Shown here: positions 1 to 30,789 of the stretch, piece by piece
Layout of the letters: every line of letters starts with the position of its first letter
Numbering within the stretch: the first letter of the stretch is position 1
DNA from: a virus
Length of the DNA: 30,789 bases
Virus record (IMG/VR): IMGVR_UViG_3300030106_000042
Span: 1 to 30,789 of that record
Reading direction: 5' to 3' (one strand)
The notes under the pieces: model-generated
Told to the model about the DNA's origin: nothing
Databases searched by the model: none
What the model saw: the letters and a program-made list of their open reading frames with translations, nothing else
Position numbers and translations under genes: made by a program

Positions 1-417
1 GGAGCAGCAACTCCAATATTAGGAGTCTTCAATGGATGTTTCTATACTGATCCAACAACCAAGAAACCAACATTTAGTAACTATTATCCAGGTAGCATTG
101 CTGCTGATGATATTGTTGCTAATGTTATAGACGATCCACAAACTTTATTTTTGATTGATGCTGATGCAGCATTTACTAGAGCAGGTTTGTTTACTAATTA
201 TTCAGTAACAAATGTGACTGGTAATACTGACACTGGTATATCAAAAGTACAGTTAGATGTATCTGAGGTAAGCACCTCATTTAGTTTTGCATTAATGGCA
301 GTAGATATATCACAAGATGTGAATAATGAAGACACTGGAAATGCAAACGCTAATGTTGTGGTGCGTATTAATAACCATTTCTATCAGCAAAATAATAATG
401 CTGATACTGGCGTATAA
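1..417 (+). CDS. Virion structural protein next to capsid gene (5' end missing)
   Basis: The frame is open from the first base of the window, so this is the C-terminal 138 residues of a longer protein. A TTG at 151 could be mistaken for the start, but coding clearly continues upstream of it, with residues such as GVFNGCFYTDP and FSNYYPGS. Proteins with this look commonly sit just upstream of the major capsid gene in marine podoviruses and are annotated as structural, possibly head-stabilising or decorating; that is family-level memory, not a search result. The composition is rich in Asp, Asn, Thr and Val with alternating beta-type hydrophobicity. It ends 11 bases before the capsid gene, so the two are almost certainly co-transcribed. 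The exact role is unknown. Confidence 0.6.
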   Translation, partial: GAATPILGVFNGCFYTDPTTKKPTFSNYYPGSIAADDIVANVIDDPQTLFLIDADAAFTRAGLFTNYSVTNVTGNTDTGISKVQLDVSEVSTSFSFALMAVDISQDVNNEDTGNANANVVVRINNHFYQQNNNADTGV

Positions 418-428
418 GGGGGTAAATT

Positions 429-1340
429 ATGGCAATATCTAGAAGTCAACTCGTCAAAGAACTAGAGCCTGGTTTGAATGCTCTCTTTGGCTTAGAATAT
501 AATAAATATGAAAACGAACACGCAGAGATCTTTCAAAGTGAAGCATCTGATAGAGCTTTTGAAGAAGAAGTAATGCTAAGTGGTTTCGGTTCTGCTCCAG
601 TAAAACAAGAAGGTGCTAATGTGTCATTTGACCAAGCAACTGAATCTTTTACTGCAAGGTATACACACGAAACTATTGCTATGGCATTTGCTATTACTGA
701 AGAAGCTATTGAAGATAATTTATATGATAGATTAGCATCAAGATACACAAGAGCTTTAGCTAGAAGTATGGCTAATACAAAACAAGTTAAAGCTGCTAAT
801 GTATTAAACAATGCTTTCGATAGTAGTTTCACAGGTGGTGATGGTAAGGAGCTTTGTGCAACTGATCATCCTTTAGCTAATGGTGGTACTTTCAGTAATG
901 AACTTTCTACTGCTGCTGATTTAAGTGAAACTTCATTAGAGCAATCATTAATTGATATAGCTGCATTTGTTGATGAAAGAGGTTTAAAAATTGCTTTACA
1001 AGGAGTAAAGTTAATAATTCCAAAAGAGTTACAGTTTACTGCTGAAAGAATTTTAAAATCTCCACAAAGAGTCGGTACTGCTGACAATGATATTAACGCT
1101 ATGGCTTCAATGGGAATGATCCCACAAGGTTATAGAGTTAATCATTACTTAACAGATACTGATGCTTTCTTCATTATGACTGATGCTCCTAACGGAATGA
1201 AGATGTTTGTTAGAAGTCCAATCAAGACAGCTATTGAAGGAGACTTTGATACTGGTAATGTAAGGTTCAAAGCAAGAGAAAGATATTCATTTGGATTCTC
1301 CGATCCTAGAGGTATATTCGGCTCACCAGGTGCAGCTTAA
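429..1340 (+). CDS. Major capsid protein, Mu gpT-like HK97 fold
   Basis: A 303-residue protein of the size and look of the Mu gpT-like major head subunit family, which has the HK97 fold and forms the icosahedral shell. An acidic N-terminal arm (about residues 1-60) precedes a segment with ITEEAIEDNLYDRL and ALARSMANTKQ (about 90-120), which I recognise from capsid proteins of marine and roseobacter-type phages. This is followed by a C-terminal domain ending in FGFSDPRGIFG. No separate scaffold or maturation protease is visible; these would lie upstream. The ATG at 429 follows a purine-rich GGGGG site. A strong terminator lies directly downstream, so capsid transcripts end here. Confidence 0.85.
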   Translation: MAISRSQLVKELEPGLNALFGLEYNKYENEHAEIFQSEASDRAFEEEVMLSGFGSAPVKQEGANVSFDQATESFTARYTHETIAMAFAITEEAIEDNLYDRLASRYTRALARSMANTKQVKAANVLNNAFDSSFTGGDGKELCATDHPLANGGTFSNELSTAADLSETSLEQSLIDIAAFVDERGLKIALQGVKLIIPKELQFTAERILKSPQRVGTADNDINAMASMGMIPQGYRVNHYLTDTDAFFIMTDAPNGMKMFVRSPIKTAIEGDFDTGNVRFKARERYSFGFSDPRGIFGSPGAA

Positions 1341-1362
1341 TAATCTCTTTGAATAAACAATT

Positions 1363-1391
1363 AAAAGGAGCTGTAAGGCTCCTTTTTTTTT
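1363..1391 (+). terminator. Rho-independent terminator after capsid gene
   Basis: A perfect 9-bp stem (AAAAGGAGC at 1363-1371 with GCTCCTTTT at 1378-1386) closes a 6-base loop and runs into a T tract ending at 1391. It sits 22 bases after the capsid stop codon. Confidence 0.9.
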
Positions 1392-1460
1392 AGTGATTCG
1401 CATTTTTTAAAAAATTACAATTAAATAAAAACTAAGTTTTCTGCACCTTTCGAGGTTTAT

Positions 1461-1489
1461 TTGCATATCACATCTTTTTAAGATATATT
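1461..1489 (+). promoter_or_regulatory. Predicted sigma70-type promoter for the 1521 gene
   Basis: TTGCAT at 1461-1466 and TATATT at 1484-1489 are separated by exactly 17 bases. The element lies between the capsid terminator and the 1521 gene, which would otherwise lack a promoter. A small ACCT-TTCG-AGGT hairpin (1445-1456) lies just upstream. Confidence 0.6.
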
Positions 1490-1520
1490 TATATTATTAA
1501 CAACAACAAAGGATAAACAA

Positions 1521-1871
1521 ATGACAAAATATAAAATATACCAACCACAAATAGACAGAAACAATGTTTCATCAGAGATTGATAAAGCATGGCAAGAAGT
1601 AATTTTTCAACATAATATAAGTAATGAGGAATTAGAACTTAATGTAAATAAACTATCTGAAAATGTTTATAAGCACACAGGTAGTATTGATGCTAATAAT
1701 TTAGATGAAGTTTTTCACATTGGTAATACTGACAGAAGTAAAGTAGAAACTACTGATATACCTTTTGTAAGTGTAAGTGTTGGCGATTTAATTTTAGATA
1801 CTGAAACTCTTGAGACAAATATTGTTGCAAGATTTGGTTTTACTCCAGTAAATGTTAGAGAAATCGCATAA
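1521..1871 (+). CDS. Small YodL-like domain protein (moron-type gene)
   Basis: A 116-residue protein starting MTKYKIYQ, with an AAGGA ribosome site 7 bases upstream of the ATG. The C-terminal half contains NLDEVFHIGN, then FVSVSVGDLILD, then a final ARFGFTPV. This order (a YKIYQ-like start, an L-x-VF segment, an S-V-S/G-D motif and a closing GF strand) resembles YodL-like domains. Those occur alone or inside phage and plasmid polyvalent proteins and are often linked to anti-restriction or conjugation loci. The assignment is from motif memory and is tentative. The gene has its own promoter upstream and strong terminators on both sides, so it appears to be transcribed independently of the structural genes around it. 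Confidence 0.5.
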   Translation: MTKYKIYQPQIDRNNVSSEIDKAWQEVIFQHNISNEELELNVNKLSENVYKHTGSIDANNLDEVFHIGNTDRSKVETTDIPFVSVSVGDLILDTETLETNIVARFGFTPVNVREIA

Positions 1872-1894
1872 ATAATATAATAAATAACTAAATC

Positions 1895-1926
1895 AAAAGA
1901 GGACTTACATAGTCCTCTTTTTTTTT
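1895..1926 (+). terminator. Rho-independent terminator after the 1521 gene
   Basis: A perfect 11-bp stem (AAAAGAGGACT at 1895-1905 with AGTCCTCTTTT at 1911-1921), loop TACAT, followed by a T run to 1926. It closes the one-gene cassette. Confidence 0.92.
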
Positions 1927-1937
1927 GTATACTGTTA

Positions 1938-1965
1938 TTACCAAGAATTTCATAACTGATATAGA
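1938..1965 (+). promoter_or_regulatory. Weak candidate promoter for the 2018 operon
   Basis: TTACCA at 1938-1943 and TATAGA at 1960-1965 are 16 bases apart, each matching four of six consensus bases. A promoter is expected here because a strong terminator lies just upstream and a long gene run starts at 2018. The match itself is unremarkable. Confidence 0.3.
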
Positions 1966-1998
1966 CAGGCTTGGCTGACACCCCTAGAGGACTATATC
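1958..1998 (+). promoter_or_regulatory. Inverted repeat in the leader of the 2018 operon
   Basis: GATATAG (1958-1964) and CTATATC (1992-1998) are perfect reverse complements enclosing 27 bases of unusually GC-rich sequence (CAGGCTTGGCTGACACCCC region) for this genome. It lies 20 bases upstream of the 2018 start. It could be an RNA leader structure or an operator. I could not match it to a known riboswitch or ribozyme consensus. Confidence 0.35.
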
Positions 1999-2017
1999 TT
2001 TTAACTAGGAGAAAAAA

Positions 2018-2737
2018 ATGGCAGGAGTACATTTTACAGGTCCAATTCTTTTTGCTGGTAAAAACAACGAAAAGAAATGGTTCGAAAACTTACCAATAGA
2101 TAAAAATCCAGATTATGTAGTTTATTTTGATGATTTTGACAGAATTGGTTTTGATTCAAATACTGGACACAGATGGACAGTAGTAAAAGATTCAGGTGCA
2201 TCAGTAGCAATTGCAGCAGATCAATTAAATGGATTAGTAAATCTTAACTCAACAGCGACTACAGATAATGATGGAGCTTCAATACAAAAGAATGAGATCT
2301 TTCAAGTACAAGCAAATAAAGATCTTTGGTTTGAAACTAAAGTTAGAACCTCTGATGTAACAGATACCGATTTGTGCTTTGGTTTTACAGTAAACTTTAC
2401 TACTAATCCAGAGGCAATGTTAACAGCAGCTGATAGAATTGTTTTTCAAAAAGATGATGGAGATGCTTCAATTTTATGTAAGACAGAAAAAGATGGTACG
2501 GAAACATCAACAGATTCTGGCATTGATATGACAAACGATACTGATGTTACATTAAGTATTCGTTGTCAAAGCACAGGTAAGGTTGATTTTTTTGTAAACA
2601 GAAAATTAGTTGCAACACATACAGACAATATTCCAACTGATGAAATTTTAACAATAGCTGCTATGTCTTTATCAGGAAATGCTACAGGCACTAAAGTTAC
2701 ATCAATTGATTATATGTTTGCTGCATCTGATAGATAA
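2018..2737 (+). CDS. Virion protein with predicted concanavalin A-like jelly-roll
   Basis: A 239-residue protein starting MAGVHFTGPILFAG, with an AGGAG site upstream of the ATG. From about residue 35 onward it shows the layout of a concanavalin A-like lectin sandwich: DDFDRIGFD, a strand pattern around LWFETKVRTSDV, LCFGFTVN, and a late VDFFVNRKLVATH strand typical of a LamG-type C-terminal sheet. In marine phages such proteins are found among head and tail structural genes and are thought to decorate the capsid or bind surfaces. It opens a new transcription unit after a terminator and is followed 11 bases later by another beta-rich structural gene. Decoration protein is my preferred reading; a small fibre is the alternative. 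Confidence 0.55.
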   Translation: MAGVHFTGPILFAGKNNEKKWFENLPIDKNPDYVVYFDDFDRIGFDSNTGHRWTVVKDSGASVAIAADQLNGLVNLNSTATTDNDGASIQKNEIFQVQANKDLWFETKVRTSDVTDTDLCFGFTVNFTTNPEAMLTAADRIVFQKDDGDASILCKTEKDGTETSTDSGIDMTNDTDVTLSIRCQSTGKVDFFVNRKLVATHTDNIPTDEILTIAAMSLSGNATGTKVTSIDYMFAASDR

Positions 2738-2748
2738 GGAGATAAATT

Positions 2749-3354
2749 ATGGGTTTACAACTACAAGTTAAAACCTTTAAACCAGCAGCTGCTTCTACCA
2801 CAAGCGTTGCAGCTGCACAAACTCTTGGAGGAGCAGGTAATATGACTTTAGTAGCAGCAGCAGCCACTGGAGCTTATGCAGGTACTAATGTAGGTTCTAC
2901 TATTAGTTTGACCTCTACTGGAAATATATCTGCAAGAACATTTACTGTCACTGGAACTGATGCTTCTGGTTCTGCTATTACTGAAGATATAACAGGACCT
3001 AATAATACTACAGTTACAGGAAGTGTGTTTTTTTCTACAGTAACTCAAATAGCAGTAGATGGTGCAGTTGGAACTAATACTTCAGTTGGTAATGGTGCAG
3101 ATACAGTTGGAGCTATATTTACTGGAGCAACAAGAGTTAAAGGTGCCCAAATAACAACAGGAGGAACTATATCAGATATTAGTTTCAAAGAATCTTCTCA
3201 AACAGGAACCACTAAATTTTTCTATACTGTGGCTACAACCACAAAAGACTATATGGAACCTTATATACCTGATGAGGGTATTTTGTTTAGAGAAGGAGCT
3301 TTTATAGATTTACCGTCAGGTAGTGTTGTTAGTGCGACAGTATACTATGGATAA
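2749..3354 (+). CDS. Thr/Ala/Gly-rich beta-structured virion protein
   Basis: A 201-residue protein strongly enriched in Thr, Ala, Gly and Ser with almost no charged residues over its first 130 positions. It contains a TFTVTGTDASGSAITEDI segment of an Ig-like or beta-sandwich kind often seen in marine phage structural proteins. The C-terminal 50 residues are more ordinary (KFFYTVATTTKDYMEPYIP) and may be the attachment domain. The good AAGGAG site sits in the 11-base gap after the previous gene. Position suggests a head decoration or fibre protein. No enzyme motif is visible. Its stop codon overlaps the start of the next gene. Confidence 0.5.
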   Translation: MGLQLQVKTFKPAAASTTSVAAAQTLGGAGNMTLVAAAATGAYAGTNVGSTISLTSTGNISARTFTVTGTDASGSAITEDITGPNNTTVTGSVFFSTVTQIAVDGAVGTNTSVGNGADTVGAIFTGATRVKGAQITTGGTISDISFKESSQTGTTKFFYTVATTTKDYMEPYIPDEGILFREGAFIDLPSGSVVSATVYYG

Positions 3355-3655
3355 ATATACAGCAGATCTTCTTAGTTTCAAAAATGGGGGTATGCCTCCT
3401 AGAACTAAGAAGTATTTTAGGTCTACTGAGTCTGGAGCTGGAATGACTAAAGCAGGTGTTGAAAAATACCGAAGAGACAATCCAGGGTCCAAACTCAAGA
3501 CTGCTGTGACTAAAAAAAAGAATTTAACAAAAAAAGAACAAGCAAGAAGAAAATCATTTTGTGCTAGAAGTGCAGGACAAATGAAGAAGTTTCCTAAAGC
3601 AGCTAAAGATCCTAATTCAAGATTAAGACAAGCAAGAAGAAGATGGAGGTGTTAA
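3347..3655 (+). CDS. Small basic protein with C-x-R...C motif
   Basis: The chosen start is ATG 3347, which overlaps the stop of the preceding gene. A longer frame opens at TTG 3323 but lies inside that gene, and an ATG at 3392 after GGGGGT is also possible. The 102-residue product has an N-terminal segment with ESGAGMTKAGVEKYRRDNPG, a Lys-rich linker, and a C-terminal tail with FCARSAGQMKKFPKA and a final RRRWRC. Cys72 and Cys102 are spaced C-x29-C. Proteins with this tail recur in cyanophages and other marine phages as hypothetical proteins of unknown function. High charge and paired cysteines would suit nucleic-acid or zinc binding, but no activity is known to me. It shares a mini-motif with three nearby genes. 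Confidence 0.6.
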   Translation: MDKYTADLLSFKNGGMPPRTKKYFRSTESGAGMTKAGVEKYRRDNPGSKLKTAVTKKKNLTKKEQARRKSFCARSAGQMKKFPKAAKDPNSRLRQARRRWRC

Positions 3656-4114
3656 ATGAAATTATCTGATAACTTTTCTTTAAATGAATTTACTAAATCA
3701 CAAACAGCCTTAAGAAATGGTATAGACAATACACCAAGTGAAGAAGTAATAGAAAACTTAAAAGCATTATGTGAAAATGTTTTGCAACCCATAAGAGAAT
3801 ATTTCTTGATGCCAGTTTTTATATCCTCTGGTTACAGGTCGGCTGCTTTGAATCACAAACTCGGTTCGAGTATCAGCTCACAGCACGTTCAAGGTCAGGC
3901 AGCTGATATTGAAATATTTGGTATTGGTAACAAAGAGCTATCAGATTGGATAAACGACAACTGTGAGTTTGATCAATTAATATTAGAGTTTCATAACGAA
4001 GAAGACCCTAACTCTGGTTGGGTTCATGTGTCTTATAAAAAAGAAGATAATAGAAAACAATATAAGAGAGCAGATAGGAATGAAGAGGGAAAGGTAGAGT
4101 ATACTTTTGTATGA
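3656..4114 (+). CDS. M15-family zinc D-Ala-D-Ala peptidase (endolysin type)
   Basis: A 152-residue single-domain peptidase of the M15 (VanY/M15_3-like) family, which cleaves peptidoglycan stem peptides. FSLNEFTKS near the N-terminus is the usual entry motif. SGYRS (58-62), His77 and Asp84 in QHVQGQAADI, Glu111 in LILEFH and His124 in WVHVS supply the substrate-binding, zinc and catalytic residues. No signal peptide or extra cell-wall domain is present, so it would need a holin to reach the wall as an endolysin, or could act from the virion during entry. It starts on the base after the previous stop (AGGTGTTAAATG), and the downstream small gene overlaps its stop as ATGA. Its place among structural genes leaves both roles open. 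Confidence 0.85.
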   Translation: MKLSDNFSLNEFTKSQTALRNGIDNTPSEEVIENLKALCENVLQPIREYFLMPVFISSGYRSAALNHKLGSSISSQHVQGQAADIEIFGIGNKELSDWINDNCEFDQLILEFHNEEDPNSGWVHVSYKKEDNRKQYKRADRNEEGKVEYTFV

Positions 4115-4266
4115 CGATAGGTAGAAGTCAGATGAGGAAACAAATATCAAATCCTCCACAAAAAAAGAAATGGTCAAAAAAAAGAAAAAGTAAAATAAAT
4201 TGTGCAAGACCAAAAGGATTTAGTGAAAGGGCACACTGTGCCTCAAGAAGAAAGAAAGCAAGGTAG
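4111..4266 (+). CDS. 51-residue basic protein with C-x-R...C motif
   Basis: This short frame begins ATGA at 4111, overlapping the stop of the M15 peptidase gene, and ends at TAG 4266. The product is 51 residues, starts MTIGRSQMRKQ, and ends NCARPKGFSERAHCASRRK before a basic tail. Cys31 and Cys43 are spaced C-x11-C. About 40 percent of residues are Lys or Arg. Near-identical short peptides occur in many marine phages, usually unannotated or hypothetical, and that conservation is why I call it a gene despite its length. The function is unknown. The paired cysteines and charge fit a zinc knuckle or a DNA-compacting peptide. It is one of four neighbouring genes sharing this motif. Confidence 0.7.
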   Translation: MTIGRSQMRKQISNPPQKKKWSKKRKSKINCARPKGFSERAHCASRRKKAR

Positions 4267-4309
4267 ACACAACGAGTGTGAAAGTTTATATTAATAGTAG
4301 GAGTTCATT

Positions 4310-4810
4310 ATGACAAAATTATGCCCAAGAGGAAAAGCAGCTGCTAAAAGAAAATTTAAAGTTTACCCAAGTGCATATGCGAATGCTTACGCATCAAAGG
4401 TTTGTGCAGGAAAAATAAAAGATGACAGGGGAGTTAAAAGAAAAGATTTTAAAGGATCTAAACCATCAGGGTCAAAAGTAGCGAGTGCTGCTAGAAAAGT
4501 TAAAACAGCAAAAATAGGAGGTACTATGAAAGTAAGAAAAGCAGGACTAGGAGCAATTATGCTTTTAAATGAAGTAAGAAAGCAAGGTAAAAAAGAAGGT
4601 AGAAGACAGGCAGCAGAGGGTCAAAGTCAAGATAAACAATATCAAGAGTTTCTTGCTATGAAAGAAAAAGATAATATGACCACTGCAAACAAAGGTAAGT
4701 TTGTAGATATACCACAACAGTCAGGTATGGCAATTGAGTTGTCTATAGATGGAGATGATAGTTTTGTAAATCCTTCTGCACAAGCATACTATAAAGATCT
4801 ATTAAAGTAA
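4310..4810 (+). CDS. Basic protein with C-x-R...C N-terminal motif
   Basis: A 166-residue protein with a good AGGAG site and ATG start. The N-terminal 35 residues hold a compact motif: Cys5 in KLCPRGKAAAKRKF, then VYPSAYANAYA, then Cys32 in KVCAG (C-x26-C). I recognise this block from hypothetical proteins of cyanophages and other marine phages. Residues 35-75 are a Lys-rich linker with KGSKPSGSK. Around residues 80-100 a short hydrophobic stretch (AGLGAIMLLNEV) precedes a charged helix, and the C-terminus is acidic. The product may tether a basic cysteine domain to another virion protein. Its TAA stop overlaps the ATG of the next gene (TAATG), showing translational coupling. Confidence 0.6.
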   Translation: MTKLCPRGKAAAKRKFKVYPSAYANAYASKVCAGKIKDDRGVKRKDFKGSKPSGSKVASAARKVKTAKIGGTMKVRKAGLGAIMLLNEVRKQGKKEGRRQAAEGQSQDKQYQEFLAMKEKDNMTTANKGKFVDIPQQSGMAIELSIDGDDSFVNPSAQAYYKDLLK

Positions 4811-5097
4811 TGTCTGGTTTAGATAAATGGTTTGCTCAAAAGTGGGTGGATATAGGAAGCAAAGACAAAGACGGTAATTTCAAACCCTGTGGTAGAAGTA
4901 AACAAAAAGCAGATGCTAAAAGAAAATATCCAAAGTGTGTTCCTCTTGCAAAGGCTAGAAGAATGACTAAAGGGGAAAGAAAAAGTGCAGTAAGAAGAAA
5001 GAGAGCTAAAGCTCAAGGTGTTGGTGGTAAACCGACTAATGTTAAAACTTTTGCAGTTCAAGGAGGACTAGCAGATTATTATAAAGGAGTAGTGTAA
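4810..5097 (+). CDS. Small basic protein, KWVDI...CGR...YPKC family
   Basis: A 95-residue protein translationally coupled on both sides (TAATG overlaps at 4810 and 5097). It opens with LDKWFAQKWVDIGSK, then Cys27 in PCGRSKQKADAKRKYPKC and Cys43 (C-x15-C), then ARRMTKGERKSAVRRKRAKA and a final PTNVKTFAV. The same layout recurs widely in marine phages and, as I recall, also in large algal DNA viruses, always without a known function. The protein is highly basic, with a probable long helix at residues 50-72. A zinc-binding nucleic-acid or capsid-interior peptide is a reasonable guess only. Its neighbours with the C-x-R motif make a shared role likely. Confidence 0.65.
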   Translation: MSGLDKWFAQKWVDIGSKDKDGNFKPCGRSKQKADAKRKYPKCVPLAKARRMTKGERKSAVRRKRAKAQGVGGKPTNVKTFAVQGGLADYYKGVV

Positions 5098-5591
5098 TGA
5101 CTAATGAAACTAAATTAATAAATGATGTATTGTATAGTTTAAAAGTGCCACCAAAACAAACTCGTCAAAATAAAAAAAGTATGCGTAGATCAGAAAAAAA
5201 CATAAAACGTAATTTATATGATGATGTTCTAAAACCTTTAAAAAATGCAAAAGGTGGTAAAATAGAATTACCAAAAGCAGCTGACTTAGACGGTGATGGA
5301 AATTTTAACGAATATGAAACAGCACGAGGTGAGGCTATTCAAAAAGCTATGGCTAAAGAGAAGGTAGAAACAGCATCTCTTGGTAAAGCAATTAGTAGTA
5401 AACTGCCAGAAATGATTAGTAGATTTCAAGCAGATCAACAAGCAAAAAAAGCAGAAGAAGAAAAAATGTTTCAAGAAATGGTAAAAAGAGAAAAAGCAAA
5501 ATACGGTAACACGCAAAAAATGAAAGAAGGTGGTATAGCCAAAGGTGGTGGTATTGCTATTAAGGGTTTAAAATTTAAAGGTATATTTTAG
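5097..5591 (+). CDS. EF-hand and coiled-coil virion-associated protein
   Basis: A 164-residue protein whose start overlaps the upstream stop (TAATG). Residues 63-74 (DLDGDGNFNEYE) form a complete EF-hand/dockerin-type calcium loop, with Asp63, Asp65, Asp67, Gly68 and Glu74 in the ligand positions. A Lys-rich N-terminal third precedes it. Residues about 105-140 (QADQQAKKAEEEKMFQEM) are a strong coiled-coil candidate. The tail GIAKGGGIAIKGLKFKGIF is a Gly-Lys ending I associate with marine phage structural proteins. A single loop rather than a pair of EF-hands favours a structural calcium site. No enzymatic motif is seen. Position between the basic cysteine proteins and the neck genes suggests a virion component. 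Confidence 0.5.
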   Translation: MTNETKLINDVLYSLKVPPKQTRQNKKSMRRSEKNIKRNLYDDVLKPLKNAKGGKIELPKAADLDGDGNFNEYETARGEAIQKAMAKEKVETASLGKAISSKLPEMISRFQADQQAKKAEEEKMFQEMVKREKAKYGNTQKMKEGGIAKGGGIAIKGLKFKGIF

Positions 5592-5599
5592 GATATTAA

Positions 5600-6286
5600 A
5601 TGGCAACTTCTGGAACAACTGCATTTGATTTAGATATAGACGACATCATTGAAGAAGCATATGAGAGATGTGGTGTTAGAACTAATTCTGGTAAAGATTT
5701 AAAATCTGCAAGAAGAAGTTTAAATATTATGTTATCAGAGTGGGGTAATAGAGGTGTACATTTATGGAAAGTAGAATTAAAAGAACAATTATTAACTGCA
5801 GGAACAGCAACTTATACTGCACCTACTAATGCAAATGATGTTTTAGAGGCTTATGTAAGCACAACGACTGGAACAACCACATCTACTAATGATGTATCTT
5901 TAACTAAAATTAGTAGAAGTGAATATGCTGCATTGCCTAATAAAGGTTCACAAGGACAACCTAGTCAATATTATGTGGATAGACAAACTATTCCAACAAT
6001 TACTTTGTATCAAACTCCAGATGCTTCTACTTATACTTATTTAAAATATTATTATCTTAAAAGAATAGAAGATGCAGGAGCATATACAAATCAAGCAGAT
6101 GTAGTCTTTAGATTTATACCTTGTATGGTATCAGGTTTGGCTTATTACTTAAGTATGAAAAAAAACCCACAATTAGTACAACAACATAAATTACTTTATG
6201 AAGATGAATTACAAAGAGCTTTAACAGAAGATGGACAAAGAACTTCAGTTTATATAACACCACAAAATTATTTTCCACAAGGATAA
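5600..6286 (+). CDS. P22 gp4-like head-tail adaptor (neck) protein
   Basis: A 228-residue protein with an N-terminal motif FDLDIDDIIEEAYERCG, characteristic of the P22 tail accessory factor gp4-like family. That family forms a dodecameric ring under the portal and starts tail assembly. The helix pair with LKSARRSLNIMLSEWGNRG (about residues 34-52) and the later WKVELKEQLLTAG strand fit the family. The long C-terminal helices (FRFIPCMVSGLAYYLSMK) also match. The length is somewhat greater than P22 gp4 because of a beta insertion around residues 70-125. It begins an adaptor cluster with two small proteins immediately downstream. The call is well supported by motif, though made without a search. 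Confidence 0.75.
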   Translation: MATSGTTAFDLDIDDIIEEAYERCGVRTNSGKDLKSARRSLNIMLSEWGNRGVHLWKVELKEQLLTAGTATYTAPTNANDVLEAYVSTTTGTTTSTNDVSLTKISRSEYAALPNKGSQGQPSQYYVDRQTIPTITLYQTPDASTYTYLKYYYLKRIEDAGAYTNQADVVFRFIPCMVSGLAYYLSMKKNPQLVQQHKLLYEDELQRALTEDGQRTSVYITPQNYFPQG

Positions 6287-6289
6287 ATT

Positions 6290-6670
6290 ATGGCATACGC
6301 AAGAGGTAAATACGCAAAAGCAATATCAGATAGATCTGGTATGGCATTTCCTTACAATGAAATGGTAAAAGAATGGAATGGATCTTTTGTGCATAAATCT
6401 GAGTTTGAGGCAAAGCAACCACAAATAAAAAGAAAACACATTAAAGCTGATGCAATAGCATTAGCTAATGCAAGACCAAGACCTCCAGAAAATCAAAAAC
6501 AATTTTTACTTTATATAAGTAATGGTTTTTTCGCTAATCAAGGTGACACAGGTATAACTGGTGGAGCTAGTATGCGAGTGTCTGATAGTGATAAAATTTT
6601 AGGCACAAAATTAAATGCAGTTGAGGCAACAGTATCTGTAGGCACTAACTTTACGGTGGTAATTTCATGA
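6290..6670 (+). CDS. Conserved virion-associated protein of the neck cluster
   Basis: A 126-residue protein starting MAYARGKYAKAISDRSG and continuing FPYNEMVKEWNGSFVHKSEFE. I recognise this block from small proteins coded between neck and tail genes in many marine podo- and myophages, generally annotated only as structural or hypothetical. Two Pro-rich segments (KQPQIKRKH, ARPRPPEN) follow. The last 60 residues (GGASMRVSDSDK, VSVGTNFTVVI) look like a beta domain, so the protein may be a conserved N-terminal peg with a variable beta tail. It starts three bases after the gp4-like gene and overlaps the next gene as ATGA. The exact role is unknown. Confidence 0.6.
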   Translation: MAYARGKYAKAISDRSGMAFPYNEMVKEWNGSFVHKSEFEAKQPQIKRKHIKADAIALANARPRPPENQKQFLLYISNGFFANQGDTGITGGASMRVSDSDKILGTKLNAVEATVSVGTNFTVVIS

Positions 6671-7314
6671 GTATAACACACGCTAATTTTTTAACACAAG
6701 TAAGAAGTTATACTGAAGTAGATTCTAATGTTTTAACTGATACTCTATTAGATCAATTTATAAGAATAGTAGAATTAGATATTGCTAATAAAGTAGATTA
6801 TGATGATATAAGAGAATATGTAACTGCTGTTACTGGTACCTTGAGGTATCTTAATGTACCAGATGATTGTTTAGTAATACGTTCAGTGCAAATTATAAAT
6901 AACAGTACAAGAGATTTTTTAGAAAAAAGAGATACTTCATTTATAGCAGAATTTAATCCAACAGACGCTACTGGGCAACCAAAATACTATGCTAATTGGG
7001 ATGACAAAAATTTAGTTTTTGCTCCTATACCAGATCAAGCATATGAAATACAATTAAACTATATTAAAGACCCAGAACATTTTAATTCTACGACAGATAC
7101 TTTTTTATCTAAACATCAAGAGGCTTTGTTGTTACATGGTGTATTAACTGAGTGTTTTAGTTATTTAAAAGGTCCAGTTGATATGTACAACTTATACAAA
7201 ACCAAGTATAATGAAGAAATACAAGATTTTGCGTTGCAACAAATGGGTAGAAGAAGAAGAGCAGAGTATGATGATGGGGTTCCAAGAATACAAGTAGCTT
7301 CTCCTTCACCTTAA
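6667..7314 (+). CDS. Phage adaptor-family neck protein
   Basis: A 215-residue protein of the phage adaptor type found next to gp4-like proteins. It has an N-terminal helical segment with LLDQFIRIVELDIANKVD, then a beta section with LNVPDDCLVIRSVQI, then QLNYIKDPEHF, and C-terminal helices with HQEALLLHGVLTECFSYLKG and an Arg-rich stretch (MGRRRRAE). This helix-beta-helix layout is typical of the family, whose members are thought to join the head to the tail. It starts inside the stop codon of the previous gene (ATGA). The following fibre cluster begins 18 bases later with its own AAGGAG site. A tail-completion protein is the alternative. Confidence 0.6.
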   Translation: MSITHANFLTQVRSYTEVDSNVLTDTLLDQFIRIVELDIANKVDYDDIREYVTAVTGTLRYLNVPDDCLVIRSVQIINNSTRDFLEKRDTSFIAEFNPTDATGQPKYYANWDDKNLVFAPIPDQAYEIQLNYIKDPEHFNSTTDTFLSKHQEALLLHGVLTECFSYLKGPVDMYNLYKTKYNEEIQDFALQQMGRRRRAEYDDGVPRIQVASPSP

Positions 7315-7332
7315 AAAAACAAGGAGATAAAT

Positions 7333-7773
7333 ATGGCAATAACAACAAGTGTAGTTTGTAATGTATTTAAAACAGATGTGTTAAAAGGGGTGCATAATTT
7401 TACAGCAGCACCTTCTGGAAACACTTTTAAATTAAGTATGTATACATCAAGTGCAACTCTTGGTAAATCAACAACATCTTACACATCTGATAATGAGGTA
7501 AGTTCACCATCTGGTTATAGTGCAACTGGAAAGGCATTAGTATCATCTACTCCAGTTTTAAGCACTGACACAGCAGTATGTGATTTTGCTGATTTAACAT
7601 TTGTAGGAGTTTCACTTACAGCAAGAGGTGCCTTAATCTACAATGATTCAGCTACTGGTGATCCAGCAGTTGCAGTTTTAGATTTTGGTGGAGATAAAAC
7701 AGCTACTTCAGGTACATTTACAATTCAGTTTCCTACTGCTAATGCTTCAGATGCTATTTTAAGAATAGCTTAA
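7333..7773 (+). CDS. Beta-rich tail or decoration protein
   Basis: A 146-residue protein with a good AAGGAG site. It lacks charged residues over long stretches and reads as alternating beta strands. Recognisable blocks are FKLSMYTSSATLG, TSDNEVSSPSGYSATG and VSLTARGALIYND, which I know from many marine phage genomes as an unassigned structural protein coded at the start of fibre clusters. It ends FPTANASDAILRIA, a form often seen closing such proteins. It is probably a tail-surface or fibre-base subunit; the sequence alone does not settle which. The next gene follows after 16 bases with a GTG start. Confidence 0.55.
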   Translation: MAITTSVVCNVFKTDVLKGVHNFTAAPSGNTFKLSMYTSSATLGKSTTSYTSDNEVSSPSGYSATGKALVSSTPVLSTDTAVCDFADLTFVGVSLTARGALIYNDSATGDPAVAVLDFGGDKTATSGTFTIQFPTANASDAILRIA

Positions 7774-7789
7774 ATAGGAGATAAGTTCT

Positions 7790-8929
7790 GTGACTACTAG
7801 AACGTTAACTATTACTGTTGTAGGTGGTAATCCTTCTAATCATCCTTATCATAATGTTGGTTCTAGTAATAAATATGCAATAGATGGTTCCACTGCTACA
7901 GCAGATGTAACACTATATTTAGCTGAAGGTGGAACTTATGTTTTTGATCAATCAGATAGTTCAAATAGTGGGCATCCATTAAGGTTTTCTACTACAGCCA
8001 ATGGTACTCATAGTGGTGGTACAGAATATACTACAGGAGTAACTGTCACAGGAGTTCCTGGTAATGCAGGTGCAAAAACCACAATTATTGTAGCTGACTC
8101 TGCTCCCACACTATATTATTATTGTACACAACATTCCAATATGGGTTGGACTGCAAACACTGTTGCAGCTACTTCTTGGGGTGTTTTATCTTGGGGTCAA
8201 GGTGCTTGGGGGGATCAAAATGACATATCGGTATCAGTTACTGGAGTTGCATCTACTACTGCTCTAGGTTCTATAACAACTGATGCTGAAATAGGAGAAG
8301 GTTGGGGTAGAGGAACTTGGGGTAATAGAGTATGGAATGGTGTTTATTCTGTTATACCCACAGGTGTAAGTGCAACAACTGCTGTTGGCAGTGTAACACC
8401 AAGCATATCAATTAGTGTATCAGTTACTGGTGTAGCATCTACCACAGCTGTAGGATCTGTAACTACAACACAAGGAGTATCTTTATCAGTTACTGGATTA
8501 CCCACTACAAGCTCTATAGGCACGATTACAGCAAATGGCACTGGAGATGTATCTGCAACTGGATTATCTCTCACAGGGTCAATAGGTTCAGTTATTATAG
8601 CTCCACTTACTATTGCAGATGCAACTGGTGTGGGTTTGACATCTAGTGTTGGAACAGCGATTACAGCTTTTGACAGTTTAGTGTCTGTTACTGGACTAGC
8701 TCTAACAAGTTCTGTAGGATCTATTACTCCTATATCCATATACTCGGTAACTGGAGTTTCAGCAACATCAGCAGTAGGTACTTCAGCAGAGGTAACAGGC
8801 ACTGGTATAGTAGATGATGTGACTGGACTAGTATTGACGAGTAATGTTGGAAGTGTAATAATAATAGCATGGAACAGAGTAGATACAGGCACACCTGTAA
8901 CCTGGACAAAAATAACAACAGCAGCGTAA
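7790..8929 (+). CDS. Tail fibre-like protein: cupredoxin domain plus VTG repeats
   Basis: A 379-residue protein starting at GTG 7790 with an AGGAG site upstream. Residues about 5-125 read as a cupredoxin beta-barrel: YVFDQSDSSNSGHPLRFS carries His62, and YYCTQHSNMGW carries Cys112, His115 and Met118. That C-x2-H-x2-M loop has the same spacing as the amicyanin-type type-1 copper site. A Trp-rich linker (SWGVLSWGQGAWG; GWGRGTWGNRVWNG) follows. Residues about 147-357 hold nine degenerate copies of a 14-residue unit near VTGVxxTTAVGSVT, separated by variable spacers. Proteins with this N-terminal block are known to me from marine phage tails. Whether copper is bound is not established. Position marks it as a tail or fibre component. 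Confidence 0.65.
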   Translation: MTTRTLTITVVGGNPSNHPYHNVGSSNKYAIDGSTATADVTLYLAEGGTYVFDQSDSSNSGHPLRFSTTANGTHSGGTEYTTGVTVTGVPGNAGAKTTIIVADSAPTLYYYCTQHSNMGWTANTVAATSWGVLSWGQGAWGDQNDISVSVTGVASTTALGSITTDAEIGEGWGRGTWGNRVWNGVYSVIPTGVSATTAVGSVTPSISISVSVTGVASTTAVGSVTTTQGVSLSVTGLPTTSSIGTITANGTGDVSATGLSLTGSIGSVIIAPLTIADATGVGLTSSVGTAITAFDSLVSVTGLALTSSVGSITPISIYSVTGVSATSAVGTSAEVTGTGIVDDVTGLVLTSNVGSVIIIAWNRVDTGTPVTWTKITTAA

Positions 8930-8939
8930 AGGAAAATAT

Positions 8940-9905
8940 ATGGCATCTACATACTCATCAGATTTAAAACTGGAACTCATGGCAACTGGTGAAAACGCTG
9001 GTACATGGGGAACAAAAACAAACACAAATTTACAATTAGTACAACAGGCAATAGGTGGTTTTGAACAAGTTACGGTTGGGGATGGAGCAACAGTTGCTCT
9101 TGCAATGACTGACGGTACTATATCAAACGCAAGAAACATGGTTGTTAAAGTGGCTACTGTAACCCTATCAGGAGCCACTGTTTTAACAGTACCTGACAGC
9201 ATTGAAAAAATGTATATTTTTGATGTAACAGCAGTAACAAATCCAACGAACTTGACTATCAAAACTGCAAGTGGAACTGGCTTTTCTCCAGATCAGGCGA
9301 AAATATATTTTGCATACTCTAACGGAACAAATATTGTTGAAGTATCACTAGATAGTTTAGGTGGTGCAATTGGCACAGCAAGTTTACCAACAGTACCGAT
9401 TACAAAAGGTGGTACAGGTTTAACATCAGCAGGTTCTGCAAATCAAGCGTTGAAAATGAATAGTGGGGGTAGTGCATTAGAGTTTGGAACATTACCTATA
9501 GCAGGTGGTGGAACTGGTGCAACAACTTTAGCTGGTGCTAATATCGTAGCGTCAAATGCTAATACAACATTTACAAAAGCATTGAGAGGTAGCACACAAA
9601 CTGCTGGTTCTCAAACAGGTAGTGTAACATTAGATTTTGACACCTATCAGAATTTTGTTTTAACAGCAACAGGTAATGTTACTTTAGCTAATCCAAGCAC
9701 AGAATCAGTGGGTCAATCTGGTATTATAGTATTTATTCAAGATGGTACAGGTAGTAGAACATTAAGTTTAGGCACAGATTATGAAACAGCAGGTGGTGCT
9801 GGTTTAACAATATCAACAGCTGCTAATGCAGTTGATGTTATACCATATTTTGTTAAGGCTTCTGCAAGTATTCAACTAGGAGCACCCCAACTTGCATTTG
9901 CATAG
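8940..9905 (+). CDS. Tail fibre protein with GGTG motifs
   Basis: A 321-residue fibre protein. The N-terminal part (SSDLKLELMATGENAGTWG, NTNLQLVQQAIGG) is the usual opening of phage fibre/collar-type proteins and probably attaches to the tail. The middle carries two fibre linkers, ITKGGTGLTSAGSANQAL and IAGGGTGATTLAGAN, the knots typical of trimeric tail fibres. The last 110 residues form a beta-rich tip domain with a GSRTLSLGTDYETAGG segment. No peptidase or sugar-cleaving motif is visible, so it likely binds rather than degrades. It sits between the cupredoxin-repeat gene and the LamG-type fibre genes in the receptor-recognition cluster. Confidence 0.75.
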   Translation: MASTYSSDLKLELMATGENAGTWGTKTNTNLQLVQQAIGGFEQVTVGDGATVALAMTDGTISNARNMVVKVATVTLSGATVLTVPDSIEKMYIFDVTAVTNPTNLTIKTASGTGFSPDQAKIYFAYSNGTNIVEVSLDSLGGAIGTASLPTVPITKGGTGLTSAGSANQALKMNSGGSALEFGTLPIAGGGTGATTLAGANIVASNANTTFTKALRGSTQTAGSQTGSVTLDFDTYQNFVLTATGNVTLANPSTESVGQSGIIVFIQDGTGSRTLSLGTDYETAGGAGLTISTAANAVDVIPYFVKASASIQLGAPQLAFA

Positions 9906-9917
9906 GAGACATAATTA

Positions 9918-10736
9918 ATGCCAGTACAAGGTGAATTTTTTCAAAATCCTGGTGGAGCTGGTGGTTTCTATGATTATCAGATACAACAATCAGCTAGATT
10001 TGATAGAGCAAGTGATAGCAGATTAACTAGAACATTTGGGACAGCTTCTTCTTTAAAAAAGTTTACTATTAGCTTTTGGTTAAAAAGAGCTTTATTAGGT
10101 GCTGCTATTTCTGGTGATACTTATAAGTTTATGAGTATTATGAATAAAACAACAGGTAATTATGATGGTAATGCTGCTGCAATAATTTTTGATTCAAGTT
10201 CTCATGTAGACAAATTTGGTCTTTATAGATTTCCTGCTGGAAGTTCTACTTTAAGAAGTGATGGTTTATTTAGAGATACTACAGGTTGGAATCATTTAGT
10301 TGTTAGAGCTGACACTACACAATCAACAGCATCAGATAGAGTGCTAATGTATTTAAATGGTAATCAACTTACAACAAATACTCCTTCAGCAGGTTATTTA
10401 TCACAAGATGCTGATTATACTACATTTGCGACTGCTGATTTACACTATATAGGAACTAATGCATCTGCATCTGGTATGGGATTTGATGGATATTTAGCAG
10501 AATTTATTTTTGCAGATGGACAATCTTATGCTCCAACTCAGTTTGGTGAAACTAAAAATGGAGTGTGGATTCCAAAAAATCCAAGTGGTACAACATTTGG
10601 TAACAATGGTTTTCATCTTAAATTTGAAGATGCAAGTGATTTAGGTAATGATAGTTCAGGCAACAATAACGATTTTTCAGTAACAAACATGGGTGCAGAC
10701 CATCAAGTTCTTGATAGTCCGACATTTGGGAGTTAA
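9918..10736 (+). CDS. LamG-type fibre protein, N-terminal half of a split fibre
   Basis: A 272-residue protein with a concanavalin A/LamG domain: FTISFWLKRA near residue 50, GWNHLVVRAD with a following VLMYLNGNQL at about 128-155, and LHYIGTNASASGMGFDGYLAEFIF at about 178-200. It then has the linker FGETKNGVWIPKNPSG and FGNNGFHLKFEDASDLGNDS. In related marine phages this linker continues, after a DSPTNN-like segment, straight into an SPRY-like domain. Here the frame stops right after VLDSPTFGS and the next gene picks up the SPRY-like part. LamG folds usually bind glycans, which fits receptor binding. Confidence 0.7.
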   Translation: MPVQGEFFQNPGGAGGFYDYQIQQSARFDRASDSRLTRTFGTASSLKKFTISFWLKRALLGAAISGDTYKFMSIMNKTTGNYDGNAAAIIFDSSSHVDKFGLYRFPAGSSTLRSDGLFRDTTGWNHLVVRADTTQSTASDRVLMYLNGNQLTTNTPSAGYLSQDADYTTFATADLHYIGTNASASGMGFDGYLAEFIFADGQSYAPTQFGETKNGVWIPKNPSGTTFGNNGFHLKFEDASDLGNDSSGNNNDFSVTNMGADHQVLDSPTFGS

Positions 10737-10738
10737 TT

Positions 10739-12460
10739 ATGGCAAGTAGTGGAAATTTTACTAAATGGTCTCCTTTATTTAAAGATACTAATTTAGCTTC
10801 TTTAAAAGAAGCATGTACAAGGTTTGATGGCACGACTAATGCCACGAGTGCTTTAACTGATTTTGCCATACCAGTTGGTACTAAGTTTTATGCAGAAGTT
10901 ATAGCTAAGTTAGGTAGTAATTATTACAATATTTTTGGCATAGCTCCACCAGATTTGAATTTAGCAACTTATGCTAGAAATTTAGCTAATGTATATGGTA
11001 TAGAACAAAGGACTAATCCTGGTGCGTACACAATAAATTCAATATCTAATACTACTGTTGGCTCTGATTCAAGTAGCCAAGGAGATTTAGATACACAAGT
11101 ATTAACTTATGGAATAGCAGTTAATAGAGTAGATAACGAAGTAAAACTTTATTTAGATAACACTTTAAAATTTACCTTATCTATTCCTTCTACTGGCGAA
11201 TTTCACTTTATGTGCAGTTTTACTGGTGGAAATAATGCTACATCAGTTCATTACAATTTTAATGGAGGACACGATTCTACGGGAGCTGGTGATAAAACTG
11301 CAGCAAGTAATACAGATGAAAACGGCTTCGGAGAGTTCCAGTACTCGCCACCTTCAGGTCATTTAGCCTGTTGCTCGGCTAACTTACCTACGTCATCTGA
11401 CATAGATCCTGGAGGAGATAATGGAGCAGATGAAAACCCTACTAAACAATTTGGTGTCCTTACTTATTCTGGTGGTACATCAGGTATTACAGGATTAGGA
11501 TTTCAACCAGATTTAGTATGGATTAAAAGAAGAAGTGACGCACAAAGTAATGGATTATTTGATAGTAGTAGAGGAACAAGTAAAGTTTTAAATTCTGATG
11601 GTAACAGTGCAGAAGCAACTTCTTCTGGTTTAACTTCATTTGATAGTGATGGTTATACTATGGGAACATTTTATAATCAAAGTAGTTATACTTATGTAAG
11701 TTGGTGTTGGAAAGCTAACGGAGGAACTACAGCTAGTAATGGAAGTGGATCAATAACTTCTACAGTACAAGCAAATACAAAAGCTGGATTTAGTATAGTT
11801 ACTTATACTGGTAATGATGGTTCTTGGGGTTCTGGTAATAGAGATACTTTTGGGCATGGTCTGTCGGCAGCTCCTGAGTTAATTTTTATAAAAGAAACAA
11901 ATTCAGTAGACCAGTGGACAGTTTTTCATGCTCATGTAGGCAATGGTGGTGGAAGTAATGCAGCAGCAAACAATTTAGTTTTAAATACAAGTGCTGCTTT
12001 ATATACTAATCAAAGTTATAAATCATTTGGTGAAACTATGCCTACTAGCACTTTAGTTACTGTTGAAGGTAACACTACAAATTCAAGCAGTTCTAATCAT
12101 GTAGCGTATTGTTGGCATTCAGTTGATGGCTATAGTAAGTTTGGTTCGTTTGAAGGAAATTCAAATAATGATGGTCCATTTATCTATACAGGTTTTAGAC
12201 CTAGACTATTATTTATAAAAAATATTGATAGTACAAGTCCTTGGGGTGTTTATGATGGAGAAAGACCAGGATTTAATGATTGTGATTTAGGAGCATGGGA
12301 TGAATCAACTGCACTTGATAATAATATAGGTGCTTATCCATTAGACATTTTATCTAATGGATTCAAATTGAAAACGTCAAATGCAACAGTAAACTCTTCA
12401 CATACTTGGGTGTATGGTGCGTGGGCAGACGTTCCTGCAAAATATAATAATGCTTTTTAA
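10739..12460 (+). CDS. SPRY-like plus repeated fibre-tip domains, C-terminal half of split fibre
   Basis: A 573-residue protein starting at ATG 10739 with GGGAG six bases upstream. Residues about 1-190 read as a SPRY/ConA-like domain (KFYAEVIAK, NEVKLYLDNTLKFTLSIP). A linker with FGEFQYSPPSGHLACCSANLP follows. The rest has two related units, each with LxFxPxLxxIKxxxS and a YxWCWK or YCWHSVDGYSKFG block, ending in a conserved HTWVYGAWADVP tail. Such paired units are common at fibre tips of marine phages. Placed directly after the LamG half in the -1 frame, it probably works with that protein as one receptor-binding complex. Confidence 0.7.
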   Translation: MASSGNFTKWSPLFKDTNLASLKEACTRFDGTTNATSALTDFAIPVGTKFYAEVIAKLGSNYYNIFGIAPPDLNLATYARNLANVYGIEQRTNPGAYTINSISNTTVGSDSSSQGDLDTQVLTYGIAVNRVDNEVKLYLDNTLKFTLSIPSTGEFHFMCSFTGGNNATSVHYNFNGGHDSTGAGDKTAASNTDENGFGEFQYSPPSGHLACCSANLPTSSDIDPGGDNGADENPTKQFGVLTYSGGTSGITGLGFQPDLVWIKRRSDAQSNGLFDSSRGTSKVLNSDGNSAEATSSGLTSFDSDGYTMGTFYNQSSYTYVSWCWKANGGTTASNGSGSITSTVQANTKAGFSIVTYTGNDGSWGSGNRDTFGHGLSAAPELIFIKETNSVDQWTVFHAHVGNGGGSNAAANNLVLNTSAALYTNQSYKSFGETMPTSTLVTVEGNTTNSSSSNHVAYCWHSVDGYSKFGSFEGNSNNDGPFIYTGFRPRLLFIKNIDSTSPWGVYDGERPGFNDCDLGAWDESTALDNNIGAYPLDILSNGFKLKTSNATVNSSHTWVYGAWADVPAKYNNAF

Positions 12461-12468
12461 GGAGGTGA
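12459..12468 (+). promoter_or_regulatory. Near-perfect Shine-Dalgarno site
   Basis: AAGGAGGTGA matches the full complement of a typical bacterial 16S rRNA 3' end, six bases before the ATG at 12475. It overlaps the preceding stop codon. Other sites in this window are shorter (AGGAG or AAGGAG), so this gene may be translated unusually strongly. Confidence 0.8.
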
Positions 12469-12474
12469 AATAAA

Positions 12475-13110
12475 ATGTGGGCTTATATAAAAGATAATAA
12501 AATAGAGGAGATAATAGCGAGACCTAAAGATATGGTCATAGATGATATCAAACATTCTCGTAGAATTTTTAGTGCATGGACTTGGGATGAACTCAACGCT
12601 ATAGGTATTTATACGGTGGAAGCAGGAACAAAAGGTGATGATAGGTTTGAGATAACAAGTCAACCTACATACACATTTGATAGTTCTAATAAAAAAGTTA
12701 CTACTAAATACACTACCACTGATAGAGCATTAGATGATTCTGAAGCTAAAGATGATGATGGTAAAAATATATTAGATGTAGATGGTAACAAAGTAATTAA
12801 TTATGGTTTAAAAACGTTAGCTAAAAATCAATGTAAAACTACTGCACACAGTTTAATTAAAAGATTTGGTTGGTTAGTTCAAAGAGTCACTATGGATAGT
12901 AGTGCCACGATTCCAAGTGCTGTAACAACCTACTGTGCAGCAATTAGAAAAGATTGTGGTGATATTGAAACAGCGATTGATAATGCAAGTGACATGGCAG
13001 CATTTAAAGCATTGTATACAGATGAGTTTAACAGTGATGGTTCAGTAAAAACTGTAAATAGAATTAATAGGTGGACATCAGATTCTACTGTAACCGACTA
13101 CATAAGATAA
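12475..13110 (+). CDS. Tail fibre assembly chaperone-like protein
   Basis: A 211-residue protein with an N-terminal domain starting MWAYIKDNKIEEII, then IFSAWTWDELNAIGIYTVE, a layout shared with small tail-fibre assembly proteins coded just after fibre genes. The C-terminal half is helical (LKTLAKNQCKTTAHSLIKRFGW) and ends in an XkdW/DUF4376-like section with TIPSAVTTYCAAIRKDCGDI. Its place right after the fibre pair and its strong ribosome site agree with a chaperone or fibre-tip role. A structural function, for example as a fibre subunit, cannot be excluded. The next gene starts five bases after its stop, with only a weak ribosome site. Confidence 0.6.
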   Translation: MWAYIKDNKIEEIIARPKDMVIDDIKHSRRIFSAWTWDELNAIGIYTVEAGTKGDDRFEITSQPTYTFDSSNKKVTTKYTTTDRALDDSEAKDDDGKNILDVDGNKVINYGLKTLAKNQCKTTAHSLIKRFGWLVQRVTMDSSATIPSAVTTYCAAIRKDCGDIETAIDNASDMAAFKALYTDEFNSDGSVKTVNRINRWTSDSTVTDYIR

Positions 13111-13114
13111 TGTT

Positions 13115-15286
13115 ATGCTTAGTGAAGTCCAGATTGTTGGAGGAATAAACAAACAAGTTACACCGACAGGTGCCCAAGGTAAGTGGATTGACTGTGATAA
13201 TGTAAGATTTCGTTATGGGTATCCAGAAAAAATAGGTGGATGGGAACAAACTACTTCTAGCACCTTAGTTGGTGTTGGTAGAGATATGCACATTTGGAGT
13301 GATCTTACTGGTAAAAGATATATAGCCATTGGCACAAACAAAGGTTTATTTATATACCATGATGGGTCTATGTATGATGTATCTCCTCTAGACACAAATG
13401 TAACCTCTTGTACATTAACGACAACTAATAATTCTGCTACTGTTACTGTGAATAAAGCAGCTCATGGACTACAAATTGGAGATTTATTTTTATTCTCTAG
13501 TGTAACTTTACCAGGTGGTAGCACTGGTTTTGTTGGTGCTGATTTCACACAAAATACTTTTGAAGTTATAACAAGAACTTCAGACACTTTTACTGTAACA
13601 GCAGGTAAAGTTGAATCTGGCTCTGGTTTTACTGCTGGTGGAAGTGTAACACTATCTCCGTATTTTAAGGTAGGTGATGCAGTGCAAGTTACTGGTTATG
13701 GTTTTGGGTCTGGTTTATACGGTGGTACAAATCCCTCAATCACTAGCACTACATTAAATGGTGCATTGTTAGATGATGCAAATGGAACTGGTGGTTCTGG
13801 CACTACAATAACTTTGACCTCTGTATCTGGTTTTAGTAGTAGTGGAGGCACATTAAAAGTAGGAGAAGAATTAATTACATACACTGGTGTAGCTGGTAGC
13901 ACTGTTACTGGTATATCACGAGGTGCATCTGGGTCTACTAGATCTGCACACAGTGATGGTGCTGTAGTGCAAGAAGCATCTAATTTTACTGGGTGGGGTG
14001 ATGCCTCACCAACAGGTGAAGTGACATTAGAACCTGGAAACTGGTCATTAGATAATTTTGGTCAAATATTAGTTGCGACTGTAAAAAATAATAAAACTTT
14101 TCAATGGAATCCGAGCAGTGCCTCGGCTCTGTCAACAAGAGCTACAGTCATAACAAACGCACCAATACAAAGTGTGATGACTGTAGTTTCAGACAGAGAT
14201 AGACATTTAATACATTTAGGCACTGAAACAACTGTGGGAACGAGTTCACAAGATAAAATGTTTATACGTTTTTCTGATCAAGAAAATTTTGAAGATTACA
14301 CACCAACGTCTGTAAATACAGCAGGTACTTTTAGAATTGATAGTGGTACTAAAATTGTAGGAGCAGTAAATGCTGGGAGTTATATATTAATTTTAACAGA
14401 TACCTCTGCGTATACTATGCAGTTTGTTGGTCCTCCTTTTACGTTTGCCATACAACAGGTAGGAGCTAATTGTGGTTTAATATCACAACACGCAATAGTG
14501 GCAGTTAACGGTGTCGTATACTGGATGGGTCGAGCTGGTGGATTTTATCTTTATGACGGTACAGTAAAAAAATTAAATTGTTCAGTAGAAGATTTTGTTT
14601 TTACCACACAAGATACTGATGATTTAGGCATAAACTTTGATGCGTCTGATGTTGTGTATGCTGGATACAATTCTTTGTTTAGTGAGATTAATTGGTTTTA
14701 TCCTAAAGCTGGATCTACACAAATAGATAGAGTGGTAAGTTTGAATTATGCTGAGTCTCTTTGGACAGTAGGTTCATTACCAAGAACTACATATTATGAT
14801 AAAACTATATACGATAATCCTTATGCAACAGAATATAATTTAAGTGGTGTACCTAATTTTCCTATAATACAAGGTGTTACTAATACAAATGGTGCAACTA
14901 CGTTATACGCACACGAAAAAGGAAATAATCAAGTAAATTCTGACGGAACACAAACTGCCATAATAGGAAGTATAGAAAGTGGGGATTTTGAAATGGATAG
15001 TGGTGGACCAGTAAGAGGGGAGTTTTTTATTAAAATAAGTAGGTTTGTTCCAGACTTTAGAGCTTTAGCTGGTAATGCTAGAGTTACAATTAATTTAAAA
15101 GATTTTCCTAGCGATACAGAGGTTAGTAGCAGTTTAGGTCCTTTTACTATATCTTCATCAACACAAAAAGTAGATACAAGAGCTAGAGCTAGAGCAGTAA
15201 GTTTAAAAATAGAAAACACTACCACAAATGAGAATTGGAGATATGGCACATTTAAAGCTGATATTCAACCAGATGGTAGACGTTGA
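13115..15286 (+). CDS. P22 gp10-like tail hub / DNA-stabilisation protein
   Basis: A 723-residue protein with the family opening INKQVTPTGAQGKWIDCDNV followed by RFRYGYPEKIGGWE. This marks the P22 gp10-like hub protein that closes the channel after packaging and holds the tail needle. The core continues with beta-propeller-like strands around residues 55-95 and 300-640 (FIRFSDQENFEDYTPTSVNT, AIVAVNGVVYWMGRAGGFY, TRARARAVSLKIENTTT). Two beta modules are inserted: about residues 97-175 (AAHGLQIGDLFLF) and about 228-284 (VGEELITYTGVAGSTVTGIS). Inserts of this kind are frequent in marine phage structural proteins, and they make the protein much longer than P22 gp10. No needle gene is recognisable beside it. 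Confidence 0.75.
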   Translation: MLSEVQIVGGINKQVTPTGAQGKWIDCDNVRFRYGYPEKIGGWEQTTSSTLVGVGRDMHIWSDLTGKRYIAIGTNKGLFIYHDGSMYDVSPLDTNVTSCTLTTTNNSATVTVNKAAHGLQIGDLFLFSSVTLPGGSTGFVGADFTQNTFEVITRTSDTFTVTAGKVESGSGFTAGGSVTLSPYFKVGDAVQVTGYGFGSGLYGGTNPSITSTTLNGALLDDANGTGGSGTTITLTSVSGFSSSGGTLKVGEELITYTGVAGSTVTGISRGASGSTRSAHSDGAVVQEASNFTGWGDASPTGEVTLEPGNWSLDNFGQILVATVKNNKTFQWNPSSASALSTRATVITNAPIQSVMTVVSDRDRHLIHLGTETTVGTSSQDKMFIRFSDQENFEDYTPTSVNTAGTFRIDSGTKIVGAVNAGSYILILTDTSAYTMQFVGPPFTFAIQQVGANCGLISQHAIVAVNGVVYWMGRAGGFYLYDGTVKKLNCSVEDFVFTTQDTDDLGINFDASDVVYAGYNSLFSEINWFYPKAGSTQIDRVVSLNYAESLWTVGSLPRTTYYDKTIYDNPYATEYNLSGVPNFPIIQGVTNTNGATTLYAHEKGNNQVNSDGTQTAIIGSIESGDFEMDSGGPVRGEFFIKISRFVPDFRALAGNARVTINLKDFPSDTEVSSSLGPFTISSSTQKVDTRARARAVSLKIENTTTNENWRYGTFKADIQPDGRR

Positions 15287-15289
15287 TGT

Positions 15290-15634
15290 ATGGATGTAAA
15301 AAGAGTAGTAAGTTTTGATCAGGGTGTAACTTGGAAAAGCGAACATACCTCTAATCCATATGCTATAGTTTTAAAAGCAAAAAAAATATGGAAATTTACT
15401 AAAACTGAAAATCCAAAAGCATTTAAATTTTTTTCTAGTATTATTAAAGATAATGCTAAAATTTTTAGGTGGGGTTTACAAAAACAAAAATCATTTAAAA
15501 TATTTTATCATAATGAATACTGTTATTTTGAAACACCTGATGCTATAATATATAGAGTAGTAATACAAAAAGATGAAAAAAAGAAAAAAGTAAAAAAAGC
15601 TAAAAATAATAAAAAAGATAAAATGGTGTACTAA
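15290..15634 (+). CDS. Small Lys-rich protein of unknown function
   Basis: A 114-residue protein I do not recognise. The N-terminal 95 residues contain many aromatic residues (IWKFTKTENPKAFKFF, KSFKIFYHNEYCYFE), which suggests a small mixed alpha/beta fold. The last 20 residues are almost all Lys (KKKKVKKAKNNKKDK). It starts three bases after the gp10-like gene. No strong ribosome site is visible, so coupling to the upstream gene is likely. Its stop codon (TAA) overlaps the next ATG. Placement after the hub gene hints at a virion or assembly role only. Confidence 0.5.
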   Translation: MDVKRVVSFDQGVTWKSEHTSNPYAIVLKAKKIWKFTKTENPKAFKFFSSIIKDNAKIFRWGLQKQKSFKIFYHNEYCYFETPDAIIYRVVIQKDEKKKKVKKAKNNKKDKMVY

Positions 15635-15930
15635 TGACAAACAAAAAAAAAGATCCTGTAAAAGGCACAGGTAAAAAACCAAAGAACACAGGAAGAAGAT
15701 TATACACAGATGAAAACCCTAAAGATACAGTAAGTATAAAATTTGCTACTCCAACTGATGCTAGAAAAACTGTTGCAAAGGTTAAAAAATTATCTAAACC
15801 TTTTGCTAGAAAAATACAAATATTAACAGTTATGGAACAACGTGCTAAAGTAATGGGCAAAACAGAAGTTGCAAGAATAGCTAAGGCAGGTAAAGAAGCT
15901 ATACGAAAAAAGGAGAAAAAAATTGGCTAA
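15634..15930 (+). CDS. Conserved small basic protein with GRRLYTDENP motif
   Basis: A 98-residue basic protein coupled to the upstream gene by a TAATG overlap. It opens with VKGTGKKPKNTGRRLYTDEN and PKDTVSIKF, then has KPFARKIQILTVMEQRAKVM and GKTEVARIAKAGKEAIRKKE. I recognise this two-part layout from cyanophages and other marine phages, where it is always hypothetical. The C-terminal two-thirds are probably three short helices. It lacks the cysteine pair of the 3347-5097 group but has similar charge. A run of nine A bases near the start (15643 onward) is a potential slippage point. Function unknown; a nucleic-acid-binding virion or assembly factor is possible. Confidence 0.6.
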   Translation: MTNKKKDPVKGTGKKPKNTGRRLYTDENPKDTVSIKFATPTDARKTVAKVKKLSKPFARKIQILTVMEQRAKVMGKTEVARIAKAGKEAIRKKEKKIG

Positions 15931-16087
15931 AATAAATACATTTATTCCAGAACCAAAAGAGGAATACAATATAGAAAATCAAAGATTAATTAATTTAGCT
16001 ATAAGTCAAATAATACAAAAACTAAATTTTACTTATCAACAAGAAATTAAAAATGAACAACAAACATTTGAGTGGTTTTTATCATGA
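15923..16087 (+). CDS. 54-residue conserved small phage protein (TTG start)
   Basis: This short gene starts at TTG 15923, seven bases after a good AGGAG site, overlaps the end of the previous gene by eight bases, and ends at TGA 16087. The product begins MAKINTFIPEPKEEYN and ends with FTYQQEIKNEQQTFEWFLS. This pattern of PEP near the start and a closing Y-Q-Q-x-x-KNEQ-x-F-x-WF helix is one I know from short proteins coded among tail genes of many marine phages. It is usually missed because of its length and TTG start. Helical, no membrane segment. Its role is unknown; a small structural or assembly subunit is the best guess. Confidence 0.65.
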   Translation: MAKINTFIPEPKEEYNIENQRLINLAISQIIQKLNFTYQQEIKNEQQTFEWFLS

Positions 16088-16434
16088 CAATAAGATACAA
16101 AAATCAAGGTTATAAACAAACTGGTACAGGTAAAACTACGGTGTTTACTTGTCCTAGTGATGCGACAGTTATAGTTAAAAGTATTTACTGTGCAAACAAT
16201 GATAGTTCGTCAGCTATATTAGTTAATATGAATTTTGTAGATTCATCTGACTCAAACACAGAATATGAATTTTTTAGAGATGATGTTCCAGCTAAATCAC
16301 AAGTAAATGCTTCACCTCAAGGTTTAAACTTAGAAGCAGGTGATGCTATTACTGTGCAATCAGCTACTGGTAGTGGTAAAATACAAGGACTAATTAGCTA
16401 TGCTTTGGTTGACCGTTCTCAAGAAAATGGATAA
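16084..16434 (+). CDS. Small beta-structured virion protein
   Basis: The start chosen is ATG 16084, which overlaps the stop of the preceding gene (ATGA). A GTG at 16072 would add four residues but lies deeper in that gene. The 116-residue product opens MTIRYKNQGYKQTGTGKTTV and continues FTCPSDATVIVKSIYCANND, with a later FFRDDVPAKSQ and LNLEAGDAITVQS. It reads as one beta domain and resembles small tail- or fibre-associated proteins I know from marine phages. GTGKTT looks superficially like a P-loop but lies in a beta protein with no other ATPase motif. The 2OG oxygenase gene is coupled to its stop (TAATG). Confidence 0.55.
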   Translation: MTIRYKNQGYKQTGTGKTTVFTCPSDATVIVKSIYCANNDSSSAILVNMNFVDSSDSNTEYEFFRDDVPAKSQVNASPQGLNLEAGDAITVQSATGSGKIQGLISYALVDRSQENG

Positions 16435-16991
16435 TGCAACTTCATCAAGCTATTTTTAAAATAGAAAAAGTTATATCTAAAGACTGGTGTAAAAATCTTA
16501 CTCAATATATGGATATTGTGTGTAGGAATAAAGCAACAGTTTTAATCAACAATAAAAGAGTAGAAGATACAAAACAAAGAAATGTTTATGATTATGGATT
16601 ATCTGATCAAGGACAAGATGTTGATTATAATAAAATTTTGTCAGATGTAATTAAAGATAACATACGTCAATATTTAAAAAGTTTTACTTATTTACTAGAA
16701 CTTAAAATGGAAGGTATAAATTTACTAAAATATACTGAAGGTAATTTTTATAATACACATATTGATTCGTTTCATACTGTTAACAGACAAATATCTATTA
16801 TAATAAATTTAAACGAAAATTATGAAGGGGGAGAAATAGTTTTTATGAACCCTACTACAAGAAAACCATATAGTAAAATAGGTCTAAAAACTGGAGAAAT
16901 GCTAGTGTTTCCAAGTAATTTTATGTATCCTCATCAAGTAACAAAAATTACAAAAGGTATAAGATATAGTTGTGTCAGCTGGTGTTATTAG
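16434..16991 (+). CDS. 2-oxoglutarate/Fe(II)-dependent oxygenase
   Basis: A 185-residue oxygenase of the prolyl 4-hydroxylase-like (P4Hc/PiuC-type) fold. The iron ligands are His109 and Asp111 in YNTHIDSFH and His167 in MYPHQVTKI. Arg177 (KGIRYS), ten residues after the distal His, is the expected 2-oxoglutarate anchor. LNENYEGGEIVF and MLVFPSNFMYPH are typical surrounding strands. The enzyme would couple 2-oxoglutarate decarboxylation to hydroxylation of a protein or other substrate in the cytoplasm. Such genes are common in marine phages, with mostly unknown substrates. It is translationally coupled to the small virion protein upstream, which makes a virion protein one possible target. It is followed by a promoter, so it ends this operon. 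Confidence 0.85.
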   Translation: MQLHQAIFKIEKVISKDWCKNLTQYMDIVCRNKATVLINNKRVEDTKQRNVYDYGLSDQGQDVDYNKILSDVIKDNIRQYLKSFTYLLELKMEGINLLKYTEGNFYNTHIDSFHTVNRQISIIINLNENYEGGEIVFMNPTTRKPYSKIGLKTGEMLVFPSNFMYPHQVTKITKGIRYSCVSWCY

Positions 16992-17001
16992 ACTGTATAA
17001 G

Positions 17002-17033
17002 TTGACAGCACATCTAATTTGTGCGAATATAAT
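17002..17033 (+). promoter_or_regulatory. Consensus-hexamer promoter with palindromic spacer
   Basis: TTGACA (17002-17007) and TATAAT (17028-17033) are perfect consensus hexamers but 20 bases apart, wider than the usual 16-18. The spacer holds an inverted repeat, GCACA (17008-17012) and TGTGC (17020-17024), which could be a regulator-binding site. GAATAT at 17025-17030 would give a 17-base spacer instead. The gene at 17057 is the target. Confidence 0.6.
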
Positions 17034-17056
17034 AGTAACAAAGGAGAAAAATTAAA

Positions 17057-17923
17057 ATGACAAACAATTATTATTACATTACAACTGGGAAATTACAAAG
17101 AGTTGAACTTTATGATATAGCTAATGCCAAATCGCATTACTATACATCTGGTGGCAATAAAATGTATGTTTTGAGACATTCATTTGAAGGTGATAATGGT
17201 ACTGTTAGAGATTGGTATGTTAAAACTTTATCAAAAAATATAGATGTTGCAATTGAGAAAGCTAAAGAATGGGTAAAAGAAAATGGTGAACAAAATCACG
17301 ATTTAATAATTAATAGCGATTATCAAGAAGTAGACCCTAATGGCACAATTCCTCAATGGGTCAAAGATATTAAAAAGAGCAATCAAATAGAAAAGGATAA
17401 AGCAAAAGAACGATTAAAAAAGTGGGAAGCAGAACAAAAACAAAAAGATTTAGAAAGAGAGAAAAAAAATAAGAAGATTTTATTAGAGTTATCTCAATCT
17501 GAGTATGTGGGTCAACCTAAAGATAGATTAGAAAAAAAATTAACTATTAAATCGTGGTTTACAAAAGAAGTTGAACCTTACTGTTATGGAGCTGATACTC
17601 ATATAAATATTATTACTCTAGAAGATGAGGACAAAAATCTATACACATATTTTGGTAGTGCAAGTATTGGTACTGACATTGAAAATGATAACGACACTAG
17701 AGATGAAAAACAACAATTAGTGAATTGGGTAGAAAGTAAAGATAGAGTGGGTAATACATATACTGTAAAATTTACAGTAAAAAAACATTCTTTATATACT
17801 CCTAAATTTGCTAGACTTTATGCCGATTTAAATTATAAAAGAAACTACACAATAAATGATTACGGAGTAGATTTTAAAGGTTCAAAGCAAACTGTAATAC
17901 AAAGACCTAAAGTAATAAATTAG
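17057..17923 (+). CDS. Unknown coiled-coil protein with own promoter and terminators
   Basis: A 288-residue protein I cannot assign. It has three parts. The N-terminal domain, about 1-100, contains YYYITTGKLQRVELYDI and MYVLRHSFEGDNGTVRDWYV. A highly charged coiled coil at about 102-145 includes KDKAKERLKKWEAEQKQKDL. The C-terminal beta domain, about 150-285, contains EYVGQPKDRLEKKLTIKSWF, NIITLEDEDKNLYTYFGSAS and VGNTYTVKFTVKKH. The last part resembles an OB-like beta domain repeated in marine phage and plasmid proteins, sometimes near replication genes, but this is weak. A strong promoter-like element precedes it, AAGGAG precedes the ATG, and a terminator overlaps its stop codon, so it is transcribed alone. 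Confidence 0.6.
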   Translation: MTNNYYYITTGKLQRVELYDIANAKSHYYTSGGNKMYVLRHSFEGDNGTVRDWYVKTLSKNIDVAIEKAKEWVKENGEQNHDLIINSDYQEVDPNGTIPQWVKDIKKSNQIEKDKAKERLKKWEAEQKQKDLEREKKNKKILLELSQSEYVGQPKDRLEKKLTIKSWFTKEVEPYCYGADTHINIITLEDEDKNLYTYFGSASIGTDIENDNDTRDEKQQLVNWVESKDRVGNTYTVKFTVKKHSLYTPKFARLYADLNYKRNYTINDYGVDFKGSKQTVIQRPKVIN

Positions 17924-17936
17924 GTCTTTTATTTTT
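17901..17936 (+). terminator. Terminator overlapping the stop codon of the 17057 gene
   Basis: A perfect 10-bp stem (AAAGACCTAA at 17901-17910 with TTAGGTCTTT at 17920-17929) has a 9-base loop and a T-rich tail to 17936. The TAG stop (17921-17923) lies inside the right arm, so coding and termination share the sequence. Confidence 0.85.
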
Positions 17937-17986
17937 GGTCGTATGTGATATTATTTAGTTGTTTTTATTCAAAACTTCTCCAATTC

Positions 17987-18015
17987 AACCCTAACTAATC
18001 AGTTAGGGTTTTTTT
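17987..18015 (+). terminator. Second tandem terminator
   Basis: A perfect 10-bp stem (AACCCTAACT at 17987-17996 with AGTTAGGGTT at 18001-18010), tetraloop AATC, followed by T residues to 18015. It lies 50 bases after the first terminator with no gene between. Confidence 0.88.
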
Positions 18016-18052
18016 GTTGCTCTGTCTTGTTTTTTATGTAATTATATGTGCT

Positions 18053-18247
18053 ATGAAAAAAATACAATGTGAAACAAAAGAAGTATATAGAAACAAAAAA
18101 AACAATGTGGTTTATGCCTCTAAAGAAGATGCAGAACACGATATAAACAACCCAAACACAGATACCAAAAGAGAAGATGTCGTAAATGATGTTACCGTCA
18201 TAGTGCCACCAGAGGCTTTATCTTTAGTCTCAGATACACAAAAATGA
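18053..18247 (+). CDS. 64-residue conserved small phage protein
   Basis: The start chosen is ATG 18053; a TTG at 18014 lies within the terminator tail and is unlikely. The product opens MKKIQCETKEVYRNKKNNVV and YASKEDAEHDINNPNTDT, then ends with VNDVTVIVPPEALSL. I recognise this pattern from short hypothetical proteins of marine phages and, as I recall, T4-like cyanophages. It is mixed charge with no membrane segment. Its stop overlaps the ATG of the SET-domain gene (ATGA), so the two are translated together. No convincing promoter is visible in the 38 bases between the terminator and the start. A weak TTGCTC/TAATTA pair is the best candidate. Confidence 0.6.
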   Translation: MKKIQCETKEVYRNKKNNVVYASKEDAEHDINNPNTDTKREDVVNDVTVIVPPEALSLVSDTQK

Positions 18248-18561
18248 AAATTCAATATAACAAATTTTATTACAATCCTTTGCCTGATGATTTATCTATT
18301 CGTAAAAGTGATATTCATGGGCATGGAATATTTGCTAATAAAGAAATTAAAAAAGATCAAGATTTGGGAAGCACACACATTAAAGTTCCTATGATATTAG
18401 GTTATATCAGAACACCGTTAGGTGGTTTTCTTAATCATTCAAACAAACCAAATTGTGTTTTAGAAGTTACAAGAGATTGGGATGATTATATTATTTATAA
18501 TGTATTTACTACTAGACTTATTAAAAAGAATGAAGAGTTGTTACTAGAGTATGGTGCTTGA
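18244..18561 (+). CDS. SET-domain protein (predicted protein lysine methyltransferase)
   Basis: A compact 105-residue SET domain. GHGIFANKEIKKDQDLG (26-42) is the N-terminal SET motif with the usual G-x-G-x-F/Y/V-A turn. GGFLNHSNKPNC (60-71) contains the N-H-S motif that binds S-adenosylmethionine. NEELLLEYG (96-104) is the C-terminal E-L-x-x-x-Y motif with Tyr103 as the candidate catalytic residue. No pre-SET or post-SET cysteine clusters are present. SET enzymes methylate lysines in proteins such as histones and ribosomal subunits. The target in a bacteriophage is unknown. The gene is coupled to its neighbours on both sides by stop-start overlaps and lies directly before two glycosyltransferase genes. 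Confidence 0.75.
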   Translation: MKIQYNKFYYNPLPDDLSIRKSDIHGHGIFANKEIKKDQDLGSTHIKVPMILGYIRTPLGGFLNHSNKPNCVLEVTRDWDDYIIYNVFTTRLIKKNEELLLEYGA

Positions 18562-19490
18562 TGTTACCTAGAGGTGGAACAGAAATACAACATCATTTTT
18601 TATCACATTATGTAGATGAAAAACTACTATCTAATTTTCAGATATGTACATCTATACCAAATAAAGTTCCGATACTAGAAGATAAAATAAATATATTGTG
18701 GCAAAAAAATAGTTATGATCAACCTAATATATACCCTTGGTTTGAAGATAAAACTAACCACGACAAATTTGATTGGTATGTTTTTAATTCACATTGGAAC
18801 TATGAAAAGTTTAGATATAAGTTTGATGTCCCTACTCATAAGTGTCACGTTATAAAAAACGGAGTTACAAACTTTCCTGATATGATACCTTACAAAGAAG
18901 GCGAAACAGTAAGAATGTTATTTCACGTTACTCCTTGGAGAGGTTTAAATGTATTATTAGGAGCTATGCAACAATTACAAGATTGTAATGTGCATCTAGA
19001 CGTATTTAGTAGTTGTAAGATTTATGGAGAAGAATTTGAAAAAGCAAACGAACATATTTATGAACCATTGTATGAACAAGCAAGAAAACTAGAAAATGTT
19101 AATTATATAGGATATAAAGAACATTCTTTCATACAAAAATTTTTATATCGTTATCATATGTTTGCTTATCCTAGTATATGGGAAGAAACTAGCTGTAATG
19201 CAGCTCTTGAAGCAATGGCTAGTGGGTTATATTGTATTGTTACTAACTTTGGTGCATTGTATGAAACGTGTTCTGAGTTTCCTGTGTATGTAACCTATGA
19301 TAAAAACTATCGTAATTTAGCTACTGCTTTTGCTCACGCTATTAGAGGTGCAGTAGACCATATGCACGAACCACGAATACAGGAACATTTACTTATGCAA
19401 CAAAACTTTGTTAAAAGATTTTATAGTTGGGAAAAGAAAAAATTAGAATGGACAAGTTTTTTACAAGGAGCCTTAGATGCAAAATCATGA
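18561..19490 (+). CDS. GT4-family (GT-B) glycosyltransferase
   Basis: The start chosen is ATG 18561, which overlaps the SET-gene stop (TGATG); TTG 18558 would add one residue. The 309-residue protein has the GT-B layout of family GT4. An N-terminal nucleotide-fold half begins LPRGGTEIQHHFLSH. The hinge holds HVTPWRGLNVLLGAM at about 120. The C-terminal half carries the sugar-nucleotide motif E209-x7-E217 in WEETSCNAALEAMASG, followed by IVTNFGALYE. The donor is a nucleotide sugar; the acceptor cannot be read from sequence. It overlaps the next glycosyltransferase gene by 14 bases, which suggests that the two enzymes act in sequence on one glycan or protein. Confidence 0.85.
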   Translation: MLPRGGTEIQHHFLSHYVDEKLLSNFQICTSIPNKVPILEDKINILWQKNSYDQPNIYPWFEDKTNHDKFDWYVFNSHWNYEKFRYKFDVPTHKCHVIKNGVTNFPDMIPYKEGETVRMLFHVTPWRGLNVLLGAMQQLQDCNVHLDVFSSCKIYGEEFEKANEHIYEPLYEQARKLENVNYIGYKEHSFIQKFLYRYHMFAYPSIWEETSCNAALEAMASGLYCIVTNFGALYETCSEFPVYVTYDKNYRNLATAFAHAIRGAVDHMHEPRIQEHLLMQQNFVKRFYSWEKKKLEWTSFLQGALDAKS

Positions 19491-20313
19491 ACCTATATAC
19501 TCTCCTGATGCTGATTGGGTTGACAATAAAAAAATAAAACTATTCGTAGCAACACCTGTACATAGTGAGGTATCTATACACTATATGCAATCGGTGTTTA
19601 AACTACAAGCTAAGTGTAACGAAAAAAAAATACCTATTACGTTACAACTTATGAAATCCTCTTTAGTAACACAAGGTCGTAATTTATGTGTATCTGAATT
19701 TTTAAATTCTGGTTATACACACTTGTTGTTTATAGATAGTGATATATTATTCAATGCTGACTCTATATTTAAGATGTTAGAAAAAGATCAAGAGGTGCTT
19801 AGTATTCCTTATCCTATGAAGGTTATACAATGGGATAAAATTTTGAACAAATGGAAAGGTATACCTAGTATGAATGATACACAAGCAAAAACCAGTGGTA
19901 ATATGTTTCCTGTCCGTATTAAAGATAAAGAAGATGATATAACTGTTACAAATGGTATGATTGAATTATCTCATTCTATGACTGGTTGTTTATTAATTAA
20001 AAGAGAAGCATTAGAAAAAATGGCAAAAGCATATCCAGACTTGATTATAAAGCAAGAAACAATGATAGACGGAGAGAAACAATTACGCAAAAACTTGTAT
20101 AACTTTTTCGATACTTACTACGATCCAGAAGAAAAACTGTATCTAGGTGAGGATTTTGCTTTTTCACGATTATGGACAAAAATAGGTGGTAAGTGTATGG
20201 CTCTTATAAATGAGTACATTACTCACGTTGGAGAATATCAGTTTACTGGTAGATTAATAGACGAAATGGTAGCAATTCCCACAGATAGTATTGATACTTC
20301 AACTAAGAAATAG
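19477..20313 (+). CDS. GT-A glycosyltransferase
   Basis: A 278-residue enzyme with a GT-A fold. LFVATPVHSEVSIHYMQSV opens the nucleotide-binding half. TQGRNLCVSEFLNSGYTHLL leads to FIDSDILF with the metal-binding D87-S88-D89 (DxD) motif. MTGCLLIKREALEKM and YLGEDFAFSRLW form the acceptor side, with the Glu-Asp pair a likely catalytic base. The layout resembles GT2 and Anp1-like enzymes often coded by marine phages. An AAGGAG site lies within the preceding gene, which it overlaps by 14 bases. Possible substrates are fibre proteins, phage DNA bases or host envelope sugars; the sequence does not decide. Confidence 0.8.
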   Translation: MQNHEPIYSPDADWVDNKKIKLFVATPVHSEVSIHYMQSVFKLQAKCNEKKIPITLQLMKSSLVTQGRNLCVSEFLNSGYTHLLFIDSDILFNADSIFKMLEKDQEVLSIPYPMKVIQWDKILNKWKGIPSMNDTQAKTSGNMFPVRIKDKEDDITVTNGMIELSHSMTGCLLIKREALEKMAKAYPDLIIKQETMIDGEKQLRKNLYNFFDTYYDPEEKLYLGEDFAFSRLWTKIGGKCMALINEYITHVGEYQFTGRLIDEMVAIPTDSIDTSTKK

Positions 20314-20319
20314 TAGAAT
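20291..20319 (+). promoter_or_regulatory. Predicted promoter for the internal virion protein operon
   Basis: TTGATA (20291-20296) and TAGAAT (20314-20319) are exactly 17 bases apart. The element begins inside the end of the upstream glycosyltransferase gene. A second -10-like TATAAT lies at 20325-20330. The next gene starts at 20349 with AAGGAG. Confidence 0.5.
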
Positions 20320-20348
20320 ATTTATATAATAACCTTAAGGAGTGTTTT

Positions 20349-21134
20349 ATGGCAGTACCTTTGATTGTACCAATAGCAGCTGGAGTTGGTAGTTTTCTTT
20401 TAGCAAAAGCAAGTGGAGCATCTAACCGAGATGCTTTAATAGCAGGTGGAATAGGTGCATTAGGAGCTTATGGAGTAGGCACAGCAGCTGGTCTTGGAAC
20501 AGGCACTGTAGCTGCTAAAGGCACGATAGCTGGTGCATTAGGTGGCACACAAACTGCAGCAGCTTTGACTGGAATAGGTGGTGCTACATTAGGAACTATG
20601 GCTATGCAAGGACAACCTCAACAAGCTCAAGCAAATGAAAATATGAATGTAGGATTTAAGGGAGTAGATCCAGCTCAGTACGCACAAGCTACAGAAAACT
20701 TACAAGGTATAACACAAAGAGCAACTTACGCTGATGCTCCATCAACAGATGTTGTACAACCTAGTGTTTATGATTTTACTAATCAAGAGATGTATACAGC
20801 TAAAGAAGGTGGATTAGCAGAAATAAAAAGATATAAAGAAGGTGGTGTAAATTATTTGCCAAGTAAATTAGATCACAATGAAAAAGATTATAATAATTAT
20901 GTTAGAGCAAAAGGCTATGTTGAAGATGCTACAAGCATAGCTGATAAAGACGAAGATACTCTTCTAGCTCAATTAGCTGATGGTGAGTTTGTCAGTAGAG
21001 CTGATGCTATTTTAGGTGCTGGTATTATGGAAGGAGCAAGTCCTGAAGATTTTAAAGAGATGAGAAGATTAGGAGCTAAGTTCTTTTATAAACAACAAGA
21101 CCAGTTGAAAAGGATTTACGACATAACCTCATGA
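20349..21134 (+). CDS. Putative internal virion (DNA ejection) protein with hydrophobic N-terminus
   Basis: A 261-residue protein. Residues 1-90 are Gly/Ala-rich and hydrophobic (VPLIVPIAAGVGSFLLAKAS, IGALGAYGVGTAAGLGTG), able to enter a membrane. The middle is Gln/Ala-rich. The C-terminal third has two Gly-Gly turns (AKEGGLAEIKRYKEGGVNYL) and a conserved-looking LLAQLADGEFVSRADAILGAG, which I know from marine phage structural proteins coded before ejection proteins. Its stop overlaps the next gene (ATGA). The membrane-active N-terminus and location at the head of a cluster of large helical virion proteins point to a role in DNA entry. The inference is from context, not from a known catalytic motif. 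Confidence 0.6.
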   Translation: MAVPLIVPIAAGVGSFLLAKASGASNRDALIAGGIGALGAYGVGTAAGLGTGTVAAKGTIAGALGGTQTAAALTGIGGATLGTMAMQGQPQQAQANENMNVGFKGVDPAQYAQATENLQGITQRATYADAPSTDVVQPSVYDFTNQEMYTAKEGGLAEIKRYKEGGVNYLPSKLDHNEKDYNNYVRAKGYVEDATSIADKDEDTLLAQLADGEFVSRADAILGAGIMEGASPEDFKEMRRLGAKFFYKQQDQLKRIYDITS

Positions 21135-21544
21135 TAAATATTATCAAGGTTGATGTCGCAGAACATTGGACACGAGCATCTGTAATGTTAGCTGATGCTA
21201 TAAATTTAAGTAACGGTAGGCATACACTAGAAACAACCTACAACAACTTAAAAAAAGGAGTTATGAGATTGTACGCAGTTTATTTTAAAGAAAAATTAAA
21301 AAGTTATTTCGTAACTCAAATCACCATTTATCCTGCAAAAAGTGTTTATGGAATTATTTTTTGTGGTGGTAAAGAGGTAATAAGACATATAAAAAAAATA
21401 GAAACTTTTTTTAAAAATGAAGCAGTTCTTAATGGCTGTAGAGGATTAGAAATTATTGGAAGAAGTGGTTGGGAGAAAGTTATTGATAATATGCCCTCTC
21501 TAGACTTTGAAGCAAAAGGTGTGTTTTATGAAATGGATACTTAA
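21131..21544 (+). CDS. GNAT-like phage protein of the ejection cluster
   Basis: A 137-residue mixed alpha/beta protein starting inside the upstream stop (ATGA). RLYAVYFKEKLKSYFVTQIT and VYGIIFCGGKEVIRHIKKIE are consecutive strands. GCRGLEIIGRSGWEKVIDNM near the C-terminus is a motif I recognise from small podovirus proteins coded among internal virion genes; these have a GNAT-like acetyltransferase fold but no demonstrated activity. The canonical acetyl-CoA loop (R/Q-x-x-G-x-G/A) is not clear here, so enzymatic function is doubtful. Position suggests an assembly or virion role, comparable in location to the small gene before the P22 ejection proteins. Confidence 0.5.
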   Translation: MINIIKVDVAEHWTRASVMLADAINLSNGRHTLETTYNNLKKGVMRLYAVYFKEKLKSYFVTQITIYPAKSVYGIIFCGGKEVIRHIKKIETFFKNEAVLNGCRGLEIIGRSGWEKVIDNMPSLDFEAKGVFYEMDT

Positions 21545-22613
21545 ACTATTACCAAACAAAATAAAAGTTTGGTTGTACAAATGTTTATATGATGACATAG
21601 CTGAAAAAGGAGAATATGAAGATACAGAACTAGCTCACGTTAATCCTTATGAAGTTAAAATATTAAAAGAGATTGGTGGATCTGGTAGATTAAATAAATC
21701 TACTGGATTAAAAGGTTACTTTGGTGGTGGTGGATCTCCTGCTCCTGCTCCCTCTGGTGGATCTGGTAGACAAGAAACTATATCTAGAGAAGCACCAGAG
21801 ATTGAAGCTAGAAAGTTAGCTCTTTACGATCAAGCTATTAATTTAGCTACTGAGCCTATGCAAGTTCCAGAGTATAAAGTAGCAGGTCCTTCTCCACTAG
21901 AAACTCAAGCATTTCAACAGGCAGGTCAAACAGGTATTGGTGCTGTTCCAGTACAAGCTGGTATAGGTGCAACATTGGGTGCAGGTCAAACAGCAATGAC
22001 AGATTTAACTCAACAAGGGGGTATGATTGACAGTTTTATGAACCCTTATCAAAGGTATGTTATTGATGAAATCAATAGGCAAAGTCAAATACAATCTAAT
22101 CAACAAGCAGCAGAAGCTGTAGCATCAGGAGCTTTTGGTGGTGGTAGAGAAGGAGTTCAAAGAGCTGAACAAGAAAGATTAAGATTAGGATTGATTGGTC
22201 AAGCACAAGCTGAAGGATTTAAAAGTGCATTAGGTGCTGCTGAAAGACAAAGACAATTTCAAACTGAGGCACAATTAAACCAAGCAGCTCAATTGTCAGC
22301 GTTAGGACAAACACAACAGACTATGCAACAGCGTGATATACAACAGCAACTACAAGGAGGGCAGTTACAAAGAGATATTGCTCAAAAAGGCTTAGAGGCA
22401 CAAAGAGCCACAGAAGTTGCTAGACAAGCTGAACCATTTCAAAGAGTAGAATTTGCAAAAGGTATTATGACTGCCTTACCAACAACAGCATCACAGATTA
22501 CTGCAACGACAGGACCTGGTGCTAATCCATTAGCACAAGCAGCAGGAGCTGGTATAGGAGCATATGCAGCATATAATTTATTAGCACCAACTGGTGCAGT
22601 TAAACAGAGTTAA
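21528..22613 (+). CDS. Internal virion / ejection protein with Gln-Ala coiled coil
   Basis: The start chosen is ATG 21528; TTG 21507 would add seven residues, but AAGGTG lies suitably before the ATG. The gene overlaps the previous one by 17 bases. The 361-residue product has a short basic-hydrophobic N-terminus (MKWILKLLPNKIKVWLYKCL), a Gly/Pro/Ser linker, and a long Gln/Ala-rich helical body. MIDSFMNPYQRYVIDEINRQ and EAVASGAFGGGREGVQRAEQ (about 170-215) are signature blocks of phage DNA-transfer proteins I recognise from marine podoviruses. The C-terminus is Gly/Ala-rich and hydrophobic (GIGAYAAYNLL), possibly inserting into membrane during entry. Confidence 0.6.
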   Translation: MKWILKLLPNKIKVWLYKCLYDDIAEKGEYEDTELAHVNPYEVKILKEIGGSGRLNKSTGLKGYFGGGGSPAPAPSGGSGRQETISREAPEIEARKLALYDQAINLATEPMQVPEYKVAGPSPLETQAFQQAGQTGIGAVPVQAGIGATLGAGQTAMTDLTQQGGMIDSFMNPYQRYVIDEINRQSQIQSNQQAAEAVASGAFGGGREGVQRAEQERLRLGLIGQAQAEGFKSALGAAERQRQFQTEAQLNQAAQLSALGQTQQTMQQRDIQQQLQGGQLQRDIAQKGLEAQRATEVARQAEPFQRVEFAKGIMTALPTTASQITATTGPGANPLAQAAGAGIGAYAAYNLLAPTGAVKQS

Positions 22614-22616
22614 GAT

Positions 22617-24398
22617 ATGGCAATAGAAAATACAAACATATTAAATGCACCTGCTAATCAAGATCTACTAAAAAATAGATTGATTTCTGATGAGCAAAAA
22701 ATTGTTGATCAACAACCTAAAGAAGTTGCACCTGATGAAAAAACAATAACACCAGAAGTAGTTACTTCTGGCTCAACAACCACGCAACCTACATTTAGTA
22801 AAAATGAGAGAATATCCTTAACTCTTTTACCTCTTGCTAGTGCTTTATTACAAGGTAAAAGATCTGGAAGTGGTAGTTTATTAGGAGATACACTTGCAAG
22901 TCTTGGTACAGGACTAGCTGGTACTACAGACGTTGCTTTAAAAATAAAACAGTTGGAAGCAGCTGATAGAACAAAAACTGGAACGTCTAGAAAATCTTAT
23001 AGAATACAACCTAACTTCAAAGGTAAAGTTCAAGTAGGTGGAAAAGAATATACAGCAGCAGATAACTTTAAATTTAATTTTACTGCTGATGAAGTCAATT
23101 CTTACCCACAAGGAATATTTGAAGAATCTACAAAAAGCGACACAGCAGATAAAACTGTCAAAATTGATATTAGTGAAGAGTTTGATTTAGGAGATGGTAG
23201 AAAACTGCAAGTAGGAGAACAAACTGTACCTATGAGTATTTATAATCAAATTGTTGCAAGTAAACCTAGTATATTAGCAACTACGAAAGATGATGCAGAT
23301 AGTAGTGTAGATGTATTTACTACAAAAGATGCTACTATTGGAGGAGTATTTTTCAAAGCTGGTACTAATAGAATGACTAATGAGCAAATTGTTGAAGCAC
23401 AAAAAATACCTGGTTTATTTGGAAAAGCTCCTAAAGAGTTTGCACCTACTTCTTTTGATAAACAGAAAAAAAGAGTAACTGATATTTTAGATAAAGTTCA
23501 AGTTTACGCAAAAGATAATAATATAGATATTAGAAATGATATAGATGAAAATATTTTTGACCAATTATCAGATAAAGATATTTTTGATTTACAGTTATAC
23601 ATAGCAGACTTAGCTAGACCTCAAATAGAAAAATATGTTGATGAAAGAGGTAACACAATAACTAGAGAAAGAAAAAGAGCTGATGTATTATCTGCTTATA
23701 AAAATGCTTTTGGTGATGCAAGGTATAAACAATTAATTAATAGGATTATTTTAGGTAAAGAAGGAGATGATTCTTTTGAAGCTAATTTAAAAAAACTAGA
23801 AGATGGTAGTGAAGTTGATTATGATAAAATCGCATCTGGTTTAGTTTCTAAAACTGATGAAATTGCAAGACAAGCTAAACCTTTAGCTAAAGGAGAAGCA
23901 GAGTCTATTGCTAAATCTCGTTCTGCTTTGACTGCATTGACTTCTGCAAGTGAAGTTTTATTTGACGCAAACGGAGAAATAAGAAGAGATATGTTAATAA
24001 CTCCTGCACAATTTTTAACACAAAAAGGTAGAGAAAAACAAAAATATGTTAGAGCAATAGAACAAGCTGTTGAGGTATTAATCAGAGTGCGTTCAGGTGC
24101 TGCTGTGCCAGAACAAGAATTTCAAAGATACAAAAAAATGTACACACCAAATGTATTTGATACATCAGAAGTTGCAAGACTTAAAATGAACGCAATAGTA
24201 AATGAATTTGGAACTATGATTGCTCTACTACAGGATGGAAGAGGACAAGATTTATTGAAAGGTTTTGAACAAGATAAAGATGGTAATATAACACAGTTTA
24301 AATTTTTAAACCCAGATTATAAAGATGTTGAATTTGATGATGATCAATATTTTAAAAATCAAGCATCAAAACAAAAAAATGAGAAATTTGTAAGATGA
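22617..24398 (+). CDS. Internal virion protein with RSGAAVPEQEF motif
   Basis: A 593-residue, largely helical protein. The N-terminal 60 residues are a low-complexity acidic/Thr segment. A short Leu/Ala/Gly stretch follows (LTLLPLASALLQGKRSGSGS), then a charged region with small beta modules (FKGKVQVGGKEYTAADNF; DGRKLQVGEQTVP). The C-terminal helical domain carries LIRVRSGAAVPEQEFQRYKK and VARLKMNAIVNEFGTMIALL, a block recurrent in internal virion proteins of marine phages. No hydrolase motif was found. Its stop overlaps the start of the next gene (ATGA). The pair looks like the large ejectosome proteins of this phage. Confidence 0.6.
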   Translation: MAIENTNILNAPANQDLLKNRLISDEQKIVDQQPKEVAPDEKTITPEVVTSGSTTTQPTFSKNERISLTLLPLASALLQGKRSGSGSLLGDTLASLGTGLAGTTDVALKIKQLEAADRTKTGTSRKSYRIQPNFKGKVQVGGKEYTAADNFKFNFTADEVNSYPQGIFEESTKSDTADKTVKIDISEEFDLGDGRKLQVGEQTVPMSIYNQIVASKPSILATTKDDADSSVDVFTTKDATIGGVFFKAGTNRMTNEQIVEAQKIPGLFGKAPKEFAPTSFDKQKKRVTDILDKVQVYAKDNNIDIRNDIDENIFDQLSDKDIFDLQLYIADLARPQIEKYVDERGNTITRERKRADVLSAYKNAFGDARYKQLINRIILGKEGDDSFEANLKKLEDGSEVDYDKIASGLVSKTDEIARQAKPLAKGEAESIAKSRSALTALTSASEVLFDANGEIRRDMLITPAQFLTQKGREKQKYVRAIEQAVEVLIRVRSGAAVPEQEFQRYKKMYTPNVFDTSEVARLKMNAIVNEFGTMIALLQDGRGQDLLKGFEQDKDGNITQFKFLNPDYKDVEFDDDQYFKNQASKQKNEKFVR

Positions 24399-26767
24399 CT
24401 TTTTTAAAAAATAAAGGATTGTATGTAGGTAAAGAACCTGAAATGCAAGATAATGGTAAAACTGTATCTTTTGACAAAGACACAGGAGCAGACCTAAAAG
24501 TCAGAGCTATTGTAGGTAATGAAGAAAATAGAGAAAGAAGATTAGCCTTAATTAAACAATACTATCCTGATGCGATAGGTTTATTTGAAGATGGTCCAGA
24601 AACTAAGGATGCCTATAGAAATTGGGCAAAAGCAAATAACATTAGTGAAGACAATTTTGTATTTACCAGGCTAGATGAAGATGGAAATGAAATACAAACT
24701 TTATACAATCCAGAAGGACTTGTACCAGATTTAGGGGATATAGCGTCTATAGGTAGAGACATAGTTAGCACTTTAGCCTATCCTGTGGGTGCTGCTTTTG
24801 GAGTGCCTACAGCTGCACCTACTGGAGGTACTAGTGTTTTAGTAGGAGGAGCATTGGCTGCTGAAGGAGCTGGTCAAGCATATGATAGATTGATTGACTT
24901 TTTAGCAAAAGAATATGTAAGTAGAGGCACCGTTACTAAAAATACAATAGATACTTTAGTTAGAATAGGATTTGATATTACAGGCTCTGGTATACTAGAT
25001 AAAGTAGCAGATGTTGCAAAAAACATAAGAGTAAAAGATACAGTACAAAAAGTTTTAGGTGTTACTACACCAGAAGCTAAAGCATCTAAAGAGGTATTAA
25101 CTAAAGCTAAGAAATTAGGTATAGAAGTTCCTACTTTAGGGCAAGTTGTAGACAGTAAATTTTTACAGGCATTAGAAAAAAGAATAGCAATGAAACCAGG
25201 TGCTGTAAATGTTTACGCTGAGAAAATGAAAGAGTATCAAAACCAAATGGCAAAAGCACTTGTAGATTTGTCAGAAAAATATGGTAAACCTGTAGGCACA
25301 GGAGAAGAAATAGGTTTTTTTATACATAAGAAAGCTCAAGACAGAATAGCACAAACAGAAGTAGAACTTAATAAATTATACAATGCTGCATCAGAGGCTT
25401 TGCCTGTAAACGCTAGGTCTAACTTAAGTAATGTTAAAGAATTGTATGAAGACTTATTAAACCAACAAGAAAAGACTAAAGATAAGGCTAGAGATAAAGT
25501 TATAACAGAAATAAAATCTATACTTGATTTAAGTGAAAAAGCTGTTGGTAGAAGAGGACCTATGCAACAGGGTTATACAGCTCAAGATTTATTAGACCAA
25601 AGAAGTATTGTGTTAAGAAATATAAGAGCAGGTGATTCACCACTTAAAGGAGACTACACAAAATCTGAAGTGCCTTTTCTTAAAAGATTACAAACTGCTT
25701 TATTTAACGATACTGAAGAGCTTGTAAAAAATTTTGGTGGTGAAGAGGCTTTTGATAAATTAAGAAAAGCACAAGACTACAGAGCTACAGTACAAGATGA
25801 AGTATATTCTTTAACTAATAAAATAGAACAAAGAATGAAACAAAAGGCAGAAAATGTTTTCAAATTTGCCATAGATGGCACTGCAAGTGGATCTAAAAGA
25901 ATAAAAGAAATATACGATAATGTATTAGATGAAGAAGGTAAAAAAGATTTAACTGCAAGTTTAGTAAGAAGAATGGGTTTAAAAACTCCTGATGGTGGAG
26001 AGGGTTCAGATTGGACTGTAGGAAAGTTTTTAAAAAATTACAACAACTATTCTAAAGAAGCAAAAAATGTAATTTTTGGTAATAAAGAATTAAGAGATAA
26101 TTTGAACACTATAGTTGAAATAGCTAATCGTTCTATGGATGTAGAACAGTTTGCTAATCCTTCAAAAACAGGTTATGAAACATCCTCTGTTCTTATGCCT
26201 TTGTTAAGTGTTATGGGAGCAACTGGAGCATACTCAGCAGGAGGAAGTAAAGTGGTTGCAGGTATTGTTGGTTCTGGTATTTATATGTCTCCAAGAGCTG
26301 CTTTAACCTTAATAAGTAGTCCTAAATTTACAACTTGGTTATTAGACACTTCTAAAAAAGCTGATAAAAATCCTAATATTCTTGCACAATCAATTGGTAA
26401 TTTAGCTGCAAGTGCTGTAGAAAAAAATGTAGATCCTTCATATGGTGAAGCTGTAGATGAGTATATTAATACTTTACTTTTTCAAGGTCAGACAGAAGAG
26501 ATGTCACAAACCGAAACAAAAGATGTTCAAACAATGTCTCAAGCACAGCCACCAATAGAAACTCCACAACAAAAAGTGGGTAATGTTAATGTAACATCTC
26601 CAAGAATAAATATAGATCCGACCACGTCTCAACCATCACGACAGATGGCTTCTCTCCCAAGTTCACCGTCTGTCGGTGGTGGTATCACTAATGTTGGAAA
26701 TAAACAACAGTTTGGGGGTTTATTCCCTACCGACAATATTGGTAAACTAATAGCAGAAAAAGCGTGA
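24395..26767 (+). CDS. Large internal virion / ejection protein
   Basis: A 790-residue helical protein. After an N-terminal domain (about 1-110) comes a Gly/Ala-rich hydrophobic segment (about 118-160: YPVGAAFGVPTAAPTGG, VLVGGALAAEGAGQAY), then a long charged helical body (about 220-600). A second hydrophobic segment follows at about 610-650 (VLMPLLSVMGATGAYSAGG, VVAGIVGSGIYMS). A disordered Gln/Pro/Ser tail ends in KQQFGGLFPTDNIGKLIAEK. That tail form is one I know from other marine phage virion proteins. Two membrane-prone segments within a soluble body are characteristic of ejection proteins that build a trans-envelope channel. It overlaps its neighbours as ATGA and GTGA. Confidence 0.6.
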   Translation: MTFLKNKGLYVGKEPEMQDNGKTVSFDKDTGADLKVRAIVGNEENRERRLALIKQYYPDAIGLFEDGPETKDAYRNWAKANNISEDNFVFTRLDEDGNEIQTLYNPEGLVPDLGDIASIGRDIVSTLAYPVGAAFGVPTAAPTGGTSVLVGGALAAEGAGQAYDRLIDFLAKEYVSRGTVTKNTIDTLVRIGFDITGSGILDKVADVAKNIRVKDTVQKVLGVTTPEAKASKEVLTKAKKLGIEVPTLGQVVDSKFLQALEKRIAMKPGAVNVYAEKMKEYQNQMAKALVDLSEKYGKPVGTGEEIGFFIHKKAQDRIAQTEVELNKLYNAASEALPVNARSNLSNVKELYEDLLNQQEKTKDKARDKVITEIKSILDLSEKAVGRRGPMQQGYTAQDLLDQRSIVLRNIRAGDSPLKGDYTKSEVPFLKRLQTALFNDTEELVKNFGGEEAFDKLRKAQDYRATVQDEVYSLTNKIEQRMKQKAENVFKFAIDGTASGSKRIKEIYDNVLDEEGKKDLTASLVRRMGLKTPDGGEGSDWTVGKFLKNYNNYSKEAKNVIFGNKELRDNLNTIVEIANRSMDVEQFANPSKTGYETSSVLMPLLSVMGATGAYSAGGSKVVAGIVGSGIYMSPRAALTLISSPKFTTWLLDTSKKADKNPNILAQSIGNLAASAVEKNVDPSYGEAVDEYINTLLFQGQTEEMSQTETKDVQTMSQAQPPIETPQQKVGNVNVTSPRINIDPTTSQPSRQMASLPSSPSVGGGITNVGNKQQFGGLFPTDNIGKLIAEKA

Positions 26768-26961
26768 CAAATAGTATGAAAACATTAGCACCATATATAG
26801 TGATAATCGTTACAGGTTTAGTAACTTGGGGTAGTTTCTCTGCTCGACTAGATGAGGTAGAAAAGAAAGCTGATAACATTGCAAAGATACAGCAAGATAT
26901 AGCTGTAATAAAACAAGAGATAGTATGGATGAAATCTTTTCTTATTAATATGGATAAATAG
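26764..26961 (+). CDS. Small membrane-anchored coiled-coil protein (holin/spanin-like)
   Basis: The start could be GTG 26764, which overlaps the upstream stop as GTGA (65 residues), or ATG 26776 (61 residues). The product has one N-terminal membrane helix (LAPYIVIIVTGLVTWGSFSA) followed by a coiled coil with heptad hydrophobics (DEVEKKADNIAKIQQDIAVI). One membrane segment plus a coiled coil fits XhlA-like haemolysin/holin helpers and inner-membrane spanins alike. The M15 peptidase at 3656 is the only wall enzyme in the window and lies far away, so a lysis role is only a suggestion. A small structural membrane protein is the alternative. Confidence 0.5.
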   Translation: MTNSMKTLAPYIVIIVTGLVTWGSFSARLDEVEKKADNIAKIQQDIAVIKQEIVWMKSFLINMDK

Positions 26962-26975
26962 GAAGTGATAGAACA

Positions 26976-29900
26976 TTGCAAAATGAAGTTGACAATACTG
27001 GTATAAAAGCGATAGAAGAACAAGATCTAAACACCGTAGTAGCAAATTTCAACGAACAAAATAAAGTCTCTGCATTTCCACAATTTACAGATGAGGCTAA
27101 AAAAACTAGAGGTATTGATGAGTTTAAAAATCTTAAAAAAGGTTTTAAAAAGGCTTTACCATATATAGGACAATTAGGTTTAGATTTAGTACCTGGTTCT
27201 GGTATAACAGAAATATTTGGTAAGCAACCAGACATAGTTGAAGGTGGTCAGAGACCTTCATTTGCAGGTCAAGTTGAAAGAACTACAGAATTAGCTAAAG
27301 AAGGTAAAACTACTGAAGCTGTGGTTAGTGGTGTTGACACAGCACTAACAGGAGTAGCAGGAGTTGGTGAAGGTATTATGGTCGCTGGAGCTATGACTGG
27401 TCCTCTTGCTCCTTTACTTGTGGGTGCAGGTTTTGCAATTAAAGGATTGGCAAAGGGTGGTAAATTAATTTTACAATCTACAAAAACTGGTAAAAAAATA
27501 CTAGCTAATTATGAGGGTAACAAAAATGAAGGTTTTAATGTTACTGATTTAGAAATACCAAAAGATGTTGAGCCAGACCCAGACATACAAACTTTAGAAG
27601 ATACTATAGATGTACCCACAACAAAAACAGATGACACCGATACAGAAGTTGCTATACCAGAATTAGCAAAGGACCTTAATACTACTGAAGCTATTACAGG
27701 CTATGTAGTAGCTCCAAACAAATTAGATAGAGATCAGTTAGTCGCTAAAGTAGAGAACGACCCAAAAGTAAAAATTAAAACAGATAAATATTTAGAAGAG
27801 CAAGGTGTAAGTGGAGACACAGTTCCTATTTACAGACTTATAAATGTAGAAGATAAAGTTAAAAGAAGATTGGGAGACCCTTTTCCAGAAGTTCTTAAAA
27901 AAGCAGAAATAGGTAATGAGAGTATTATATCTGGCTCACTAACTCCTAAGGCTAATATAAAAACTTATGATTTCTTTGAACCTAAAGTAGGTGTGAATAC
28001 CACCACTGAACTTGTTAGATATGATGTGCCTAGAGATAGAATTAAAATAGCAATGGGTGGTTTTAAAAATGATATTAAACAAAATGTAAATAAAAAACTT
28101 AAAGAAAAAGGTTTTGGTCAGGAAAAAATATCTGGATTAAAAACAGTAACTAATCCAAGTAAAACAGCTAAAGAATTAATAGATATGCAAGATGAAATAA
28201 TAGCTGATGTTACTGGGTTAGAAAAAACAGTATTGAATAAAGGACCTTCATTTGGTTTGTCTGATGATGTCAATGCAGCAAGAAATATAATAAACGGTAA
28301 AATTAAAACAGTAGAAGATTATAAAAATTTTAAAGGTCAAAGTTATTTTGCTTTGGATAGAGATGAGGCGAGAGGTTTATCAAATCAAGAATTTGAAAAA
28401 GCAAATAATATAGCATTAGAAAAGGAAGCTAACAAAATTACAGACTTTTATGGTTTACCAAGGTTAGGTACAACTAAACCAGATGAAGGTATAAAAGCTA
28501 TAGAGCAAAAAGATGTTGATACAAGTTATAGAGTTCAACACCAAGCAAAAGGACCAATGGATGAAAACCCAATAAGATTAGATAATTTAACAAAAGATGT
28601 AAATGGAGAACAAGCTGGTTATCCTGATGATTTTTATACAACAAAAGGTAAGCAGATTTATGCTCCTGGTCCTAAATTTAAAGATGATGAATATGGAATA
28701 GCTAACAATGAAAGTTATAATATTATTACAAAAGCAAAAAATAATCCAGATATGGAAGTTACTATTTATAGAGCTGTTCCTAACGAAGATAATATAACAA
28801 CAATAAATCAAGGAGATTTTGTAACTTTGAGTAAAAAATATGCAGAGTTACATGGTGCTAGTGGTTATGGACCTATGGGTGATGATGCTGGAAAAATATT
28901 AAAAATGAAAGTCAAAGTTAAAGATTTGTATTGGGATGGAAATGATGTAAATGAGTTTGGTTATTTTCCTCAAAATAAGACAGATGAAGGTATAAAGAAA
29001 ATAGACACAGAAAATAAAGGGTTAGGTTATCATAAAAATCCATTTAAAACTTCTGTGCAATTTTTTAATGATGTAGTAGAGGGTAAGGCTAAACCACTAA
29101 AACAATATGAGTATATAATAGATGTAGGCAAAAGCACTAATGAATTTAGTCCTTACAATAATAGTGTTATAAATATATTAGATAGTAAAACTAAAAACTT
29201 TGCTAATCATATTAACACAAGTATACCTACATTTAAGGAAGCACAAATAGCCACGATACAGGCAGCAAGTGCTGTACTACCGAAAAACGCAAAGATATTA
29301 GATATAGGTCCTACTGAAGGTGGGTTTATGAATACCTTAGGTAAAGTAAGAGAAGATATACAAGGATTAGGAATAGAACCATCTGAAAAAGCTAACAGAG
29401 TATTTGGTATTATTAGTGAACCTAATATGAAAACAGTTAAAAAGGCTTTCTCTGGTTTTAAATCAGAATATAATCAAAAAGCATTTAAAGATGATGTTGA
29501 TGCCGATATAGATATTACTGTTTTTGATAATGATACTATACCTGACAAATCTTTAGATATGGTATCTGAAAAATTTACCTTTCAATTTATAGATAATGAA
29601 AGAGCATCAAAGATTGATGTAATCAGCAAAAAACTAAAAGATGATGGCTTTGCTATATTTGAAGAAAAGTTTGTTCCTAATGTAAAAAATAAAGAGTACG
29701 AAGCTAACGAAGCAAAGAAAGATAAATTTAAAAGCAACTATTATAAGACAGAAGATATGACAAAGAAAAAAGAAGAAGTCTTGTTAGGTATGGAAAAAAA
29801 TATGGTAGATGCTGAAGATTTTGAAGAGATACTAAAAGGTAAATTTAAACACGTTGTTCAGTATTGGGACTCTGGTAACTTCTCTGGCTATATAGTTTCT

Positions 29901-30083
29901 AATAGTGAAGAAAAGGTTAAAAGTTTTTTAAATAATATGCCAAGTTTAAAAAGTGAATACTCTAATGTAAAACCTAATAGAGTCGTTCAAGGTATGACAA
30001 CCAAAACAGAAAAAGTAGAGAAAAAAGCACTTGGAGGATTTGTAGATAGAAACACCTATGATTGGGTGTATATAGATGGTTGA
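26976..30083 (+). CDS. Polyvalent protein: predicted ADP-ribosyltransferase plus methyltransferase
   Basis: A 1035-residue multidomain protein starting at TTG 26976 after AGGAAG; the next Met is far inside. Residues 1-170 are virion-protein-like with a hydrophobic stretch (about 115-155: GVAGVGEGIMVAGAMTGPLA). Residues about 515-668 match an ART-like domain found in phage polyvalent proteins: YRVQHQAKGPMDENPIRLDN, TIYRAVPNE with Arg599, GDFVTLSKKYAELHG with Thr617/Ser619, and WDGNDVNEFGYFP with Glu660, giving an R-S/T-E triad. Residues about 690-960 form a class I methyltransferase fold with KILDIGPTEGGFMNTLG (Asp776, motif I) and LKDDGFAIFEEKFV. A GIKAIE-type linker appears three times at module edges. 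It is probably packaged and injected with the DNA, but delivery is inferred. Confidence 0.65.
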   Translation: MQNEVDNTGIKAIEEQDLNTVVANFNEQNKVSAFPQFTDEAKKTRGIDEFKNLKKGFKKALPYIGQLGLDLVPGSGITEIFGKQPDIVEGGQRPSFAGQVERTTELAKEGKTTEAVVSGVDTALTGVAGVGEGIMVAGAMTGPLAPLLVGAGFAIKGLAKGGKLILQSTKTGKKILANYEGNKNEGFNVTDLEIPKDVEPDPDIQTLEDTIDVPTTKTDDTDTEVAIPELAKDLNTTEAITGYVVAPNKLDRDQLVAKVENDPKVKIKTDKYLEEQGVSGDTVPIYRLINVEDKVKRRLGDPFPEVLKKAEIGNESIISGSLTPKANIKTYDFFEPKVGVNTTTELVRYDVPRDRIKIAMGGFKNDIKQNVNKKLKEKGFGQEKISGLKTVTNPSKTAKELIDMQDEIIADVTGLEKTVLNKGPSFGLSDDVNAARNIINGKIKTVEDYKNFKGQSYFALDRDEARGLSNQEFEKANNIALEKEANKITDFYGLPRLGTTKPDEGIKAIEQKDVDTSYRVQHQAKGPMDENPIRLDNLTKDVNGEQAGYPDDFYTTKGKQIYAPGPKFKDDEYGIANNESYNIITKAKNNPDMEVTIYRAVPNEDNITTINQGDFVTLSKKYAELHGASGYGPMGDDAGKILKMKVKVKDLYWDGNDVNEFGYFPQNKTDEGIKKIDTENKGLGYHKNPFKTSVQFFNDVVEGKAKPLKQYEYIIDVGKSTNEFSPYNNSVINILDSKTKNFANHINTSIPTFKEAQIATIQAASAVLPKNAKILDIGPTEGGFMNTLGKVREDIQGLGIEPSEKANRVFGIISEPNMKTVKKAFSGFKSEYNQKAFKDDVDADIDITVFDNDTIPDKSLDMVSEKFTFQFIDNERASKIDVISKKLKDDGFAIFEEKFVPNVKNKEYEANEAKKDKFKSNYYKTEDMTKKKEEVLLGMEKNMVDAEDFEEILKGKFKHVVQYWDSGNFSGYIVSNSEEKVKSFLNNMPSLKSEYSNVKPNRVVQGMTTKTEKVEKKALGGFVDRNTYDWVYIDG

Positions 30084-30720
30084 GCCAATATCCACTGCTC
30101 TCGCTGGATTGGCATTAGTTAAAAAAAGTGTAGAGTTCATAAAATCCAACATAAGCACAGCTAAAGACATAGGTGATATTATCAACCACGTTGATGCTGC
30201 AATGAATGGTGAACAACAATTAATTAAAGAAAGAGATAGAAAAGGAGATGACCCATTCGCTGTAGAGAACGTGGCGAAATCTGTTTTAGATGCCAGAATC
30301 GCTAGAGAAAACCTGCAAGAGATAAAACTGCTGATTGAGATGAGGTTCCCTGGTGCTTGGGGTCAAATACTAGCAGAAAGAAAAAGAAGAATAGAGGCAA
30401 AGAAACAAGCGATAAAAGAAGCCAGAGCAAAGAAGATAAAAAAAATGCAAGAGATAGAGGAGTATGTTAAGTATGGTTTTATAGCTCTTGCAACAGTTTT
30501 ATTTATTGCAGTATCTATAGGTATCACTATAAAGTTTTTTGTATCAGTAACTAATAAAGTATATGCACATAATTTAGAATATGATGATGGAAGTTGCCGA
30601 CTATATGAGCCAAAATATTTTTTAATATGTATGTCTGAGGGTCGTGATTATGCCGACACAGAGCTATATTTAGATTACAAAAAAAATCGTGGTAACTGGA
30701 TTGTAGATGACGAAGAATAA
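30076..30720 (+). CDS. Conserved phage membrane protein with charged helices
   Basis: A 214-residue protein starting eight bases before the end of the polyvalent gene. The N-terminal part (TALAGLALVKKSVEFIKSNI, STAKDIGDIINHVDAA) and the FPGAWGQILAERKRRIEAKK helix are a combination I recognise from conserved marine phage proteins of unknown role. A long basic helix (about 108-138) leads into one clear membrane segment (FIALATVLFIAVSIGITIKF, about 146-165). After it comes a short domain with two cysteines (GSCRLYEPKYFLICMSEGRD). The layout predicts a large cytoplasmic helical part and a small outside domain held by a disulphide. Holin-associated or superinfection functions are possible, unproven. 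Confidence 0.55.
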   Translation: MVEPISTALAGLALVKKSVEFIKSNISTAKDIGDIINHVDAAMNGEQQLIKERDRKGDDPFAVENVAKSVLDARIARENLQEIKLLIEMRFPGAWGQILAERKRRIEAKKQAIKEARAKKIKKMQEIEEYVKYGFIALATVLFIAVSIGITIKFFVSVTNKVYAHNLEYDDGSCRLYEPKYFLICMSEGRDYADTELYLDYKKNRGNWIVDDEE

Positions 30721-30729
30721 TAGTATAAT
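30701..30729 (+). promoter_or_regulatory. Predicted promoter at the window end
   Basis: TTGTAG (30701-30706) and TATAAT (30724-30729) are 17 bases apart. The -35 half lies in the end of the upstream gene. It would drive the gene starting at 30755. Confidence 0.55.
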
Positions 30730-30754
30730 ATAATTTTAACTTAAGGAGATACTA

Positions 30755-30789
30755 ATGAGAAAAAGTAAAGGTATGAGAAGAATGGCTAA
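30755..30789 (+). CDS. Start of a further small gene (3' end missing)
   Basis: AAGGAG at 30743-30748 precedes ATG 30755. The readable product is MRKSKGMRRMA, a basic start I associate with short marine phage proteins. Only 11 codons are in the window, so nothing more can be said about function. Confidence 0.5.
   Translation, partial: MRKSKGMRRMA

Follow-up and report, generated by a model that had tools for sequence, protein, structure and literature searches.

Basic mini-protein genes of a marine podovirus-type phage recur as modules of a single cyanophage chain and may encode packaged head-interior proteins

In the head of phage T4, each of several small basic internal proteins is packed in about 300 copies (PMC9026906). 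These proteins, IPI, IPII and IPIII together with Alt, are borne in the virion and are processed by gp21, the prohead protease that cuts T4 head proteins after L/I-x-E (PMC9026906). The internal proteins are encoded by separate genes, and each carries a short N-terminal targeting peptide. Another described class, the polyvalent proteins known from phages and from conjugative elements, string shuffled domains together in a single polypeptide, and their delivery together with the DNA has been proposed (PMC5512222). Here we describe a set of phage genes that, by analogy and on our best reading, would work most like the T4 internal head proteins.

The closest known entries to the genes themselves are DUF6321 (PF19846) and PHROG 727, 3477, 4689, 10346, 12753, 23735 and 27331. 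These entries are without function and do not unite into one system what we discuss below: the separate genes and the fused chain, its predicted cut sites, and the evidence from virions. The fused chain itself is T4-like gene cluster 119 (T4-GC 119; GenBank notes; Sullivan et al. 2010, PMC3037559), which the accessible part of that paper leaves uncharacterised; that part contains nothing on a module structure, on cut sites or on a link to pelagiphage genes. Our literature search found no mention of DUF6321 and no description of the set, be it at the operon level or as a polyprotein. In the annotations examined, matching records are called hypothetical, or simply virion or structural protein.

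The window is the whole stretch of 30,789 nucleotides that we analysed, from IMG/VR virus record IMGVR_UViG_3300030106_000042. Its Pfam and PHROG matches identify a block of head and tail genes of the marine podovirus type. A search of its genome record yielded the window and nothing beyond it. In the protein searches the Pelagibacter phages HTVC023P and HTVC027P are among the best-covered annotated relatives, together with 023Pt_psg01 and DSL-LC04. The genes of the set (modules E, A, C, B and F) and their context are as follows.

429..1340, + strand: major capsid protein, context (PF25209, E=1.2e-12; phrog_371)
3347..3655, + strand: module E gene, DUF6321 (PF19846, E=2.6e-14; alignment A3); 102 aa, 30% Lys plus Arg, pI 11.1; C-x29-C with a C-terminal Cys
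3656..4114, + strand: M15 peptidase / endolysin inside the cluster, context and not a set member (PF08291, E=6.7e-19; phrog_894 endolysin)
4111..4266, + strand: module A gene (phmmer matches to cyanophage loci); 51 aa, 37% Lys plus Arg, pI 12.0; C-x11-C (KSKINCARPKGFSERAHCASRRKK)
4310..4810, + strand: module C gene (phrog_27331; profile match to cyanophage module C'); 166 aa, 22% Lys plus Arg, computed pI 10.1; N-terminal C-x26-C (VYPSAYANAYASKVC) and a basic tail
4810..5097, + strand: module B gene (phrog_23735, 727, 12753 and 3477; alignment A2); 95 aa, 27% Lys plus Arg, computed pI 10.5; C-x15-C
5600..6286, + strand: SU10-type head-tail adaptor, context (PF24175, E=2.2e-11), downstream of B in many contigs
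15634..15930, + strand: module F gene (LYTDENPKDT), without Cys, pI 10.7 (matched by HMM, 3.6e-30, with the module at the N-terminus of S-SM2_109)

Direct reading bears out what the initial annotation had noticed about the four clustered genes. Each begins with ATG and encodes a small, Lys/Arg-rich protein with exactly two Cys at the spacings given above, the first of them in a block that reads CAR (E), CAR (A), CPR (C) and CGR (B). In three of the four an [FY]P stands between the two Cys. Starts overlap as described, that of A with the M15 endolysin gene by ATGA and those at 4810 and 5097 on TAATG. The four pI values, 10.1 to 12.0, are those of small basic products, as in the T4-type internal head proteins. 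F is a further member of the set, located apart from the other four in the phage of the window.

The E gene matches DUF6321 with 54 bits, above the 28.5-bit gathering cut-off. No DUF6321 match was found for the A, C and B genes in Pfam, nor any other Pfam family for the genes of the set in the window, and nothing in NCBIfam was above the cut-off. E, C and B match PHROGs without assigned function, while the A gene has neither a Pfam nor a PHROG match. The earlier view that the genes belong to no described family has to be given up for E as a DUF6321 member and for E, C and B as PHROG members, but within the literature searched it stands for the operon or polyprotein reading. We had also taken DUF5872 to be a possible relative; these proteins do not match it, and we dropped this candidate. 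Searches for solved-structure or fold relatives gave no meaningful E-value for the profiles of alignments A1, A2 and A3.

In T4-like cyanophages all four of these modules are found in chains of the T4-GC 119 family, encoded between the genes for small and large terminase, and the chains contain the additional modules D, O, H and F. The Synechococcus phage protein S-SRM01 gp206 (609 aa) carries A-B-C'-O-H-D-E in one polypeptide. S-SM2_109 reads F-H-B-C'-D-E, and A forms the end of SSM2_108, the gene just before it. All our chain, synteny and motif counts cover the loci fetched, which are the best 80 per search; among these, 139 chains have at least four modules. Their order varies, and E, with its DUF6321 match, is almost always the final module. 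The mean net charge of modules A to E ranges from +5.5 to +15.9.

Most window modules reach the cyanophage loci from a single sequence: A with 59 phmmer matches (best 2.2e-11), E at 1.8e-18, F at 1.5e-9 and B weakly at 8e-4. The first phmmer round from C did not reach C' directly; an iterated search bridged the two, and a profile comparison gave 79% probability (E 1.5e-5). The chains also match PHROG 727/3477. Within B, the residues W7, W12, C27, C43 and K64 are invariant over 119 free and fused copies (alignment A2).

A genome-neighbourhood survey, one of the checks proposed with the initial annotation, shows that the genes co-occur, that they are syntenic when separate and that they are fused in cyanophages. 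In pelagiphage-type contigs C, B, E and often F adjoin each other close to the capsid and adaptor genes. Free C genes lie at most 300 bp upstream of B in 136/142 pairs, B lies within the same distance upstream of E in 59/63 pairs, and F follows shortly downstream of E (≤300 bp) in 38 of 50. Together, B, C and E occur in 123 contigs, of which 51 also have a relative of the window's capsid protein and 43 the adaptor. B is fused to D in 15 ORFs. The least constant member is A, found in 28/225 podovirus-type loci.

The four genes had originally been described as variants of one C-x-R…[FY]P…C mini-domain. This idea did not survive comparison of the modules: hhalign probabilities among the profiles of modules A to E are at most about 10%, and the folds predicted by AlphaFold2 differ. 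In a model of a cyanophage chain built from 72 sequences, A is predicted as two helices, F as three helices, B as short strands and helices, C' as two helices around a Pro, D as a beta hairpin and E as helices; the modules are confident and the linkers between them low-confidence. Modelled alone from 119 sequences, B again has strands and helices (mean pLDDT 74). Its predicted fold resembles that of an S-SCSM1 'virion protein' (Foldseek probability 0.75, E 0.09), and neither B nor the chain gave a fold match in the PDB.

The elements of the proposed motif fared unevenly. C-x-R is kept in most podovirus-type homologues (A 17/22, B 172/179, C 22/29, E 126/126) and in cyanophage E (100/100), but it is lost in cyanophage A (0/41), C' (0/75) and most B (31/107). 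The aromatic-Pro is kept across both groups in C/C' only. It is never present in A, and it falls from 108/126 podovirus-type copies to 0/100 cyanophage copies in E and from 150/179 to 0/107 in B. What is invariant is the Cys pair, in differing sequence contexts: no unique row in A, B, C, D or E has just one of the two Cys. The shared mini-domain is refuted, but the four genes nonetheless belong to one set.

In the cyanophage chains basic modules alternate with linkers, and the T4 gp21 motif falls almost wholly into the linkers: there are 235 instances of [LI]-x-E among 14,328 residues of linker and a single one among 14,445 residues of modules. After inspecting the data we widened the motif to [LIVMF]-x-E. 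When non-redundant windows are taken from the 22 or fewer residues directly ahead of a module, the widened motif is present for B in 33/35, for C' in 28/29, for D in 47/47 and for E in 11/14 (79–100%), against 101 of 286 interior linker windows (35%). The strict [LI]-x-E in 30-residue windows is enriched before modules, not universal there: 35/93 for B (null 19), 67/91 for C' (26), 59/86 for D (30) and 47/96 for E (18). Control motifs that differ in spacing or in residues mostly stay close to the shuffled null or fall below it. Small excesses occur for hxxE (B, C', D), hxxxE (E) and hxD (D) with z 2.0–2.7, and interior linkers are mildly enriched for hydrophobic-x-Glu as well (z 4.1); windows and loci share ancestry, and these z-scores therefore overstate independence.

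Examples of predicted sites are VSE|GTLHHWF, LNE|AQKDK before CYHK, IDE|KCW and LSE|DWQKVNR. The last site lies 2 residues from B and 12 from E, and in the free genes the initiator Met lies 4 and 15 residues from the same modules. In cyanophage gp23, ILTE (S-SM1) and MIAE (S-SM2) stand shortly ahead of the conserved segment, which we take to be about the position at which T4 gp23 is processed.

Direct evidence for presence in virions comes from phage S-CREM2. ORF137 (108049–109521), located between the terminase genes, is listed in the mass-spectrometry table of virion proteins on the strength of 4 unique peptides that cover only 4.1% of it, and both TerS and TerL are missing from this table (PMC10665884 Table 3). 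Its DUF6321 match lies at 109306–109518. E is the only module recognised in this protein and is preceded by MNE|DWQ. Virion presence, a property of T4-type internal head proteins, is thus documented for one homologous chain (PMC10665884).

Record labels point the same way for two further phages. SSCSM1_29 is a B-C'-D-O-E chain labelled 'virion protein'. In S-SCSM1, 45 virion proteins were detected by mass spectrometry, according to the accessible part of PMC9602691, and we infer that the label marks these detected proteins. Of the 278 features in the S-SM2 record, 18 bear the note 'similar to Synechococcus phage S-SM1 protein': gp3, 4, 6, 13, 14, 15, 18, 19, 20, 21, 23, 25 and 53, GC15, GC190, GC1038, the VrlC protein GC400, and GC119. 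Apart from GC119, these are known structural proteins or proteins that the S-SM1 paper names as detected, with VrlC as the exception; replication and metabolic genes are without the note. It seems to mark virion-detected proteins, because the available part of the S-SM1 virion proteome paper names several of the noted ones (gp4, 14, 21, 25 and 53, GC15 and GC190) as detected. As far as these partly accessible sources go, the labels imply that the S-SM1 and S-SCSM1 chains are in virions, as is that of S-CREM2. All of this mass-spectrometric support comes from homologous cyanophage chains, one of them directly tabulated, and none from the podovirus versions.

We think it rather probable that these genes encode strongly basic mini-proteins, unrelated to one another and mostly bearing a single Cys pair, and that these are packed in the phage head together with the DNA. 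In T4-like cyanophages the modules would be made as a single precursor, the T4-GC 119 chain, which would enter the prohead. There the gp21 prohead protease would cut the linkers at hydrophobic-x-Glu, the modules would be freed and the linkers lost. We propose cutting by gp21 because hydrophobic-x-Glu sites precede the modules and because the distances from the Met in the free genes are similar for B and E. Podoviruses of the window type, and a T7-like cyanophage as well, encode the modules individually, as late genes next to those for the capsid, and would need no cutting. Inside the head the modules, each presumably with one disulphide, would neutralise or condense the DNA, possibly followed by ejection into the host.

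The initial annotation had suggested a packaged set. Fusion in cyanomyovirus chains, synteny and the homologous chain found in virions (PMC10665884) support this, and by extension the free-standing versions, including those of the phage in the window, may be packaged too. Both the T4 internal proteins and the proteins proposed here are small and basic, and the predicted sites here are similar to those of gp21. They differ in that a shared precursor or stand-alone modules here take the place of separate genes with a targeting peptide, and in that the Cys pairs are a feature of the modules. Pfam family matches of the window genes and chains revealed no homology to the T4 internal proteins.

The chain could instead be a virion or ejection protein that is never cut, delivered whole so that its modules act on host targets, with the podovirus genes delivered singly. 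Strings of shuffled domains are typical of phage-delivered effectors (PMC5512222), some chains have a DUF192 or DUF5661 domain, and T4 packages IPI and Alt, which then act in the host (PMC9026906). We nevertheless consider an uncut chain unlikely, for the following reasons. First, hydrophobic-x-Glu sites lie directly before the modules. Second, the modules are tiny and highly basic. Third, the three chains tested have only DUF192, DUF5661 and DUF6321 above the Pfam cut-off. The likeness to polyvalent proteins ends here as well: Pfam found no embedded peptidase or effector enzyme in these three chains, the cut would come from the prohead protease, and the modules also exist as free genes.

It is also conceivable that the basic modules bind an acidic scaffold or capsid interior and guide head assembly, and that packaging is a by-product. 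In P-SCSP2, a T7-like cyanophage, C-, B- and E-like copies (C assigned by search, B and E by eye) lie between the scaffold and major capsid genes, and T4 IPIII is known to influence head assembly (PMC9026906). The cyanophage gene, however, lies at the terminase, away from gp21–gp23, and the composition of the modules suits DNA at least equally. Hence, we give a role in the assembly core little credence.

The terminase neighbourhood could in turn suggest regulators that bind zinc or DNA, control late transcription or packaging and are not destined for the virion. The modules are basic and bear Cys, and module O has a C-x2-C motif and a third Cys. Such regulators are very improbable, given that a chain is listed for purified virions while TerS and TerL are not (PMC10665884 Table 3) and that A to E have two Cys each, too few to make up a stand-alone zinc site of four Cys. 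Nearly all copies of A to E have exactly two Cys, which for most of them rules such a site out. A minority of E copies, podovirus-type and cyanophage, have two extra Cys that occur together (alignment A3), an arrangement compatible with disulphides or with a metal site. Because each module has two Cys and never one alone, a disulphide would fit better than a zinc finger. A mere resemblance among unrelated small basic orphan genes would agree with the lack of profile similarity between the modules, their different folds and the frequent absence of A, but the modules are repeatedly fused into one chain and keep tight synteny, which largely refutes such a coincidence; we regard it as next to impossible.

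Packaged mini-proteins cut from a precursor remain the reading we favour. Our opinion is evenly balanced on the broader claim that this is a packaged-polyprotein strategy, in which a cyanophage head precursor yields single-disulphide mini-proteins that are interchangeable with separate genes in unrelated marine podoviruses, as a shuffled head-interior repertoire shared across families. If true, it would describe head-interior proteins, with defined cut sites, for phages that rank among the most abundant in the ocean. It would also be a rare case in which a precursor in one phage group corresponds to separate genes in others.

The genes are widespread. The E gene is matched by 494 phage records and the S-SM2 chain by 487, among them hundreds of cyanophage records. 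Marine viral contigs with these genes are very many (at least the matches listed per scan). The contig search also matched the E gene to 10 contigs from MAG or single-cell assemblies.

The slots of the cluster of small basic genes seem to get refilled, because in the Pelagibacter phage HTVC023P the position of module A is taken by a different basic gene. In HTVC106P, another small basic gene, this one with Cys, adjoins the endolysin, near modules C and B; Pfam gave no match for it.

HTVC023P 12319-12459, small basic gene without Cys, in the module A slot
HTVC106P 4005-4244, small Cys-bearing basic gene (KCNSPRR...VVKACKGGKEKIIRYG)
Window 5097-5591, Lys-rich protein of 164 aa, immediately downstream of module B

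Read by eye, the Lys-rich protein contains an EF-hand-like loop, DLDGDGNFNEYE; HTVC023P carries, in the corresponding position, a gene that matches EF-hand weakly. The set may include calcium-binding companions. In two cyanophage proteins that fuse several basic modules, a further domain lies between the modules.

L003:7802-9928, chain S-SM2_109, with a DUF192 domain
L002:9295-11124, chain S-SRM01 gp206, with a DUF5661 domain

The window also carries enzyme or enzyme-like genes.

Window 16434-16991, 2OG-Fe(II) oxygenase (PF13640, E=9e-17)
Window 18558-20313, glycosyltransferase (PF00534) and the next gene, glycosyltransferase-like
Window 18244-18561, SET-domain ORF of 105 aa (PF00856, E=1.5e-9)

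The gene that follows the PF00534 glycosyltransferase is without a Pfam match and resembles another glycosyltransferase on reading. The SET domain is of the lysine methyltransferase type, and there is no second copy of this ORF among the loci fetched. The ORF sits in a phage with many Lys-rich proteins.

Follow-up and report, generated by a model that had tools for sequence, protein, structure and literature searches.

The analysed stretch of viral DNA (30,789 nucleotides, hereafter the window) encodes a structural protein, P0001, whose residues 1-127 almost certainly constitute a cupredoxin-type domain similar to the blue copper proteins. Judging from the sequence, we consider it probable (about 0.7) that the domain is a metal-loaded, most probably copper-loaded, display or adhesion module carried on a fibre-like stalk, and a member of a mobile marine family. 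The fold, the conservation of the ligands, the modularity and the distribution are supported by the data described below.

Gene, protein and predicted metal ligands

P0001, a product of 379 amino acids, is encoded by an open reading frame on the plus strand, which begins with a GTG codon. The features of the gene, the protein and the neighbouring genes are as follows.

7776-7780, plus strand: Shine-Dalgarno-like AGGAG, about 9 nt 5′ of the GTG start (sequence reading)
7790-8929, plus strand: 379-residue virion structural protein P0001, consisting of an N-terminal cupredoxin-like domain, a Trp/Gly-rich linker and a repetitive beta stalk
7790-8170, plus strand: cupredoxin-like domain, residues 1-127 (AlphaFold2 pLDDT 94, cupredoxin fold matches, family alignments A1-A3)
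7973-7975, plus strand: predicted ligand His62 (GHPLRF), immediately preceding a strand, aligning with the first His of plastocyanin 1fa4; 99.6% conserved
8123-8125, plus strand: predicted thiolate ligand Cys112, at the end of strand 108-112; 99.6% conserved
8132-8134, plus strand: predicted ligand His115 (C-x2-H); 99.4% conserved
8141-8143, plus strand: predicted axial ligand Met118 (H-x2-M); 99.4% conserved
8171-8340, plus strand: Trp/Gly-rich linker, residues about 128-183, SWGVLSWGQGAWGDQ..GWGRGTWGNRVWNG (sequence reading), homologous to the start of the domain-less HTVC027P gp68
8240-8850, plus strand: beta stalk with nine TG[VL]-x-x-T-x-x-[VIL]-G repeats, spaced mostly by about 22 residues (motif positions)
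5600-6286, plus strand: neighbouring gene, whose orthologue in phage 023Pt_psg01 has an N-terminal cupredoxin domain
6667-7314, plus strand: neighbouring gene for an SU10-adaptor-like head-tail connector (PF24175, E 8.6e-19)
10739-12460, plus strand: neighbouring gene for a DUF7483 / tail-fibre-type structural protein (PF24299 and phrog_24898)

The gene neighbourhood makes it plausible that P0001 is a tail or neck fibre. The first-pass annotation had called it a phage tail protein, a designation that rests on the genes around it. The PHROG matches are either 'unknown' or 'tail fiber', those of the latter kind cover the cupredoxin-like domain itself, and no informative match was found for the rest of the protein. 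The AlphaFold2 model of full-length P0001 had low confidence (pLDDT 45) and was uninformative on the stalk. Downstream of the structural genes, at 16434-16991, the window contains a 2OG-Fe(II) oxygenase gene (phrog_61).

The four ligands proposed earlier (His62, Cys112, His115 and Met118) occupy the positions claimed for them, and their codons were located in the reading frame. Cys112 is the only cysteine of P0001, and Met118 is its only internal methionine. The C-x2-H-x2-M spacing is indeed that of amicyanin, whose PDB sequence (1AAC) reads C-TP-H-PF-M. Among the 35 predicted proteins of the window (9,691 amino acids) the motif occurs once, against an expectation of 0.0085 from shuffling.

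Conservation of the ligands in homologues had been named as a check of the prediction, and all four were found to be kept down to about 36-40% identity. In alignment A1 (30 sequences, 38-83% identical to the window) four of the six invariant columns are the ligands. The four columns were still invariant in alignment A3, to which cellular members, down to 36% identity, had been added. The ligand tally comprised 500 unique copies, 492 of them spanning all four columns: 489 of the 492 have the combination HCHM, two related copies have NSNL and one has DCHL. Across the whole domain the ligand columns take ranks 1-4 in conservation (99.4-99.6%), percentages that are biased upward because ligand residues were part of the patterns used in several of the locus searches. 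The homologues found by tblastn and the extra copies inside loci are free of this selection. Those from plain tblastn, which used no motif, retain the ligand set with the exception of the third copy in P-SSM7 (L095). When the gp9 copies were included, HCHM was present in 509 of 525, and after clustering at 60% identity in 42 of 44 clusters, the other two being a ligand-less lineage and a multicopper oxidase that also matched the profile.

In the ligand-less lineage, represented by L076 (393-695) and L236, all four ligands have been lost jointly (N, S, N and L) and the remainder of the domain has been kept, as predicted by a shared metal site. These natural copies provide a ready-made control. 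Degenerate copies lacking the first histidine were seen at 3535-3870 of L095, in which the C-H-M motif is lost too, and at about 2629 of L108 and L110; intact copies adjoin them.

His74 was considered as a candidate for the first ligand, because hhalign paired it, instead of His62, with the amicyanin histidine. It was rejected because His62 is 99.6% conserved and aligned with the plastocyanin histidine, whereas His74 is missing in about one-third of the copies.

The identity of the metal is not readable from sequence, and the open ocean contains little dissolved copper, most of it bound in complexes. Both points favour an explanation in which the fold is cupredoxin-like, copper is not the native metal and Zn, Fe or Ni serves as a structural cross-link. 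On the other side, Cys/His/His/Met is the hallmark of type-1 copper, and methionine would be unusual for Zn or Fe. We regard a metal other than copper as quite unlikely.

Predicted fold and sequence links to copper proteins

The domain alone, predicted by AlphaFold2 with 34 sequences, forms a confidently modelled beta-sandwich (mean pLDDT 94, pTM 0.87). In the model His62 precedes strand 64-67, Cys112 closes the penultimate strand (108-112), and His115 and Met118 are in the loop preceding the last strand (120-125), which is the cupredoxin arrangement. From fold and topology we infer that the four predicted ligands converge in space. The top PDB matches in Foldseek were AcoP, pseudoazurin with an engineered amicyanin loop, laccases and plastocyanin; the E value of about 0.02 and TM scores of about 0.4-0.5 for the cupredoxin matches indicate a divergent cupredoxin. 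The best match in VIA-align 2 was the cupredoxin domain of the nitrite reductase 2dv6 (Z 8.7, rmsd 2.6 over 100 residues), followed by rusticyanin, small laccases and the Nitrosopumilus purple cupredoxin. As Z scores below 8 may reflect a common arrangement, the emphasis was put on the consistency between fold, ligand positions and sequence. Structure prediction thus bore out the cupredoxin fold proposed in the first-pass annotation, with cupredoxins as the best solved matches in both Foldseek and VIA-align 2.

The same fold was found in many marine phage proteins in BFVD. Four further BFVD matches (A0A481Z6J5, A0A481YY19, A0A481YWX9 and A0A481Z7Q7; E 1e-8 to 1e-6) are 'beta-sandwich' proteins of giant viruses, namely the pithovirus and marseillevirus relatives from Loki's Castle.

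Searches of the window domain against Pfam, including PF00127 (plastocyanin/azurin, Copper-bind), and against NCBIfam, including the amicyanin family TIGR02657, gave no match. A cellular member of the family (L205) scored 25.2 bits against PF00127, above the cut-off of 21.2, and the plastocyanin family TIGR02656 matched two members weakly. Alignment by hhalign to a small cupredoxin alignment gave a single-template E value of 2e-5. The family profile aligns His62 and Cys112-His115 to the plastocyanin ligands with a weak E value (0.27); its matches in the PDB were likewise weak (E 0.1-1.2) and included plastocyanins, a copper oxidase and a pseudoazurin, and it also picked up the multicopper oxidase L563. 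A point weighing against the cupredoxin assignment is that the first ligand is followed by proline in place of the asparagine often found there. The assignment made in the first-pass annotation is nevertheless upheld by the ligand conservation, the fold matches, the score of L205 over the PF00127 cut-off and the amicyanin spacing. Two other hits were set aside: PF25489 (At5g54830-like), which matched four members and was below the cut-off where a score was shown, and an antibody, the sole phmmer match of whole P0001 in the PDB, which arose by chance on YYC.

The resemblance of the YYYC motif to the 'YYC' of immunoglobulins raises the alternative of an Ig-like (V-set) adhesion domain with an incidental ligand motif. 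An automatic annotation of P-HM1 PHM1_104 (L093) notes PF07686, BFVD labels the MED4-213 protein as an Ig-domain protein, and antibody chains occur among the weak PDB matches. However, 484 of the 500 unique copies have one cysteine per domain, which leaves no Ig disulphide, and the histidines and the methionine are conserved to the same degree as the cysteine. Moreover, cupredoxins rank above antibodies in the fold search and a member (L205) passes the PF00127 cut-off. The V-set reading, which we consider highly improbable, was discarded on the absence of the second cysteine, and the V-set annotation of PHM1_104 is probably a miscall from the YYYC motif.

The cupredoxins known to date carry electrons in solution or form part of copper enzymes. 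An alternative to be weighed is a redox-active domain with a working blue-copper centre, which would trade electrons with superoxide or the host surface in an electron-transfer or antioxidant role. The full type-1 ligand set is kept, down to the axial methionine, more than a site of purely structural function would require, and the loop has the length of that of the electron carrier amicyanin. Yet no redox partner gene is evident in the window annotation, nor is there among the annotated genes one for methylamine dehydrogenase, the partner of amicyanin, and the usual viral form of the domain is not freely diffusing, it is fused to fibres or stalks. These points make such a function very unlikely as the main explanation.

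Distribution and movement of the domain

The first-pass annotation had called such a domain on a marine phage tail unexpected; the domain is in fact widespread in marine phages and also present in cells. With P0001 as query, tblastn found 35 phage records, nearly all from marine cyanophages, pelagiphages and Methylophilales phages. A shorter query, limited to the domain, found 206 records, and a divergent cellular member 332, all matches listed for the latter being gp9 of cyanophages, the baseplate wedge / tail fibre connector. Within gp9 of S-SSM4 and of ACG-2014d the domain match is located at the C-terminus; at its start, gp9 of S-SSM4 has a T4_gp9_10_N domain. Searches of IMG/VR yielded hundreds of additional records. 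No homologue was found in the plasmid collection.

In the genome collection the domain was present in marine MAGs and single-cell genomes, some of the contigs being viral-looking. Its cellular architectures include lipoproteins of SAR86 and Woeseiaceae and a collagen-like lipoprotein of a marine euryarchaeon. The Actinomarina proteins (L199, L201, L203, L204 and L557-L560) are apparent lipoproteins, in which long Thr/Pro stalks of the type TTTTVPQTTTT carry the domain at the end. The occurrence is patchy: 7 of 39 genomes of the Actinomarina order have the domain, and so do 3 of 200 in the phylum to which the Woeseiaceae member belongs, the match in one of these three being a multicopper oxidase. 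In a proteobacterium (genome G202) two neighbouring genes (L562 and L564) encode small signal-peptide proteins with little beyond the domain; these single-domain secreted versions resemble classic periplasmic blue copper proteins. Four phage-like proteins (L172, L173, L174 and L197) have a Cys-rich, zinc-ribbon-like or related head followed by the cupredoxin-like domain.

Around the P0001 gene the window shares synteny with Pelagibacter phage HTVC027P, which contains a domain-less orthologue. This protein, gp68, aligns to P0001 only from residue 125 on, which indicates that the domain was added cleanly at the N-terminus. Phage 023Pt_psg01 has the domain at the head of the orthologue of another structural protein of the window, the product of the 5600-6286 gene. 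The domain is found in the second gene past the portal in S-TIM66, in the tail fibre in HTVC028P and Baldr, and in Bellamy in a fibre adjoining the tail sheath stabiliser and the terminase small subunit. By annotation, the proteins carrying it in hundreds of marine phage records are tail fibres, gp9 baseplate/fibre connectors and neck-region proteins, and in many cases a protein has two copies. These placements identify the domain as a mobile display module.

A conserved predicted metal site on structures that contact the host (fibres, gp9) would also suit a copper counterpart of the iron-based Ferrojan horse hypothesis, in which the domain captures copper and the phage docks on a copper-uptake receptor of the host. 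Iron-binding HxH motifs reported in fibres of T4, marine alterophages and cyanophages offer a precedent (PMC11705849). Against this, the domain is also found on neck-region proteins, far from the receptor-binding tip, and the hosts are so diverse (Synechococcus, Prochlorococcus, SAR11, Methylophilales) that a single common copper receptor is improbable. We consider docking through copper uptake unlikely, and any redox or copper-uptake role of the domain would be speculative. The binding to copper proteins on the host surface that the first-pass annotation suggested is likewise speculative.

Proposed role and comparison with known systems

In the reading that we prefer, a display or adhesion module, residues 1 to about 127 would form a cupredoxin fold with a type-1-copper-like site made up of His62, Cys112, His115 and the axial Met118, fused ahead of the repetitive, fibre-like stalk. 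The domain would pick up one metal ion, likeliest copper, either in the host periplasm or, once released by lysis, in seawater, and the bound metal would lock the beta-sandwich. The loaded domain may then act as an outward-facing adhesion or recognition module of the virion, and it would be shuffled among structural proteins as phage Ig-like domains are. We infer copper as the metal, an outward orientation of the domain and a function in host contact as opposed to electron transfer.

The distribution, as read from sequences, points to a predicted copper site on the particles of many marine viruses. A farther-reaching proposal is that functional type-1 copper centres are borne by the fibres, baseplate connectors and neck-region proteins of many phages that abound in the ocean, cyanophages and pelagiphages among them, that the bound copper or its redox state aids attachment or infection, and that virions are a pool of protein-bound copper in seawater; this is conceivable, if doubtful. 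No relevant description of cupredoxins in phage particles was found in the open-access literature, which is weak evidence of absence, and no family in Pfam, NCBIfam or PHROG describes the domain as a cupredoxin. A copper site on marine virus particles appears to be previously undescribed, the nearest idea in print being iron on phage fibres (PMC11705849). If the proposed reading is true, a large unnamed cupredoxin family exists in virus particles, common to these and to surface lipoproteins of ocean bacteria and archaea, and phages count among the potential ligands of copper in seawater. It would then be testable whether marine phages recognise their hosts in a metal-dependent way, and 'hypothetical' and 'Ig-like' labels in hundreds of phage records would be corrected.

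With amicyanin, pseudoazurin and plastocyanin (PF00127) the window domain shares the predicted cupredoxin fold, one upstream histidine, an aromatic residue two positions before the cysteine and the location of this cysteine at the end of the penultimate strand; the C-x2-H-x2-M loop, with identical spacing, is shared with amicyanin. It differs from the PF00127 proteins in lying below Pfam detection, in following the first ligand with proline (HP, where HN is usual), and in being fused to virion proteins without a known electron-transfer partner. The closest matches in structure come from single-domain cupredoxins and multicopper oxidase domains, such as rusticyanin, AcoP, the Nitrosopumilus purple cupredoxin and the small laccases (Z 7-8.7, about 100 residues). 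The identity to these is 9-18%, and P0001 has neither a trinuclear site nor an enzymatic domain.

Ig-like display domains of phage structural proteins are beta-sandwich modules that move among fibre, connector and neck proteins. The window domain belongs to a different fold family, has no disulphide and possesses a conserved set of metal ligands. The plastocyanin encoded by cyanophage petE, an auxiliary metabolic gene, serves the photosynthesis of the host as a free electron carrier. Like the predicted domain it is a type-1 copper protein from a marine phage, whereas it is not a domain of the particle.

The HxH iron fibres of the Ferrojan horse hypothesis (T4 gp37, alterophage R22Y) resemble the proposed system in having a metal site on a phage fibre, in their occurrence in marine phages and in a possible role in host contact (PMC11705849). 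The 379 residues of P0001 contain no repeated His-x-His motifs, histidine being present only at positions 18, 21, 62, 74 and 115. The HxH sites are octahedral, made of histidines only and located along the fibre (PMC11705849), whereas the predicted site of P0001 is of the Cys/His/His/Met type and resides in a separate folded domain.

Follow-up and report, generated by a model that had tools for sequence, protein, structure and literature searches.

A modular late gene of an HTVC023P-type pelagiphage with two predicted ADP-ribosyltransferase-like domains and a CmoA-like methyltransferase between constant ends

Polyvalent proteins of phages and conjugative elements join unrelated enzyme domains in one polypeptide, are encoded in late-gene contexts near virion genes and contain domains that are shuffled between giant and small proteins; their published ADP-ribosyltransferases (ARTs) are of the H-Y-D type and belong to the Tox-ART-HYD2 clade, and R-S-E ARTs of the Alt type were stated to be absent from genuine polyvalent proteins (Iyer et al. 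2017, PMC5512222). The window analysed here, the whole 30,789-nucleotide stretch of viral DNA, contains a gene for a 1035-residue protein that is similar in each of these aspects of organization and combines domains of such disparate activity as ART-like and methyltransferase ones. It departs from polyvalent proteins in its ARTs, which read R287-S319-Q405xE407 and R599-T617-E660 instead of H-Y-D, a difference that concerns the ART clade and not the architecture; in addition, no peptidase domain was recognised, and cassette edges and linker repeats could be mapped at base level. T4 Alt, a virion-borne ADP-ribosyltransferase, resembles it in its R-S-E-type active site and its virion-associated position (packaging is presumed for our protein), but profile searches detected no sequence similarity between the two, and here two ART-like domains are accompanied by a methyltransferase in a pelagiphage-type podovirus. 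Bacterial polymorphic toxins also present a constant leader with exchangeable effector blocks. However, whereas the toxin end varies in those proteins, the exchanged blocks are central here and followed by a constant C-terminal tail; moreover, no immunity gene was seen, and delivery would be by a phage and not by a secretion system.

Genomic setting and domain order

Its late genes assign the phage to the HTVC023P type of pelagiphages: the capsid protein is 82% identical to that of HTVC023P, and eight further late-gene matches occur in the same order. The modular gene and its neighbours are the following (positions in the window):

21507..22613, + strand: putative DNA-ejection/internal virion gene, upstream (PHROG 4287 'DNA ejection protein', E 3.5e-9; 59% to an HTVC023P gene)
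22617..24398, + strand: late gene, 593 aa, upstream, positional analogue of HTVC023P gp82 (by position only)
24395..26767, + strand: 790-aa coiled-coil gene, upstream, positional analogue of HTVC023P gp83 (PHROG 36512, E 7e-25, and position)
26976..30083, + strand: modular gene, 1035 aa (open frame; modular or full-length relatives L001, L002, L010, L011, L016 and L056 in the same slot)
30076..30720, + strand: constant flank gene, downstream, 214 aa, one membrane segment, overlapping the end of the 1035-aa gene

The modular gene directly follows the putative ejection/internal-virion genes in the late operon, and its slot is that of the last large late gene before a convergent helicase. Upstream, the 593-aa gene gave no sequence match to HTVC023P gp82; PHROG 36512 is a family of unknown function, and gp83 is a putative ejection/internal virion protein in HTVC023P. 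Downstream, a gene of the same size as the 214-aa one occurs after the slot in L001, L002, L010, L011 and L016, and in L056 a DNA identity of 91% spans both the tail of the modular gene and this neighbour.

The 1035-aa frame is a genuine gene, with a TTG start preceded by AGGAAG. Its product comprises a leader, ART-B, ART1, a methyltransferase and a tail, in this order, with the motifs YRAVP (residues 598-602), VTLSKKYA (616-623), WDGNDVNEFGY (653-663) and LDIGPTEGG (775-783). No match above cut-off was found for the whole protein in Pfam, NCBIfam or PADLOC, nor any match with phmmer against the PDB. Residues 511-669 match the C-terminal part of the PHROG 2579 profile (E 2.8e-27) and residues 740-976 match PHROG 4752 'tRNA methyltransferase' (E 1.1e-16), so that the ART and methyltransferase patterns stand above chance. 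These matches, together with residue conservation, uphold the claim of the sequence-only reading that an R-T-E domain precedes a class I methyltransferase in a single protein; the gene lies in the late operon and adjoins ejection-type genes, and the polyvalent-protein architecture that the same reading proposed is likewise borne out. The ART-like domain that it recognised (R599/T617/E660) is present, but there are two such domains, not one.

Predicted enzymatic domains

The domains and their main residues are located as follows:

27816..28259, + strand: core of module B, ART-B, residues 281-428 (whole module about 220-511; defined from 15 relatives and an AlphaFold model)
27834..27836, + strand: R287 of ART-B, invariant in 15/15
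27930..27932, + strand: S319 of ART-B, in I-S-G-S, STS-like, invariant in 15/15
28188..28196, + strand: Q405-x-E407 of ART-B (E407 15/15; Q405 14/15, E in L056)
28515..28982, + strand: ART1 cassette domain, residues 514-669 (PHROG 2579, AlphaFold, PDB matches, L027 DNA)
28770..28772, + strand: R599 of ART1, 20/20, on model strand 594-601
28824..28826, + strand: T617 of ART1, 18/20, on model strand 615-617
28953..28955, + strand: E660 of ART1, 17/20, R in ART2, directly before strand 661-663
29043..29975, + strand: CmoA-like class I methyltransferase, residues 690-1000 (PHROG 4752 and CmoA profile matches)
29298..29324, + strand: motif I, LDIGPTEGG, residues 775-783 (D and E-G conserved in 22/22 relatives)
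29769..29771, + strand: K932, at the position of CmoA Arg199 (register from the HMMER alignment)

ART-B was compared with 15 relatives of 26-95% identity, all of which also keep its YDVP motif. In the AlphaFold model (mean pLDDT 61, core about 70-89), R287 lies on strand 282-292, S319 on 317-321 and E407 on 407-411, an arrangement that, with strands taken from the model, corresponds to the R on strand 1, S/STS on strand 2 and [E/Q]xE on strand 5 of R-S-E enzymes. This R-S-QxE pattern is more classical than the R-T-E of ART1. The PDB folds nearest to this part are ARTs, at weak scores (Foldseek best E 0.2, Z about 4, for a model of pLDDT 61), with ParT as the top Foldseek match, also weak. The only profile match, to a fragment of Legionella SetA (E 0.005, profile positions 159-241), was set aside because the ART-B triad lies outside the aligned part, and ART1 and ART-B did not match each other significantly when their profiles were compared. 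ART-B is best described as a predicted R-S-E-type ADP-ribosyltransferase-like domain, presumably catalytic.

Among 20 diverse relatives of ART1, G655 and D614 are conserved in all, like R599. The sequence-only reading had listed S619 alongside R599, T617 and E660; the latter three stand, but S619 is conserved in only 8/20 relatives and therefore falls outside the signature. The three relatives without E660 all carry R at this position and belong to one subfamily, 'ART2', so that, by the refuting condition of the sequence-only reading (loss of the triad and motif I in close homologues), the claim survives for ART1, with the exception of ART2. Simple decay was rejected as an explanation for the absence of E660, R being conserved within the subfamily. 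One ART2 relative, L001, contains an in-frame TAG. For ART1 itself, dN/dS against L027 is 0.75, on very few changes. Counts and model (pLDDT 85) together place R, T and E as on ART strands, and of the 25 PDB matches reaching Z >= 2, the best of them at 4.5, all or nearly all have ART-superfamily folds, the absence of other folds from this VIA list not being counted as evidence. VIA Z values stay below 5 for both ART1 and ART-B, the best Foldseek E of ART1 is a weak 0.94, and its profile search against the PDB returned chance-level matches only (superantigen, Rb-like proteins). Searches of bacterial genomes with ART1 and with the methyltransferase found no relatives at the sensitivity of the tool. 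It is improbable that residues 514-669 form some other small alpha/beta domain, which would leave ART-B and the methyltransferase as the only enzymes: such a domain would fit the lack of a Pfam or NCBIfam family, the Foldseek score, the missing [E/Q]xE and the unconserved S619, but not the confident model, the expected order and strands of R, T and E, or the nature of the PDB matches. We infer that ART1 is an R-T-E ADP-ribosyltransferase-like domain and probably catalytic. It shows homology to PHROG 2579 'ParB C-terminal domain', a family common in mycobacteriophages, over the C-terminal ~130 residues of that family, but the ParB part is absent from our protein; the family takes its name from the other half, which some members have, and this name misleads when applied to a domain like ART1.

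By its conserved motifs and profile matches, the methyltransferase agrees with the Rossmann core, motif I and acidic post-I residue of class I SAM-dependent enzymes. All 22 relatives retain D in motif I, together with E, F, Q and F in HExMxFQF and Y, W, G, N and F in YWDSGNFKG, and dN/dS against L001 is 0.06, indicating purifying selection (0.06-0.33 across this domain and ART-B). A profile of the 22 relatives matches CmoA/YecO (1im8, E 2e-8) as well as other class I enzymes. CmoA is the nearest family, its fold and motifs aligning over nearly the full length, although here the domain is part of a multidomain protein; the CmoA family model TIGR00740 did not match the 1035-aa protein itself and matched its L002 relative at E 4e-6, with 26.6 bits against a curated cut-off of 193.3. 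In CmoA, Arg199 is the sole residue contacting the carboxylate (PMC4482062); it is replaced by K932 here, and among the 22 relatives the position holds K (5), E (5), Q (4), A (3), S (2) or others, but never R, so the domain is probably not a carboxy-SAM synthase. An active phage-encoded CmoA with a DNA carboxymethyltransferase partner does exist (PMC12783734). Nevertheless, given the missing Arg199 and a score far under the cut-off, we rejected a true CmoA, and consider it very unlikely that the domain makes carboxy-SAM or acts as a SAM drain blunting SAM-dependent defences. A DNA methyltransferase was also rejected, motif IV ([DNS]PP[YFW]) being absent here and in 21/22 aligned members, with the L125 match lying in a variable stretch.

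Constant ends and exchanged cassettes

The conserved ends of the gene and its linker repeats are the following:

26976..27632, + strand: module A, constant leader, residues 1-219, conserved in all slot members
29991..30080, + strand: module E, constant C-terminal tail (GGFVDRNTYDWVYIDG), identity 65-100% in all slot members
28472..28504, + strand: linker repeat 1, DEGIKAIE, direct repeat at the left edge of the ART1 cassette
28973..29005, + strand: linker repeat 2, DEGIKKID, right edge of the ART1 cassette (L001 homology resumes at residue 670)
27000..27026, + strand: third, diverged linker copy, GIKAIEEQD, near the gene start (85% over 27 nt against 28488-28514)

The leader is conserved at 46-88% in blocks, both in all slot members and in the smaller proteins L003-L005, L012, L013 and L027, which in another phage type are encoded between connector and tail genes; it was searched for in named phages and not found. 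Several leader-bearing members show a sub-threshold match to a Pfam RTX N-terminal family (E 2e-4 to 0.05). The sequence-only reading had described a virion-like hydrophobic N-terminus. There is indeed a single Gly/Ala-rich hydrophobic segment at about 133-155, of modest hydrophobicity (top Kyte-Doolittle mean 1.57 in a 19-residue window, 133-151), but the N-terminal half also holds ART-B with its better R-S-QxE pattern. The tail is kept even in slot members without the methyltransferase (L010, L011). Position and constancy suggest that leader and tail may be the part serving packaging or ejection.

Comparison of same-slot relatives shows cassette exchange: these proteins retain ~219 residues at the start and ~25 at the end, and the middle is replaced by a different ART or by an unrelated block of ~620 aa, the methyltransferase being present in some and absent from others. 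L001 is homologous over residues 1-513 (95% DNA identity) and 670-1035 (97%) with a different ART in between; conversely, L027 has only residues 502-667 in common (94% DNA identity), and L002, L010, L011 and L016 contain an unrelated block in the middle of the slot. The succession of ART and methyltransferase, which had been highlighted as a special unit, is therefore not fixed, each block being swapped or lost in close relatives. Homology at the DNA level breaks at the repeated DEGIKxI linkers, repeat 1 marking the start or end of homology to L001, L002 and L027. Repeats 1 and 2 form a 33-nt direct repeat (26/33 identical) with a 16-nt exact core at 28480, such that a 16-bp exact repeat flanks the 501-bp ART cassette on both sides; the length of this exact repeat is not rare by itself, being reached by 10/300 codon shuffles. 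We infer that the linkers may drive the exchange. A second slot of related phages, between terminase and portal, has the same design and the same methyltransferase. The L001 and L008 copies are interrupted.

Possible role during infection

The SAR11 bacteria that pelagiphages infect are more common in the surface ocean than any others, and to our knowledge the takeover of these cells by the phages is largely unexplained. Ribosome-emptied cells have been seen in pelagiphage infections, their cause not being known (PMC11066056). We consider it reasonably likely that the modular protein is a polyvalent effector with exchangeable enzyme cassettes, delivered by the virion, packaging and catalysis both being presumed. 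The protein would be packaged and delivered together with the DNA, carrying between leader and tail the ART-like domains 281-428 and 514-669 and the CmoA-like methyltransferase 690-1000. Once inside the cell, the ARTs would attach ADP-ribose, taken from NAD+, to macromolecules of the host, and the methyltransferase would methylate a substrate other than DNA, such as RNA, a protein or a small molecule; these actions may favour host takeover. Homologous recombination via the repeated in-frame linkers would diversify this cargo, and could thereby place different effectors in the same slot of different phages. It may also be, and we propose it tentatively, that HTVC023P-type phages maintain a dedicated slot whose invariable leader and tail enclose injected enzymes swapped by recombination at the repeated linkers, in this case two R-S/T-E ARTs and a CmoA-like methyltransferase.

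Delivery is suggested by the place of the gene in the late operon of an HTVC023P-type phage, where putative ejection genes immediately precede it, and by the leader homologues within the connector-tail cluster of a second phage type. The same enzymes might instead be produced late in infection without being packaged, as a host-modifying or superinfection-excluding protein whose gene happens to close the late operon; the position before a convergent helicase is a common place for accessory genes, but these leader homologues, and a constant leader with varying cargo, are more readily reconciled with a delivery function than with a free enzyme, and we regard this alternative as unlikely. The size and position of the protein resemble those of ejection proteins, and it could conceivably be a structural or ejection protein with degenerate, non-catalytic spacers in place of enzymes, as the ART2 relatives without E660 and the interrupted copies might suggest. 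This is, however, highly doubtful given the near-invariance of catalytic-type residues in diverged relatives (ART-B 15/15, ART1 17-20/20, methyltransferase 22/22) and the low dN/dS of the methyltransferase and ART-B.

A main role in counter-defence, like that of the P1 Dar proteins, would agree with the link between polyvalent proteins and counter-restriction (PMC5512222). Compared with host takeover, it appears somewhat unlikely, since the cargo lacks the DNA-methyltransferase motif typical of DarB and known defence systems occur in few SAR11 genomes (19/172, all restriction-modification; PMC11066056), SAR11 being itself the presumed host of this phage.

If virion delivery and cassette exchange operate as proposed, the slot would be a phage counterpart of polymorphic toxins, with injected enzymes that vary from phage to phage. 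The analysis adds R-S/T-E ARTs to polyvalent-type proteins, locates cassette exchange at specific linker repeats and sets right the 'ParB C-terminal domain' label, which is misleading for the ART-like domain that bears it in many phage genomes. A protein that is probably delivered by the virion, in which catalytic residues can be identified and of which cassette variants occur in nature, would provide concrete candidates for the host takeover of SAR11 cells by pelagiphages.

Genomic context of the late gene

The window, a virus record of 30,789 bases, belongs to a phage related to Pelagibacter phage HTVC023P: its capsid protein shares 82% identity with that of HTVC023P, and a run of its late genes has HTVC023P counterparts in the same order, with 48-70% identity. 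From such relatives we infer a SAR11 host; a second capsid relative (79% identity) has a recorded gammaproteobacterial host. The gene studied here is the last large late gene.

Features of the late-gene region
21507-22613: gene matching a PHROG named 'DNA ejection protein' (E 3.5e-9)
Between this gene and the target: two large late genes, analogues of HTVC023P gp82-gp83 by position only, for which no sequence match to gp82-gp83 was found
26776-26961: 61-aa ORF, HTVC023P gp84 analogue by position, with a coiled coil and an N-terminal membrane segment
26976-30083 (+): target gene, 1035 aa
30076-30720: 214-aa gene, its start overlapped by the target gene

Two ART-like domains and a CmoA-type methyltransferase

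The sequence-only reading had proposed a single ADP-ribosyltransferase (ART)-like domain, here called ART1, with a R599...T617/S619...E660 pattern. Among 20 diverse relatives, R599 (20/20), T617 (18/20) and E660 (17/20) are well conserved, but S619 is not (8/20). The C-terminal part of PHROG 2579 matches residues 511-669 (E 2.8e-27). In the predicted model (mean pLDDT 85), R599 lies on strand 594-601 and T617 on strand 615-617; E660 comes immediately before strand 661-663. Although Foldseek retrieved no significant match in the PDB (top, the ART Vis, E 0.94) and a second structural alignment did not exceed Z 4.5, all or nearly all of the 25 entries listed by the latter have ART-superfamily folds, including KptA/Tpt1, TreX, TreTu, Vis, cholera toxin A, PARP16, Tse6, ExoS and CDTa; CNFy is also listed, and we take the domain matched there to be ART-like. 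We read ART1 as probably a compact, divergent ART. In BFVD, the best-matching viral models are of phage proteins, none of them named as an ART. The PHROG 2579 name, 'ParB C-terminal domain', has been passed on, in many mycobacteriophage records, to small proteins made of an ART1-type domain alone (e.g., Phaux gp130).

Module B (about residues 220-511), which the sequence-only reading treated as an N-terminal region, appears to hold a second ART-like domain, ART-B. Using its alignment as query yielded additional relatives, and R287, S319, E407 and a YDVP motif are invariant in 15 sequences with identity down to 26%; at position 405, 14 of them have Q and the remaining one has E. At the sequence level, these R, S and [Q/E]xE residues represent the classical R-S-E signature, on which the predicted assignment places most weight, structure scores being weak. 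In a mediocre model (mean pLDDT 61), R287, S319 and E407 lie on successive core strands; the ART toxin ParT takes the top three places in Foldseek, with E values no better than 0.2, and the low-scoring matches of a second structural alignment over residues 281-428 are mostly ARTs (among them ParT, EcPltA, diphtheria-type, RES, pertussis, cholera and Arr). ART-B is under purifying selection (dN/dS 0.14 and 0.33 against the related loci L002 and L003, respectively).

For the methyltransferase proposed downstream of the ART (METHYLTRANSFERASE), PHROG 4752 matches residues 740-976 (E 1.1e-16), and a profile of 22 relatives matches CmoA/YecO in the PDB (E 2e-8). TIGR00740 (CmoA) also matches the L002 relative along positions 19-237 of 239 (E 4e-6, far under its cut-off). 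In CmoA, Arg199 is the sole residue contacting the carboxylate of carboxy-SAM (PMC4482062); K932 occupies this position in the target, and none of the 22 relatives has an arginine there (the E. coli sequence used for CmoA numbering was checked against F133 and R199 in PMC4482062 and the letters of the PDB alignment). The domain is therefore predicted to act as a CmoA-type class I SAM enzyme, but probably not as a carboxy-SAM synthase. No DNA amino-methyltransferase motif was found in this domain of the window, and its substrate may be RNA, protein or a small molecule. It evolves under purifying selection (dN/dS 0.06 against L001).

Cassette exchange in the slot

Among relatives that occupy this slot, the leader (residues 1-219) and the last ~25 residues are constant, with a variable stretch between them.

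Architectures of slot alleles (A, leader; B, module with ART-B; ART2, ART1-related subfamily; L2mid, unrelated block; MT, methyltransferase; E, tail)
Window: A-B-ART1-MT-E
L001: A-B-ART2-MT-E
L002: A-B-L2mid-MT-E
L010 and L011: A-B-L2mid-E
L016: A-L2mid-MT-E
L056: A-(diverged B)-ART2-E

Phages of a second type, whose tail gene set differs, also have the leader, followed by B alone (L003-L005), by ART1 (L027) or by other ends (L012, L013). Cassettes have been exchanged among these loci: L001 DNA is 95% identical to the window over residues 1-513 and 97% from 670 onward, with no match in between, and L027 shares only residues 502-667 (94%), its leader being 70% identical. Both ART1 cassette edges fall within a linker encoding DEGIKxI, whose copies at 28472-28504 and 28973-29005 form a direct repeat of 33 nt, 26/33 identical, with a 16-nt exact core; a third, diverged copy lies close to the gene start. 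By length, an exact 16-nt repeat is not unusual for a gene of this kind, being reached in 10 of 300 codon shuffles; the telling feature is its location exactly at the cassette edges. The linkers may drive the exchange. Relatives come mostly from uncultured contigs, several being fragments, and locus counts do not equal phage counts because some loci represent one contig (e.g., L002, L007 and L015).

L2mid (L002:6978-8846, ~620 aa), which takes the place of ART1 in several alleles, has 18 related loci, large proteins among them, and no recognised family was found for it. The counterpart of the 1149-aa L011 protein is split inside L2mid into 790 and 341 aa (L008:6986-10430), and a single in-frame TAG interrupts the ART2 cassette of L001 (7551-8146); these interruptions may be real or assembly errors. 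Intact ART2 copies (L050, L054, L055, L056) have R at the position of E660. The post-leader cargo of L012 (2027-3277; about residues 195-416, 'IIYHTTDTEKGIEG...LGFHLGET...YIVFDKSAIKKL') resembles by eye an H-Y-D-type ART; Pfam, PHROG and NCBIfam gave no match.

The methyltransferase domain occurs in at least 80 further loci. In phages whose portals share 52-56% identity with the DSL-LC04, HTVC027P and HTVC023P portals, the terminase-portal interval (L068-L112) forms a second polymorphic slot. It encodes 477-812-aa proteins in which a hydrophobic leader and a tail (KKRRGGPISIPKIDML), both constant, enclose a variable middle and, after it, the methyltransferase. Some middles look R-S-E ART-like by eye (L080, L089, L096) and others contain a HEGRHR block (L091, L092). 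On diverse contigs (L114-L142), a CmoA-like domain also forms part of phage proteins of 1100-2959 aa. The leader-variable middle-tail design is consequently not confined to one gene.

Predicted role during infection

Most likely, with moderate confidence, the protein is a polyvalent effector that the virion delivers and that acts early on targets in the host. It would be packaged in the virion and ejected into the host, where its domains would use NAD+ and SAM to modify host targets to the benefit of the phage. Multi-enzyme polyvalent proteins with late-gene context and variable architectures have been published (PMC5512222); the target resembles them in architecture but, whereas their ART clade is of the H-Y-D type, its ART-like domains lie outside that clade. 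Host takeover seems likelier than counter-defence, given that the methyltransferase does not appear to be of DNA type and that known defence systems are present in few genomes of SAR11, the presumed host (19 of 172; PMC11066056). Ribosome-depleted cells have been described in the same study, and a link between them and this protein is offered only as a suggestion.
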